A DNA stretch of 64,000 nt from assembly GCA_025526995.1 (NCBI GenBank), contig JAHLKG010000003.1, positions 1 to 64,000 on the forward strand. Reading direction: 5' to 3'. How positions within the stretch are numbered: the first letter of the stretch is position 1; every line of letters starts with the position of its first letter. A program made the translations under genes and the position numbers. A model generated the notes under the pieces. That model had not been told where the DNA came from and made no database searches. It saw nothing but the letters and a program-made list of their open reading frames with translations. Positions 1 to 64,000 of this stretch are shown here, one piece after another. The stretch comes from Powellomyces hirtus (Eukaryota; Chytridiomycota; Chytridiomycetes; Spizellomycetales; Powellomycetaceae).

Positions 1-305
1 AACCCTAACCCGAACCCTAACCCTAACCCGAACCCGAACCCTAACCCGAACCCTAAACCCGAACCCGAACCCGAAACCCGACTACCCGAACCCGAACCCG
101 AACCCTAACCCGAACCCTAACCCAACCCTAACCCTAACCCTAACCCTAACCCTAACCCGAACCCTAACCCTAACCCTAACCCTAACCCTAACCCTAACCC
201 TAACCCTAACCCTAACCCTAACCCTAACCCTAACCCTAACCCTAACCCTAACCCTAACCCTAACCCTAACCCTAACCCTAACCCTAACCCTAACCCTAAC
301 CCTAA
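1..305. repeat. Telomeric repeat array (CCCTAA)n
   Basis: Tandem CCCTAA on the plus strand, equivalent to TTAGGG running toward the left end, the orientation expected of a left chromosome terminus. Bases 1-165 mix CCCTAA with CCCGAA variants and spacing errors (for example around 53-90). Bases 166-305 are essentially pure CCCTAA. The array abuts transposon sequence at 306 with no subtelomeric spacer. Read on the minus strand it is an open Gly-Leu repeat continuing the RT reading frame; that is a by-product, not a protein. Confidence 0.95.
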
Positions 306-960
306 GCCATTGATACTGAAGAGATGGCCGCAGAATTCAATTTCCTTTTGGCCCCATTGACATTTGGCAGCGTTAACATAGAGCGAATGATCTTGTAATC
401 GCTGAAGGACTTCGGCTACGTGTTGGTGTGTAGTCGGATCAGGCGAGAAGATAAGAATGTCGTCGAGGTAGCAGATGATGCAAATATCGTAAAGGTCGCC
501 TAAGACTTGATTCATGAGTCGTTGAAAGGCGCCAGGCACATTGCAAAGCCCAAAGGGCATGACGACATATTCGAAAAGTCCAAATCTTGTGCGGATGGCC
601 GTTTTCTCGCGATCTTCCGGAGCGATGAGCAGTCGATGGTATGCGTCCTTCAAGTCAATGAGCGTGTAGAGACGGGCGCCAAGAAGCTGATTGCGCATTT
701 CTCGAAGATTGGGAAGTGGAGTGCGGTCCTTAATTGTGACGGCATTTAGTCCACGATAGTCCCAACAGACACGAATTCCGCCCGTTTTCTTGACAGCGAA
801 GACCACTGATGCTCCCCATGGTGACTTCGAATGTTGAATCCATCCTTTTGAGAGAAGATGGTCTAGTTGTTTTTGTAGTTTGCTCAGTTGATCTTGTGAT
901 ATGGGACGGATGGCTTGAAAGACAGGTTTCGATCCGGGAATGATATCAATATGAAAGTTA
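306..960 (-). pseudogene. Ty3/gypsy reverse transcriptase, 3'-truncated by telomere
   Basis: The frame reads through the RT domain: a segment ending SKSPWGASVVFAVKK, then DYRGLN, LIDLKDAYH (first catalytic Asp), FGLFEYVVMPFGLCNVPGAFQ and the YLDDILIFS box, then stops being gypsy at the FCGHLFSING segment where telomere begins. In the family this RT copies the element RNA in virus-like particles. The thumb, RNase H and integrase are missing, so the copy is dead. The frame is open upstream of 806, so that position is not a true start. Confidence 0.9.
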
Positions 961-1145
961 TTCTCGCCACGATCGGGGGGAAGCTCTTCGGTCTCTTTGA
1001 AGAGCGTATTTTTGAATTGTTGAAGGATTCAATCGAGGAACTTAGGCCAAGAAGGATTAGTCTCAGCCTTGTTGTCTTTCGTGGTAGAGCGTATATGGAC
1101 TGCGAATGCTTCTCGATATTGCTTATGTCGAAGTTGTTTGTTGAA

Positions 1146-1679
1146 TCATTTCATCAAGATAGCGGCAATACCCTGGAAGGGCTTCTGTCGCTCACGCTCA
1201 ATGCTCTTTGCAGCTCTGCGAACGGTGAACGTTTGAGCCTTCTTGATGAATGAGTCAGGACTTTGAGTGTGTCGCTTGGATGGAAGAGATTCACAATTGA
1301 AGGATTTTCCATCTAGGGTGAACAGGATGCGATGCGGTCGTTCGACAGTAATACAGGTGAAGGTACCAATTGCTTCGAAGAATGGAAGTCCCAAGATAAG
1401 CGGGATTCCAATAGGCGCAATTTCAAAATGGAAAGAAGCAACAGAGTCGTAGTTTTGCGAGACATTGTTGAAGATTTGGATTGATTGGGTGGTAAGGGAT
1501 GTGATTCGGATCGTTTGGCCAGCACCGGCAGTATCGATGTCATATGGCTTATTGAGAGGTTTCTTCTCGAGTTTTCGTTCATCTGCTACATGGTCAGGTT
1601 GAAGTCGGGTTCGAAGATTCGTTCGTCGAATAGATGTGGGATTGCCCTTAGGGCTTTCAGGTGGTCGATTGCACGTCAT
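1146..1679 (-). pseudogene. Ty3/gypsy protease region lacking the active site
   Basis: Aligns with the protease segment of the nested gypsy (41954-42463), sharing RPPESPKGNPTSIRR and LGLPFFEAIGTFT. The nested copy has LLDTGCNTMVVQD, the aspartic protease DTG box. Here LQP is followed directly by a segment starting HVADERK. A 102-bp in-frame deletion, equivalent to 42278-42379 of the other copy, removes the whole active-site box. Cleavage of Gag-Pol by this copy is therefore impossible. Confidence 0.85.
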
Positions 1680-1810
1680 CCACGGTATATCGGATTCAGG
1701 AAAGATAGTATGTCCTTTACTGGGCTGAGAGGAACCAATTTCTACTCCCAGCCGTCCAGAAAATCCTGTTCTTGTTCGTCGGTTCCGACTTCACTGATTC
1801 GATTGATTTG

Positions 1811-2636
1811 TCAGACGGGGTAGTTGCTAGCGGTGGCTCGTTCTTCAAGAGTTTCACCGTTGACGTCCCGTTTGGCGAAGCAATCTTGGATGGTGTGATT
1901 CATTCGTCCACATCGTTTGCAAAGCATCGCACTTCTCCGCTTTGTTGGAGTTTTGGGAGGTCCTGGAGTCCTGGGGAATGCTGGTCTGCGTGTAGGAGTT
2001 TGTTGTGGAGTTGTGATTGGGGTTGGCACGCCAGATCTCTTCCATGGTGTCTGCGGAATGGATTGTTTGGATGTTTGTGTTTCAGTCGTTGTCCTTCGAG
2101 GAGTAACCGGTACGGGTTGTTGAAAGGTATGTCGAGGAGTGCGAGAGGGGGCTTGTTCGATGTCCGAGTAAGGATGGAATTGGGCAGGGGCCTTGGCTTG
2201 TGCTCGTGCTGGAGTAGTAAGGTAGCCATCGACCAGATTGCGGGAGGCTGCTGCGTTTCGGACGCAGATTACGGCCAGGGGCCAAGTGACGGCTTGTCCA
2301 ATGGTGAGTCTCATTGTCATGAAGTTTTGAAGAGCTTGGACAAGATAAAGACCGTAACTCGAGTTACGGAGAAGTCCCGCGCGGAAGATGTCGATCATCT
2401 CGCTTTCCAGTAGAAGTCGTTCCGTAGCATTGCCATTGGCACAAACAGCAATCGTTTCGAGATGTCGATATCGTTCCAATTCGCAGATGTAATCTTCAAG
2501 CGAGTTTCCAAGCGAGAGGGCCGCCATTTCTTGATGTAGACGGTTGGTGACATTGCGAGGCATCCAGCATTGCTAGAACTGGGTGGCCCACCAGGTGGCA
2601 ACGCCTTCGGCAGGAGCGGCAGGCTGAACGCGGAGA
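1811..2636 (-). pseudogene. Ty3/gypsy Gag, 5'-truncated
   Basis: Capsid-like alpha-helical Gag (MAALSLGNSLEDYICELER, then SEMIDIFRAGLL), a Pro/Thr-rich linker and a CCHC zinc knuckle CKRCGRMNHTIQDC (C-x2-C-x4-H-x4-C). Gag packages the element RNA. The N-terminal part seen in the nested copy (up to 43659) is missing because the reading frame is fused to copia sequence near 2637. Confidence 0.85.
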
Positions 2637-3781
2637 TTGTTGGTCATTGAGAGCTTGAGTTGCTTCCTGATGTGAGCGCCAGGATGGCTCAAACGGTGAT
2701 GCCAGAGGGTTCCTTCGTTGACAAGGGAAGAGGGACCAGAACAAGCCCCAGAAGAGGCCGGCCCATCGACCGGAGCGGATGGGTGTGATAAGGCCGTGTC
2801 TGATACTTGAATCGATGTATCAGACAAGTGGTGTGATAAGGCCGTGTCTGATACTTGAATCGATGTATCAGACACGTGGTGTGATAAGGCCATGTCTGAT
2901 ACTTGAATCGATGTATCAGACACGTGGTGTGATAAGGCCGTGTCTGATACTTGAATTGATGTATCAGACACGTGGTGTGATAAGGCCGTGTCTGATACTT
3001 GAATTGATGTATCAGACACATTTGTCAGTACATTGGACGCGTTTGTCCTTGAGCGAGTTTGGGTAGCAAAAGCCATGGAAGTTGGCGAGATGTGATACAT
3101 TCCTCGAACGAGAGGTATGGTGATGTCATTCATAGTGCCGTTGCAGTCATGAATGATGGCGCTCTCATCTTCAAAGGTAACTCTCTTTCCATCTTTGGCG
3201 AGTGCGGAGACCAAGATGAGAGTTTTGGCGAGTTTTGGAACGTAGAGAACATCAGTGAGGGGTGCATCTCCATCTGGAAGCTTCAAGGTAGCGTTCCCTT
3301 TTGCTTCGGCATCGAGAAAGGCGTTATTTCCAAATCTGACGCGCGTTGAGTGCTCTTTGTAGGATTCAAGAATGGAAATGTCATTCGTCATGTGCTGTGA
3401 GCAGCCCAAATCCAGGTAAGCCAATGTAGTGGCATTGTGTGCTTCTGCAATGTTGGCATTAGCAGCGGGTTTTAAAGCTTCGACAGCCTTGGCTTTGAGG
3501 GGACAATTGAATGGAGTATGTTCATTCGAGTTGCATAACCAACAGGGGAAGTTCTGTCTCTTCTTCGAGTCTGTGGTCTTCTTCGCGTCGGTCTTCTTGT
3601 GACTTGAGCCATCTTTCTTTGAAAGTTGGGCTTTGAGCGTGATGTTTTTGCTCTTCTTGGCAAAGCGGTTGTTTTGGTTACTCTTGTTACTTCCATTGTC
3701 CAAACGTTTGGCAGCCGCTTGTAGGCCTTCGAGATCATCGAAACTTTGGGTTCTGACGAGCTCCGCTTGATGTTCGTTCAT
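2573..3781 (-). pseudogene. Chimeric ORF: copia gag-end/protease/pre-integrase fused to gypsy gag
   Basis: One open frame of about 400 codons. It begins within the copia Gag C-terminus, continues through a Lys-rich linker and a CCHC-like knuckle (CWLCNSNEHTPFNC), the protease region (YLDLGCSQHM, where copy A has the expected DSG), an expanded 16-aa repeat, and the GAG-pre-integrase HHRLSHPG. At SMTNN it switches to gypsy Gag (LRVQPAAPAEG). The frame is kept across the junction. The Asp-Leu-Gly at the protease site should be inactive. Confidence 0.85.
2783..3022. repeat. 48-bp tandem repeat, five units, inside copia pol
   Basis: Units start at 2783, 2831, 2879, 2927 and 2975, spaced exactly 48 bp, so each adds 16 residues in frame on the minus strand (repeat core SIQVSDTALSHH). 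Each unit holds an inverted pair TGTCTGATAC / GTATCAGACA. Copies A and B have only a single related motif (SDTSIQ) in the same linker, so this is a local expansion between protease and pre-integrase. Confidence 0.95.
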
Positions 3782-3807
3782 GCCTTGAAGGTAAAACCAT
3801 TTGTAGA

Positions 3808-4761
3808 CTAGGAACGGGATGTCCGAGACGAGCTGACTGGTAATCTTCGTGAACGAGGTATTGTACTGTGAGATGGTATGGCTTCCTTGTTGTCATCTTT
3901 CGAGTTGAGTGAGTAGGACCTCCTTGTGGTCGGTTGATAACGCCAGAGGAATGGTCGCTTGAAAGTTTGCCAATTCGTGATGGGATTATGCTTCCCTTTT
4001 TCGGCCTCTTTGCAGTAGTTTTGATACCATTGCTTTGCATCGCCAGAGAGTTTACTGAAGATGAATACAAGTTGTGCTTCACAAGGTACAGATTTGAGGC
4101 AAAAGACCACATCAACTTGATCAACGAAATCGATGAGTTTTGAGAGATTTTCCGTTCCATTGAAAGTCATGACTGCATTGATCACTGATTCAAAGAATTT
4201 GAATGATGTGCGCTGGGCTTCACGGTCTTCGCTCTTTCGGCTGCTCTTAGTGCTCTCCGTTGGGGAAGACGGACGAAAGTGAGGGGCAACTGGGGCTTCA
4301 ATTTCGCCGTGAGTAATGTGTTGATGTAGGAAAGGGTACTCAGGGCCCGCTTTTAGGCTTGTCATCGGTGAAGTAGGTGGGTTATAACCGCCAATGTGAG
4401 GATTTCCATTTTCGTATTGATGGGAAGGTGATGTAGCGAGAGGATTTGACTTAGTCAAGAGAGTCTTCTCCAACTTCTCCATCAGATGGTCAAACTTTTC
4501 GTCCATTTCCATCTTGAACCTCTGCAGAAGATGCATGACACTGTCAGTCTGCGGTCCGGTCAGTTCTATCGCCAGTTCTGCATGAGTTTCTCCATGATTC
4601 ATCTCATCCACATTGGCATCTGCGTCGTGGGAATCATGGTAGATCGAGGCATCGATATTAACGTCTTCTTCAGCGTCAGGACCCCGTTCAGCTTCTCGTG
4701 TGGCTTGACAGGCTTGTTGGCGGGTCTGCACTCCTTGAATGGGAGATCTTGCAGTAGGCAT
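3808..4761 (-). pseudogene. Ty1/copia family 1 Gag
   Basis: The first in-frame ATG is at 4761 (MPTARSPIQGVQTRQQA), matching the Gag start of copies A and B. An acidic N-terminal stretch is followed by the retrotransposon Gag core (FVDQVDVVF, then FSKLSGDAKQWY). Near 3890 the frame departs from copies A/B (LERLRQGSHS there), indicating an indel that separates Gag from the pol frame. Confidence 0.8.
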
Positions 4762-4860
4762 CTTGACGGTGTGCACGGTACTTTCTTGGCACTTGAATTC
4801 GACGGAAGACTGGTAGTTTTCAGGTTTTATGAAGGGAGAATGATTCCAATTTGACCAGTC

Positions 4861-4875
4861 TCAGGGCTCATAACC
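4861..4875 (-). promoter_or_regulatory. Primer-binding site, half-tRNA-iMet type (copy 1)
   Basis: On the minus strand the bases right after the LTR read GGTTATGAGCCCTGA, complementary to the anticodon arm of initiator tRNA-Met (CAGGGCUCAUAACC) rather than to a tRNA CCA end. The same 15-mer follows the 5' LTR in all complete copia copies of the window. Confidence 0.75.
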
Positions 4876-5242
4876 TTTTGGAGATATCGGCACTTCCAGT
4901 ACTTTATTGGAATTGCAGAGGATTGGCCGAATTCGATGTGGCCTCCAGTATACTTTGTAAAGGGGGCTTACAGAGCTCTTCTGTGATGCAGATGACAGTG
5001 TATCGTTGTCAGATGCACAGAGATGTAATGTATGTGAATGTATTTTATGTCTTAAGTCTTCTTGGTAATGTTTTGCTTGTCGAGCGTTCTAATCTACTTT
5101 TTCTTCAATCACATGATCCCACGTGATCCAATTCAGCTCTTAGCGTTACCGGTATGGTGGTCACGCGTTCTAGTCGGAGAATCCAAGTAAGGATCTAATG
5201 TAAGGACTAAACGTTGAGTACGCAAGTCTCAACATTCCAATA
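4876..5242 (-). repeat. Copia family 1 LTR (5' LTR of copy 1)
   Basis: 367 bp. On the minus strand it begins TATTGGAATGTTGAGACTTG and ends GATATCTCCAAAA, next to the PBS. It is homologous to the 366-bp LTRs of copies A and B, with the final TCCAATA mutated to TCCAAAA. It contains a decayed CACGTG dyad. Confidence 0.9.
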
Positions 5243-5849
5243 GATGTCATCATCGAAAACGTTCAAGGCACCATCTGGACAATGATGAAGCTCAACAACT
5301 TCTTTTCCATGTGCAAGAACGACCACGCTGCTGTGCACATGTTTGATTAGGGTATCTTGGCATCCGATGCGCTTTTAAGCAGCACTGACTGCCATTATTT
5401 TGTGCCGCCAAAGGAGATTGAAGAAGAACTGATGCATCTGCAAGAGTTGGCAAGACAGACCTGGCACATAATGGAGTGATTTCATCCTTCCAAAGACAAA
5501 TATGCTGTCTTGCAGCAGTTGTAGCTGCTTGAGACATATCTTCCATGTTACATTCCAAGTGTTGTACACAACTCTCTCATGCTCATTGTTCTTGCATTCT
5601 GACCCAGTGAGAGTGGCGCAGTGTCTGCGCCACTGTCTCAGCACTTTTGCTGCTGCTTTGCAGTTTTGCAGTTTTGCATACGCATGCTGTGGCATTGTCT
5701 GCATGTCTCCTGTACATGTTTAATACATCTATCTTTAGCTTTTTTTTGCTCATAAAGACTTTTCTTTCCTCCACGTCCTCTTCCTTTGGTCATTGCTTGT
5801 GCATCGGCCAGAGCCCATCCCGCCACAGCGGGCTTAAGTGACATAAATG
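5243..5849. other. No convincing gene
   Basis: Several short ORFs on both strands, none with recognisable domains. A 9-bp inverted repeat with a 3-nt loop (GTGGCGCAG/CTGCGCCAC) lies at 5613-5633. This may be the original insertion target of copy 1 or a decayed repeat. Confidence 0.5.
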
Positions 5850-6200
5850 CGTCTCATAGGCGATTATCATAGCAGCTCCGCAAACCCCACATGGTCTCAG
5901 CTCTATAAGCGTACCCCGCAGTCTCAATACTGCGCAGTAACACTGCCCTCATAGATCATCTCCTCGTTCCCCACAAGTTAGCTAGATACTAGAAATTGAA
6001 AAGCATTATATATATTGGGAAGGAAGATATCTCCCAGCGAGAGGGTATCAGAAGGAGGATTGACATCTCGATATCAAGAAAGCCTTAAAATACTATCTCT
6101 TCTCTCCATTTCTCCTCCCGCTTTCAATTCCATTCCTCATAACTTCCTCAAAACCTGACTACGAACTTCCTCTCCCACCTTGAAACACTGGCACCTCACA
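5850..6200 (+). repeat. Decayed gypsy-family LTR fragment
   Basis: Matches the reverse complement of the nested gypsy LTR (26153-26579) with many differences. Shared blocks include ATGCGTCTCATA, CCCCACAAGTTAGCTAGA, TTGGGAAGGAA and a terminal CACTGGCACCTCACA ending at 6200. The first roughly 75 bp of the LTR are not recognisable. It is probably an old solo LTR, element sense on the plus strand. Confidence 0.7.
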
Positions 6201-6284
6201 CGCACCCACGCCCTTTCGTGTGTTGAAGGCTTGTTGGGACGTAGAGCTATCAACCAATTCGTCTCCTCCTTAACGTTTACTTAA

Positions 6285-7358
6285 TCATTCAACAATTCCT
6301 TTAGTCAAACGATTGGTCTTGGCCGTGAGCTGGTCTACCACGTCGTATCCGTGGTTAGAGGTCTTGGGAAAGGGTACGTTCAGTTTACTCACAATCATGG
6401 GGTGGAACTTTCCAGCCCCGGTGATTCTTGTGACAGTCCGGTCCATGGGGGCAGAACTGAATCGCGACGAACTAATGGCTCTGCCAACAATGCTGCGGGA
6501 CGGAGGTTCTCCGCCGCTTGATGCGTGAAATCGGCGTCCGTGAGGGTGGATCACCCCCAGAAAATCAATGTCATCTTCTCGATTGCTTTGTTCAAATTTT
6601 ATCGGACCGCCTTTCTGGTGTTTCAGGGTAGCGTTGAAATCGCCTCCAAATAGCACTCCAACTTCAGTTTTCGAGGCTAGCTCGGCCATGTAACGCAAGA
6701 AGTTTTGCGCTATGGTGGTTATGAACTTTCCTATGCGTGTGGCGATAGGCGTTTAGCTGCAAGCAGTGCAGTACATCCTGCGAGATGAAGTTACCATTCG
6801 GTGGAAATTCCTCTTGTTTGAACCAAGTGTTGTCCCTATTGTTCTGTCTGGGTCCATGGTAGCAAATTGCCCAAAAAGGGACAGGTTCGGCGAGGCTTCC
6901 GACTTCGAAGCGCATCATGATAGATCAATCACGTATAACGTTGTAAATACTTTCCGGAAGCTTCAACTTCATCTCGTTACCGGCCTTTGCTGGCCGAGAA
7001 GGGATGGAGTAAATAAGGAATACAGTATGACATCGCCACCCTGGGTGTCTTGTACATCTAGAGGTTTGCTAGGATCACCACGGATTTGGTTTGTGTCCCA
7101 CACAATCCACATATTGGCTCCAGCAAAAGAGGGTTTTGTAACTCCCGAGTAGTGTCCGCCGCTCAACAAAGGAATCTGCTCTTTCAAATCGTCAAGGCTT
7201 TGGACAGAGACTTCTTGTAAGAAAAACAGACTTGGGTTTGCCTTCTTTTTCCATTTCTCAATCTTGTCTTCGACCAGGACATATGCTTCTGCAGTAGTAT
7301 GGACCCCCATGCTGTTAGGCTTGATGTTAAATGTGACGGCTGTCAACCAGCTGCACAA
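6285..7358 (-). pseudogene. Endonuclease/exonuclease/phosphatase-like locus
   Basis: On the minus strand three frames together show EEP-fold motifs in order: AVTFNIKPN, LFFLQEV (metal-binding Glu), PFWAICYHGP, GGDFNATL (the GDFN box) and SNHGYDVVD near the end (Asn where the family usually has Asp). The EEP family includes sugar-phosphate nucleases and non-LTR retrotransposon endonucleases. The motifs lie in different frames without splice sites I can define, and no ATG starts the first segment (the codon at 7358 is TTG). It is either multi-exon or decayed. No reverse transcriptase is adjacent. Confidence 0.5.
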
Positions 7359-7694
7359 AAGGATATTATTTATGAGTGTTATAAGAACTAGTGACCAAGA
7401 TCAACAACGGTCCATCCTACTCCGTTGAGAACGACATTTTCCAGTATTTTGCACTTAGTCCGGTGATAGTTATGATGTGATAGGCGGAGGATTGATATAT
7501 GTTCGAAGGCGAATAGAGCCTGGTTGGCGCGGCCAACTCCGCCTCTCGTAATCCTCTAGTCTTAGCCCTTAATTTAGTACCGCCCCATTGTTCCTTGAGG
7601 AAACTTGTAGCGACTAACCCTCTTAGAGTTAGGGTGTTAAATGTGATGATCCTATCCTCCTGCAAGATACTACAGTAACTCTTACACTCTACCC

Positions 7695-9707
7695 ATGCCC
7701 GAGCGCAACTTGTCCGCCAGGGTTAAGCCCAGGATCCGTGATTACCTTCGCTACAAGGTGCTGTCCAAGGATCTTTTTCGAAACATCCCTCCTGGACGTG
7801 ACCTCACCGACCTATCCGAGTGGCCTCCAACCGAACTCTCCCAGTACAGATTCTCTCTGGTCGATGGCCTCATACGTAATAAGGAGTGTGCCAAAGCACG
7901 AATACGCTACAAATTCAGACACGTCCCAGAAGAGAAACGTGATGAAAACCACGAAAAGGCAATACAGGTCGCCTTGAGCAATGTCCAGGTCTACCAAAGA
8001 CAGTTGGATGACCTGGCCGCGGCTATTGCACAATGTGGGCCGCCGTCCATCGATGAACAAACAGGAAGGGTGCTGGAACTGCCTATGCTGAAACAGAAGA
8101 TGAAAGTCAAGAAGCGGATGCGCAGGAAAAAGGTCCAATCCCAGGTGCCGACACCTGTTGCGTTTTGGCCAACGTCAGACGATAACCTTGTGCTGGAAGA
8201 GTTCTTGCAGCAAACCCAGCGAGAGATTGACGAACTGTACATTGTTCTGTACTCTCGTATTGTCTCTGCTATTGAACGGACGAGCAATACCTCAGAACTT
8301 GAGGCTGACGGCAGCTTAGTGGACGCCCTCATCAGTGCAGTGGTCGGGAAACTGACGGACCCTTGGGACGAACATGGATCCGTAAAGTCATGGGGACAGC
8401 GAGTCAGTGATGCATCAAAGAAGATGGCACGGATGACCACAGAGGAGCTTCAAAACATTGTAGACTTGCTGGTGCGTCAGATCCTGTTCAACGTTCGGGT
8501 TGGAGGGAGGGTTACCACTCAAGACACAGTCAATCCTCGCGGCATCGACTATCTGTTCACCAACTATCAAGTCAAAACAGCTCTGAGACAGGTCCTGAAG
8601 ATGGAGGACCTTGCCAAGGCGCTCGACGTCTACAGTGAGGACGTGATCAGGGAAGCAATTTTGATTCACCTGATTTCCTACCCTCTGACAGATAACTTGG
8701 GAGAATTTCATCGACCCAATCGTCGCGATGAAACGTTCATTCCCCTTCTCGTAAACTTTGTTAAAAACGCCACGTCCCTCTGCTGCCTTCTCCAGCAGTT
8801 GGTCCTTCCGGACTGGCAGGGAGAATTCGTCGATTTGCCAGTGTTCAAAATCGCGTCACTGAGGACAAAACTGGTTAATGTAGCTCCTCGCCACGCAAAC
8901 CCCCAGTTCCTAAATCATTATCTGAATCACCAGTCCAGTCGTCAGCAGTCCATGGTCGCAAGGCTTGTTGTGTGGGCAGCCACCAGGCCGGTTCCGTGGG
9001 AGATGGTGGTCATTCGACCTAGTCGCTTCCTCAAAGAATTAGCCCGGGTCGACATAAACGACATGCCGGCGGGGATAGAAACACATGTGCATGAGCTCCT
9101 CAATCCCTTGCTGAACATCCTGAGTCGAACGAGCATCTATTTGGGGTTGCAGCTGGGCCCGGAGTCGGCTCTAACGTTTCAAGCGGCGATGGCCCAAGGG
9201 CATAGAGGAATATTTGACAAAGAATCTGAGTTGCCAAGTAAATTACACCTGCTTGTGTCGGCTCGGTCAAAGAACGAAATACGTCGCTCCCTAACGGACT
9301 TGTTCGGAGAATCACCGCCACCACCGGCGGTAGACACCGTTTTTGACATTACCCAAGCACTGCGGCCTGCTCCACACATTCGAGCGGCACTCGTTTCATC
9401 ATGTGTTACTTTTACAAATATGCGAGTGCATGAAGGAGACATCTACAGCGATGACATTCTAGTGTACTTTTCTGGAAGCCAACCTACTAGTGAAATAGCG
9501 GGAACTCTGGACCACAGGGAGCTGTTCTACGTCATGGACAGGAGAGACCAATCACGCAATTCCGCACTCTCAGAAAGTCTTGGCATCGATGTGTACGGTC
9601 AAAGGGCGTTGGTGATGCTTCAACGGGACGGTCGGTTTGTTGATCTTCCGGAAGGTTGGGAGCTGCTTTTGAAGCGTTACGCTAGTTTAGCACGTCGGCA
9701 ATCCTAA
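7695..9707 (+). CDS. Hypothetical protein, 670 aa, intronless
   Basis: Long uninterrupted ORF from an ATG preceded by ACTCTACCC. I do not recognise the family. Visible features: a basic N-terminus, a Glu/Lys/Gln-rich stretch at about 77-107 that could be helical, a strongly basic cluster at about 133-146 (KQKMKVKKRMRRKK) that could serve as a nuclear signal or nucleic-acid contact, several Leu-rich helical stretches from 250 to 510, and a PPPP loop near 535. There is no signal peptide or membrane segment. It lies divergently from the EEP-like locus; a functional link is not shown. A 2-kb ORF without an intron stands out from the spliced genes nearby. Confidence 0.75.
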   Translation: MPERNLSARVKPRIRDYLRYKVLSKDLFRNIPPGRDLTDLSEWPPTELSQYRFSLVDGLIRNKECAKARIRYKFRHVPEEKRDENHEKAIQVALSNVQVYQRQLDDLAAAIAQCGPPSIDEQTGRVLELPMLKQKMKVKKRMRRKKVQSQVPTPVAFWPTSDDNLVLEEFLQQTQREIDELYIVLYSRIVSAIERTSNTSELEADGSLVDALISAVVGKLTDPWDEHGSVKSWGQRVSDASKKMARMTTEELQNIVDLLVRQILFNVRVGGRVTTQDTVNPRGIDYLFTNYQVKTALRQVLKMEDLAKALDVYSEDVIREAILIHLISYPLTDNLGEFHRPNRRDETFIPLLVNFVKNATSLCCLLQQLVLPDWQGEFVDLPVFKIASLRTKLVNVAPRHANPQFLNHYLNHQSSRQQSMVARLVVWAATRPVPWEMVVIRPSRFLKELARVDINDMPAGIETHVHELLNPLLNILSRTSIYLGLQLGPESALTFQAAMAQGHRGIFDKESELPSKLHLLVSARSKNEIRRSLTDLFGESPPPPAVDTVFDITQALRPAPHIRAALVSSCVTFTNMRVHEGDIYSDDILVYFSGSQPTSEIAGTLDHRELFYVMDRRDQSRNSALSESLGIDVYGQRALVMLQRDGRFVDLPEGWELLLKRYASLARRQS

Positions 9708-10169
9708 GCGAAACCGATGCTTGCAGCTCCCCTCTCACCCGTTGCACATATAAAGTCCATCATACAGGCTTTGATGTTTTTGAGGAGCAGACAACGCACT
9801 TAAACATACTTTTTTCGAGGTGTTGTCTCATATGAACGAGAGAAGGTCCTAGATATGCATTTTGTCGGCGTGCGAGCAAGTTGTTGCTGAGGCTCTTTCG
9901 TCGTTGTGCGGTGGTGGTGCTTCTAACCTTGATGATAGGGTCGGTCACGACATTGTTGTCACTTGTAGTGGATGATCAAGGCCCTGATGCTCTTCCGGAA
10001 CTTTGTAGATCTCGATAATGGAACAGAAACTATCTGTGATACTCGTAGAGCAGCATGTGGCTCGCTATCTTGACTCTAACCAAGAGCTCTATTCTCAACT
10101 GCAGGGAACATCAATCAGTTGAAGCAACCAAGCCGTTATCGGCGTCGTAATCGACGCCGTTCATGTGGC
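9708..10169. other. No gene seen
   Basis: Intergenic stretch after the 670-aa gene. Only short ORFs without domain signals occur. Confidence 0.5.
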
Positions 10170-10412
10170 ATTTGTATGTTACCGAGGACGCCTTTCATCG
10201 AATCAACAGGTTCTTTCTTAGATTTCTGATGGAGAATCCGAAGGATCGTAGATCGAACCGAATCAGATATATCATCCATCTCCAAGAGTAGTTGGGGTGA
10301 CCGTGCGCTGCAAGTGTGTGGTGGTTTGGAACGCTGTCCAGGTTGAGTGGATTCCGATCCCATGCGGAACCGGATAATATTACAGCTACGATCAAGGTTA
10401 ACTTATCAAGAA
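10170..10412. repeat. Dispersed repeat, copy 1
   Basis: About 240 bp similar to 18443-18676 in the same orientation. Shared blocks include CCTTTCATCGAATC, AGATTTCTGATGGA, ATATATCATCCATCTCCAAGAG, CCGTGCGCTGCA, CCGATCCCATGCGGAA and GGTTAACTTAT. No coding content. It could be a MITE, solo LTR or duplicated untranslated segment; terminal repeats and target duplication were not resolved. Confidence 0.7.
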
Positions 10413-10465
10413 TAATAAAGAGCCGCCGGCTGCCTGATTGCCATGCAGGAAACTCGCCCCGGGAC

Positions 10466-12538
10466 TCATTCCCTCCCCCTCCTCCCTCCCTTTCTTCCTC
10501 CACCGACCCCCCCCCCCCCCCCATCAGAAAACCGGGCAAAAAGATCGCCGGTGGACTTGGCCCACTTTTCCGCATACGCGCGGTAGCGTCCATCCCGCGC
10601 GGACGCGTCCAACCCAGCAACGAGCAGCAGCTCAAAAGCGTTGTTCCAAGGCCCCTCCTCGGGCGCGGTCGGCACCGGAGGGCAAGCGAGCCTCTCCTCC
10701 TCCTCGTCATCCCATTCAAAACCCGGCTGGAAATGCCTGGCCGAATACAGAAAAGGCGCCGTGCCGCCGTCGTCCTCGTCCTCCGAGCCCGCGGCACGTT
10801 CGTCGACGCCGTAGCGGTCATTGACCTCCTGCTCCAAAAACACGCGCCCTGGCGCAAACCCTTTACGGAGGCCACGCAACCGCAGCCTGACAGCTTCGGG
10901 GAACTCGCGCAGGTCAAAGACGTCGGGCAGGGCGCCCGGGCGGGAGCCCACGAGGTGCCGCTCCAGGATCCACGGGTCGTTGGCATCTGCGCCCGATCGC
11001 AAGAGCAGCTTTAGCGCGGCGCAGGGGTCACTCTGCGCGGACTGGTTCATGCGTACCAGGGATGCGCGCAGCGGGGTGAACGTCAAGCGGCCGATCTTGA
11101 GGGTGTGGTTCGGGTTGGCGCCTTTGTTCAAGAGGTGGCGGATGGCGACCAGGTTGTGCTCGAGCGACGCCATGATCAGTGCGTCGTTGACGAGGTCGGG
11201 CAGGTTTCGAGACTCGGGGTGCTCCAAGATTGTTTCGTAAAGAGGTTGTTGCGCACTCTGTTCAGTCCCCGAGTCCCGAACAGCTGCAAGCAGAATTTCG
11301 TTGCGGAATGCACCGAGGCCACAGCCGACGCTGAAGAGGAAAGCGATCAGCGACCCTCTTTCAAGTCCATTGTTTTGGCCCTCGTCTGCTGCGACAGCAA
11401 CGCCAGATCCCGCTTGCCAGCATGCCAAAAAGAGCGCTTCTCCCGGACATGCCGCAATGTCGGCGCCCGGGAATGCCATGAACGTGTCGAGAAGCTCGCG
11501 GTCAAGCGTGGCCGCGACAAAGCTGAGAGGCGACGCAAAGCCGAGGTCGCCATGACCGTTCACATTGTCCGATCGACTGGCCAACATCTTTGCCAGTTCC
11601 CAGTGGTTTTGAGAGCAAGCCTGACACAGCGCTTGATTGTCTCTGGCCGAAATGTTGACGCTCAGCACTTTTTTCTCGAGAAGCACTTTTACGACCCGAG
11701 CGTAGTTCAGCTGAATGGCCGTCGTCAGAAACGTCGTATTCCGGCCGAACCTTCCATACTTTACAGCGTCGTTGATTTCTGCGCCGTTGGTGGCACGAAG
11801 GATGTACGCTTCTAGAAAGACAAGGCTCGGCGTCTCAACCCAGAGAAGAAACTTCAACTCCATCTGTTGCGCGTCAATCAACGCCAACGCGAAACGGAGA
11901 GCGACGGGATATTGCGCTGGCACATTGTAGTGCAGTGTATATAGGCCGGTTATGTGAGTTGGCGGCTGTGGCGGCGCGTACAGCTCCTTGGCCCACGTTT
12001 GACCAATGCACAGGGCGGCCTGCACGAGAAACTCTGGGGACCCGAACGCTGGATAGGCCTCCGCTTCAACGCTGTCCGTCACGATGTCGGTCCAATCTGC
12101 GTATCCGTTGACCTGCGCGCCACTGCCCATGGCTCTCTCCATCGAGATATACGCGGGATGCGTTATTGTTATTGGCTGGTCATTTGCTTGCAAGCTGGCA
12201 TATGCGACCGAGCCCTTCTTCATGAGTTTCTGCATGCAAAAAGAATGTAAGAAGAAAGAGACGGGACTGATTATTTTGAAGCTTACCGTGAATTCGCTCA
12301 AGATATCAGTGAGGGGCCGAGGCACGGGCGGTTTGTAGCGGTCACCCCAGAGCCTTAGCTTTCTGGCCGACGGGGCGGGAGGCGGGATATTGAGAATGTG
12401 GTGGACGTAGAGGGCCAAGGAGCGGCCGTGCTTGTGCCAGTGGCGGTTGAGTTGGGACGCGGCGAGGTAGTCGGGAGTGGAGCGGAGACAGTTGAGGACT
12501 TGGATGACGGCGGGGGCGGGCAGTGTGTCGAGCGACAT
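10466..12538 (-). CDS. F-box and ankyrin-type repeat protein
   Basis: Starts at the ATG complementary to 12536-12538. Residues 1-49 form an F-box (LPAPAVIQVLNCLRS then LAASQLNRHWHKHG), the module that binds Skp1 in SCF ubiquitin ligases. The middle and later parts carry ankyrin-like helical pairs (NYARVVKVLLEKK, HWELAKMLASR, VAIRHLLNKGANPNH, CAALKLLLRSGADAND), which usually hold substrate. The C-terminus is acidic and ends in a Gly/Arg-rich tail. A 57-nt intron (12230-12286, GTAAGC...TGCAG) fits the gene; its length is a multiple of three, so the frame also reads through it. A 14-15 nt C tract near 10508 lies in the Gly-rich tail and is an indel hotspot. The substrate is unknown. Confidence 0.75.
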   Translation of the reverse strand: MSLDTLPAPAVIQVLNCLRSTPDYLAASQLNRHWHKHGRSLALYVHHILNIPPPAPSARKLRLWGDRYKPPVPRPLTDILSEFTVSFKIISPVSFFLHSFCMQKLMKKGSVAYASLQANDQPITITHPAYISMERAMGSGAQVNGYADWTDIVTDSVEAEAYPAFGSPEFLVQAALCIGQTWAKELYAPPQPPTHITGLYTLHYNVPAQYPVALRFALALIDAQQMELKFLLWVETPSLVFLEAYILRATNGAEINDAVKYGRFGRNTTFLTTAIQLNYARVVKVLLEKKVLSVNISARDNQALCQACSQNHWELAKMLASRSDNVNGHGDLGFASPLSFVAATLDRELLDTFMAFPGADIAACPGEALFLACWQAGSGVAVAADEGQNNGLERGSLIAFLFSVGCGLGAFRNEILLAAVRDSGTEQSAQQPLYETILEHPESRNLPDLVNDALIMASLEHNLVAIRHLLNKGANPNHTLKIGRLTFTPLRASLVRMNQSAQSDPCAALKLLLRSGADANDPWILERHLVGSRPGALPDVFDLREFPEAVRLRLRGLRKGFAPGRVFLEQEVNDRYGVDERAAGSEDEDDGGTAPFLYSARHFQPGFEWDDEEEERLACPPVPTAPEEGPWNNAFELLLVAGLDASARDGRYRAYAEKWAKSTGDLFARFSDGGGGGVGGGRKGGRRGRE

Positions 12539-12849
12539 TACGGGCGCTGAGGTCCGCCTTGGCCCCCGCCGGCTTCGATTCTATAGTGAGCATTCTGCGA
12601 AGACCCGCCCCAAGTTCCATGTTTCCAAAAAGAAGAAAAGAATCTTCTCCCCGATCAGATCAGGCGCGCCTATTCTCCCGTCACGTGATTGAACTCTTCA
12701 GAAGGTTGAAACATTTCCTTTACAACTCATCATGGCTGGAACTCCCATTGAATTATCCACGGCGGTGCTCCTAACCCCGTGCGGCTCTGGCCACGACCAT
12801 CGAGATCGTACGGCAGATGCGACTCCAACGGACGGTCCTTGCAACGATC

Positions 12850-12987
12850 ATGACGTCCTCCCGAGAGCCATTGCAGCCCTTCCCACAACGGCTCCCGATC
12901 GAGCTGCTCCCGCACATCCTGCGCAACCTCCCCGTCGGTTACCCCCGACTCGTCTGCAGGAGGGTCGCCCGAGCTTGGCAGGAGTAA
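12850..12987 (+). CDS. Mini F-box ORF, 45 aa
   Basis: Short ORF from ATG to TAA containing little except an F-box: RLPIELLPHILRNLPVG then LVCRRVARAWQE. It lies head to head with the F-box/ankyrin gene. It could be the first exon of a lost gene or an F-box-only peptide. The following 490 bp contain no matching continuation that I can see. Confidence 0.45.
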   Translation: MTSSREPLQPFPQRLPIELLPHILRNLPVGYPRLVCRRVARAWQE

Positions 12988-13478
12988 TCAAGGGCCAAAG
13001 TCAATTCGAGCGCTCAAAATTTCGGTTGATCATAACGCATAACCCAGTCATTCCATCTGATAACCATAATGGGTTTCCTGCCACTAGCCGAGTAGTGTCA
13101 GTTGATCAGAGGATTAAGCGCGTTGGGAGTCGGGATTTCGGGCCGTGCACCTGATGCGCGTTCGCGTTCGAATTCGCCCTCCGTGGTCGACGGAGTCGCT
13201 GGTCAGCAAGAAAGTTGCGACACAAGCCCTGGAGACGTACAGTATGTGCGCAAGAGCCAAACAGCCGAAATGGGGCCGAACTCAGCAGCAGTTTTGACAC
13301 GTCGAGCGCGACGCTAAACGCGACGGCGCGTTCAAAACATCGGCGTCCTGCCGCTGGTGATGGCAGAGTGAGCATAAAAAGAGAACGGCCTGCTGCCCCT
13401 CCCGTCGTCAATATACACCAAACATCGCAACCACCAGCACAGCACTTTGTCGCATCCTTTACCTCTGCCTCCCCCAAC
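12988..13478. promoter_or_regulatory. Upstream region of the dehydrogenase gene
   Basis: No gene. A TATA-like CATAAAAAG lies near 13373, about 105 bp before the ATG at 13479. The leader before the ATG is pyrimidine- and CA-rich (CTCCCCCAACATG). Confidence 0.45.
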
Positions 13479-14378
13479 ATGACTGTCCCTGCTGCCATCT
13501 CCCCTCTCGTTGTCCTAATCACCGGGGTGACCGCCCGCGGTCTGGGCGCATCCCTCGCCCTCGAGCTCGCAAAAACCCCTCTCCAGTACAAGGTCTACGG
13601 ATCCCTCCGGTCACTGGCAAAGTCCGAGGACTTCCACAAGGAGGCCAAGGACAAAGGCATCGACTCCTCCAAAGTCGGCCTCCTCGAGTTTGACGTGACC
13701 AACCAGGAAAGCTGCGCCAAAGCTATCCAGGAACTTATCGCCAAGGAGGGCCGCATCGACGTTCTTGTCAACAATGCCGGCGCCGGCTACCTCCAGACCA
13801 TCGAGTCGGCCACCCCCGAGCAAATTCAAAACTGCTTCGACGTCAACTTCTTCAGCGTGTACCGTATGTCCACGCTGGTCCTCCCACACATGCGTGCCCA
13901 GAACACGGGTCGTATCATCAACGTCTCATCCATCGGCGGCATAATGGGTCAAGGCTTCAACGAGATTTACTGCGCCGCAAAGGCTGCCACCGACTCGCTC
14001 GCGGAGTCCATGAACATGACCCTGTGGAAGTGGAACATCACCGTCTCCAGCTTCTGCCCCGGCGCCATCACCTCTGCGTTCGCAGGCTCGGCGATGAAGA
14101 CGATTACGGGACAAGAGATCCCCGAAGACTACAAACCCCTGATGGACGACTACTTTAAGGCCGTCCAGGCGCGCTTCTCCCTCCCCGAGTCCGCAAAGTT
14201 CCGCCAGACTCCGGAAGAGTGCGCGGCCGACATCGTCACCATCATTAAGACCGAGAAGCCGTCGGCGCGGTACATCACGGAAAACGTGCAGGAGTGGGCG
14301 GCTGTCAAACTGCAGCCCGGCGCTGGCGACGCCGTGGTCGACTTTTTCCGCTCCCGATACTTTCCCGGTAGCTATTAA
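13479..14378 (+). CDS. Short-chain dehydrogenase/reductase
   Basis: 299 aa, intronless, complete. Classical SDR Rossmann fold: cofactor loop TGVTARGLG at residues 15-23, FDVTN at 71-75, NNAG at 98-101, catalytic SS at 150-151, and YCAAK with Tyr164 and Lys168. The C-terminal lobe carries the PGAI turn. Sequence style is that of NADP-dependent retinol/hydroxysteroid-like SDRs, which reduce or oxidise carbonyl/alcohol groups; the actual substrate cannot be told. The in-frame extension upstream of 13479 lacks family similarity. The first Met has a good context (CCCCAACATGAC) and directly precedes the Rossmann strand. Confidence 0.92.
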   Translation: MTVPAAISPLVVLITGVTARGLGASLALELAKTPLQYKVYGSLRSLAKSEDFHKEAKDKGIDSSKVGLLEFDVTNQESCAKAIQELIAKEGRIDVLVNNAGAGYLQTIESATPEQIQNCFDVNFFSVYRMSTLVLPHMRAQNTGRIINVSSIGGIMGQGFNEIYCAAKAATDSLAESMNMTLWKWNITVSSFCPGAITSAFAGSAMKTITGQEIPEDYKPLMDDYFKAVQARFSLPESAKFRQTPEECAADIVTIIKTEKPSARYITENVQEWAAVKLQPGAGDAVVDFFRSRYFPGSY

Positions 14379-15400
14379 TTTAGTCTGATCCCTTACACCC
14401 CATATTTATAGCCCATATCTTTAAGCATCCACATTTCTTTTATCATCACATCTGGCTTAATTTGACGCTCTCTTCTTGTGAACTTCTATCGATTGCAAAG
14501 CATGAAGGCACGCGCACCCACCAAACGCCCGTTGGCGGTGCGGGTCGGGTATCCGACACTTGCAGTTGCAAGCGAACTATGAAAGGTTATTGCCACAAAG
14601 AGTAAAACCCTTCACAAAGCAGTCTCTTCTACGGTGCTTGCAACCAAAATAACATGCAGCTTGAGGAAAGAGACAGACAGGGACGCTGTCCGCAGATGCT
14701 TGACAACGGGGCAGACGCTGGGGCACCTGCTGATGCAACTGACGTCGAACGTTGCCGAACACGCACGGGAAGAGGATGAGGTGCGGCAGGCGGTGGCCTG
14801 CACTGAGCACACACTTTGCGGTTAACTTGAACGCGCACCCTTGCCAGTTGTGGGCCATGACCATCTGGGATGAAGGCGGCGAGAAGAAAGAGGCCGAACG
14901 AGACCGTAATGTTGCCAGGAGGAGATTCACAATGATTTCATGAAAAACGAAGGAGATATGGGGCAGCGCCAAGCAAAAGCGAGAGGGGAAGATCTTCACC
15001 CTCCAACCTTCCTAGAACGCACTCGTCCGGGCCGTCCGAGGTTGAACGTTACCATGCATGTCGGGCTTTCCTGCATTCTTTCTGTCTGTGTGGCTTTCCG
15101 CCTGGAACGACCATGTGAACGATATCAGACTCGTCTTCGCGAACGGCGAAAAACCGACTTCGAGCAGCCAGTATATGGCCCATAGCCCTTGAACGGCGTC
15201 GCTTAGGCGCCGAACTTCCGTGCCAGACGTTAGCCGAGAACGACCTGCACCCTCGACAAGAGCGATGGCTGTCTGCCCGCGGGACCATACCAAGAGGGGG
15301 GCCCCAGAGATTCGCTCTTGATATAGTACCCACCCCAAGCGGCTTCTCCTTGTTGCTTTTTTTCTAGCCTTCCCGAACTCGAAGCAACTGTCGCCCCAAG
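14379..15400. other. Intergenic, no gene seen
   Basis: 3' flank of the dehydrogenase (AT-rich to about 14460), then mixed sequence with only short shadow ORFs. The last roughly 100 bp before 15401 are probably the old promoter of the lipoxygenase relic. Confidence 0.45.
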
Positions 15401-17179
15401 ATGCAGTTCACGTGCAAGCTCACTCTCTCTCCCCAGCTTGGCCCTGTTGGCCAATCTCCTTGGCGTCTTTGCTAGTAAGTCATATGCTTGTTCTCTGTTC
15501 ACCAACTTTTTGCTACTGACCTGTCCTCTGCTCTTCCCCTTTTGTTTTACCTTTCCTGTGCCGGCCCCTATCGCCAGCTTCTCTCAGAGGACGATCGTCG
15601 AGGGCACTGTCAACGCCACGATCGATGCCACCTGGTCGCTCGTCTCTTCTGGATTCGGCCCGCAGCTGATTTTCGGCCCATCTGGCCCCGATCAGGCCGG
15701 CGTCACCCGCAGCTTGACGATCCTCAACTGCTAGTTCTTTATAGAGTCCTTAATGCTCGCGCGGACATCAACCACGTTAAACAATACCAAGTCGTATCCA
15801 GTGTGCCGACTCTCCCCGGCTTCTCCGACCTCGTCACCACGGTCAACTTCACCGTCACCGACTCTGGGACCACCACAGCTGGACGGCAGACTTTAACGCT
15901 CCCGACGCCGTCGCTGCCATCATTAGGGCGGGACAGACTCGCGCCTACCAGTCTGGCATTGCCGGCCTGAAACGCGTACCTCAACAACAATACGCCCGCA
16001 CACCCCCCCCCCCCCCCGCGGCCTGCCACTAGAGCTGGACAGTTCGATGAGAAGCGGATCCTCGTCACCATTGGCCACGCCGCGCAGACCATCATGCAGT
16101 CCCTGGTTGACTCGATTCTGGTCGACAAGACTGCTACTGAATTCGGCTATGCCAGCTTCCCCGCCCCCTTCGAAACCTGCCCAAACTCATGGCTGGTGTT
16201 CCGCTGTCGGAGCAGTACCGCGCAGACAACATCGGCAACGTTGTCACCCGCTTCTCGAACTGGTACCTCTCCCAGTACAACTTTATCAAACACTACCACA
16301 ATGTTAACACCACAAAATTTGTCAACGCGTACGCTCAAGCATTCTATGTGACTACCTCCAGGCACCGGAAGCGACCATGGCCATTTGGGCTGAGGACGGC
16401 GAGTACGGCCAGCAGCTGCTGGCCAGCCTCAATCGACTTTACCTCACCTTCTGCCCCTGAAACCATTGGCAAGAACACATCCTCTGAGTGGTTCTTAACC
16501 ATGATGCACGCTACCCTCGACCTCGACCTCAGCTTCGGACTTCTGGCCGTCGAGCCTTACGCGGTCGCCCACTACAACGTCTTTCAGCGCCAGAACCCCA
16601 CCCACAAGATCAGTCAGGTCCTCGAGCCCCACTTCAAAGACTCCATTGGCATCAACGCCATCGCCCGCATGATCTTGGTCACCGACGAGGACACCATAAC
16701 AGACGGACCCTTCTCCGTCGGTACTCACAGCAGCATGACCCTTCTCTCAAGGGTTTGGGACAACACCACCTATGCCAGCTGCACCTTCAAAGGTGCCCTC
16801 GACGAGGCCGGTACCGATGGCGTCAAGGATTACCACTAACGGACGATGGCTTCAACATTTTTCAAGGCATCAATGCCTACGTCAGTCGGTCGTCAAGCCC
16901 AATTACCCGCCCGACGCGGCCGTTATCAACGATGCAGTTCTCCGGGCTGCCCAAACCGAACTCACTTCCTCGGATCGCGGCAAGGTCTTCGATTTTCCTG
17001 CTTGGGACTCTGCGGGTGTTCTCACCGAGACCCTCATTAGCCTAGCCTACCAGTGCTTCGCTTACCACTCTTCTGTCAACTATGAACAATACACCTATGT
17101 CGGCTACGTCCCTGCACCCACGGCCTTCCGCGCGCCGATGCCCTTCTTTACCCAAACCGATCTCCCGCCGACTACATAA
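15401..17179 (+). pseudogene. Lipoxygenase-like pseudogene
   Basis: Broken over several frames but with lipoxygenase landmarks in order: a hydrophobic signal-peptide-like start (SLALLANLLGVFA, shifted from its ATG by an indel) followed by an apparent intron at about 15474-15579; NWYLSQYNFIKHYHNV; AIWAEDGEYGQQLLASLNR (family: D..FG.Q.LAG.NP); LLAVEPYAVAHYNVFQRQ; NPTHKISQVLEPHF; INAIAR; and near the end YHSSVNYEQYTYVGYVP, matching the HxxxN-F-Q-Y-x-Y-x-GY-x-P region. Lipoxygenases oxygenate polyunsaturated fatty acids using Fe or Mn. The frame ends TDLPPTT, so the C-terminal metal ligand is absent. A C tract near 16004 lies close to one frame change. Confidence 0.7.
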
Positions 17180-18442
17180 GTCGCTTCCAAGGGCCGCGAA
17201 GCAAGCGGCAGAACTTTCAAAGTCACCACCGTCTTGCGTAGGTGATGGTATGCGGAATATGCGCTCCCAGAGGACGGTGCTCGTCGCTAGGGGCTTAACA
17301 CATGCACAACAGGTTAAAGACATGCTTTGTGCAGGCCCTCGTCAACTTAAAAACACGCACTATATTGATCAATCATCGCTCATCGAGTAAATCGTCTACG
17401 GTAACTACTTCGTGCGAGCCATGTAGACTGCTCCTCTTGTCTCGTAGTCGATCGGCCACGCAACGTCTATCAAACTCATCCTCAAAACCTTTGTTGCATC
17501 AGGAGTGAGGGCCCAGACGCCCTTCGCAGCACCATCACAAGGACATTGCCAGGTGTGGTACACTATTCGGAGGGCTGATCAGCACGGGCGCCGCCACTTC
17601 ACCATCGAGTCCATCTCGATGACAACTTTTTTGAACGCATCCGTGGCAAACTCGATCCCTCTTCGCTTCCGTTCAAGTGAGGAGACGTGTTCTGCTGGAT
17701 TGGGCTTGTGTGCCGCATAGCGCGTTCCACAGCAGATTCCCTCAATCGCAGGTGATCCTTGTCGGCGGACGTCTCCATAAAGATCGTGAAGGCGTGGTGG
17801 TTTGGCGGTGTCTTGTCATAGTTTGTGTGTAGCTCAAAAGGACAGCGTCAGTTCTGCTGGGTGCTGCCAAGGGGAAATGATATGGAGGAGCTTATCATTG
17901 AAATTGGACCACACTCTTGAATCTGCACGCCACAGTGGTTTATCCCAGGTTGGGCATCCAAAGGATTTGACCACTTCCTTGGGCCAAACCAAAACACTGC
18001 ATCATCTCTATTTTGTCTTGTCGGACAAGGGTTCCAAAGTGTGCATAGCAGACTGGGCCAATCAGCTCTTGAGACGTCTTCACCAAAAGAGAGCTCCATC
18101 ACTGAGGACTAAGAGGACACCGCCAATGACGAGACGGCGAGAATCATACCGAGAGCTCTCCCAGAGGGCTCGCCGGTGTAGTCTTTGTCGTAATCTGGGG
18201 AAGCCAAGGGCGAATCGTACGTGGGTAGAGCGGCGGGAGAGCGAGAAGGAGGAGGCGGTCTGCGGTGACGCTGTTGCTGCCATGTTTTTTTGGGCGCAAG
18301 TCAGGAACGGGGCGACTAGTGTTTGCAGCCACCGTAGTAAAAACAAAACCAAGCAGACAAAGAGAGAGAGAGGGCTAAAGTACAAGAAGGACCGCCTCGG
18401 AGCCCAGCCCACCGGACTCGGAACGGTCGGGCAAACGCGCCA
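17180..18442. other. No convincing gene
   Basis: Mixed sequence downstream of the lipoxygenase relic. An ORF at 17802-18509 (plus) has no domain signal and an odd composition. I see no repeat or RNA gene. Confidence 0.4.
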
Positions 18443-18676
18443 TGTTTTCTATGTTATTAAGGAACCCTTTCATCGAATCTTCTGTACAGATTCCTTCTCA
18501 GATTTCTGATGGACGTTCCGAGCCGAATGACATATATCATCCATCTCCAAGAGTGGGTGGGGTAACCGTGCGCTGCATGTGTGTGGCTGTCCCGGTTGAG
18601 TGGATTTGAGGCGTGGGCCTCGTTTCCTCCGATCCCATGCGGAATCAGACAGCTACGATAAAGGTTAACTTATAAA
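18443..18676. repeat. Dispersed repeat, copy 2
   Basis: Counterpart of 10170-10412, same orientation, with a small insertion (GAGGCGTGGGCCTCGTTTCC near 18608) and scattered substitutions. It lies just upstream of the PhoD-like gene. Confidence 0.7.
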
Positions 18677-18960
18677 TGGATCCGTGCGCCAGTGTGCGGC
18701 GATGCCATTGCTAATGGATGCCATGGCGGTTTGATGTAACATGTAGTTGCAGTAGTAGTAGCAGTATGTACAGGAGGATACACCGGGGCGCCACCAGGCC
18801 ATGCTGATGATGACGGTGCTGCCGCACACCTCAAGCCCCGCGCCGCGCCAAGTTGCATGACGCTCTCGCTTAAAAACTGGACACCCATCTTCCTTCTCTT
18901 CACCTGCATTCGGCTGAAACATTCTTTACATCGCTACACTACTGAAATACCAATATCAAG

Positions 18961-21840
18961 ATGATGGCACGCGGCGAATACTCGTACGACAGAGATAGGG
19001 ATGATGACAAAAAGGTCGACAAAAAGTGGAAAAAGAAGGGAAACCGCAGTGGAAGCGACGACGATAGCGGCGATGACGACAACGGCAGTGACCACAGAAA
19101 CAAGGACAGGAAAGACAAGAAGCATAGTGATGATGAAGACAACGACCACCGACAGAAGAACCAAAAGGACAGGAGGTACAAGAAGAAAAATGACGATGAC
19201 AGTGACAACGACAGCAACGACGATGAGCGTGGTCATCGTCAGCACAAGAAACAAGACGATAGGCCCCGGTATGAGGACAACCTGGTCGGCGGAATGGCAA
19301 GAGCTTCAGTCAATGATGGTTCGTGTACATGAGTTCAAGGGCAGGACACCTATAGGTGTCCACTCAAAATATTACTTTTACTGACCCTGTTTTGAAGGCG
19401 AGGAAAGGGACCAAAGATCTCAGCCTTACGGCAGTTACAACAGGGACGATTCCCGCACTACCCAAGGCGCTGGTGGTAGGTTTGCCCTCGCTGACTTAAA
19501 CAGGGGTGTAATTGCTGATGCAGGGAACGCTATCGTGACATAGATTACGGACGTCAACGCTTCGATCAGCCGGAACCGTCTCGTCTCTCTCAGCGTTATG
19601 ATCAGTCCGATGTTCATGTCCAGGGACAATACAGCAATCAACCTGACCGGTACCAGCAGTCCCAGATGCACGAGACTCCGTCGCGTCTCCAAGAGCAGCG
19701 TTATGAGCAGACGGACGTTTACCGTCCGACCTATACCCAACCGGAAACGTATGGTGACGCTCGTCCCTATGCAAAGCAGCGCCCTACTGGCAGTGAGAGG
19801 TACGGCGTTGAAGAACAACAGCCTTACATCATCCCCGCTCAGGGTTATGGGGGACCGGCTCATGCCCAACAGCCTGCGCACGCTGCATTCGCTGCCCCTT
19901 TCAACTTTGTCGGACCATTGCTTCGGTTCCACGACATCAATACGGATCGCCGGGAATGGACTGGATCTGTTTTGATCGTTGCCAGGGAACGTCCCTCTCA
20001 AACTCCAGTCTGTGCCTACGGGGACGGTCATAGCCAGCCGCAGAACGCTCCCGTGACCGAATTGACGACCTTTGGCGACAACGTTTTCTATAGGTTTGAC
20101 CTAGTCGTCCCGATGACCCAGGGAACCGATAAGGCAATCACGTATATCATTAATGGGGGACATCGTTACACATTCTACGTTCCCCCGCTTGGCGTGGATT
20201 GCCGTGTCATGGGAATGTCGTGCAATGGATTTTCCTCGGATGTCACCGATCCGGAAGCGGAAGGCGGTATCACTCCCCTGTGGAAAGACGTCATGCGTCG
20301 TCACAAGGAAAATCCCTTCCATGTCATGCTTGGCGGAGGCGATCAGCTATACATGGACCCTATCTTTACAAGCAACGACCATATCCTCAAATGGCTGCAG
20401 ATTGAGGGCCGGGACGCAAAGGCGATGCACCCATTTGACGATGAGATCAGGGACAGTGTGGAGAAGTTTTGCTTCAACAACTATGTCAGATCTTTCGGGG
20501 AGGATGTCATGAAGGATGCATTTGCCACCGTAAGTATTGACGGCTTCCCTTGCGGTGTTTATGATTTATGCCATTGCTTACATTTGCTACCAGATTCCTT
20601 ATGCTTTCCTCTGGGATGACCATGGTATCATTGTGACTCACGCGCTCATCTCGATAACCGGATCTAACTCTCCGCCTCCTATGTAGATATCTTTGACGGA
20701 TACGGATCATACCCGAAATGGCTGGCTGATTGCCCGATTTTCCACGGCATTTATGCGACTACCCGTAGCTTTTACCTTCTTTTCCAGCAGCACACCACTG
20801 ATGCAAACCGGCCTAGGGAGCGCGACTACATCATTGGCGCAGGCGCATCGTACAGCTTCATCAAGCACCTCGGTCCCTCCGTTGCGGTCCTTGGTCTGGA
20901 CACTCGCAGTGAGCGGAACCTGGACCAGGTTGTGTCGCCCGAAACGTGGCGACAGGCATTCGACGCGTTGCAGACGCGGGTCAGGCCGACTGTCAAGCAC
21001 TTGGTCGTGATGGTTGCGATTCCTGTGGTTTGGCCAAGGTTGAAGGCGGCTGATGCCGCCGTCGGCGGTCTCGGTAACTTTTTGGCCTTCGCGACGGGCA
21101 AACTATCCGCTTTCAGCGCCATCCCCGTTCCCGGCATGTTCCCGGGCATTGGCGAGGCCATCGGCAAGTCGGGGTTGTATAAGAGCATCATGGGAGTAGT
21201 AAGTTCCTTTTGTGATTTCCCTTTTTGATTGTGTTCACACTAGCTCGGCTTGTGTATGATGGTTCCGTGCGACTTACAGCCTTTCCTTATCTGTTTTTGA
21301 TGAAAGTTTGGTGAACCTGAACTCGCCGACGACCTCACGGACCACTGGACCAACGAACGACACGAAGTGGAACGCACAACCATGATCCAACGGTTCCAAT
21401 CCTTTGCTCAAGCCCGCAACATCCGCGTCACCTTCCTCTCCGGTGATGTCCACTGCTGTGGCGTCGGCTGGCTTCGCTCCAAAACTACGAGCGCGGCGGA
21501 CATCCGCACCGACCCGCGCACCATGTATCAGATCGTCTCTAGTGCCATCATCAACGTTCCGCCCCCGGGCATGGTCATCGGTATGCTGCATCGCAATTCC
21601 GGTGAAGTAGAGGTGGACGCAAATACCGTTGATGAAATGATAACCGGCGTGTTTAGTGAAGACGTGGATGGGAAGGTGCTCGAGGATGGTGCGAATAAGA
21701 TCTTGGGAAGGAGGAATTGGTGCAGCTTCGAATTCGACCAGCGCGCCGGTGATCTAAACTGGACTATTTGGGTCGAGAGGGTGGATCGCTCGGTGGATGC
21801 TAAGGGTTATGGGGTGAAGGTCGCGCCTTTGAGCAAGTAA
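18961..21840 (+). CDS. PhoD-like metallophosphatase with charged N-terminus
   Basis: Multi-exon gene. The first exon from ATG 18961 encodes a very hydrophilic Asp/Lys/Arg-rich stretch. A Gln/Tyr/Arg-rich linker follows (19500-19900), then the PhoD-like domain: GVDCRVMGMSCNGF, MLGGGDQLYMD (metal-binding GGGDQ), WDDHDIFDGYGSYP (across an intron) and LSGDVHCCGVGW. Clear introns: 20530-20593, 20625-20686 and 21199-21306, all GT...AG and in phase. The 5' exon joins near 19330-19500 could not be resolved. The family consists of predicted phosphatases/phosphodiesterases with a binuclear metal centre; the substrate of the fungal members is not clear. No signal peptide is visible, so it is probably intracellular. 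Confidence 0.8.
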
Positions 21841-22568
21841 ACTTGAGGCGGTGCTTCCGAAGTGAGCTGCGTTGCAGGCCGGTTAGCTTGCAGAAGAGTT
21901 GGCTTGTCATGGTTTTGTATGTTGATGTTTAGCTCAGTTTATAGTCGTAGCTATATAGGGCTTCGATCTTTACGGTCTTCTAGCTGTAGATTGGTAGTAC
22001 GTTCACTTGTTCTTTTCCCAAGTAAATCATATCCTCTATTCAGGGGAGAAGATCTTATGGTAGCCACTCGTCATATATGTGTAACAGGGTCGGATCAGCA
22101 TATTGAGTCATCCCCACCTCGTGAGGCTCGGATGCATTCAATTACGATCACATACGGCGATGTGAGGCACGACTAGCGTTAAAGCGACAGGCATAAGCCC
22201 CTACAAACGCCACTGAAATTCGCTGTCTTTGCGTGACAAGACAGCAAGTATCACGACAGAAGCAGCTAAAGAACTAATAGAAACAAGAACTTGAACTAAA
22301 ACATCACCAGATCCCCAGGCTTGGTTGTGGTGTGCCCTTCAAAGGAAAAACTGAAGCAATATGATTGGCATCCAGCGCCGCTTCAGGTCTGCCTGATCGA
22401 TGTTGGCTGTATTGCGGTTCTCAGGTCAAATACATGACAATGACATTGAAGCATCCGTTCACCGCGTGGCATATGGTCTAGTGCACTGCTGAGAGGAGGT
22501 GGCAGCCTCAATCCGCTCTCCCATAAACTGAACGCAAATTTCTTACATGGTTGCTGTACACTCTACTT
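21841..22568. other. Intergenic, no gene seen
   Basis: 3' flank of the PhoD-like gene and 5' flank of the next F-box gene. Only short ORFs. Confidence 0.45.
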
Positions 22569-23837
22569 ATGCAAGAGTTTCCTACCGAACTCGTCGGTCA
22601 AGTTCTCTCAAACATCCGCTGTCTTCTCCGGTACCGATCTGTTAACAAGACCTGGAATGCCATTATCGAGTTCAATGCTTTTTGCCATGCTCGCTTGACC
22701 CCATGCCACAGAAAGCGAGTTTCGAAGAAAGTGAGACCGCGGGGGAAGCCGCAGGAGGCTATAATGGTTGATTTAAATGAACACATTATTCGTGAAGGGG
22801 CACATGTCAGATTTTTTGTAATGCCTCGCCCGTTGGCTGTTGATATTCGCACATGTGCATCTGGTAGGTGCGGTTGCATGGATCTGTGGTGGTTTTACTG
22901 TATCCCTCAGCCGTAGGACGTGGTGGTCAGCGGTCGTCTCGGGCGATGCGCATGGGATACTGCCCGGTCAGGTTTGAGGAGGGAGCTGGTCTTTCTTGCG
23001 TATGGCTAGGTGGAGGCGTTCTACAGGACCGGGCCACCCGACCCAATTATCTTTGACAGTAATTTATATAAACTAGACGGCATCTCTGTCGTGAATGGAG
23101 AGGTTGGGAAGCCTCTGATCATTGCTCCCACATATGCCGCAGGACATCTGATCCTCTCCTTCCAACTAGACGTTCAGAATCGTAACCAATCATGTTTATG
23201 CCCCAAGCTTCACTTCCCGAGAGACTTGACACCCTGTGGGCCTGTGAGACACATGTGTTATGACGTTGTCAAGGGAAAACTCCTTCCATCTTGATTCCCG
23301 AGAACCGTATGCCATTTTTGTGCTGTCAAAATGAACTGTGTATGAGGGATCCAACGCTTTGAAACAGGATCCTTCATCCTCGAATCAGGCGTCATTAGGA
23401 AAAAATCCCGATCTCCCATTACTCCCACTGGGGGTGTCCGAAATCTCCACCACGCCCGTCATCCTGAAGGCATTCAAACGATTGATGAAGTTTGGGAAAA
23501 TGAGACCAGTCTATGAGATCAAAACCCCGGAGGATGTGGAAAGGCGCTTCCGCGCTTGGGCTTTTGAGAGCTTTTGGGTGGTTCGAAGTCCCGATGCTGG
23601 CCGGTTGGTGGGGTTGGGAGCCTATTGGGCAGGGGTAGGGTTAACAGATTACACAAGTCGTTCATGAAATTGACTTTACTAGGGCTGGCCGAAGCGCACG
23701 TGTCGCTAAAGATGGACATCCCTCACTCGAACCGGGACTTATGCAATGGCATTGGTATATTTTTACCGCCATCGTTTAACACGCAAGCTGTGCAACTGGA
23801 CCCTCACACAGAGCTCGAGGGAGAAGTTGCTGAATAA
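22569..23837 (+). CDS. F-box protein, downstream structure uncertain
   Basis: ATG 22569 opens an F-box (EFPTELVGQVLSNIRCLLRYRSVNKTW, here split as EFPTELVGQVLSNI and LLRYRSVNKTW) at residues 1-35. An intron at 22864-22916 (GTAGGT...CCGTAG) joins ASG to RGGQRSS in phase. Later segments (23010-23294 and 23338-23667) look like the C-terminal part of an F-box protein but need further frame changes, so the gene is either multi-exon or partly decayed. The F-box would contact Skp1; the target is unknown. Confidence 0.55.
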
Positions 23838-23921
23838 ATATGTATTTTTCACTATGTACATGTTTGGGGCCGATACGTACCCCACTGCCTTATACTGTTG
23901 CAGTGTTAACTGCTCTCTAAT

Positions 23922-25778
23922 TTAAGCGCCAAGGGGCTGAGCGGATGCTTTTCGTTTCGACGATTGGTTCATCTCTTCTGAGAGCATATCGTCCAACTCG
24001 GCGTCCAGCGCGGCATAGTTGGTGGTCGCACTCGCGTTTTTGCCCGCCGAAGGGATCGCTTCGCTGGGCAGTGGCGCAGTGGGGACAGCAGGCCAGGAGA
24101 CGGCCCGCTCCTCCTCCAGCAGCTGCTCCAACTCTTCTTCAATTTCATCAGTGTCCACTGTGCTTCCAATGATTGCATTCTGACCGCTTTCGATGGCGTC
24201 GTTGATCTCGGCTTGATCTGCGAGGGTCTCTTGCAGTTTGTCCATCGTGGCATCGACGGCGTCGGCGGTGAGTCCAGACGTGCTCATAAACGATGCGAGC
24301 GAAGAGGAGCCAAGTTGGTAAGCGGCGAGGACCTGGTGAACGCAACCCGTTGAGTAAGTCATCGAACTTTTTTCCAGTTCCATGATACTTGGCATTGTGC
24401 CCTTGTTGGAACTTACTTCTGACTCTGACTCGGCACCTTCTATCTTTCCTATAATGCCTTCGATTGTTTCCAGGGAGGCAATGCGCTTCTTCAGCAATTC
24501 TGTAACACCCTTCTTCTGACGAATAAAGTATAGCGCGCGTTCTTTTTGTCCGACACGGACGCGGTCCTTGGCTTGTTTTGTGAGGCTGAATGATGAGAGG
24601 AGGGCAGATGTTAACATTGGTGAGAATCAGCGGTGGCAGGAAGACAGCAACTTGATGTGATGCGTACTTGAAGATTCTGGTCTCGAGTTCTTCGACCTGC
24701 AGATGAAGCATGTGGACTGTTCTCCGCAACTTGATGATTCCACGGTCGGTCTCTGTTATTATCAGGGTGCTGCTGCTCTTGTCCTGAGCAGGACGTACTT
24801 TTACAATCTGAGTTTAACGCGTCAGGAAACGGACTAATTGCAAGAAAAGTGAACACACAACACGGGGTTTCGCTCCACTCCTTACCCCGTCATCTGGATG
24901 GTTTGGATCCACCGAGAATACGGCCTTACCGCTCGCTTTGAGGTAGGTTTGAACAAGGTCAATGTCGAGCTTGGAAGGTCGTGTGCCATTTAATTGGGCC
25001 GCGCACGCGTCGGCAAGCCGTGACTTGAAATCCTCTACACGCAGGACGTGATCTACTCCATAGTGTCCTTCTTGGTAAAACTCGGACAGAAAAGCGTCGG
25101 CTTCTCGCTTTTGAATGGGCAGACGGATGTTTCAGCTTCAGCGTGCGCAAGGGACAAATAAAATGTAACCATATGACATCCCTGGCGGCGCGTACCTTGA
25201 CGGTTTCTGCCACGACATATTGGTTCTCCAAAGCTGTGGATTTGCTTTTCTTTCCTGTAACCTGCGCGTATCCCCAACTTAACGGAGCCTTGACAAGTGT
25301 CGAAACTGCCCATGAGCCCCAGCCAATTTCATTGCGATACTGCGCTAGCGGGACCAGATCCTGTGTGCGGATCATATCTGACTTCAAGTTTACCAAAAAA
25401 AAAGAAGAACATGGTCAGAGTGTTGTTTTTCTCTTTCTTTCATGTATCGAGGGCGAGGCGTACCACGACAACATCCAAGCCCAGCGGCGCGAGGCCTCGC
25501 CTTTTGAACTTGCTCTCTAAACCTTTCGCGTCAAAAGCAGACATGTGGTCGCCCAGCAAACGTCTGCTTGCAGCTTCGGAAATGACGTTTCGCCAGAAGG
25601 TTATTTTTTCGGCATGTGCAGCAGGGGAGAGGTCAGTGAAAGAGCGGAAGAGGGAGTGTATGAGGTGGTTTGACCGCTCGTCGGTGCCCGTCCAGCCCGG
25701 CAACGTGGCAAGATAAGCGTCGAGAGAAGAGAACTGTTGCTGCTGCTGTGGCATTTGTGATGATGACAAAGTGGTCAT
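23922..25778 (-). CDS. CHMP7: CHMP7-like ESCRT-III protein (Snf7 family)
   Basis: Minus strand, about five exons. Exon 1 (25464-25778) holds a winged-helix N-terminus (FWRNVISEAASRRLLGDH, KFKRRGLAPLGLDVV). Exon 2 is 25196-25360 (IGWGSWAVSTLVKAPLSWG), exon 3 24886-25107, exon 4 24668-24807 (IIKLRRTVHMLHLQVEELE). The last exon carries the Snf7 domain (KERALYFIRQKKGVTELL, then IEGIIGKIEGAES) and an acidic helical tail (DTDEIEEELEQLLEEE). Introns begin GTACGC or GTAAGG. The join into the last exon, near 24623, was not settled to the base. In animals and yeast the CHMP7/Chm7 proteins recruit ESCRT-III to the nuclear envelope. The tandem winged-helix plus Snf7 order distinguishes CHMP7 from other CHMPs. 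Confidence 0.85.
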
Positions 25779-26084
25779 TGTGTATTCTGCTCTTGTTGTT
25801 GTTATTGCATGTCCTCAAAAAGTTGGACAGCAGAGAATGGAGGTGTCCGGCCAGTAGGTCCCCACTGCGCAGCAATCATGCACAGTCAGAGCACTATGGC
25901 CTTAATTGAGTTGATGAAGAACACAGCCACAAGCGCAGGGACTCGCTCACACAACTCATTTTGAGAAGTGACTTGGAATGAAGTCCGTCAGTCAATCCAA
26001 TAGTTCACTCACTCAACTCCACAGAATCGCTCTTTTGGGGGGAAGGAGTTAATCGAGGCTTCTCTTTCCTTATCCCCATACTAG
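25779..26084. other. Intergenic / missing 5' part of TSR3
   Basis: TSR3 proteins start with an HCDP...CSG..L-type segment of about 60 residues. No equivalent is found here in any frame. A splice-acceptor-like CCCCATACTAG ends at 26084, just before the first recognisable TSR3 codons, so an upstream exon may be lost or too diverged to recognise. Confidence 0.45.
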
Positions 26085-26152
26085 ATGCACACCAAAGGCG
26101 CAATGTCGGTGATCCCTGCCGACAGAGCTATCGTTGAGGCGTCGGGTGTCTG
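26085..26152 (+). pseudogene. TSR3: TSR3 5' fragment, split by the retrotransposon nest
   Basis: Encodes IPADRAIVEASGVCV, matching the conserved SPADRAIVE.SG.AVVDCSW region of Tsr3, the enzyme that transfers the aminocarboxypropyl group of SAM to an 18S rRNA hypermodified pseudouridine in the small-subunit P site. The coding sequence stops at the 5-bp target duplication GTCTG (26148-26152), followed by the gypsy LTR. Removing 26153-44156 restores the reading frame exactly into VVDCSWARIEEVPF at 44157. Confidence 0.88.
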
Positions 26153-26579
26153 TGTGAGGTGCCTATGCTTCAAGGCGGGAGGTAATGAAGTTCGAGAGCT
26201 TGGAGTTGTCTTTCAGAAAGAAGAAGCGAGAGGTAGAGAGGGAATGATCTGGTATTTTGAGTGTTGGATGTTGATGTATTGATGGATGATTTCTTCTCCA
26301 TCGGGAGGTACTTTCCTTCCCTCTTTATATGAGATTCTTGGTCCGATGGTGTCTAGCTAACTTGTGGAGAATGGGAGATGATCTAGGGATTTCTATGGCA
26401 GTGTAGCGAGGGCAGTGCAGCTGCGCAGTACTGAGACCGCGGGGTAAAACTTGTGGGGAGTTTTGCTTATGAGGGATTGGGTAATCGCTTATGAGGCGCG
26501 TCTGCCTTAACTTAGGATATGGCTTTTTACTAGCCGAAAAATAAGTAAAGTACAAATATGCCATGATGGCCATCTCACA
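26153..26579 (-). repeat. Gypsy 3' LTR
   Basis: 427 bp, nearly identical to 43725-44151. On the minus strand a TATAAAG box lies at 26323-26329. The adjacent polypurine tract (AAAGGGGGG on the minus strand) is at 26580-26588. Confidence 0.93.
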
Positions 26580-26849
26580 CCCCCCTTTGCCTCTTGGGCT
26601 TTAGTGCAGGAGGCATGAGGTTGCTGAGCCGCAGGTCGAGCTTCCATGCAATCGTCAGCTGCTGGCTTGCCATAGGACGAGCTCCCATATGGTGTCAGCT
26701 CCTGGTGCAGCGCTTAGGCTTACACTGGCTTCAATCTCTCCGTCGAGTAGATTGGTACATCGAAACCCCGTTGGGCTCGGTAAGTTCGGCTTATAGCCTG
26801 GACAGGGAGCGGCTCCTAAGTGGCTTTATCCATTTGAACAGGGAGCTAT

Positions 26850-27266
26850 TGCTTTGTTCGCTATCTAAGTGGGAGAGGGGGATTGTTGACTCGCCATATC
26901 TCGAACGCCTCCGTGTCTTTGAGATTGGCTTCGGGTTGCCAGGAGGGTTCGGGCCAGCCGATGTATTTGGTTAGGAACATTTGGCGGCGGGCTCAGCCTC
27001 AGCTGGTTACTGTCTCGTCGAGGATTGCTTCGACTGGGTACTCAAGTTCCCCTTTGATGAGGACCGGCTCTGGCGGAGGTGGTGTTTGATCGCGGAGTGG
27101 GTGCGTGGGGGGCACGTGCGTCCGCAATATGTTAACATGAAAATAGGGCCAGATTGCTTTGAGAACCGTTTGGGAAAGGTCTAAGCGGTACATGTCTGGA
27201 TGAGGTCCTTTGGCCAAGATGGTAAACGGCCCAATCCACTTGGGCGTGAGATTGGCTGGTTTAACT
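26850..27266 (-). pseudogene. Gypsy integrase C-terminus with chromodomain
   Basis: Minus strand: GPYFHVN-like linker (IWPYFHVNILRTHVPP), PEPVLIKGELEYPVEAILDE, then KYIGWPEPSWQPEANL. The last two segments form a chromodomain (aromatic-rich YxVExIL ... W..P.SWEP). Such domains steer chromovirus integration toward modified histones. Two TGA codons interrupt it at positions where CGA is expected (after VTS), consistent with CpG decay. Copia A is inserted just upstream. Confidence 0.85.
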
Positions 27267-27632
27267 TATTGGAATGTTGAGACTTGCGTACTCAACGTTT
27301 GGTCCCTACATTAGATCCTTACTTGGATTCTCCGACCAGAACGTGTGACCACTATACCAGTAACGCTAAGAGCTGAATTGGATCACGTGTGATCACGTGA
27401 TTGGAGAAAAAGTAGATTAGAACGCTCGAAGCGAGACATTACTGATAAGACTTTAAGACAAAAATACATTCACATACATTACATCTCTGTGCATCTGACA
27501 ACGCTACACCGTCATCTGCATCATAGAAGAGCTCTGTAAACCCCCCTTTACGAAGTATACTGGGGGCCACATCGAATTCGGCCAATCCTCTGCAATTCCG
27601 ATAAAGTACTGGAAGTGCCAATATCTCCAATA
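27267..27632 (+). repeat. Copia family 1 LTR (5' of copy A)
   Basis: 366 bp, TATTGGAATG...TCTCCAATA, so the ends form a 7-bp inverted repeat TATTGGA/TCCAATA instead of TG...CA. A GATCACGTG dyad lies at 27381-27399. Confidence 0.95.
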
Positions 27633-27647
27633 GGTTATGAGCCCTGA
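27633..27647 (+). promoter_or_regulatory. Primer-binding site, half-tRNA-iMet type (copy A)
   Basis: GGTTATGAGCCCTGA immediately after the LTR, complementary to the initiator tRNA-Met anticodon arm. The ATG inside it opens only a 14-codon ORF in this family; Gag starts later at 27748. Confidence 0.75.
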
Positions 27648-27747
27648 GACCGGTCGAATTCGAATCATTCTCCCTTCGTAAAACCTGTAAACTACAAGTC
27701 TTCCGTCGAAATTCAAGTGCCAAGAAAGTACCGAGCACACCGTCAAG

Positions 27748-28859
27748 ATGCCAAAGGCAAGATCTCCCATTCAAGGAGTGCCGACCCGCCAACAAGCCCG
27801 TCAAGCCACACGAGAAGCCCAACGGGGTCCTGACGCTGAAGAAGACGTTAATATTGATGCCTCGATCTACCATGATTCCCACGACGCAGATGCCGATGTG
27901 GATGAGATGAATCATGGAGAAATTCATGCAGACTCGGCGATAGTACCGTCCGAAGTACCGACTGACATTGTCATGGAAATTCTGCAGAGGTTCAAGATGG
28001 AATTCGCGAAAAGCTCGACCATCGGATGGACAGGTAGGAGAGGACTTTATTGACTAGTTCAAACCCTCTCGCTACATCAACTTCCCATCAACAACCCAAG
28101 AAGTACAAAAAGTCTCATATCGGTGGTCATCCTATGGCCGTTTCACCGATGAGAAGCCCAAAAGCGGGCCTTGAGTACCCTTTTCTACATCAACACATTA
28201 CTCACGGCGAAGTTGAAGCCCCAGTTGCCCCTCACTTTTGTCCGTCTTCCCCAATGGAGAGCACAACAACTACAAGCAGCAGAAAGAGCAATGATCGAGA
28301 CGCACAACGTACATCATTCGCATACTTCAAATCTGCGATCGATGCAGTATCTACATTCGACGGGACGGGAAATCTCTCAAAACTCGCCAACTTCGTCGAT
28401 CAACTTACTCTAGTCTTTCGCCTAAAACCTGTATCTGAAGAAGAACAACTCTCATTCATCTTCACAAAGCTCTCTGGCGAAGCAAAACAATGGTATTGCA
28501 ATCACCAGAAAGATGCCGAACAAGGGATGGTGGAGCCCATCACGGATTGGGAATCCTTCAAGCCTCCCTTTCTTTCGCGTTACCAACCAAGCGATCACAA
28601 AGAAACTTTGCTCACTCAACTTGAAAGACTCCGACAAGGAAGTCATTCCATCTTGCAGTACAATACCTCATTCACGAAGATCACAAGTCAAATCCCCTTG
28701 AAGGTGCCGTTCGAAATCTACAAGCGGTTTTACCTTTGCGGAATGAATGAACATCATGCAGAGCTCATCAGAACTCAAAGTTTCAAGGATCTCCATGGCC
28801 TCATGGCAGCTGCCAAGCGTCTGGATAATGGAAGTAACAAGAGTAACCAAAACAACTGA
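27748..28859 (+). pseudogene. Copia family 1 Gag (copy A)
   Basis: ATG 27748 (MPKARSPIQGVPTRQQA). Acidic N-terminus, then the Gag core (FVDQLTLVFRLKPVS, FTKLSGEAKQWY, FYLCGMNEHHAELIRTQSF). A 1-nt deletion near 28005 (GAATTCGCG versus GAAATCGACG in copy B) and a TAG at 28034-28036 break the frame. The terminal TGA (28857-28859) is shared with copy B and lies in the same frame as the pol segment that follows. Confidence 0.9.
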
Positions 28860-31800
28860 TTCGCCAAGAAGAGCGAAAACATCACGCTCGAAGCCCAACC
28901 TTCAAAGAAAGACGGCTCAAGTCACAAGAAGACCAACGCGAAGAAGACCACAGACTCGAAGAAGAGACAGAACTTCCCCTGTTGGTTATGCAATTCGAAT
29001 GAACATACCCCATTCAATTGTCCCCTCAAAGCCAAGGCAGTCGAAGCCTTAAAACCTGCTGCTAATGCCAACATTGCAGAAGCACATAACGCCACTACAT
29101 TGGCTTACCTGGATTCGGGCTGCTCACAGCACATGACGAATGACATTTCCATTCTCGAATCCTACGAAGAGCACTCAACGCGCGTCAGATTTGGAAACAA
29201 CGCCTTTCTCGATGCCGAAGCAAAAGGGAACGCTATCTTGAAGCTTCCAGATGGAGATGTACCCCTCACTGATGTTCTCTACGTTCCGAAACTCGCCAAG
29301 ACTCTCATCTCGGTCTCCGCGCTCACCAAAGATGGAAAGAGAGTCACCTTTGAAGATGAGAGCGCTATCATTCAAGACTGCAATGGCACTACAAATGACA
29401 TCACCATACCTCTTGTTCGAGGAATGTATCACATCTCGCCAACTCCGATGGCTTTCGCTACTCAAACTTGCTCAAGGACAAATGCGTCCAATGTACCGAC
29501 ACATGCATCGAAAAATACATCTACCGAATTGACAAAATGGACAAACGCGTCCAATGTACCGACACACGCGTCCGATACATCGATTCAAGCGCTCAACCTG
29601 TCGACAGACGCTACCGGCATCACGGTCACGCGTTCTACCCCACTCCAAGCCACGTCGGAGGGGCCGGCCGGCCCCATACTGGAGAGTGAGGGGGCTGGCT
29701 GTGGTGGGGGGCCGGCCGCCCCAAAAGCATCGGATGATGCCGAGGATGGTGCCCCCTTGGGGGCACCATCCGCCGATGGCGCCGCCGCTACCGCTGCTTC
29801 GGCGGCTTCTTCTGGGGCTGGTTCTGGTCCCTCTTCTCCTGTCAACAAAGGAACCCTCTGGCATCACCGATTGGGCCATCCTGGCACTCACATCATGAAG
29901 CAACTCAAGCTCCCAATGACCAACAAAGTCTGCAAAGGTTGCGAATTTGGTAAGCACAAGCGCTCACCATTCAACGGTACGATGACACGGTCCAAGACGC
30001 CACTCGATCGCCTACATTTCGACCTAAACGGTCCGCACATACCCGCGGTTGGCGATGAGAAATATGCCCTCGTTGTGATCGATGACTATTCACGCTTCAC
30101 ATGGATCTTCTTCTTGAAGACGAAGAGCGAATCTACTGCAAAATTGATTGAATTCATCAATTTCATCGAAAAACAGACCAACGAAAGGGTCAGACGACTT
30201 CATTCCGATCGAGGGGGGGAGTTTGTCAATCACGATCTGAAAGAATTCATTTCGAAAAAGGGCATTCTGCACGAACTCACCGCTGCAGATTCCCCACAGT
30301 CCAACAGTGTCGCTGAAAGGTTCAACCTCACTCTGTTCGACACCATTCGTTCATTGGAACACTCACGGCATCCCAAAACAACTCTGGACAGAGTTAGCGG
30401 CTACATCAGTCTACTTACGGAATCGCCTACCCCACAAGTCCAATAACAACATTTCGCCGTACGAACAGCTCAATGGCGAAGAGCCCTCACTTTCTCACCT
30501 TCGTGTGATTTGGGCCGATGCCTTCGTGCATCTTGTCAAGAGAAAACAAGTCTCAAAGTTGGCACCGCACGCCACACGTCTCAAACTCATCGGTTACGAA
30601 TTTGACGGCGCTTACCGCTGTTGGGATGACAACCGTCAAGAAATAGTCATTTCTTGCAATGTAACGTTCGACGAAACCTCAGCACTCGAACTAGCGAAAG
30701 ACTACATTCCGCCCGAAGAACTCTACGAAGTCGAAGAGATTCTCAACTCACGTGATGGCCCGGAAGGCCCCGAATTCCTCCGCAAATGGCTAGAATTCGA
30801 AAACGAAGATAATACATGGGAACCGCTCGAAAATGTCAATCATTTGACAGTCTTCGCTGACTACATCAACGAGAAGACGGCGACCGCTCTTTCGGCTGCA
30901 AGTACCGAAGAACCCCAAACTTACAAACAAGCGCTCTCATCAGATGACGCGCCGAAGTGGACCGAGGCCATAAATGCCGAATTGAAGTCCCTTCATACCA
31001 ATGAAACATGGGAAGTCATTAACCCCAAATCCTTACCGCACAATCAACGGCCCATCCGCACTAAATGGGTATTCAAGATTAAGCGAGACCTGAATGGTCA
31101 ACCCCAACGATAGAAGGCCCGGCTTGTAGTGAAAGGCTTCGAACAACGCTACGGCATCGACTACAACGAAACCTACGCTCCGGTTGCCAAGATAGCTACC
31201 CAACGCGTCCTCCTCGCTCTCGCCGCCAGTCTAGGCTTGAAATGCCATCAAATGGATGTAGTAACCGCATTCCTGAATGGGATCGTTACCGAGACCATCC
31301 TAATCTATGCCCCTGAAGGCTCTGGCTTTCCGCCCGGGACCATCCTTCAACTCCAAAAGGCCCTTTACGGTCTGAAACAAGCCCCGCGCGAATGGTACTC
31401 CCTACTTCACAAGGAACTGACCTCCTTGGGATTCAAGCGCCTGGCAAATGACAATGCCGTTTACATCAGAACTCTACCTGAAAGTGACTCATCGCAGTAC
31501 ATCTCCGTCTACGTTGACGATCTCCTCATTTTCGCAAAGACCGAATCGGAAATCTCGTCAATTAAGACATCCCTGCACAACGAGTTCAACATGACAGACC
31601 TAGGCAAAGTCAATCACTACCTGGGAATGAGAGTTTGACGCGACTACTCAAGGCACGTCATCTACCTTGATCAAGAGTCATATGTAAATGACATCCTCGA
31701 GCGCTTTGGTATGCAAGATTGCAAGCCTGTCAACACTCCGATGGACCAGACCAAGCTCGAACCCTACGAAGTCGAAAATACAAAGACTTCACCTAACCCG

Positions 31801-32541
31801 CAAGAAGGAGAATATCGCGAAATCATTGGTTCTCTCATGTACCTGATGATATGCACGCGTCCTGACATCGCTGTCGCAGTCAGTATGCTTTCTCGCTTTG
31901 CAAGCAACCCTTCACCTCAACATCTGCAAGCTGCAAAGCGCGTTCTTCGCTACCTACGGGGAACATCAGATTACAGCCTCTGCATCGGCGGAAATAACGT
32001 CACCCTTCACGGCTACAGCGATGCCGATTGGGGAAACAACATCATTGATCAACGGTCAATCACTGGCTACCTTTTCTACATTGGAAATGCGGGCCCCGTT
32101 ACTTGGGCTTCGAAGCGCCAACCCACTGTTGCTCTCTCATCTACCAAAGCTGAATACATGGCACTCTCCTTCGCCACTCAAGAGACAATTTGGCTTTGCT
32201 CACTTCTGCAAGAACTCCAAATCCCCGAATATCTCGATGAAAATGCTCGACCTACAACGATCTACAAAGACAATCAGTCATGCATCTCGTTGGCAATGAA
32301 TCCTGTGCATCACGCCCGTACCAAGCACATCGACATTCGACATCACTTCATTCGTGATCACATCGACAAGGAGATTCATCTCAAGTATTTACCCACCGCT
32401 GAAATGGTAGCTGACTCACTTACAAAGCCTTTACCGGCCCCGGCATTCAAATACCATTGCGAAAGCATGTGCATCAAGCACTACGACAACAACATCACGC
32501 CAATGACGAAAGCGTCCATGACGGAGCTCCCGAATGAGTAA
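28860..32541 (+). pseudogene. Copia family 1 Pol with chromodomain-like segment (copy A)
   Basis: In order: CCHC-like knuckle CWLCNSNEHTPFNC, protease LDSGCSQHM (intact DSG), GAG-pre-integrase LWHHRLGHPG and CKGCEFGKHK, integrase catalytic residues in HFDLNGPH, HSDRGGEF and SVAERFN, a chromodomain-like segment at about 30725-30840 (YEVEEILNSRDG, FLRKWLEFENEDNTWEPLE), RT with VYVDDLLIF, and RNase H (GYSDADWGNN, ADSLTKPLP). Breaks: a 2-nt deletion near 30365, TAG 31111-31113 (shared with B) and TGA 31636-31638 (CGA in copy B). Confidence 0.9.
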
Positions 32542-32580
32542 AATCCCATCATCGCGGATCGATTGCTATGACAGGGGGTG

Positions 32581-32946
32581 TATTGGAATGTTGAGACTTG
32601 CGTACTCAACGTTTGGTCCTTACATTAGATCCTTACTTGGATTCTCCGACTAGAATGCGTGACTACTATACCGGTAACGCTAAGAGCTGAATTGGATCAC
32701 GTGTGATCACGTGATTGGAGAAAAAGTAGATTAGAATGCTCGAAGCGAGACATTACCGATAAGACTTTAAGACAAAAATACATTCACATACATTACATCT
32801 CCGTGCATCTGACAATGCTACACCGTCATCTGCATCATAGAAGAGCTCTGTAAACCCCCCTTTACGAAGTATACTGGGGGCCACATCGAATTCGGCCAAT
32901 CCTCTGCAATTCCGATAAAGTACTGGAAGTGCCGATATCTCCAATA
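32581..32946 (+). repeat. Copia family 1 LTR (3' of copy A)
   Basis: 366 bp and nearly identical to the 5' LTR of the same copy (a few single-base differences), indicating recent insertion. Confidence 0.95.
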
Positions 32947-32951
32947 TAACT

Positions 32952-34209
32952 TGGTCGAAGTTGATCGCAAGTTGTTCTTGATTGAGGTCAACAAGATCGC
33001 CTATTTCGAACGCAATGGGGATACATTCTTGGTTGAAATATTGTTCATAACGATCTTGTTCATCGCGGAGAGCTTGTTGAACTGTGAGGTTGATATCTGC
33101 AGCGTGTTCTTGGTACAGACAAACAAGAGCTCGGTTCGGTGGTGTCATCTGAGCGAGTTGTTCGGGGTTGATGTTCCACCCTGGAAGACGTGGCATCCGG
33201 TTCAGTTCAATTTCAAACAGAGCAAGACCGTTGAGGTGTTGTCAAGGCATAGAATTGAGGCAGAATTCGACCAATGGTAGGAATTCACGCCAGTTGGATC
33301 CGTTATAGTCAAGGTACTTCCGGGTGACGAATTTGGCAACTTGGATCATTCTTTCTACTCGGCCGTCAGTTTGTTGATGTCGTGCCGTAGCAAACTCGTG
33401 TCTGACGCCGGTTAACTTGGCAAAGGCGGAGAAGAGGTCCGCTAATAACCTGGGTTCTCGATCGGATATTTTGAGGAGAGGTATGCCGGTATGTTTCCAA
33501 ACTTGGCTCAGGATGAGTGTCATTAACTCATTTGTAGAGAGAGTGCTTTCCGCAGGGACGAGGTGCGTTCAGCTGGATAAATAGTCGACAATGCAAATGA
33601 TGAAGGGATGCTCAGGACTTCCTCGAGGCCTTGGTAATTTGAACAGATTGAACCCATGGGTATGGTTAACTGTAGATGGTATGGAGAGTGGTTGTAAGAG
33701 GCCATTGCGTTGCGGTCATGAGAACAAGCGACACTTCGCACAGGTACGGACAAAAGAGCGGATATCTTGCTGCATTTTCGGCCAGAAATATCGGCGCAAC
33801 ATCTTGGCATAAGTGACTAATGGCCCTTGATGTCCGCCGTTAGGAAGTTCGTCGTGGAATTCTCGGAGAACGTGTGATCTGATTGTATAAGGGACGTAAA
33901 GCCGTTCGCCTTCGTACGTGATGATTCCAGCGGGTCGTATGGCGAATCTGGGATAACGACCGAGGCGCTCATGTTCTGGTTTTTCGAGCATTTCAGTGAT
34001 GTGGAGCGCATATTCATCTTGGAGCAATTCATGCTTCCATTGTTCAAATCCGAACGTGGTCGGGAATGGGTGTTCATTGGTATTCATGTATGCCATAATC
34101 ATCAGCCGTTTCTGACATTCGATGCATCGTGGTGCATATGTAGGGTTTCTCAAAAGTAGATCGGTGATTGTATTAAATCAACCGGGAAGATATTGAATCG
34201 AAAAGTCGA
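32952..34209 (-). pseudogene. Gypsy integrase, middle part
   Basis: Minus strand, between copies C and A. HHCC zinc-binding region (HVLREFHDELPNGGHQG ... CAKC) and catalytic core with SDREPRL and HQQTDGRVER (Asp and final Glu present), followed by a linker (MPRLPGWNINPEQ). Several frame changes are needed (near 33716, 33523 and 33240), so it is inactive. The N-terminal side continues at 40374 beyond copia C. Confidence 0.85.
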
Positions 34210-34214
34210 ATTCT

Positions 34215-34454
34215 TGTTAGCACGTACAGACTCTGTCATCGAGTCATAACTGCGCCATCGCAGGGCGTATCACGCGATCACGTGAACCCACGTGATCAAC
34301 TCCAATATAAGTAGTTTTCCTTCCATACTCAATATATCGGTGGGACTTTTCTCTTTTTTCTCCAATAGAGCGGGATTAAGGTACTTCGTTGTTCTGCTCA
34401 GTCAACTACCCCAAAGCTTCCTCAATCATCTACTCAGATACTCTCAGACCAACA
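34215..34454 (+). repeat. Copia family 2 LTR (5' of copy C)
   Basis: 240 bp. Contains the dyad GATCACGTGAACCCACGTGATC (34276-34297) and a TATA-like AATATAAG at 34305-34312, with a T-rich likely start region downstream. Confidence 0.95.
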
Positions 34455-34469
34455 GGTTATGAGCCCTGA
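34455..34469 (+). promoter_or_regulatory. Half-tRNA-iMet PBS overlapping the Gag start (copy C)
   Basis: GGTTATGAGCCCTGA. The ATG at 34459, which would pair with the CAU anticodon of the primer tRNA, is also the first codon of the Gag ORF (MSPEMVGNE). An alternative start is the next ATG five codons on. Confidence 0.7.
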
Positions 34470-35958
34470 AATGGTAGGCAACGAAACGAGCCCCCGGTAC
34501 ACTCGTAGTATGTTAAGACGCCTAACGGGTCGACAGACCCCAGGGTCCAATACGCTACAACGAGCTGTAGAACGTGCAGCAAAGAAAAGCGTACGAGTGC
34601 CTGGTGAATGGACATCACCAGACAATGGAGGGAAATCTGCCGGTAACGATACACTGGCAGAGCCAACGCCTTTAAGTGTTGACGCCAACGAGGGTGACGA
34701 CGCATTGGAAGGGCGTACCCAAAACATTGACCGACACGATGGCAAGGTCGATACCCGTCCCCTATCAAGCAGTACGGATGATCACAGAACGATCAACTAC
34801 AGTACTCCAGCGGCATTCCCACGTGGGGAATCAGCGAACACCGTGCATGTCCGCCCGCGTGAGGCGGACGTGGATAGGATAGATCGGCTTGAGAATTCTC
34901 TAGCCCAACTAACGGAAATGCTCCAAATGAAATGGCGCATGGATCAGGATATGAACGTCCCGATCAACCCTCAGGTACGTACGGCACAACGGTGCGTACG
35001 CACACCATCACCCACTCGCAACGACGGGTTCGCTGCACCGTGGACAGAGTACAATCAGGAGATTGGAGCTCAACAGGAATACCAACGTTCTCCAATCAAA
35101 CGCCGCCCTACATCACCGACATTGAGCATACACAGCGTGACGACCAAAATCGTCGACAGTCGAGGTGCGAAGGCTTTCGTGGATGGAACGCTGAAAGATA
35201 TTGGATCTTAGAATGGAGAAGCCAATATGGTCAAACTTCGAAGGTTCATCGAAAAGATTGAGACAGTTGTGAAGTACGAAATGGTTCCGCCCAAGTTTCT
35301 CGTAGATTTTGTGGCTACGAAACTCACAGGATGGGCATACACTTGGTGGCAGTCGCTCTCCCCAAGTAAAAGGAATGAAATTACGACGTGGCAGGACTTT
35401 GAAGACGTTGATTCAGGACGAACCAACACCGGTCTTAGGTCCGCCCTTCTGGCGCGCTTCGCGCCACGAAACCACACTAGAGATTCGCTGCAGAAATTAC
35501 GGGAATTGCGTCCCAAAGGCCGCATGGATGAGTACATAACTCAGTTCAACATGCTGGCATTCTCTCTGCCGAAGACACCGGATTACGTCCTTCAGGATTA
35601 CTTCATCAACGCGCTATTACCAGACCTTGCGGCCTTGGTTCAGGCTAATGAAGAAAACATAACTGATTTGAGCAGTTTACAGGCCGCTGCATCCAGGATC
35701 GCCGCCAACATGGCTAAGAAACGGATACGCGACCAGGAGCTGCACACACTGACGCCTCTAAGAAACAAAAGGGTGGCAAGACCCACAGGGAGAAGTCAAC
35801 GAACGGCAAGAAGGAAAAGGAATCCACTCCATCAAACAAAGGCCAACAACACAAGTCGAGTTGTTGGGCCTGTGGAGACAACACCGGACACAGGAGTGCA
35901 AAGTGTTAAAGAAGTTCAAATCCGAGATGGAGAAGAACAAGACGAAGCAGTCGTCTGA
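34459..35958 (+). pseudogene. Copia family 2 Gag (copy C)
   Basis: Two ORFs in the same frame separated by one TAG (35209-35211): an N-terminal half with Arg-rich and Ser/Thr-rich segments, and a Gag core (FVATKLTGWAYTWWQSLS, LRELRPKGRMDEYITQFN). The TAG is also present in copy D. Downstream, a Lys-rich tail and knuckle-like CWACGDNTGHRSAKC (C-x2-C-x5-H-x4-C) lie in a third frame around 35750-35909. Either recoding joins these frames or both copies descend from a defective master. Confidence 0.85.
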
Positions 35959-38900
35959 TGGTGCTGTTAGCACAAATGCTGTGGAAGCATTACACGTCTG
36001 GGTCCGCCAAGAACAACCGTATGAAGCCCTCATCGACTCTGGCGCTACGGACCACATGACACCTCACAAAGCGACCTTGGATCACTCAACCGTGTACAGT
36101 GATGTCAGAGCTGTTATGCTTGCTGACAAAACATCACTACCCTCTACAGTTCGAGGTACGGTACGAGTAGAAGTTAACAACTATCCGAATCTGCTCGAGT
36201 TGGGCAGAGTCCTGCATGTGCCAGGATTACGACGAGATCTCGTATCGGTAGCGAAATGCAACGATCAAGGCGTTGACGTGCTCTTCAAGTCGAATGGAGA
36301 CGTCATTTTCACGCGAGACGGCAAAGATATCGCCAAAGGCGTACGCCGCAACAACGCGTATTACCCGCAAGGTACGCTGCTGTCTGAAAGTCTGTGGTCA
36401 GATTCAGAAGCATGCACTGTCGAAGTCTCTCCTACACTCGCTCATGCTCGTCTTGGACACGTTGGCAAACACGTCCTGGAGAAGATGGCATTGGTTACGG
36501 ACGGTTGGTCCGTAGTGGGGAATCTAAGCGACTTCAAAGATTGTGAAGCCTGCGTGCTAGGAAAAGCCGCTTGTCTTCCATTCTCCCTTGGAAATGTTGA
36601 AGCCAGGGAGATCCGTGAGCTGATTCATTCAGACCTACAAGGACCATTTCGCATCCCTGGTTACGAAGGATCACGCTATTCGCTCGAGTTCATTGAACAC
36701 GCATCCAGATACGTGACTGTTTTCCCTATTCCTTCAAAGGATTCAGCAGTCATACTCGAAAAGTTTCTCATCTACAAGGCTTATATTGAGAAACAGGCTG
36801 ACCGACAAATCAAGATTCTACGTACGGATCGAGGCACCAAATACTTTGGCGAGGTTCTAGAGTACCTATTGAAGAATGGTATCACTCATCAAAAGTCCGC
36901 GGCCTATTCGAGTCAGCAAAACGGGATTGCCAAACAATGGCATCGCACGGCGCTGGACAGGGTCCACGCCACCTTCGCAGATATGAAACTACCCCAAAGG
37001 TTCTGGCCTGCTCTACTGGTAGCGGCTGGATACATCTACTCCCTTAGGTACAACCGCATCAACAAGAAGACGCCGCATGAAATCTTATTTGGCCGGCGTC
37101 CTGATGTCGCCCATCTTCGGCGTATCAGTTGCGTGGCGTATTCCGTTCTAACTAGCAAGGGACGCAATAAAATGGGGAATCGAGCAAAGAAGGCTTACTT
37201 GGTAGGCTATGCTCAGCCCACAGGTACCAAGGGGTATCTGGTATGGGATCCTGTCACTGACAAGGTCGAAGTGTCACGAGACGTGATCTTCAAAGAAGAC
37301 TTGGGACTCGAACCCAAATATCAGCAGGATCCAGCACATCTTGACCTTCTAGATGAGGAGAGTCAGGAGGATGACGTCAAATACGCCGTGGAGGCGATTG
37401 TCGACGAGCGCCGCAGTAAGGTGCACACAAAAGAGTACTTGGTTAAGTGGGAGGGATATCAAGAACCTACCTGGGAGTCCCGACTTTCATTACTCGATAC
37501 TACCACATTGGATGACTGGGAGAATCGAGTAGCCGCGTACGATTTCGGCACACGACGAAATGACCCCATTGCTGCATACGCCGCCCGCGCGCAGACTCAA
37601 GCAACGATCAACGAAGACGCCATGACATGGAAGCAAGCGATGAAAACCCCTCAGAAGGAGGAATTCCTCAAGGCTGCACGCATTGAGTAACAATCCCTGG
37701 TCGACAACGGTACATGGGAGCTCACCAAGCGTCCACGTAACAAGCGCGTGATTGGAACAACATGGGTCTTTCAAACGAAGGTCAATCCCAATGGCACCTT
37801 TAACAAGTTCAAAGCCAGAGCAGTGGCTCAAGGCTTCTCTCAACAACCTGGTCGCAATTTTGGTGGTACATACTCACCGACGCTACCATTCACAGCGCTA
37901 CGCCTCTTCCTGGCGTATTGTGTTCAGCACGGGCTGGACATCCACAGTATGGACGCTGTCACCGCCTTCCTTAACAGTGATATTGATAAGGATATCTATA
38001 TCGAGCAGTTTGAGGGATTCGAAGATCCGGATCACCCCAAAGGCGATTGGGCCCTGAAGCTACTGAAAGCTCTCTACGGCCTGAAGCAATCACCTCTTCT
38101 TTGGTATGAGACCTTGAAGACTGCACTGTTGAAGCTCGGCTACGAAGCGGTTTCTGTATGCCCGTGTATCTTTTTCAAGTACGCGACAGATGACCGTACA
38201 CCTCCGTCGAATGACAACTTGGTCCTTATTCTCGTCTTCGTCAATGATCTGCTTATTGCAGCGAAGGATCCGGAGATTCTGGCGAACAGCAAGATGGAGC
38301 TACATTCGAAGTTCAAGTTTACGGAACAAGGTCGCGTAACCAGTCACCTTGGTCTCGTCTACAAATATGACTTCGACTCTCCTGTTCGTACCCTCGAAAT
38401 CTCAAATGTCAAGTACATTGACAACGCTCTCGAACAATTCGGCATGAGCGACTGCCATCCTGTCTCCACTCCGTACGCCGTGTCAGCGCGTAACCAACAA
38501 CTGGAGGATTCGACACCATTCACGAATCTCAAAATGTATCAGGAAGCAGTGGGGGTCCTCACTTGGGCCTCCATCACATGGCGATGGGATATCGCCACTG
38601 CAGTCGGTTACGTTGCGCGCCGCGTTGCCGCACCTACCAACTCCGACTGGAACAATGTTAAGCGCATTTTCCGCTATTTGAAGGGTACCCGCGATTATGC
38701 CCTCAAGTTCACATCCGAACAAAATGATCCGCGTGGCCTACGCGTATTCACGGATGCGGATTATGCAGGAGAACTCACTGACCGGACGTCCACTACAGGT
38801 ATTTTGGCCCTTTACAATGGGTTTCCTGTTCTGTGGAAAAGCAGCAAGCAGAAGTGCACCATCCAAAGTACGACCGAAGCGGAGTATATAGCTGCCAGTA

Positions 38901-39190
38901 CCGGCCACAACAAAGCCAAATGACTACGCCAACTCTTGGCGGAAGTTTTGGGACCTCAACCGGATTACAAATCTCGACCGGTCCCTCTACATGTCGATAA
39001 TCAGAGCACCGGGGCCTTGATTCAGTCTAAGGCTATCAACCAACGCACCAAACACATCAACGTTCGGTACCACGCTATACGCGATTCGTTCGCGAAGCAA
39101 ATTATCGAAATCATCGACACCAATACGGACGATCAACTGGCGGACATCTTTACAAAGCCTTTCCCAGCTATCAAACATAAGGACACTGAC
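35861..39190 (+). pseudogene. Copia family 2 Pol with chromodomain-like segment (copy C)
   Basis: Frame +1 relative to Gag. Protease LIDSGATDHMT, GAG-pre-integrase ARLGHVGKH and CEACVLGK, integrase HSDLQGP and LRTDRGTKY, then QQNGIAKQWHRT where Lys replaces the catalytic Glu. Chromodomain-like segment at about 37380-37500 (YAVEAIVDERRSK, EYLVKWEGYQEPTWES). RT with MDAVTAFLN and the mutated FVNDLLIA. RNase H FTDADYAGE ... LADIFTKPFP. Stops: TAA 37688-37690 (TAC in D) and TGA 38921-38923 (shared with D, where the family has Trp). No ATG starts the pol frame, as expected for a frameshift product. Confidence 0.88.
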
Positions 39191-39326
39191 CTGAAGATTA
39201 CAAATGGGACTCATATATTTGATAAACGAATACACAATGAGGGCGCGCCTACAGAAGCACACCGAGCTCAAGTGTTACTTGCTGAATGTCAGGAGAATTA
39301 CTCACAACACTGGCTTACCTTGGCAT

Positions 39327-40013
39327 CTACACCGCAATTGCGGAACCCGAAGCAATGCCCCCCAAGGAGGATGGGCCTGCCCCTCCTCCATCATCCTCAT
39401 TGCTTGAGGGTGAGCGTTGGCTTGGAGAGACCGGTGGTCCCTCCAACTCCTCAGCTTCCCCCTCCTCCTCCTCTTCCTCATCATTATATGGAGCTTCTCG
39501 CTCCAGGATGTCCCACATCCTCTTCACCTCCGCTGCAGACTTCTTGTCCGCAGTCTTCTTCTTCGCCTGGGCTGTACCCTTGCCCTTCCCAACCGCCAGC
39601 TTCCGGCTCCGCCGGTCCTCTAGTATGGACCTCAGTCCATGAAGCGTCCCGGTCGCCAGTGCGCGACCCAGAGGTGTACCAGACCTCGCCCGGTCTTTTA
39701 CCCGGTCTTTCGCCTGCTCGATGTGACGTTCAAGGACCCCTTGACGGTCCTTACAGTGGAACTGTCGGGCATGCGCTGCCGACATCGTTCGAATCTCCGC
39801 TCGGGACAACCCCGCAGCGGGTGTGCCTCCCTGTGACGCAGAAGGCACCACTGACGACGGCACAGCAGGAGCTGTGGTCGTCGCAGGAGCTGTTACCGGC
39901 GGTCCCGTCTTTCTCGCCGTCTGCTTCGCTTTGCCCGAACCTGACAACTACACCAGCACATAGTTAGAGCTTACGCCTCATTTGCGCGGATCTCATAGAC
40001 GTACCCTAGCCAT
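39327..40013 (-). CDS. Antisense accessory ORF of copia family 2 (copy C), spliced
   Basis: Antisense to the element, between RNase H and 3' LTR. Exon 2 (39327-39947) is a 206-codon open frame beginning with a non-ATG codon. A GT...AG intron of 57 nt (39948-40004; donor GTACGT, branch CTAAC, acceptor GTGTAG) would join it in phase to a 9-nt exon ATGGCTAGG (40005-40013), giving about 209 aa (MAR-LSGSGKAKQTARK). The product has a Thr/Pro/Ala-rich basic N-terminus, a basic helical middle (ERHIEQAKDRVKDRARSG; KKKTADKKSAAEVKRMWDIL) and an acidic Glu tract near the C-terminus. I recognise no family. It is conserved in copy D. The sense strand is also open here but accumulates more replacements. Confidence 0.6.
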
Positions 40014-40128
40014 TCCTCTTATTCTTAAAATGTAATAAATGGGGGTGTTTGGGGGGGTGCGCGGGGCTGTGTAGTAAAAGTAGATAGAGAGACTCTCTCA
40101 CTGCCAGACTGACAGGTCTGAGTGGGGG

Positions 40129-40368
40129 TGTTAGCACGTACAGACTCTGTCATCGAGTCATAACTGCGCCATCGCAGGGCGTATCACGCGATCACGTGAA
40201 CCCACGTGATCAACTCCGATATAAGTAGTTTTCCTTCCATACTTAATATATCGGTGGGACTTTTCTCTTTTTTCTCCAATAGAGCGGGATTAAGTTACTT
40301 CGTTGTTCTGCTCAATCAACTACCCTAAAGCTTCCTCAATCATCTACTCAGATACTCTCAGACCAACA
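40129..40368 (+). repeat. Copia family 2 LTR (3' of copy C)
   Basis: 240 bp, a few single-base differences from the 5' LTR. Followed by the ATTCT duplication. Confidence 0.95.
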
Positions 40369-40373
40369 ATTCT

Positions 40374-41953
40374 TGTAGCGTTTCAACCCATCCAGCTTGG
40401 CGTTTACTCAGGTGTGGTTGCGTTTGCAGGTGCACAAGTGATCAGTGATCAACGAGAGCGATGAAGGGCCGATTAATAAGATAGAACCGGTTTGTCTTGA
40501 GAAACTTTACGAGGGCTAATAGCTCTTGCTCGTGTACTGGATATCGGGTCTCAGCTCCATTCATCTTACACGAGAAGAAGAGAACCGGACAAAGTTTGGG
40601 TAATTGCTCCATAGCCCGTACTCGGTGAATCGGTAATGGCATGGGGAGAGGTTCTCCATTGGCGGTTTGCCCTAGCCATCCCGAGATGGCGTAGCCAGAT
40701 GAATCTGTATGCACATAGATGGGATGGTCGGGATTGAACGTGGCGAGGACCGGAGCATTTGTGACGGCGGCTTTAAGAGAGTCAAAGGCCTTTTGTTCCT
40801 TATCCGTCCATTTGAATGCGCTTTTAATGCCTTGTAAGGCTGATAATGGCGCAGCAGTTTCGGTGTATCGGTCGATGTAATCGAGGAAGTAGTTTGTTAA
40901 TCCAAGGAACTGCCGAATGTGTCGAGTAGTCCGAGGGGTTGGCCAATCTCGAACGGCTGCGATTTTGCTGTCCGCAATTTGCATGCCATTGACACTGAAG
41001 AGATGGCCGCAGAATTCGATTTCTTTTTGGCCCCATTGACATTTGGCGGCGTTAACATAGAGGGAATGATCTTGTAATCGCTGAAGGACTTTGGCTACAT
41101 GTTGCCGATGTGTAGTGGGATCGGGCGAGAAGATAAGGATGTTGTCAAGGTAGCAAATGATGCAGATGTCATAGAGGCCGCCTAGCACTTGGTTCATCAA
41201 TCGTTGGAAGGCGCCAGGTGCGTTGCAAAGCCCGAAGGGCATGACGACATATTTGAAGAGCCCGAATCTTGTACGGATAGCGGTTTTCTCATGATCCTCT
41301 GGAGCGATAAGCAGTCGATGGTATGCATCCTTCAAGTCGATGAGAGTGTAAAGGCAGGCGCCGAGAAGCTGGTTACGCATTTCTCGAAGGTTGGGGAGCG
41401 GAGTGCGATCCTTGATTGTAACAGCATTTAGTCCGCGATAATCTCAACAAACACAAATCCCGCCAGTTTTCTTGACAGCGAACACAACTGAGGCACCCCA
41501 AGGGGACTTAGAATGTTGTATCCATCCCTTCGAAAGTAGGTGGTCGAGTTGCTTTCGGAGTTTGCCCAATTGATCTTGTGATATAGGGCGTAGGGCTTGG
41601 AATACCGGTTTGGATCCGAGGATGATGTCGATATGGAAATTATTATCGCCGCGATCAGGGGGTAATTTGTCCGTTTCCTTGAAGAGAGTATTTTCGAATC
41701 GTTGAAGAACAGAGTCGAGGAATTTGGGCCATGATGCATTGGTTTCGACTTCTCTCTTTTCCGTAGTAGGACGTATGTGTACCGCGAACGCTTTCCGATA
41801 TTGCTTGTGCCGAAGTTGTTTGTTGAATCGTTTTGTCGAGACAGCGGCAATACCCTGGAAGGGTTTCTGTCGTTCGCGTTTGGTGCTTTTGGCAGCTCCA
41901 TGGATGGTAAATGTTTGAGCCTTCTTGATGAATGAATCGGGATTTTGAATGTG
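40374..41953 (-). pseudogene. Gypsy reverse transcriptase and RNase H (nested copy)
   Basis: Minus strand. RT from about 41500: DYRGLN, LIDLKDAYHRLL, FGLFKYVVMPFGLCNAPGAFQ, and YLDNILIFS where the telomeric copy reads YLDD, so the second catalytic Asp is lost (GAC to AAC at a CpG). RNase H of the gypsy type follows (AFKWTDKEQKAFDSLK, YPVHEQELLALVKF). A TGA replaces the Trp codon before DYRG near 41444. The frame from PR to RT is broken. Confidence 0.88.
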
Positions 41954-42463
41954 TCATTTGGATGGGAGCGATGAACAGTTGAAGGGTTTGCCATCCACGG
42001 TAAACAAGATGCGGTGTGGTCGCTCGACAGTGATGCAGGTGAAAGTACCAATCGCTTCGAAGAATGGGAGTCCCAAGATGAGCGGGATTCCAATTGGTGC
42101 GATTTCGAAATGAAAGGAGGCAACGGGATCGTAGTCTTGTGATGCGTTGTTGAACATTCGAATGGATTGGGTCGTAAGGGATGAAATTCGGATGGTTTGA
42201 CCAGCACCGGCCGTGTCGATGTCGTATGGCTTATCGAGAGGTCTCTTCTCGAGTTTTCGCTCATCCGCTACACGGTCTTGAACGACCATAGTATTGCAGC
42301 CGGTGTCCAAGAGGGCTATAATTGGTTCGGTGCCCATTTTAACTCGGAAGACCCAACTGGGTGCGCTTGAAGCTTTGCCAGGTTGAAGTCGGGTTTGGAG
42401 ATCCGTACGTCGAATAGATGTGGGATTGCCCTTAGGGCTTTCAGGTGGTCGATTGCATGTCAT
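41954..42463 (-). pseudogene. Gypsy protease (nested copy)
   Basis: Aspartic protease segment with the intact LLDTGCNTMVVQD active-site box and LGLPFFEAIGTF flap region. It is in a separate frame from gag and RT. It gives the reference for the 102-bp deletion in the telomeric copy. Confidence 0.88.
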
Positions 42464-42525
42464 CCATGGTATATCGGATTCAGGAAAGATAGTATGTCCC
42501 TTATTGGGCTGAGAGGAACCGATTT

Positions 42526-43659
42526 CTACTCCCAGCCGTCCAGAAAATCCTGAGACTCGTCTTCCTCTCTTGGGTTATCTTCGACTTTGCTGATTCGACT
42601 AATTCGGTTGGTCCGTCCGATTGGATTCCTGCTACTAGTGGCTTCTTCCTCAATGGTCTCGCCATTGATATCTCGCTTAGCGAAGCAATCTTGAATTGTA
42701 TGGTTTGTTCGTCCACATCTCTTGCAGAGCATAGCATTTCCTCGTTTTGTAGGTGTCTTAGGAGTTGTAGGAAATGCCGGCTTACGTGTAGGAGTTCTCT
42801 GAGGGGTTGTGACCGGAGTTGGTATGCCGGATCTCTTCTTAGACGTCTGCGGAACGGATTGTTTGGATGTTTGGGGTTCAATCGTTGACCTTCGAGGAGT
42901 AACTGGTGCAGGTTGTTGAAATGTACGTCGGGGAGTACGAGATGGGACTTGTTCGATGCCCAAGTAAGGATGGAATCGGGCAGGAGTCTTGGCTTGTGCG
43001 GCGTTTCGGACACAGATTACGGCCAGGGGCCAGGTGACGGCTTGGCCAATGGTAAGTCTCATTGTCATGAAGTTTTGAAGAGCTTGGACAAGGTAAAGAC
43101 CGTAAGTCAGGTTACGGAGAAGCCCTGTACGGAAGATGTCGATCATCTCGCTTTCGAGTAGGAGACGCTTGGTAGCATTGCCATTAGCGCGCACAGCGAT
43201 GGTCTTGAGATGTCGGTATCGTTTGAGTTCACGGATATAGTCCTCGAGTGAATTTCCAAGCGAGAGGGCCGCCATTTCTTGATGTAGGCGGTTGGTGATG
43301 TTGCAAGGCATCCATTGTTGATAGAACTGGGTGGCCCACCAGGCAGCAACGCCTTCGGCAGGGGCGGCAGGTTGAACACGGAGGTTATTCATGACGGCAG
43401 TATGCCAAGCGACGACTGAAGGGTCCATGTTCATGATGGCATACTCGTCGAAGTAGTTGAATTCGTTGTAAGCGATGCCCGTATAGGCTGTGATAAAATG
43501 GTTGCATGCCCTGACATTCGTGGTAACAAAGAGGTCGATCAGCTCCATGTCATGTTTGCCGGAGAAGTACGGGATTGTCTTCATATTTGCGATGAGGGTC
43601 GTACGCAAAGTGATTTCGCTAAGCAGGCGGCAGGTCCGGGTGCAGCCATCGTGAATCAC
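42526..43659 (-). pseudogene. Gypsy Gag (nested copy)
   Basis: Open frame of about 377 codons; the first codon at 43659 is GTG, so the real start is probably a later ATG (for example MKTIPYFSG). Capsid-like part (MNNLRVQPAAPAEG, EMAALSLGNSLEDYIREL), Pro/Thr-rich linker and CCHC zinc knuckle CKRCGRTNHTIQDC. It supplies the unbroken version of the sequence that is fused to copia at 2637. Confidence 0.88.
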
Positions 43660-43708
43660 TATGTTTCAACCAAAAGAGCAAGCGTAGATGAGTTTGACAG
43701 GAAAGAAT

Positions 43709-43724
43709 GGGAGTGGTGCTACCA
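43709..43724 (-). promoter_or_regulatory. Gypsy primer-binding site
   Basis: On the minus strand TGGTAGCACCACTCCC directly follows the LTR end. The leading TGG is as expected for pairing with a tRNA CCA end; I cannot assign the tRNA. The copia families use a different priming mode. Confidence 0.6.
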
Positions 43725-44151
43725 TGTGAGGTGCCTATGTTTCAAGGCGGAAGGTAATGAAGTTCGAGAGGTTGGAGTTGTCTTTCAGAAAGAAGAAGCG
43801 AGAGGTAGAGAGGGAATGATGTGGTATTTTGAGTGTTGGATGTTGATGTATTGATGGATGATTTCTTCTCCATCGGGAGGTACCTTCCTTCCCTCTTTAT
43901 ATGAGATTCTTGGTCCGATGGTGTCTAGCTAACTTGTGGAGAACGGGAGATGATCTAGGGATTTCTATGGCAGTGTAGCAAGGGCAGTGCAGCTGCGCAG
44001 TACTGAGACCGCGGGGTAAAACTTGTGGGGAGTTCTGCTTATGAGGGATTGGGTAATCGCTTATGAGGCGCGTCTGCCTTAACTTAGGATATGGCTTTTT
44101 ACTAGCCGAAAAATAAGTAAAGTATAAATATGCCATGATGGCCATCTCACA
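43725..44151 (-). repeat. Gypsy 5' LTR
   Basis: 427 bp, TGTGAG...CTCACA, nearly identical to the 3' LTR. TATAAAG on the minus strand at 43895-43901 is the likely promoter core. Confidence 0.93.
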
Positions 44152-45152
44152 GTCTGTGTGGTGGACTGCAGCTGGGCGAGGATTGAGGAGGTGCCGTTTG
44201 AAAAAATCAGAAGCCCGCACGAGCGGTTGTGTGAGTTTCTGGAAAGCGCTGGCGATTCAATGCCTATGCTCGCTTGCTGAGACAGTTCTCTCTTCCGTTC
44301 TCTCACAGTGCCGTATCTGGTCACCGCGAACCCAGTGAACTATGGAAAGCTGTTGAAACTGAACTGTGTGGAGGCGCTGGCCGCTTGTTTCTTCATTGTT
44401 GATGTGTTTTGTAACCGTGTCTTCGGCCCTTTTTCCGTTCAAATCTGACTCTCGCCACGTAGGTCTGGAGGACTACGGTCACATTCTTCTCTCCAAGGTT
44501 AAATGGAGCAAGACTTTCTGGGATATCAACGTGTAAGAGCATCTGCGGGCTCGAGACTTGTGACGCATGTTCTTTAACTTATCCCAACCCCAGAGCTCTG
44601 ATAAACCAATATCAAGGCTGCACCTCTTCGACTGAAGTAGTCGCTGCGCAAAATTCCTACATCGAGCAGATTGACCGCGAATACCACGAGCAGCGCGAGG
44701 CATCACAGAATGCAGACGGCAATCTCCTTCACACCAGCACCAATCACGCCCTGCAAGACGAGAGCAAGGATGAGGATAAGGATTATGACAAAGAAGAAGA
44801 GGCCCCAAAGGTAGACAAATTTGGAAATGTTCTGGGCAGTCTTACCAGTGAAGAGGGAAGCAGCTGCAAAGACGACAAAGACGAGGAAGAAGTTTTGGTA
44901 GACAAATTTGGAAACACCATACGACCTGCCAACACCGAGAGCTCAGAGGACGAGGAAGACACAAGCGATGGAGAAGAAGACAAATCTGAGGAGGAAGCCT
45001 TGTCGGAGGAGGAGGAAGAGCAGACGGCGGTTCCTGCATCAAAGCCGCGCTACAAGCCCAGCAGTGCGAACTTTCCAACCGAAACCAAACAGCCGTCGCT
45101 GGTCAAGCAGTTCCAGCGTGCGGTGGCCATCACGAATCAGAAACACAACTAG
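44152..45152 (+). pseudogene. TSR3: TSR3 3' part (exons after the insertion)
   Basis: Continues the Tsr3 frame: VVDCSWARIEEVPFEKI then SPHERL; intron 44231-44308 (GTGAGT...CTCACAG); [18 protein letters not shown] and [10 protein letters not shown]; a probable intron 44411-44462; LEDYGHILLSKVKWSKTFW; intron 44533-44593; ALINQYQGCTSSTEVVAAQN; then a long acidic C-terminal tail ending at TAG 45150-45152. The SAM-binding and RNA-binding core motifs ([12 protein letters not shown]) are present. Codons are intact after the insertion, so the disruption looks recent relative to gene decay. With an 18-kb insertion in an exon the locus cannot make normal Tsr3. Confidence 0.88.
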
Positions 45153-45456
45153 ACGCGCACAAGCATGGACGGGCATATGCGGTTCAGCCTATTGTTTTTA
45201 TCTCTTTGTTTGCAGTAATGAGGATGGCTTTCTCCAACTCTTGTGCGCTGGTGGGGCATCCTTGTTGTGCAGTCGAGCACGTTGCGGTGTGAGTTGTTGC
45301 ACGACACGTTTCCTTGCTGCGCCAAAAAACAAACAAAATTTGACAGAAACATGCAAGCAGATCCACGGGCTGCTCTTACACATATAACAGCCAGGCCCCA
45401 CTCCTTCCTCCCTCGTCCATCGGTGCTTCCTCACTCTCTCTTCTGCGTCCACCAAG
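45153..45456. other. Intergenic
   Basis: 3' flank of TSR3 and 5' flank of the HisRS-like gene. The last 60 bp before ATG 45457 are C/T-rich, typical of a fungal promoter/leader. No other gene. Confidence 0.5.
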
Positions 45457-46108
45457 ATGTTGGTCCAACTCGCCACCCTCATGCGGGGCTTGGATTACTA
45501 CACGGACGTGATCTACGAAGCCATCATCAATGACTCGCCAACTGTCCAAAGTACGTACCACTTAGGAGCAACACATGCTGCATCAATCCTCTGATTAACT
45601 TTTCCCTTGTTTCGTCGTAGATGAAGAGCAGGTCAGCGTCGGATCCGTAGCAGCAGGCGACCGCTATGACAACCTTGTGGGCATGTTTTCCGGAAACCAG
45701 CAGATTCCCTGCATCAGCGTCTCAATTGGCGTGGAGCGGATCTTTGCCATTGCGCTCGCGCGCCAAGCCCAGTCCGCAATTAAAGCCAATGCGACGCAAG
45801 TGCACGTGATTGGGCTCGGCCCGAGCTTCCTGAAGGAGCGCATGGCTATCTGCGCCCAGCTATGGAACGCCAACGTGAAAGTCAAGTACATGTTCAAACA
45901 GAAGCCGTCAAGCCTGAAGCAGCAGTTTGAGGTGTGCGACAAAGAGCAGATTCCTCTGGCCATCATCTTGGGCAAACAGGAGGTGGAGGCCGGGGTGGTG
46001 AAGGTTAGGAAGATGAGTAAAGATTCAGCAGAAGCGTCCAACAGGGAGGTTACCATCCAGAGGGGGGACTTGGTCAAGACCATCCGGACCATGCTCCAGA
46101 ACATGTAG
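45457..46108 (+). CDS. Histidyl-tRNA synthetase C-terminal half, truncated
   Basis: Two exons (45457-45550 and 45621-46108; intron GTACGT...GTCGTAG in phase). Starts MLVQLATLMRGLDYYTDVIYEA, equivalent to the histidine-binding RGLDYYTGVIYEA motif, then SVAAGDRYDNLVGMF and GVERIFAI (motif 3), then the anticodon-binding domain (VHVIGLGPSFLKERMAI, KVKYMFKQKPSSLKQQFE, PLAIILGKQE). Motifs 1 and 2 of the class II catalytic core are missing, and two normally conserved glycines are Asp (YYTD; AAGDRYDN). It cannot charge tRNA alone. It may be a pseudogene fragment or a stand-alone tRNA-His-binding paralogue. Confidence 0.75.
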
Positions 46109-46798
46109 ACCAGCGTATTAAAGCTTGCGAACGTAAACTAGCAGTAGTACAATAGCACAAAGATCTTTTATAAGAAGATAGAAAATAATGAAATCTTTCA
46201 AGGGAAGAAGGTGTCAAACGGTCTCAAACGGTCGGACAAGAAATGCAAGAAGATATGGAAGAGTGAGGGAGGCACCTTCCTTGAATCAGACAGCGGCATT
46301 GAACACTATTTCCGACAGCTCCAATATCGAGGCGGTAAAGCACTCGATGTATCGGAACCCCCTCTCCAACAGCACATGTTTCTCAACAGGGACATTCAAT
46401 AACAGCGTGATTTGGATTGGATGTATTTGCGGGCACAAAGCAGGGTCGAGTTCAGAGACTGGACTCTCCAGGCCTCTGCCAAAACAAATGTGACTCAAGA
46501 GGCAGGAATCTAAGCCACACACGTGGGCTGGGAAGACATGCAAGGGTCGTCCACCTGAGACTCTCCGCAAGGACTGTCCCCCGCATCACCAGATCTCTTT
46601 TCCCAAGTCACCTGCATCACCAGATCTCTTTTCCCAAATGGACACTGTAAGTGGCAGTCTCTTTCCCCACTCACTCTTGGCGTCCATAACATACGCTGAC
46701 TTGTTCCCTCAGTTGTGCTACAAACACTGCCCTCCTCAGAAGCAAAAGCGCAGCCTAGCCGCCCCACCGCCAATCGCCTGCCCGTCTTCCCCAAGCGA
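46109..46798. other. Intergenic with small direct duplication
   Basis: No gene. An approximately 23-bp direct repeat (CATCACCAGATCTCTTTTCCCAA) occurs at about 46584 and 46615. Confidence 0.5.
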
Positions 46799-46935
46799 AC
46801 TCGCTGCCAAGCCACCCTCCCATCTCCCGTTCACCTCGAACTCGCAGCCAAGCTGCCCTCCCATCTCCTGCCTATCTCAAACTTGCCACCAAGCCGCCTT
46901 CCCATCTCCCACCTACCTTGAACTCGCGGCCAAGC
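46799..46935. repeat. 41-bp tandem repeat, three units plus partial
   Basis: Units beginning CTCGC(T/A)GCCAAGC with CCCATCTCC in the middle and ending in TCGAA-like triplets, spaced 41 bp. The period is not a multiple of three, so it cannot encode a protein repeat. It shares a GCCAAGC core with the 33-bp repeat at about 53870-54080. Confidence 0.75.
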
Positions 46936-47697
46936 TTTGTTATAGGTGACTTTACCAGCCTAGTTGTAACGGAGAGAGGAGTCACGTCCATCCTACCTGC
47001 ACTTGCTGCAAGACCTCACAAGGTGGGCCTGCACCATACCGACGCAAGCACACAGGTGAAAATAAACCAGTACCTCAAAATTCTTTCAGGTTGTTGGGTT
47101 GCCAATAAGGCAAAGCTCTGCAGGAACCTGAACACCTTCTACAAAACGGAAGACGCTCAGAAAAATCGTGCAAGAGTGGTTTGCGGTGACAACGATGCCG
47201 CTTATCTCAGAGCTTGGAAGACGATTGCGGCAGAGCTTTCAAAGAATGCGTACGACAAGATCATCCAGCCGCAGGTCAGCTTCCGGTGGGAAACAAATGC
47301 GCAAGGTGCCAAGCTCGGGAAGGTGCTGGCCCGTGGAGAAATGAAGAAATTCGCAGGAAGGCTCCTGGGAGATATCTTTCTGGTGCCCTCAAAACGCAAC
47401 ACTGACAAAGACCTGTTCAATCTTGTTGACAGCGAAGAAAACAGCATGAAGCCAATTCAAGGGACTCTACTGCAGGCATCGTCGTTCGGGTGACGGGGCC
47501 CACCTTGCTCAAGGATCTGCAAAAGATCGCTAAATTCGACGTCTTGCTCATTGAAGAGCCCGCCACTGCCTGGCTCGTCCAACGGAGGCTTGGCGATCTG
47601 GCAGCTGGCCCCAGGATTCCAGTCTTGAGCACGTTTACCTGAAAACTCTGCGAGGAATATCCACCAATGTTTCTGCCTCCGGCGGAAAACATACCGT
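46918..47697 (+). pseudogene. SF1 helicase-like gene, 5' part (split by copia B)
   Basis: Frame segments NRARVVCGDNDAAYLRAWKT, FRWETNAQGAKLGKVLARGE and, after a frame change near 47470, GPTLLKDLQKIAKFDVLLIEE, then a TGA and CEEYPPMFLPPAENIP up to the ACCGT target duplication. The segment itself has no domain I recognise. It is assigned to the helicase because deleting copia B joins PAENIP in frame to SCLAHILALLSKNRKD and the Walker-A-like motif downstream. Confidence 0.55.
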
Positions 47698-48063
47698 TAT
47701 TGGAATGTTGAGACTTGCGTACTCAATGTTTGGTCCTTACATTAGATCCTTACTTGGATTCTCCGACTAGAACGCGTGACCACTATACCGGTAACGCTAA
47801 GAGCTGAATTGGATCACGTGTGATCACGTGATTGGAGAAAAAGTAGATTAGAACGCTCAAAGCGAGACATTAATGATAAGACTTAAGACATAAAATACAT
47901 CCACATACATTACATCTCCGTGCATCGGACAACGATACACCGTCATCTGCATCACAGAAGAGCCCTGTAAACTCCCTACGAAGGCAATACAAGCAAGCTG
48001 CATCGAATTTGTCCAATCCTCTGCAATTCCGATAAAGTACTGGAAGTGCCCATATCTCCAATA
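47698..48063 (+). repeat. Copia family 1 LTR, variant type (5' of copy B)
   Basis: 366 bp, TATTGGA...TCCAATA. The last 150 bp (for example ACGAAGGCAATACAAGCAAG) match the LTR relic at 63427-63669 rather than this copy's own 3' LTR (ACGAAGTATACTGGGGGCCA). Confidence 0.93.
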
Positions 48064-48078
48064 GGTTATGAGCCCTGA
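48064..48078 (+). promoter_or_regulatory. Primer-binding site, half-tRNA-iMet type (copy B)
   Basis: GGTTATGAGCCCTGA directly after the LTR, identical to the other copia copies. Confidence 0.75.
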
Positions 48079-48178
48079 GACCGGTCGAATTCGAATCATT
48101 CTCCCTTCGTAAAACCTGTAAACTACAAGTCTTCCGTCGAAATTCAAGTGCCAAGAAAGTACCGAGCACACCATCAAG

Positions 48179-49291
48179 ATGCCAACTGCAAGATCTCCCA
48201 TTCAAGGAGTGCAGACCCGCCAACAAGCCCGTCAAGCCACACGAGAAGCCCAACGGGGTCCTGACGCTGAAGAAGACGTTAATATCGATGCCTCGATTTA
48301 TCATGATTCCCACAACGCAGATGCCGATGTGGATGAGATGAATCATGGAGAAATTCATGCAGACTCGGCGATAGTACCGTCCGAAGTACCGACTGACATT
48401 GTCATGGAAATTCTGCACAGGTTCAAGATGGAAATCGACGAAAAGCTCGACCATTGGATGGACAGGTTGGAGAGGACTTTATTGACTAGTTCAAACCCTC
48501 TCGCTACATCAACTTCCCATCAACAACCCAAGAAGTACGAAAAGCCTCATATCGGTGGTCATCCTATGGCCGTTTCACCGATGAGAAGCCCAAAAGCGGG
48601 CCTTGAGTACCCTTTTCTACATCAACACATTACTCACGGCAAAGTTGAAGCCCCAGTTGCCCCTCACTTTCGTCCGTCTTCCCCAACGGAGAGCACAACA
48701 ACTACGAACAGCAGAAAGAGCGATGATCGAGACGCACAACGTACATCATTCGCATACTTCAAATCTGCGATCGATGCAGTATCTACATTCGACGGGACGG
48801 GAAATCTCTCAAAACTCGCCGACTTCGTCGATCAACTTACTCTAGTCTTTCGCCTAAAACCTGTATCTGAAGAAGAACAACTCTCATTCATCTTCACGAA
48901 GCTCTCTGGCGAAGCAAAACAATGGTATCGCAATCACCAGAAAGATGCCGAACAAGGGATGGTGGAGCCCATCACGGATTGGGAATCCTTCAAGCCTCCC
49001 TTTCTCTTGCGTTACCAACCAAGCGATCACAAAGAAACTTTGCTCACTCAACTTGAAAGACTCCGACAAGGAAGTCATTCCATCTCGCAGTACAATACCT
49101 CATTCACGAAGATCACAAGTCAAATCCCCTTGAAGGTGCCGTTCGAAATCTACAAGTGGTTTTACCTTTGCGGAATGAATGAACATCATGCAGAGCTCAT
49201 CAGAACTCAAAGTTTCAAGGATCTCCATGGCCTCATGGCAGCTGCCAAGCGTCTGGATAATGGAAGTAACAAGAGTAACCGAAACAACTGA
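48179..49291 (+). CDS. Copia family 1 Gag (copy B), intact
   Basis: 370 aa from ATG 48179 (MPTARSPIQGVQTRQQA). Acidic N-terminal region, then Gag core (FVDQLTLVFRLKPVS, FTKLSGEAKQWY, FYLCGMNEHHAELIRTQSF). It ends at a TGA that lies in frame with pol; the same codon is CGC in copy 1. This is the only unbroken Gag ORF of family 1 in the window, and could supply Gag in trans. Confidence 0.9.
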   Translation: MPTARSPIQGVQTRQQARQATREAQRGPDAEEDVNIDASIYHDSHNADADVDEMNHGEIHADSAIVPSEVPTDIVMEILHRFKMEIDEKLDHWMDRLERTLLTSSNPLATSTSHQQPKKYEKPHIGGHPMAVSPMRSPKAGLEYPFLHQHITHGKVEAPVAPHFRPSSPTESTTTTNSRKSDDRDAQRTSFAYFKSAIDAVSTFDGTGNLSKLADFVDQLTLVFRLKPVSEEEQLSFIFTKLSGEAKQWYRNHQKDAEQGMVEPITDWESFKPPFLLRYQPSDHKETLLTQLERLRQGSHSISQYNTSFTKITSQIPLKVPFEIYKWFYLCGMNEHHAELIRTQSFKDLHGLMAAAKRLDNGSNKSNRNN

Positions 49292-52200
49292 TTCGCCAAG
49301 AAGAGCGAAAACATCGCGCTCGAAGCCCAACCTTCAAAGAAAGACGGCTCAAGTCACAAGAAGACCGACGCGAAGAAGACCACAGACTCAAAGAAGAGAC
49401 AGAACTTCCCCTGTTGGTTATGCAATTCGAATGAACATACCCCATTCAATTGTCCCCTCAAAGCCAAGGCAGTCAAAGCCTTAAAACCCGCTGCTAATGC
49501 CAACATTGCAGAAGCACATAACGCCACTACATTGGCTTACCTGGATTTGGGCTGCTCACAGCACATGACGAATGACATTTCCATTCTCGAATCCTACGAA
49601 GAGCACTCAACGCGCGTCAGATTTGGAAACAATGCCTTTCTCGATGCCGAAGCGAAAGGGAACGTTATCTTGAAGCTTCCAGATGGAGATGTACCCCTCA
49701 CTGATGTTCTCTACGTTCCGAAACTCACCAAGACTCTCATCTCGGTCTCCGCACGCACCAAAGATGGAAAGAAAGTCACCTTTGAAGATGAGAGCGCTAT
49801 CATTCAAGACTGCATTGGCACTACAAATGACATCACCATACCTCTCGTTCGAGGAATGTATCACATCTCGCCAACTCCGATGGCTTTCGCTACTCAAACT
49901 CGCTCAAGGACAAATGCGTCCAATGTACCGACACACATGTCGAAAAATACATCTACCGAATTGACAAAATGGACAAACGCGTCCAATGTACCAACACACG
50001 CGTCCGATACATCGATTCAAGCGCTCAACCTGTCGACAGACGCTACCGGCATCACGGTCACGCGTTCTACCCCACTCCAAGCCACGTCAGAGGGGCCGGC
50101 CGCCCCAAATGGGGGGCCAGCCGGCCCCATACTGGAGAGTGAGGGGGCTGGCTGTGGTGGGGGGCCGGCCGCCCCAAAAGCATCGGATGATGCCAAGGAT
50201 GGTGCCCCCTTGGGGGCACCATCCGCCGATGGCGCCGCCGCCACCGCTGCTTTGGCGGCTTCTTCTGGGGCTGGTTCTGGTCCCTCTTCTCCTGTCAACA
50301 AAGGAACCCTCTGGCATCACCGATTGGGCCATCCTGGCACTCACATCATGAAGCAACTCAAGCTCCCAATGACCAACAAAGTCTGCAAAGGTTGCGAATT
50401 TGGTAAGCACAAGCGCTCACCATTCAACGGTACGATGACACGGTCCAAGACGCCACTCGATCGCCTACATTTCGACCTAAACGGTCCGCACATACCCGCG
50501 GTTGGCGATGAGAAATATGCCCTCGTTGTGATCGATGACTATTCACGCTTCACATGGATCTTCTTCTTGAAGACGAAGAGCGAATCTACTGCAAAATTGA
50601 TTGAATTCATCAATTTCATCGAAAAACAGACCAACGAAAGGGTCAGACGACTTCATTCCGATCGAGGGGGGGAGTTTGTCAATCACGATCTGAAAGAATT
50701 CATTTCGAAAAAGGGCATTCTGCACGAACTCACCGCTGCAGATTCCCCACAGTCCAACAGTGTCGCTGAAAGGTTCAACCTCACTCTGTTTGACACCATT
50801 TGTTCATTGGAACACTCATACGGCATCCCGAAACAACTCTGGACAGAGTTAGCGGCTACATCAGTCTACTTACGGAATTGCCTACCCCACAAGTCCAATA
50901 ACAACATTTTGCCGTACGAACGGCTCAATGGCGAAGAGCCCTCACTTTCTCACCTTTGTGTGATTTGGGCCAATGCCTTTGTGCATCTTGTCAAGAGAAA
51001 ACAAGTCTCAAAGTTGGCACCGCGCGCCACATGTCTCAAACTCATCGGTTACGAATTTGACGGCGCTTACCACTGTTGGGATGACAACCGTCAAGAAATA
51101 GTCATTTCTCGCGATGTAACGTTTGACGAAACCTCAGCACTCGAACTAGCAAAAGACTACATTCCGCCCGAAGAACTCTACGAAGTCGAAGAGATTCTCG
51201 ACTCACGTGATGGCCCGGAAGGCCCCGAATTCCTCCGCAAATGGCTAGAATTCGAAAACGAAGATAATACATGGGAACCGCTCGAAAATGTCAATCATTT
51301 GACAGTCTTCGCTGACTACATCAACGAGAAGACGGCGACCGCTCTTTCGGCTGCAAGTACCGAAGAACCCCAAACTTACAAACAAGCGCTCTCATCAGAT
51401 GACGCGCCGAAGTGGACCGAGGCCATAAATGCCAAATTGAAGTCCCTTCATACCAATGAAACATGGGAAGTCATTAACCCCAAATCCTTACCGCACAATC
51501 AACGGCCCATCCGCACTAAATGGGTATTCAAGATTAAGCGAGACCTGAATGGTCAACCCCAACGATAGAAGGCCCGGCTTGTAGTGAAAGGCTTCGAACA
51601 ACGCTACGGCATCGACTACAACGAAACCTACGCTCCGGTTGCCAAGATAGCTACCCAACGCGTCCTCCTCGCTCTCGCCGCCAGTCTAGGCTTGAAATGC
51701 CATCAAATGGATGTAGTAACCGCATTCCTGAATGGGATCGTTACCGAGACCATCCTAATCTATGCCCCTGAAGGCTCTGGCTTTCCGCCCGGGACCATCC
51801 TTTGACTCCGAAAGGCCCTTTACGGTCTGAAACAAGCCCCGCGCGAATGGTACTCCCTACTTCACAAGGAACTGACCTCCTTGGGATTCAAGCGCCTGGC
51901 AAATGACAATGCCGTTTACATCAGAACTCTACCTGAAAGTGACTCATTGCAGTACATCTCCGTCTACGTTGACGATCTCCTCATTTTCGCAAAGACCAAA
52001 TCGGAAATCTTGTCAATTAAGACATCCCTGCACAACGAGTTCAACATGACAGACCTAGACGAAGTCAATCACTACCTGGGAATGAGAGTTCGACGCGACT
52101 ACTCAAGGCACGTCATCTACCTCGATCAAGAGTCATATGTAAATGACATCCTCGAGCGCTTTGGTATGCAAGATTGCAAGCCCGTCAACACTCCGATGGA

Positions 52201-52996
52201 CCAGACCAAGCTCGAACCCTACGAAGTCGAAAATACAAAGACTTCACCTAACCCGCAAGAAGGAGAATATCGCAAAATCGTTGGTTCTCTCATGTACCTG
52301 ATGATATGCACGCGTCCTGACATCGCTGTCGCAGTCAGTATGCTTTCTCGCTTCGCAAGCAACCCTTCGCCTCAACATCTGCAAGCTGCAAAGCGCGTTC
52401 TTCGCTACCTACGGGGAACATCAGATTACAGCCTCTGCATTGGCGGAAATAACGTCACCCTTCACGGCTACAGCGATGCCGATTGGGGAAACAACATCAT
52501 TGATCGACGGTCAATCACTGGCTACCTTTTCTACATTGGAAATGCGGGCCCCGTTACTTGGGCTTCGAAGCGCCAACCCACCGTTGCTCTCTCATCTACC
52601 GAAGCTGAATACATGGCACTCTCCTTCGCCACTCAAGAGACAATTTGGCTTCGCTCACTTCTGCAAGAACTCCAAATCCCCGAATATCTCGATGAAAATG
52701 CTCGACCTACAACGATCTACGAAGACAATCAGTCATGCATCTCGTTGGCAATGAATCCTGTGCATCACGCCCGTACCAAGCACATTGACATTCGACATCA
52801 CTTCATTTGTGATCACATCGACAAGGAGATTCATCTGGAGTATTTACCCACCGCTGAAATGGTAGCTGACTCACTTACGAAGCCTTTACCGGCCCCGGCA
52901 TTCAAATACCATTGCGAAAGCATGTGCATCAAGCACTACGACAACAACATCACGCCAATAACGAAAGCGTCCATGACGGAGCTCCCGAATGAGTAA
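49292..52996 (+). pseudogene. Copia family 1 Pol with chromodomain-like segment (copy B)
   Basis: Same order as copy A: knuckle, protease (LDLGCSQHM, active-site Ser changed to Leu by TCG to TTG), pre-integrase, integrase (HFDLNGPH, HSDRGGEF, SVAERFN), chromodomain-like YEVEEILDSRDG ... FLRKWLEFENEDNTWEPLE (about 51180-51295), RT with VYVDDLLIF, RNase H and ADSLTKPLP. The 678-codon first ORF (49532-51568) covers PR to chromodomain. Stops: TAG 51566-51568 (shared with A) and TGA 51803-51805 (CAA in A). Confidence 0.9.
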
Positions 52997-53035
52997 AATC
53001 CCATCATCGCGGATCGATTGCTATGACAGGGGGTG

Positions 53036-53401
53036 TATTGGAATGTTGAGACTTGCGTACTCAACGTTTGGTCCTTACATTAGATCCTTACTTGGATTCT
53101 CCGACTAGAACGCGTGACCACTATACCGGTAACGCTAAGAGCTGAATTGGATCACGTGTGATCACGTGATTGGAGAAAAAGTAGATTAGAACGCTCGAAG
53201 CGAGACATTACCGATAAGACTTTAAGACAAAAATACATTCACATACATTACATCTCCGTGCATCTGACAACGCTACACCGTCATCTGCATCATAGAAGAG
53301 CTCTGTAAACCCCCCTTTACGAAGTATACTGGGGGCCACATCGAATTCGGCCAATCCTCTGCAATTCCGATAAAGTACTGGAAGTGCCGATATCTCCAAT
53401 A
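53036..53401 (+). repeat. Copia family 1 LTR (3' of copy B)
   Basis: 366 bp, same variant as both LTRs of copy A; followed by the ACCGT duplication. Confidence 0.95.
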
Positions 53402-53406
53402 ACCGT

Positions 53407-56000
53407 CGTGCCTGGCCCACATTTTGGCTTTGCTGTCAAAGAATCGGAAGGACGTCTTGATGCGAGCCCTGAAACCAGGGCAGAAGTTGCTTCACGTGAA
53501 TGCTGCACCAGGAACCAGGAAGACAGAGATCTTGGTTTGGACTCTATACACGTTGCACCAGCAGCGGATCCATCAGGCGAGAAATGAAGGCGACTTGAAG
53601 GATGAGCTCCAGAAGCGGAAGACTCTCTACGTCGGTGCATCGAACTATGTCGTTGACATCGACATGCAGTGAGTTCTTTCCGCCGCCGCTCAAGTTAAGT
53701 TGCGGATTTGTAACCCTAGAACTCGAGCAAAGTACGGTGACCGTCTCTTCAAGGAGCTGATCGAATACAATCTGCCTGTCGCTAGGCGGTCAAAGGCGCA
53801 CCAACGCTTGAAGGAGTTGGGAGGGGGAGAGTTAGTTGCACTTCCGCGGAGAAAGCCTGATGAACCCCGAGCGTGCAGCCAAGCCGCTCCCAATGATCCC
53901 CGAATGCGTGGCCAAGCTGCTTTCAACATTCCTTGAACGCGCGGCCAAGCCGCTCCCAACAATCCCCGAACGCGCAGCCAAGCCGCTCCCAATGATCCCC
54001 AAACGTGCGGCCAAGCCGCTCACAACGATCCCCGAACGCGTGGCCAAGCCGCCCCCAACAATCCCCAAATGCGCAGCAAAAAAAAAAAAACAGCTTGGTG
54101 TTGGCATCAAGTACTGGCTGGGTCTTCTGGACCGATACGAAAAAGGGGAACAGCTCCTCAACCTGGAAGCTTGGGACTTCAAGATTGGTCGAAGAGCCCT
54201 TCATGTAATAATATTAGGTCCGTTGCCAGAGTCTAGTCTTCTATTTGGGAATTCCCTATGTCTACTACTACTGTAAGATCTCTAAGTCTTGAATACGCCC
54301 TCGTCGGAGTATTCCTACTTTTCTTCTGGACCGCGAGGCTGTCCTGGTCACGTGATGGCCATCCGTGGCCATCCCTGAGGTCTAGTACCCTTTGGAAAGC
54401 TGACGCCAGCATCCATCTCGTGCGGGGCCCTTCCCGACGCGTGTCTAGGCTTAGGCTGGCGAGCCACGCCTCATTACACTTCAGGTGAATCTCCTTCAAG
54501 ATTGCGATCTCATTTGTTGTACAGTCCACATGCTGCATGCGTGGCAACCACTCTTCAAAGACCCAGGGATCATCATCGACCATGTTGTGGTCGACGAAGG
54601 CAGCGCATTATTCAAATCAGAGGTATTGTCTTGCCTTCACCCAGACGTGAAAAAGATGATTATTTTTGAGGATAGGTTGCAGCTCGGCCTGACCATTACT
54701 CAGCCATATCCCGAGTCTCAACCTGCCGCGTGGAACGTACTCGAAAAAAGTTCCGCAACACGAACAATCCCTCAGCTCCACCCGAAAGAGAACTTCCAGC
54801 TCCCAAAGTTCACATTGGACGTGGTCAACAGTGTTCTGCCCCGCAGCGACCGGCTGAGTGCATCACCTTTTTTGACAAGAAAGTGGGCAGAGCCTGCAGT
54901 CCAACTGCTTTCTGAAGACGCGCCTGCTATATGAAAAGAGCTTGCATTCTGCTTTGCGTCTGGAGGAGCCGTGGTCCACCTGGTTGGATGCGAAGCTCGC
55001 CCCGGCCGCAACCTTACCTCCAAGGTCAACCATGATGAGACCAATTTTGTGAGCTCCCTTGTCGAAAAAATTCGAGCTGGTGGAAAGATCTCGGATGCTC
55101 AGATCAGAGTAATCACCCCGTACCAAGCACAGAAAGCTCTCTTGTGCACGCGCATCTTTGGAGAAGGGAGAAAGGGATCCCGCTCTTTACGATGAAGATT
55201 AGGATTCTAACCCCTCAGATGACAAGACGTACAACGAGTTTCAAGACGACGATGTCTACATGCCATGGAGCAATGCCCCATTGCCACAAATGGTCACGGC
55301 TCAGGCTAGCCGCCATAATGAGCTGCACATTGGAGTGATCGACTCCATTCAAGGAGGCGAGCGCGACTATATGGTTTACTCTTACGTCGGTGGAGAAAAT
55401 TCTGGAGGAGCAATTGGTTTCACAAGCAGTGCAAACCGTCTCTACATGGCAGCAACACAAATGATCCGCGGTGGTTGTTGGGTACTCAACGCTGAGGTTT
55501 TTTTGAAGGTTGCCATTGTAGGCCCCATTATCGCTGCTGCCAAATGCGCTGGAAGTTTCTTCGAGTTCCGAGCTGGCATATTGAAACGTTTGCAGCCCGA
55601 GCCAACCTTCTTGACACCCAAGGTGTCCTTGAAGCATGTGGAGACGACTTTCCGATCTATCAACAGCCATGGGGAGCGCCAAGTCTTGGAGTGGCAACCT
55701 GTTCATCACGCAAGACTCTTTTGGAGGTTCCCTCCAGAGGAAACAGCACAGCTGCAGCGAACCTCCAAGGAGTACAAGCGGTTTGTGAAACTCAAGGGAC
55801 ACATTCTGCTGCATGACCCGCAGAAACTTCTTTCCATTCCGGATGAACGAGAAGCTCCAACGCTTCCCACTGGCTGCCAGCCACCAGGAATCAGCCGAGC
55901 TGGGGATTATGTTGCGCTCTCAAATATCAAGACCAGGCTGGCTAGAGAATCTGCCAATGCAGATTTGCGCTTCTCACAGGAGTGTTCGCAAGAAAACTGA
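53407..56000 (+). pseudogene. UPF1-like SF1 helicase, 3' part
   Basis: Helicase motifs appear in order though in several frames: Walker-A-like NAAPGTRKTE near 53500 (family GPPGTGKT), Walker-B-like HVVVDEGSALFKSE near 54590, IIFEDRLQLGLT near 54660 (family GD..QL), RVITPYQAQ near 55107, IGVIDSIQGGERDYMV near 55330 (motif V) and IGFTSSANRLYMAATQMIRG near 55410 (motif VI). The family unwinds RNA/DNA (UPF1, SEN1, NAM7). Motif I has Arg for Gly, motif II has Gly for Ala, a TGA lies at 54932-54934 and frames change near 53690, 54280 and 55190, so it is inactive. Confidence 0.75.
53870..54080. repeat. 33-bp tandem repeat within the helicase pseudogene
   Basis: About six to seven units of 33 bp encoding ERAAKPLPMIP-like 11-mers in the frame of ORF 53836-54276. 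The array ends in an A12 run. It is absent from normal UPF1-like helicases as far as I know and shares a GCCAAGC core with the 41-bp array at 46799. Confidence 0.85.
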
Positions 56001-57246
56001 GGCTGCTTCGATTGCCGGGTGGACATGCGGCATTCTGTCTGCAAAGTCACCTACGATGCGGTGTCTTGTGAGGTAATTCTGCAACTGGAGAAGCCGGCAT
56101 ATACTTGGTTCCATCGAGACTCCGCAGGTGGTCAAGGACGCGAATTGCCCTGGCAAAGGCTGATGGCGTGCTACATCAAAAAAAACCTGACAATCAAGCT
56201 TGTGTGCGAAAACTACGAGAACGCGGGGCCCAACCTGCAGAGTTGGTGGGATGGCTCTGCCCCGAGCTTTGTTTCAGGCAGCCTTATCTCTTCACAAAAA
56301 TTGCGTGCTAATCTATTTTTTTTTTTATACATGGCCTGAAGGTGCGGACAAGCTATGATCATCTGAGGCAGAGGATAACGCGTGGCCATCAAAGGAAGGA
56401 AGCAATGCATGGCCAAGCTGCTATCCAACGAATTGTGCTCTATATACACATTTTTGCAATTTTGTTTACAGTTGCACAGAGTCCTATATCTGTTCACCCA
56501 TGAAATTTTACTTTTTTTGATATATATTTAGTAATTTTGTGCAAAATTTATATATGTATGTCTATTAAATAAAGTGAAAAAAAATAAAGAGCTCAAATCA
56601 CTTGCTCTCGGATCGCCACTTCCTGGCTTTTTTTGGCGTGCCCTGGGCGAGCTGGAGAGGTGCCACCTGCGACCAACTATGGCAGCGGTTAAGGGCCGGA
56701 AGAAGCAGTCCGCGGCTCTGTGTGTGCTCAAGGAGCCGAACCGATCGCTCGCAAAGATCCGAGTCCCTTGGCGGACTGCGGCGAGGTCCAAATTGTGCAT
56801 CTTGATCAGCTTCTTGTTTGACTGAATGATGAGCGCCTAGAGGTGGACGACCAAGATTGTAAATAACAGCCTATTCGCTTCGGAGACAAAAGAGTTGAAC
56901 TTACGTCTACCAACAAAAAGGCTTTGCAGATTGACAGAAAGTCAGGCGTGTCCGTCTTTGTCCCCGACATCTGCACCTTGTCAAAATCCGTAAAGGCAAA
57001 GAGTTGCTGGGACAAACCAAACGACAGAGAGAACCGTATCTGTCTGTTTCAAATTTGGAATGACGGAATCGCAATCTCAGGGAATAGGGCCATAATCTCT
57101 GCGGTTGCCTTTAGGCCATGGTCTTCCAGAGGCTGCATCACGTGCATAGTGGCATGGCGGATCTGCCCAATGGACGTCTGAAAGCGCATAAAGCTTAGCT
57201 TGAGACCAATCTCTCTGCAATCCTTTAAGCAGATGGTTAATGGAAA
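56001..57246. other. No recognisable gene
   Basis: Sequence after the helicase relic. AT-rich at 56490-56590. On the minus strand 56806-57015 and neighbouring frames read segments such as FAFTDFDKVQMSGTKTDTP that look protein-derived but match nothing I can name. Confidence 0.4.
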
Positions 57247-57264
57247 TATTGGCGTTTCCAGTAC
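57247..57264 (-). repeat. Copia family 1 LTR relic, left piece
   Basis: TATTGGCGTTTCCAGTAC matches the end of a minus-oriented family-1 LTR and continues at 63427 on the far side of copy D. The AGTAC duplication of copy D lies within it. Confidence 0.75.
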
Positions 57265-57505
57265 TGTTGGTCTGAGAGTATCTGGGTAGATAGTTGAGGA
57301 AGCTTTCAGGGTAGTTGACTGAGCAAAACAACGAAGTAACTTAATCCCGCTCTTGTTGGAGAAAAAGAGAAAAGTCCCACCGATATATTAAGTATGTAAG
57401 GAAAACTACTTAAATCGGAGTTGATCACGTGGGTTCACGTGATCGCGTGATACGCCCTGCGATGGCGCAGTTGTGACTCGATGACAGAGTCTGTACGTGC
57501 TAACA
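57265..57505 (-). repeat. Copia family 2 LTR (3' of copy D)
   Basis: 241 bp. The TATA-like motif of the other LTRs reads TTTAAG here. Contains the CACGTG dyad near 57424-57445. Confidence 0.94.
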
Positions 57506-57621
57506 CCCCCACTCAGACCTGTCAGTCTGTCAGTGAGAGAGTTGCTCTATCTACTTTTACTACACACCCCTGCGCACACACCCCACACACCCCCATTTAT
57601 TACAATTTAAGAATACAAGGA

Positions 57622-58308
57622 ATGGCGAGGGTTCGTCTAGGAGATCCGCGCAAATGAGGCGTATGCTCTAACTATGTGCCGGTGTAGTTGTCAGGTTCGG
57701 GCAAGGCGAAGCAAACGGCGAGAAAAACGGGACCGCCGGTAACTGCTCCTGCGACGACCACAGCTCCGGCTGTGCCGTCGACAGTGGTGCCCTCTGCGCC
57801 AGGGGGAGGCGCACCCGCTGCGGGGTTGTCCCAAGCGGAGATTCGGACGATGTCGGCTGCGTATGCCCGACACTTTCACTGTAAGGACCGTCAAGGGGTC
57901 CTTGAACGTCACATCGAGCAGGCGAAAGACCGGGTAAAAGACCGGGCGAGGTCTGGTACACCTCTGGGTCGCGCACTGGCGACCGGGACGCTTCATGGAC
58001 TGAGGTCCATACTAGAGGACCGGCGGAGCCGGAAGCTGGCGGTTGGGAAGGGCAAGGGTACAGCCCAGGCGAAGAAGAAGACTGCGGACAAGAAGTCTGC
58101 AGCGGAGGTGAAGAGGATGTGGGACATCCTGGAGCGAGAAGCTCCATATAATGATGAGGAAGAGGAGGAGGAGGGGGAAGCTGAGGAGTTGGAGGGACCA
58201 CCGGTCTCTCCAAGCCAACGCTCACCCTCAAGCAATGAGGATGATGGAGGAGGGGCAGGCCCATCCTCCTTGGGGGGCATTGCTTCGGGTTCCGCAATTG
58301 CGGTGTAG
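57622..58308 (+). CDS. Antisense accessory ORF of copia family 2 (copy D), spliced
   Basis: Second copy of the antisense ORF. Exon 1 ATGGCGAGG (57622-57630), intron of exactly 57 nt (57631-57687; donor GTTCGT, branch CTAAC, acceptor GTGTAG), exon 2 57688-58308. About 209 aa; the last two-thirds is identical to copy C, with seven replacements between residues 30 and 65. The donor differs from copy C by one base (GTACGT there). Composition: basic Ala/Thr/Pro-rich N-terminus, basic helices (QAKDRVKDRARSGTPLGRAL), then an acidic tract. Function unknown; a nucleic-acid-binding or silencing-counteracting role is only a guess. Confidence 0.6.
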
Positions 58309-58444
58309 ATGCCAAGGTAAGCCAGTGTTGTGAGTAATTCTCCTGACATTCAGCAAGTAACACTTGAGCTCGGTGTGCTTCTGTAGGCGCGCCCTCATTG
58401 TGTATTCGTTTATCAAATATATGAGTCCCATTTGTAATCTTCAG

Positions 58445-61400
58445 GTCAGTGTCCTTATGTTTGATAGCTGGGAAAGGCTTTGTAAAGATGTCCGCCAGTT
58501 GATCGTCCGTATTGGTGTCGATGATTTCGATAATTTGCTTCGCGAACGAATCGCGTATAGCGTGGTACCGAACGTTGATGTGTTTGGTGCGTTGGTTGAT
58601 AGCCTTAGACTGAATCAAGGCCCCGGTGCTCTGATTATCGACATGTAGAGGGACCGGTCGAGATTTGTAATCCGGTTGAGGTCCCAAAACTTCCGCCAAG
58701 AGTTGGCGTAGTCATTTGGCTTTGTTGTGGCCGGTACTGGCAGCTATATACTCCGCTTCGGTCGTACTTTGGATGGTGCACTTCTGCTTGCTGCTTTTCC
58801 ACAGAACAGGAAACCCATTGTAAAGGGCCAAAATACCTGTAGTGGACGTCCGGTCAGTGAGTTCTCCTGCATAATCCGCATCCGTGAATACGCGTAGGCC
58901 ACGCGGATCATTTTGTTCGGATGTGAACTTGAGGGCATAATCGCGGGTACCCTTCAAATAGCGGAAAATGCGCTTAACATTGTTCCAGTCGGAGTTGGTA
59001 GGTGCGGCAACGCGGCGCGCAACGTAACCGACTGCAGTGGCGATATCCCATCGCCATGTGATGGAGGCCCAAGTGAGGACCCCCACTGCTTCCTGATACA
59101 TTTTGAGATTCGTGAATGGTGTCGAATCCTCCAGTTGTTGGTTACGCGCTGACACGGCGTACGGAGTGGAGACAGGATGGCAGTCGCTCATGCCGAATTG
59201 TTCGAGAGCGTTGTCAATGTACTTGACATTTGAGATTTCGAGGGTACGAACAGGAGAGTCGAAGTCATATTTGTAGACGAGACCAAGGTGACTGGTTACG
59301 CGACCTTGTTCCGTAAACTTGAACTTCGAATGTAGCTCCATCTTGCTGTTCGCCAGAATCTCCGGATCCTTCGCTGCAATAAGCAGATCATTGACGAAGA
59401 CGAGAATAAGGACCAAGTTGTCATTCGACGGAGGTGTACGGTCGTCTGTCGCGTACTTGAAACAGATAGACGGGCATACAGAAACCGCTTCATAGCCGAG
59501 CTTTAACAGTGCAGTCTTCAAGGTCTCATACCAAAGAAGAGGTGATTGCTTCAGGCCGTAGAGAGCTTTCAGTAGCTTCAGGACCCAATCGCCTTTGGGG
59601 TGATCCGGATCTTCGAATCCCTCAAACTGCTCGATATAGATATCCTTATCAATATCACTGTTAAGGAAGGCGGTAACAGCGTCCATACTGTGGATGTTGA
59701 GCCTGTGCTGAACACAATACGCCAAGAAGAGGCGTAGCGCTGTGAATGGTAGCGTAGGTGAGTATGTATCACCAAAATCATGACCAGGTTGTTGAGAGAA
59801 GCCTTGAGCCACTGCTCTGGCTTTGAACTTGTTAAAGGTGCCATCGGGATTGACCTTTGTTCGAAAGACCCATGTTGTTCTGATCACGCGCTTGTTACGT
59901 GGACGCTTGGTGAGCTCACATGTGCCGTTGTCGACCAGGGATTGGTACTCAGTGCGTGCAGCCTTGAGAAATTCCTCCTTCTGAGGGGTTTTCATCGCTT
60001 GCTTCCATGTCATGGCGTCTTCGTTGATCGTTGCTTGAGTCCGCGTGCGGGCGGCGTATGCAGCAATGGGGTCATTTCGTTGTGTGCCGACACCGTACGC
60101 GGCGACTCGAGTCTCCCAGTCATCCAATGCGGTAGTATCGAGTAGTGAAAGTCGGGACTCCCACGTAGGTTCTTGATATCCCTCCCACTTAACCAAGTAC
60201 TCTTTTGTGTGCACCTTACTGCGGCGCTCGTCGATAATCGCTTCCACGGCATATTCGACGTCATCCTCCTGACTCTCCTCATCTAGAAGGTCAAGATGTG
60301 CTGGGTCCTGCTGATATTTGGGTTCGAGTCCCAAGTCGTCTTTGAAGATCACATCTCGTGACACTTCGACCTTGTCAGTAACAGGATCCCATACCAGATA
60401 CCCCTTGGTACCTGTGGGTTGAGCATAGCCTACCAAGTAAGCCTTCTTTGCTCGATTCCCCATTTTATCGCGTCCTTTGCTTGTTAGAACGGAATACGTC
60501 ACGCAACCGATACGCCGAAGATGGGCGACATCAGGACGCCGGCCAAACAAGAGTTCGTGCGGCATCTTCTTGTTGATGCGGTTGTACGTAAGGAAGAAGA
60601 TGTAACCAGCCGCTACCAGTAGAGCAGGCCAGAATCTTTGGGGTAGTTTCGTATCCACAAAGGTGGCGCGGACCCTGTCCAGCGCCGTGCGATGCCATCG
60701 TTTGGCAAACCCGTTTTGCTGACTTGAATAGGCCGCGGACTTTTGATGAGTGATACCATTCTTCAGTAGGTACTTTAGAACCTCGCCAAAGTATTCGGTG
60801 CCTTGATCCGTACGTAGAATCTTGATTTGTCGGTCAGTCTGTTTCTCAATCCAAGCCTTGTAGATGAGAAACTTTTCGAGTATGACTGCTGATTCCTTTG
60901 AAGGAATAGGGAAAACAGTCACGTATCTGGATGCGTGTTCAATGAACTCGAGCGAATAGCGTGATCCTTCATAACCAGGGATGCGAAATGGTCCTTGTAG
61001 GTCTGAATGAATCAGCTCACGGATCTCCCTGGCTTCAACATTTCCAAGGGAGAATGGAAGACAAGCGGCTTTTCCTAGCACGCAGGCTTCACAATCTTTG
61101 AAGTCGCTTAGATTCCCCACTACGGACCAACCGTCCGTAACCAATGCCATCTTCTCCAGGACGTGTTTGCCAACGTGTCCAAGACGAGCATGAGCGAGTG
61201 TAGGAGAGACTTCGACAGTGCATGCTTCTGAATCTGACCACAGACTTTCAGACAGCAGCGTACCTTGCGGGTAATACGCGTTGTTGCGGCGTACGCCTTT
61301 GGCGATATCTTTGCCGTCTCGCGTGAAAATGACGTCTCCATTCGACTTGAAGAGCACGTCAACGCCTTGATCGTTGCATTTCGCTACCGATACGAGATCT

Positions 61401-61774
61401 CGTCGTAATCCTGGCACATGCAGGACTCTGCCCAACTCGAGCAGATTCGGATAGTCGTTAACTTCTACTCGTACCGTACCTCGAACTGTAGAGGGTAGTG
61501 ATGTTTTGTCAGCAAGCATAACAGCTCTGACATCACTGTACACGGTTGAGTGATCCAAGGTCGCTTTGTGAGGTGTCATGTGGTCCGTAGCGCCAGAGTC
61601 GATGAGGGCTTCATACGGTTGTTCTTGGCGGACCCAGACGTGTAATGCTTCCACAGCATTTGTGCTAACAGCACCATCAGACGACTGCTTCGTCTTGTTC
61701 TTCTCCATCTCGGATTTGAACTTCTTTAACACTTTGCACTCCTGTGTCCGGTGTTGTCTCCACAGGCCCAACAA
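58445..61774 (-). pseudogene. Copia family 2 Pol with chromodomain-like segment (copy D)
   Basis: An open frame of 1020 codons (58712-61774) covers protease (LIDSGATDHMT), pre-integrase (ARLGHVGKH, CEACVLGK), integrase (HSDLQGP, LRTDQGTEY, QQNGFAKRWHRT with Lys for catalytic Glu), chromodomain-like segment (YAVEAIIDERRSK, EYLVKWEGYQEPTWES), RT with FVNDLLIA for YVDDLLI, and most of RNase H. A TGA (58712-58714, shared with copy C) precedes LRQLLAEVLG and the terminal LADIFTKPFP. Despite the long frame, two catalytic sites are lost. Confidence 0.9.
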
Positions 61775-63176
61775 CTCGACTTGTGTTGTTGGCCTTTGTT
61801 TGATGGAGTGAATTCCTTTTCCTTCTTGCCGTTCGTTGACTTCTCCCTGTGGGTCTTGCCACCCTTTTGTTTCTTAGAGGCGTCAGTGTGTGCAGCTCCT
61901 GGTCGCGTATCCGTTTCTTAGCCATGTTGGCGGCGATCCTGGATGCAGCGGCCTGTAAACTGCTCAAATCAGTTATGTTTTCTTCATTAGCCTGAACCAA
62001 GGCCGCAAGGTCTGGTAATAGCGCGTTGATGAAGTAATCCTGAAGGACGTAATCCGGTGTCTTCGGCAGAGAGAATGCCAGCATGTTGAACTGAGTTATG
62101 TACTCATCCATGCGGCCTTTGGGACGCAATTCCCGTAATTTCTGCAGCAAATCTCTAGTGTGGTTTCGTGGCGCGAAGCGCGCCAGAAGGGCGGACCTAA
62201 GACCGGTGTTGGTTCGTCCTGAATCAACGTCTTCAAAGTCATGCCACGTCGTAATTTCATTCCTTTTACTTGGGGAGAGCGACTGCCACCAAGTGTATGC
62301 CCATCCTGTGAGTTTCGTAGCCACAAAATCTACGAGAAACTTGGGCGGAACCATTTTGTACTTCACAACTGTCTCAATCTTTTCGATGAACCTTCGAAGT
62401 TTGACCATATTGGCTTCTCCATTCTAAGATCCAATATCTTTCAGCGTTCCATCCACGAAAGCCTTTGCACCTCGACTGTCGACGATTTTGGTCGTCACGC
62501 TGTGTATGCTCGATGTCGGTGATGTAGGGCGGCGTTCGATTGGAGAACGTTGGTATTCCTGTTGAGCTCCAATCTCCTGATTGTACTCTGTCCACGGTGC
62601 AGCGAACCCGTTGTTGCGAGTGGGTGATGGTGTGCGTACGCGCCGTTGCGCCGTACGCACCTGAGGGTTGACCGGGATGTTCATATCCTGATCCATGCGC
62701 CATTTCATTTGGAGCATTTCCGTTGGTTGGGCTAGAGAATTCTCAAGCCGATCTATCCTATCCACGTCCGCCTCACGCGGGCGGACATGCACGGTGTTTG
62801 CTAATTCCCCACTTGGGAATGCCGTTGGAGTACTGTAGTTGATCGTTCTGTGATCATCCGTACTGCTTGATAGGGGACGGGTATTGACCTTGCCATCGCA
62901 TCGGTCGATGTTTCGGGTACGCCCTTCCAATGCGTCGTCGCCCTCGTTGGCGTCAACACTTAAAGGCGTTGGCTCTGCCAGTGTATCGTTACTGGCAGAG
63001 TTCCCTCCATTGCTTGGTGATGTCCATTCACCAGGCACTCGTGCGCTTTTCTTTGCGGCACGTTCTACGGCTCGTTGTAGCGTATTGGACCCTGGGGTCT
63101 GTCGACCCGTTAGGCGTCTTAACATACTACAAGTGTACCGGGGGCTTGTTTCGTTGCCTACCATTTCAGGGCTCAT
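61677..63176 (-). pseudogene. Copia family 2 Gag (copy D)
   Basis: Same arrangement as copy C: N-terminal ORF 62424-63176 starting at the ATG inside the PBS, a TAG in frame, then the Gag core ORF 61677-62408 (FVATKLTGWAYTWWQSLS). The zinc-knuckle-like CWACGDNTGH segment is again out of frame with both Gag and Pol. Confidence 0.85.
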
Positions 63177-63180
63177 AACC
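63166..63180 (-). promoter_or_regulatory. Half-tRNA-iMet PBS overlapping the Gag start (copy D)
   Basis: Reverse complement of TCAGGGCTCATAACC; adjacent to the LTR. The internal ATG is the first codon of Gag, as in copy C. Confidence 0.7.
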
Positions 63181-63421
63181 TGTTGGTCTGAGAGTATCTG
63201 GGTAGATAGTTGAGGAAGCTTTCAGGGTAGTTGACTGAGCAAAACAACGAAGTAACTTCATCCCGCTCTTGTTGGAGAAAAAGAGGAAAGTCCCACCAAT
63301 ATATTAAGTATGTAAGGAAAACTACTTATATCGGAGTTGATCACGTGGGTTCACGTGATCGCGTGATATGCCCTGCGATGGCGCAGTTGTGACTCGATGA
63401 CAGAGTCTGTACGTGCTAACA
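63181..63421 (-). repeat. Copia family 2 LTR (5' of copy D)
   Basis: 241 bp, with a few single-base differences from the 3' LTR. On the minus strand GATATAAG provides the TATA-like element. Confidence 0.94.
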
Positions 63422-63426
63422 AGTAC

Positions 63427-63669
63427 TTTATTGGAAATGCAGAGGATTGGACGAATTCGAGGCAGTCTGCTTGTATTGCCTTCGTAGGGGGTTTACAGAG
63501 CTCTTCTGTAATGCAGTTGACTGTGTAGTGTTGTCAGATGCACGGAGATGTAATGCATGTGAATGTATTCTATGTCTTAAGTCTTATGGGTAATGTCTCG
63601 CTTGTTGAGCATTCTAATCTACTTTTTCTCCAATCACGTGATTGCACGTGATCCAATTAAGCTCTTAGA
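63427..63669 (-). repeat. Copia family 1 LTR relic, right piece
   Basis: Continuation of 57247-57264: TTTATTGGAAATGCAGAGGATTGG onward in two 12-base blocks, through the GATCACGTG-type dyad near 63636-63652, to AAGCTCTTA. It then stops abruptly instead of continuing to GCGTTACCGG as other family-1 LTRs do. Confidence 0.8.
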
Positions 63670-64000
63670 GCATCTTTAACGGCGGGCATTTAATTGTGGC
63701 ACAGTCAGAATTTGAAGCCCGTGGTTCACAAAGCACTGTTATAGGTGTGGTGTGAGGGTGCTATTTTGTACTAAGCGTCGCTACTTTCGTGCGCCACAGT
63801 TCATATTTGAAACCGGTCAGCTCTCAGCTTTTAAAATGAAGCCTCCCAACAGTCGGCCCCATAAAGTTGCCTTCATTATGGCAGACCCCAATATTATAAC
63901 ACGAATTGCACAGTTGATTGCTCAAAACCCGCATTCTGTTGCTGCGCAAGCTTTGCTAAAACAGAAAGCAGCCTACTTGTCCCGCCTATATATTTCCCTT
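63670..64000 (+). mobile_element. Possible 5' end of a DNA transposon
   Basis: The LTR relic breaks after TTA and is followed by GAGCATCTTTAACGGCGGGC, a terminus style seen in PIF/Harbinger-like elements, which duplicate a TWA trinucleotide. An ORF starts at 63836. The other end lies outside the window, so this is an inference. Confidence 0.35.
63836..64000 (+). CDS. ORF open at window end, 55 codons visible
   Basis: From ATG 63836 (TTTTAAAATGAAG) with no stop before the window ends. Encodes MKPPNSRPHKVAFIMADPN followed by a Gln/Ala-rich helical stretch (AQLIAQNPHSVAAQALLKQK). A second ATG lies 14 codons on (MADPNIITRIAQL). No recognised domain. If the upstream terminus is real it could be a transposase N-terminus. 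Confidence 0.4.
   Translation, partial: MKPPNSRPHKVAFIMADPNIITRIAQLIAQNPHSVAAQALLKQKAAYLSRLYISL

Follow-up and report, generated by a model that had tools for sequence, protein, structure and literature searches.

How a Copia-family LTR retrotransposon of Powellomyces hirtus came to carry a long open reading frame (ORF) on the strand opposite to gag-pol, and whether that frame serves the element, are the questions raised by this locus. The window analysed here is the opening 64 kb of contig 3 in a 29.3 Mb assembly of 60 contigs, and the whole of that assembly was searched. Our preferred explanation, to which we assign a probability of roughly two in three, is that the frame is an accessory gene of the element, that its antisense RNA is spliced, and that the resulting protein regulates the element itself.

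In both window copies the preliminary description had placed a 206-codon antisense ORF between RNase H and the 3′ LTR, preceded by ATGGCxAGG and a 57-nt segment of the form GT...CTAAC...GTGTAG. Both features were recovered exactly as described (Table 1). One subfamily has an intron-like segment of 58 nt instead of the 57 nt of the window copies. A nested transposon was considered as the origin of the ORF and rejected, as no convincing inverted repeat was found at its flanks.

Table 1. Features of the two Copia copies and of the predicted antisense gene (window positions)
Feature	Position	Strand	Remarks
Copia-family LTR retrotransposon, copy 1	34215..40368	+	LTRs and target duplication
Copy 1 LTRs	34215-34454, 40129-40368		5 of 240 positions differ
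Copy 1 target duplication	34210-34214, 40369-40373		5 bp, ATTCT
Copy 1 pol	35927..39200	+	Integrase, chromodomain, reverse transcriptase, RNase H
Copy 1 pol-frame tail	39371..39967	+	198-codon ORF in frame with RNase H; overlaps antisense ORF
Copy 1 antisense exon 2	39327..39947	-	206 codons plus TAG
Copy 1 predicted intron	39948..40004	-	57 nt, GTACGT...CTAAC...GTGTAG
Copy 1 antisense exon 1	40005..40013	-	ATG GCT AGG
3′ LTR edge stretch	40105..40134		30 bases; purine tract and palindrome-like CAGACTGACAGGTCTG
Same Copia family, copy 2	57265..63421	-	
Copy 2 LTRs	57265-57505, 63181-63421		
Copy 2 target duplication	57260-57264, 63422-63426		GTACT
Copy 2 antisense exon 1	57622..57630	+	ATG GCG AGG
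Copy 2 predicted intron	57631..57687	+	57 nt, GTTCGT...CTAAC...GTGTAG
Copy 2 antisense exon 2	57688..58308	+	206 codons plus stop

The host element has the hallmarks of the Copia superfamily. Its LTRs end in TG...CA, its target duplications (ATTCT and GTACT) are 5 bp long, and in pol the integrase lies ahead of RVT_2 and RNase H; RNase H was located from the translation, and integrase, chromodomain and RVT_2 by domain search. Two stops break up the pol of copy 1, one at 37688-37690 and one at 38921-38923; copy 2 has the latter as well. At this RNase H codon both window copies read TGA, and the other readable copies read TGG (W). The two copies are mosaics, nearly identical over about 35215-36615, identical from 38215 to about 39615 and around 5% different in most remaining blocks, a pattern that gene conversion or template switching would leave. 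The common TGA together with the mosaic blocks points to shared descent or conversion. Because the copies are mosaics, the identity of the 3′ halves of their ORFs is by itself no evidence of selection, and the window pair cannot tell which strand's frame is the gene.

At E ≤ 1, a protein-level search of the genome found 129 matches, 101 of them near full length. When 16 short pieces were omitted, 99 of the 113 matches used lay antisense within 1.5 kb 3′ of the pol of this Copia family, in 69 cases at a distance of exactly 410 nt. The placement seen in the window is thus the rule across the family. The other 14 have no adjoining scored pol, and the pol matches are a lower bound, with 123 of 619 candidates scored. 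Conversely, 16 pol matches (11 near full length, 4 partial and 1 diverged) have no listed antisense match; for one of the 11 (C38:918), fragments are among the 16 omitted pieces. The diverged Copia element (38% in pol) has a stop soon after RNase H, and no comparable antisense frame was seen by eye in 1.7 kb. At one unpaired locus (L095, C26:198150-199500) the RNase H tail abuts gag sequence in opposite orientation with no pol between them, and the antisense ORF is present beside it. Evenly spaced copies occur at about 12.2 kb on C26 (173176, 185376, 197575) and at about 12.07 kb on C28 (93909, 105979, 118049), reflecting either segmental tandem duplication or an assembly artefact. The ORF is therefore typical of most family copies rather than of one transduced copy, and its preservation extends beyond the window pair, 77 of the 101 near-full-length matches being free of in-frame stops. 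We do not count this intactness as evidence, because young copies may not yet have decayed; the case for preservation across the family comes from the codon-level selection described below.

An intron and a start codon of its own give the ORF a cellular look, and gene capture is known in LTR elements, according to the accessible text of PMC7264820. The preliminary description had accordingly raised the option of a captured host fragment, now retained by the element. Our searches lend this no support. In the 29.3 Mb assembly no significant match lies outside the element, the sole such hit having E = 0.088. Two protein searches returned only two relatives, 85-90% identical and one of them from Powellomyces hirtus; among the roughly 5.8 billion proteins of the database there was no further relative and none unconnected with the element. 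A donor that has diverged, or that belonged to another organism, is possible, and we regard host capture as an unlikely origin. One further candidate, from a scan of viral contigs with the family alignment (L096), showed 50% identity over 38 residues and was judged a chance match. The contig in question has a G+C content of 31.8% and carries phage-like genes; its 181-residue protein that shares the search word is unrelated.

The predicted spliced product has about 209 residues and begins MA(R/K). A structure model, of low to moderate confidence with a mean pLDDT of 58.9, contains helices at residues 49-61, 65-89, 92-114 and 123-150 between disordered ends; block means of pLDDT reach about 69-85 for the helices within 65-150 and are lower for helix 49-61. 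The distribution of charge is uneven, with a ratio of K/R to D/E of 4:0 in residues 1-48, 27:12 in residues 49-150 and 1:15 in the tail. No fold match at E ≤ 0.001 was obtained with Foldseek against the PDB and viral models. The only Pfam hits at E ≤ 1 were MerR-DNA-bind (0.12) and DUF6604 (0.2), both below the cutoff, and sequence searches of the PDB, PHROGs and NCBIfam found nothing (best PHROGs E = 0.18). On the structure model, a basic helical core followed by an acidic tail inclines us to a role in the nucleus or with nucleic acid. Core and tail would fit a nuclear regulator associated with nucleic acid, an argument from resemblance.

A small helical core could also suit a protein that hinders or aids Gag particles in the cytoplasm rather than acting in the nucleus. 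The precedent is Ty1, where a self-encoded regulator, p22/p18, controls copy number (PMC4599808, PMC8458377, as far as their accessible text goes). Ty1 resembles the present family in being a fungal LTR element of the Copia superfamily with a self-encoded regulator, the latter being our proposal for P. hirtus. However, p22 is a piece of Gag, namely a sense-strand fragment derived from its C-terminal half, whereas the antisense product is not derived from Gag: phmmer against the 627 ORFs of the window matched only the two antisense copies, and neither Gag nor any other window ORF showed similarity. Moreover, its core is strongly basic. A role in Gag particles is hence improbable in our judgement. 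We also think it rather improbable that the protein counters host silencing, or that the antisense RNA regulates the element as dsRNA with the protein being secondary. Antisense transcripts can indeed feed dsRNA silencing (PMC7264820, accessible text), but a function of the RNA only would not predict selection in a codon frame.

Purifying selection in the antisense frame supports a gene. Exon 2 variants were classed by whether they were carried by one or by more of 66 distinct copies, and the expected synonymous fraction was derived from the observed mutation types. In the antisense frame, 102 of 222 shared variants were synonymous compared with an expected fraction of 0.296, which corresponds to an omega-like value of 0.49 (block bootstrap 0.39-0.63). 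Single-copy variants had a neutral look (59 of 199 synonymous, omega-like value 1.00). The pol frame behaved alike in both classes, with 66 of 222 shared (1.04) and 56 of 197 single-copy variants (1.11) being synonymous. Fisher's test of shared versus single-copy variants gave p = 0.0006 for the antisense frame and 0.83 for pol. Exclusion of CpG sites left antisense values of 0.42 (shared) and 1.17 (single), and after removal of 15 broken copies the synonymous fractions were 0.482 and 0.352, respectively. Furthermore, the synonymous fraction climbed with the number of carriers, from 0.296 over 0.459, 0.510 and 0.515 to 0.526. Besides the antisense frame, only the -1 frame was lowered for shared variants (0.59, or 0.57 without CpG sites), all others being at or above 1; we read this dip as a shadow because the third positions of the two frames coincide. 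RNase H of the same element, in contrast, follows the sense frame: analysed in the pol frame it gave 0.33 for shared and 0.65 for single-copy variants with the same shadow at 0.47; the analysis comprised 22 copies, 8 of 30 rows having been dropped as near-duplicates, broken or misaligned.

Selection is not evenly distributed along the ORF. The excess of variation at third positions is that of the sense frame as far as about 39200 and that of the antisense frame from about 39480 onwards, up to 39947. It is weak in the interval separating these two segments and over the acidic tail, and selection is likewise weak in the last 50 or so codons. Antisense nonsense variants are mildly below expectation (single 5 versus 7.8, shared 4 versus 6.9). 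Indel runs are multiples of three in 68 of 93 cases, and 18 of the 25 others fall in two broken copies. We set these indels aside because, judged by eye, many sit in an acidic triplet repeat. Taken over the whole family, codon-level selection strongly supports the self-encoded antisense gene postulated at the outset, and that the ORF is a real, selected gene is close to certain.

A feature absent from the preliminary description is that pol does not close behind RNase H: its frame continues across the antisense ORF as far as a TAG that lies within the antisense intron. This holds for 26 of 30 rows, and the four others (L011, L012, L017 and L029) are out of frame at this point through a frameshift or a disturbed upstream flank. 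Codon shuffles put the chance of such openness, given the antisense protein, at 0.0008-0.0066. Sense stops are also fewer than expected (single 4 versus 7.1, shared 2 versus 7.9) and rarer than antisense stops. One might conclude that the functional product is a C-terminal tail of pol, in frame with RNase H, and that the antisense ORF merely results from the composition of this stretch. But selection at the amino acid level is undetected in this tail among the 66 copies, as the values of 1.04 and 1.11 given above indicate, and the third-position excess passes over from the sense frame to the antisense one in the interval from about 39200 to 39480. The codon analysis largely refutes a pol tail as the functional product, which we consider very improbable; something may keep the pol frame open regardless of its residues. 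That the ORF is a functionless product of chance riding on recently amplified, near-identical copies would agree with the 94-97% likeness of the best 30 copies to copy 1 and with stops in 24 of the 101 near-full-length copies, but is barely credible in view of a frame-specific synonymous excess that is seen in shared variants and neither in single-copy variants nor in the pol frame, and of codon 2, where each of the four synonymous codons for Ala occurs.

If the antisense ORF is a gene, how does it start? In the window copies exon 2 offers no in-frame ATG until codon 55, and a TAG directly precedes its codon 1 in 63 of 66 copies. Nevertheless, codons 1-50 show constraint: synonymous changes make up 28 of 55 shared variants there, compared with an expected 0.312 (p = 0.0018). 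Since this constrained stretch lacks an ATG of its own, the upstream ATG should be joined to it by splicing, unless the TTG at exon 2 codon 1 is used; this codon could in principle provide a non-ATG start without splicing.

The putative splice signals were compared in loci drawn from part of the matches, 93 matching loci yielding the 66 distinct sequences. All 66 keep the ATG, a GCN codon at position 2 (GCT 43, GCC 17, GCG 5, GCA 1) and the acceptor AG. The third codon is AGG in 54 copies, AAG in 8, AGT in 2, and AGA and TAG in one each. At the donor, 64 copies have GT, one AT and one GC. The presumed branch site reads CTAAC in 55, CTAAT in 9 and TTAAC in 2 copies, and variation in the surrounding stretch (39955-39969) is just 0.006. 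In L085 (C26), L087 (C4) and L090 (C35) the acceptor is GTGGAG instead of GTGTAG; the stop is lost and the AG is retained. A public partial gene model of Powellomyces hirtus, in which a DNA polymerase is fused to the ORF, enters the ORF at the same predicted acceptor, this model being itself a prediction and not RNA evidence. Its polymerase part found no match in the present genome, so that the record apparently belongs to a different one. Conserved signals in 66 copies together with the constraint on codons 1-50 thus support the apparent splicing of the preliminary description, and we consider it likely that the antisense gene is spliced.

We propose the following course of events. An antisense RNA would begin in or beside the 3′ LTR, where the edge stretch listed in Table 1 is invariant among 22 copies and might act as a regulatory stretch for the antisense gene. 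Splicing would remove the 57-nt intron and lead to the protein of about 209 residues. The element itself would move via its sense RNA, in which an intron of the antisense strand goes unrecognised; the intron may persist through retrotransposition because the sense RNA cannot have it removed. The protein would most likely enter the nucleus and regulate its own element at the level of expression, integration or copy number, a step modelled on the antisense proteins of some retroviruses. Such a self-regulatory nuclear role is plausible, and we advance it tentatively.

Plants and the fungal Boty elements already provide examples of extra antisense genes located between pol and the 3′ LTR. Among the plant elements concerned, Grande and RIRE2 belong to the Gypsy superfamily. 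Antisense additional ORFs in this position, termed aORF-3R, are described for maize Grande (gene23), rice RIRE2, Silene Retand and PvRetro13 in the accessible text of PMC7264820 and PMC11963269, and Retand is likewise assigned to a plant Gypsy lineage (PMC11963269). The P. hirtus ORF resembles them in lying antisense to gag-pol and 3′ of pol, in its presence in most family copies and in its conservation at the protein level. For the Grande aORF, antisense transcription from its own promoter has been reported, and the products of the plant antisense genes are suspected to be nuclear regulators associated with nucleic acid (PMC7264820, PMC11963269). There are also clear differences. The P. hirtus gene sits in a fungal Copia element and is traversed by a pol frame. 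Retand aORFs mostly carry TRP28, whereas the P. hirtus ORF was without TRP28 (PF04195) in the Pfam search. The accessible text of the two papers does not mention introns, the splicing discussed in PMC7264820 concerning env-like or retroviral genes. Closer in host is brtn, the additional antisense gene of Boty-like elements in Botrytis cinerea (Zhao et al. 2011, via PMC7264820, PMC8365987). It shares with the present case a fungal LTR element, but Boty is a Gypsy element, named BcGypsy1 (PMC8365987), and brtn was compared by its description in the accessible text.

With regard to splicing, the nearest parallels are HBZ of HTLV-1 and APH-2 of HTLV-2, which are antisense, spliced and small and regulate their own provirus. 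HBZ has its ATG in exon 1 and a major form of 206 residues (PMC3185765, accessible text). In the P. hirtus family the predicted exon 1 ATG and the putative splice signals are conserved at the sequence level. The ATG of HBZ exon 1 is located inside the 3′ LTR, whereas that of copy 1 (40011-40013) is 115 nt inward of the LTR edge at 40129. Moreover, HBZ has a bZIP domain, in contrast to the antisense product, which has no bZIP match in Pfam and no sequence relation to HBZ. It is conceivable, if somewhat speculative, that an HBZ-like system evolved independently in a Copia retrotransposon, with a spliced antisense gene, a tiny ATG exon, an intron protected by its strand, nuclear feedback on the element's expression or copy number, and an open pol frame opposite.

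Antisense extra genes of LTR elements have long been catalogued without known function (PMC7264820, accessible text). In the accessible text of open PMC papers we did not find such a gene in a Copia element, and that of surveys of fungal LTR elements contains no word beginning with ‘antisense’. A fungal, Copia-borne, probably spliced antisense gene overlapping pol thus appears to be a new form. About a hundred copies in a compact fungal genome provide direct codon-level evidence for selection as a protein, along with conserved splice signals. Should the proposed transcription be demonstrated, the family could be used to find out if regulation by a spliced antisense gene, as in HTLV, extends to retrotransposons outside animals.

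Some minor observations concern the elements of the window rather than the antisense gene. A chromodomain (PF00385) follows the integrase in both Copia families of the window (35927-37690 and 49565-51568); a chromodomain in pol is better known from the Gypsy chromoviruses. The Gag region (34459-35958 in copy 1, 61677-63176 in copy 2) is cut in both copies by an in-frame TAG, at 35209-35211 in copy 1, with an ORF in the same frame behind it. The downstream ORF of copy 1 matches Retrotrans_gag and Ty3_capsid, and either read-through of the stop or shared damage is possible. Just past the 5′ LTR, GGTTATGAGCCC at 34454-34466 resembles the complement of the anticodon arm of the initiator tRNA, which recalls the half-tRNA priming of Drosophila copia. 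Finally, at window positions 117-698, an ORF for a Gypsy-type reverse transcriptase passes into a long Gly-Leu simple-repeat expansion.
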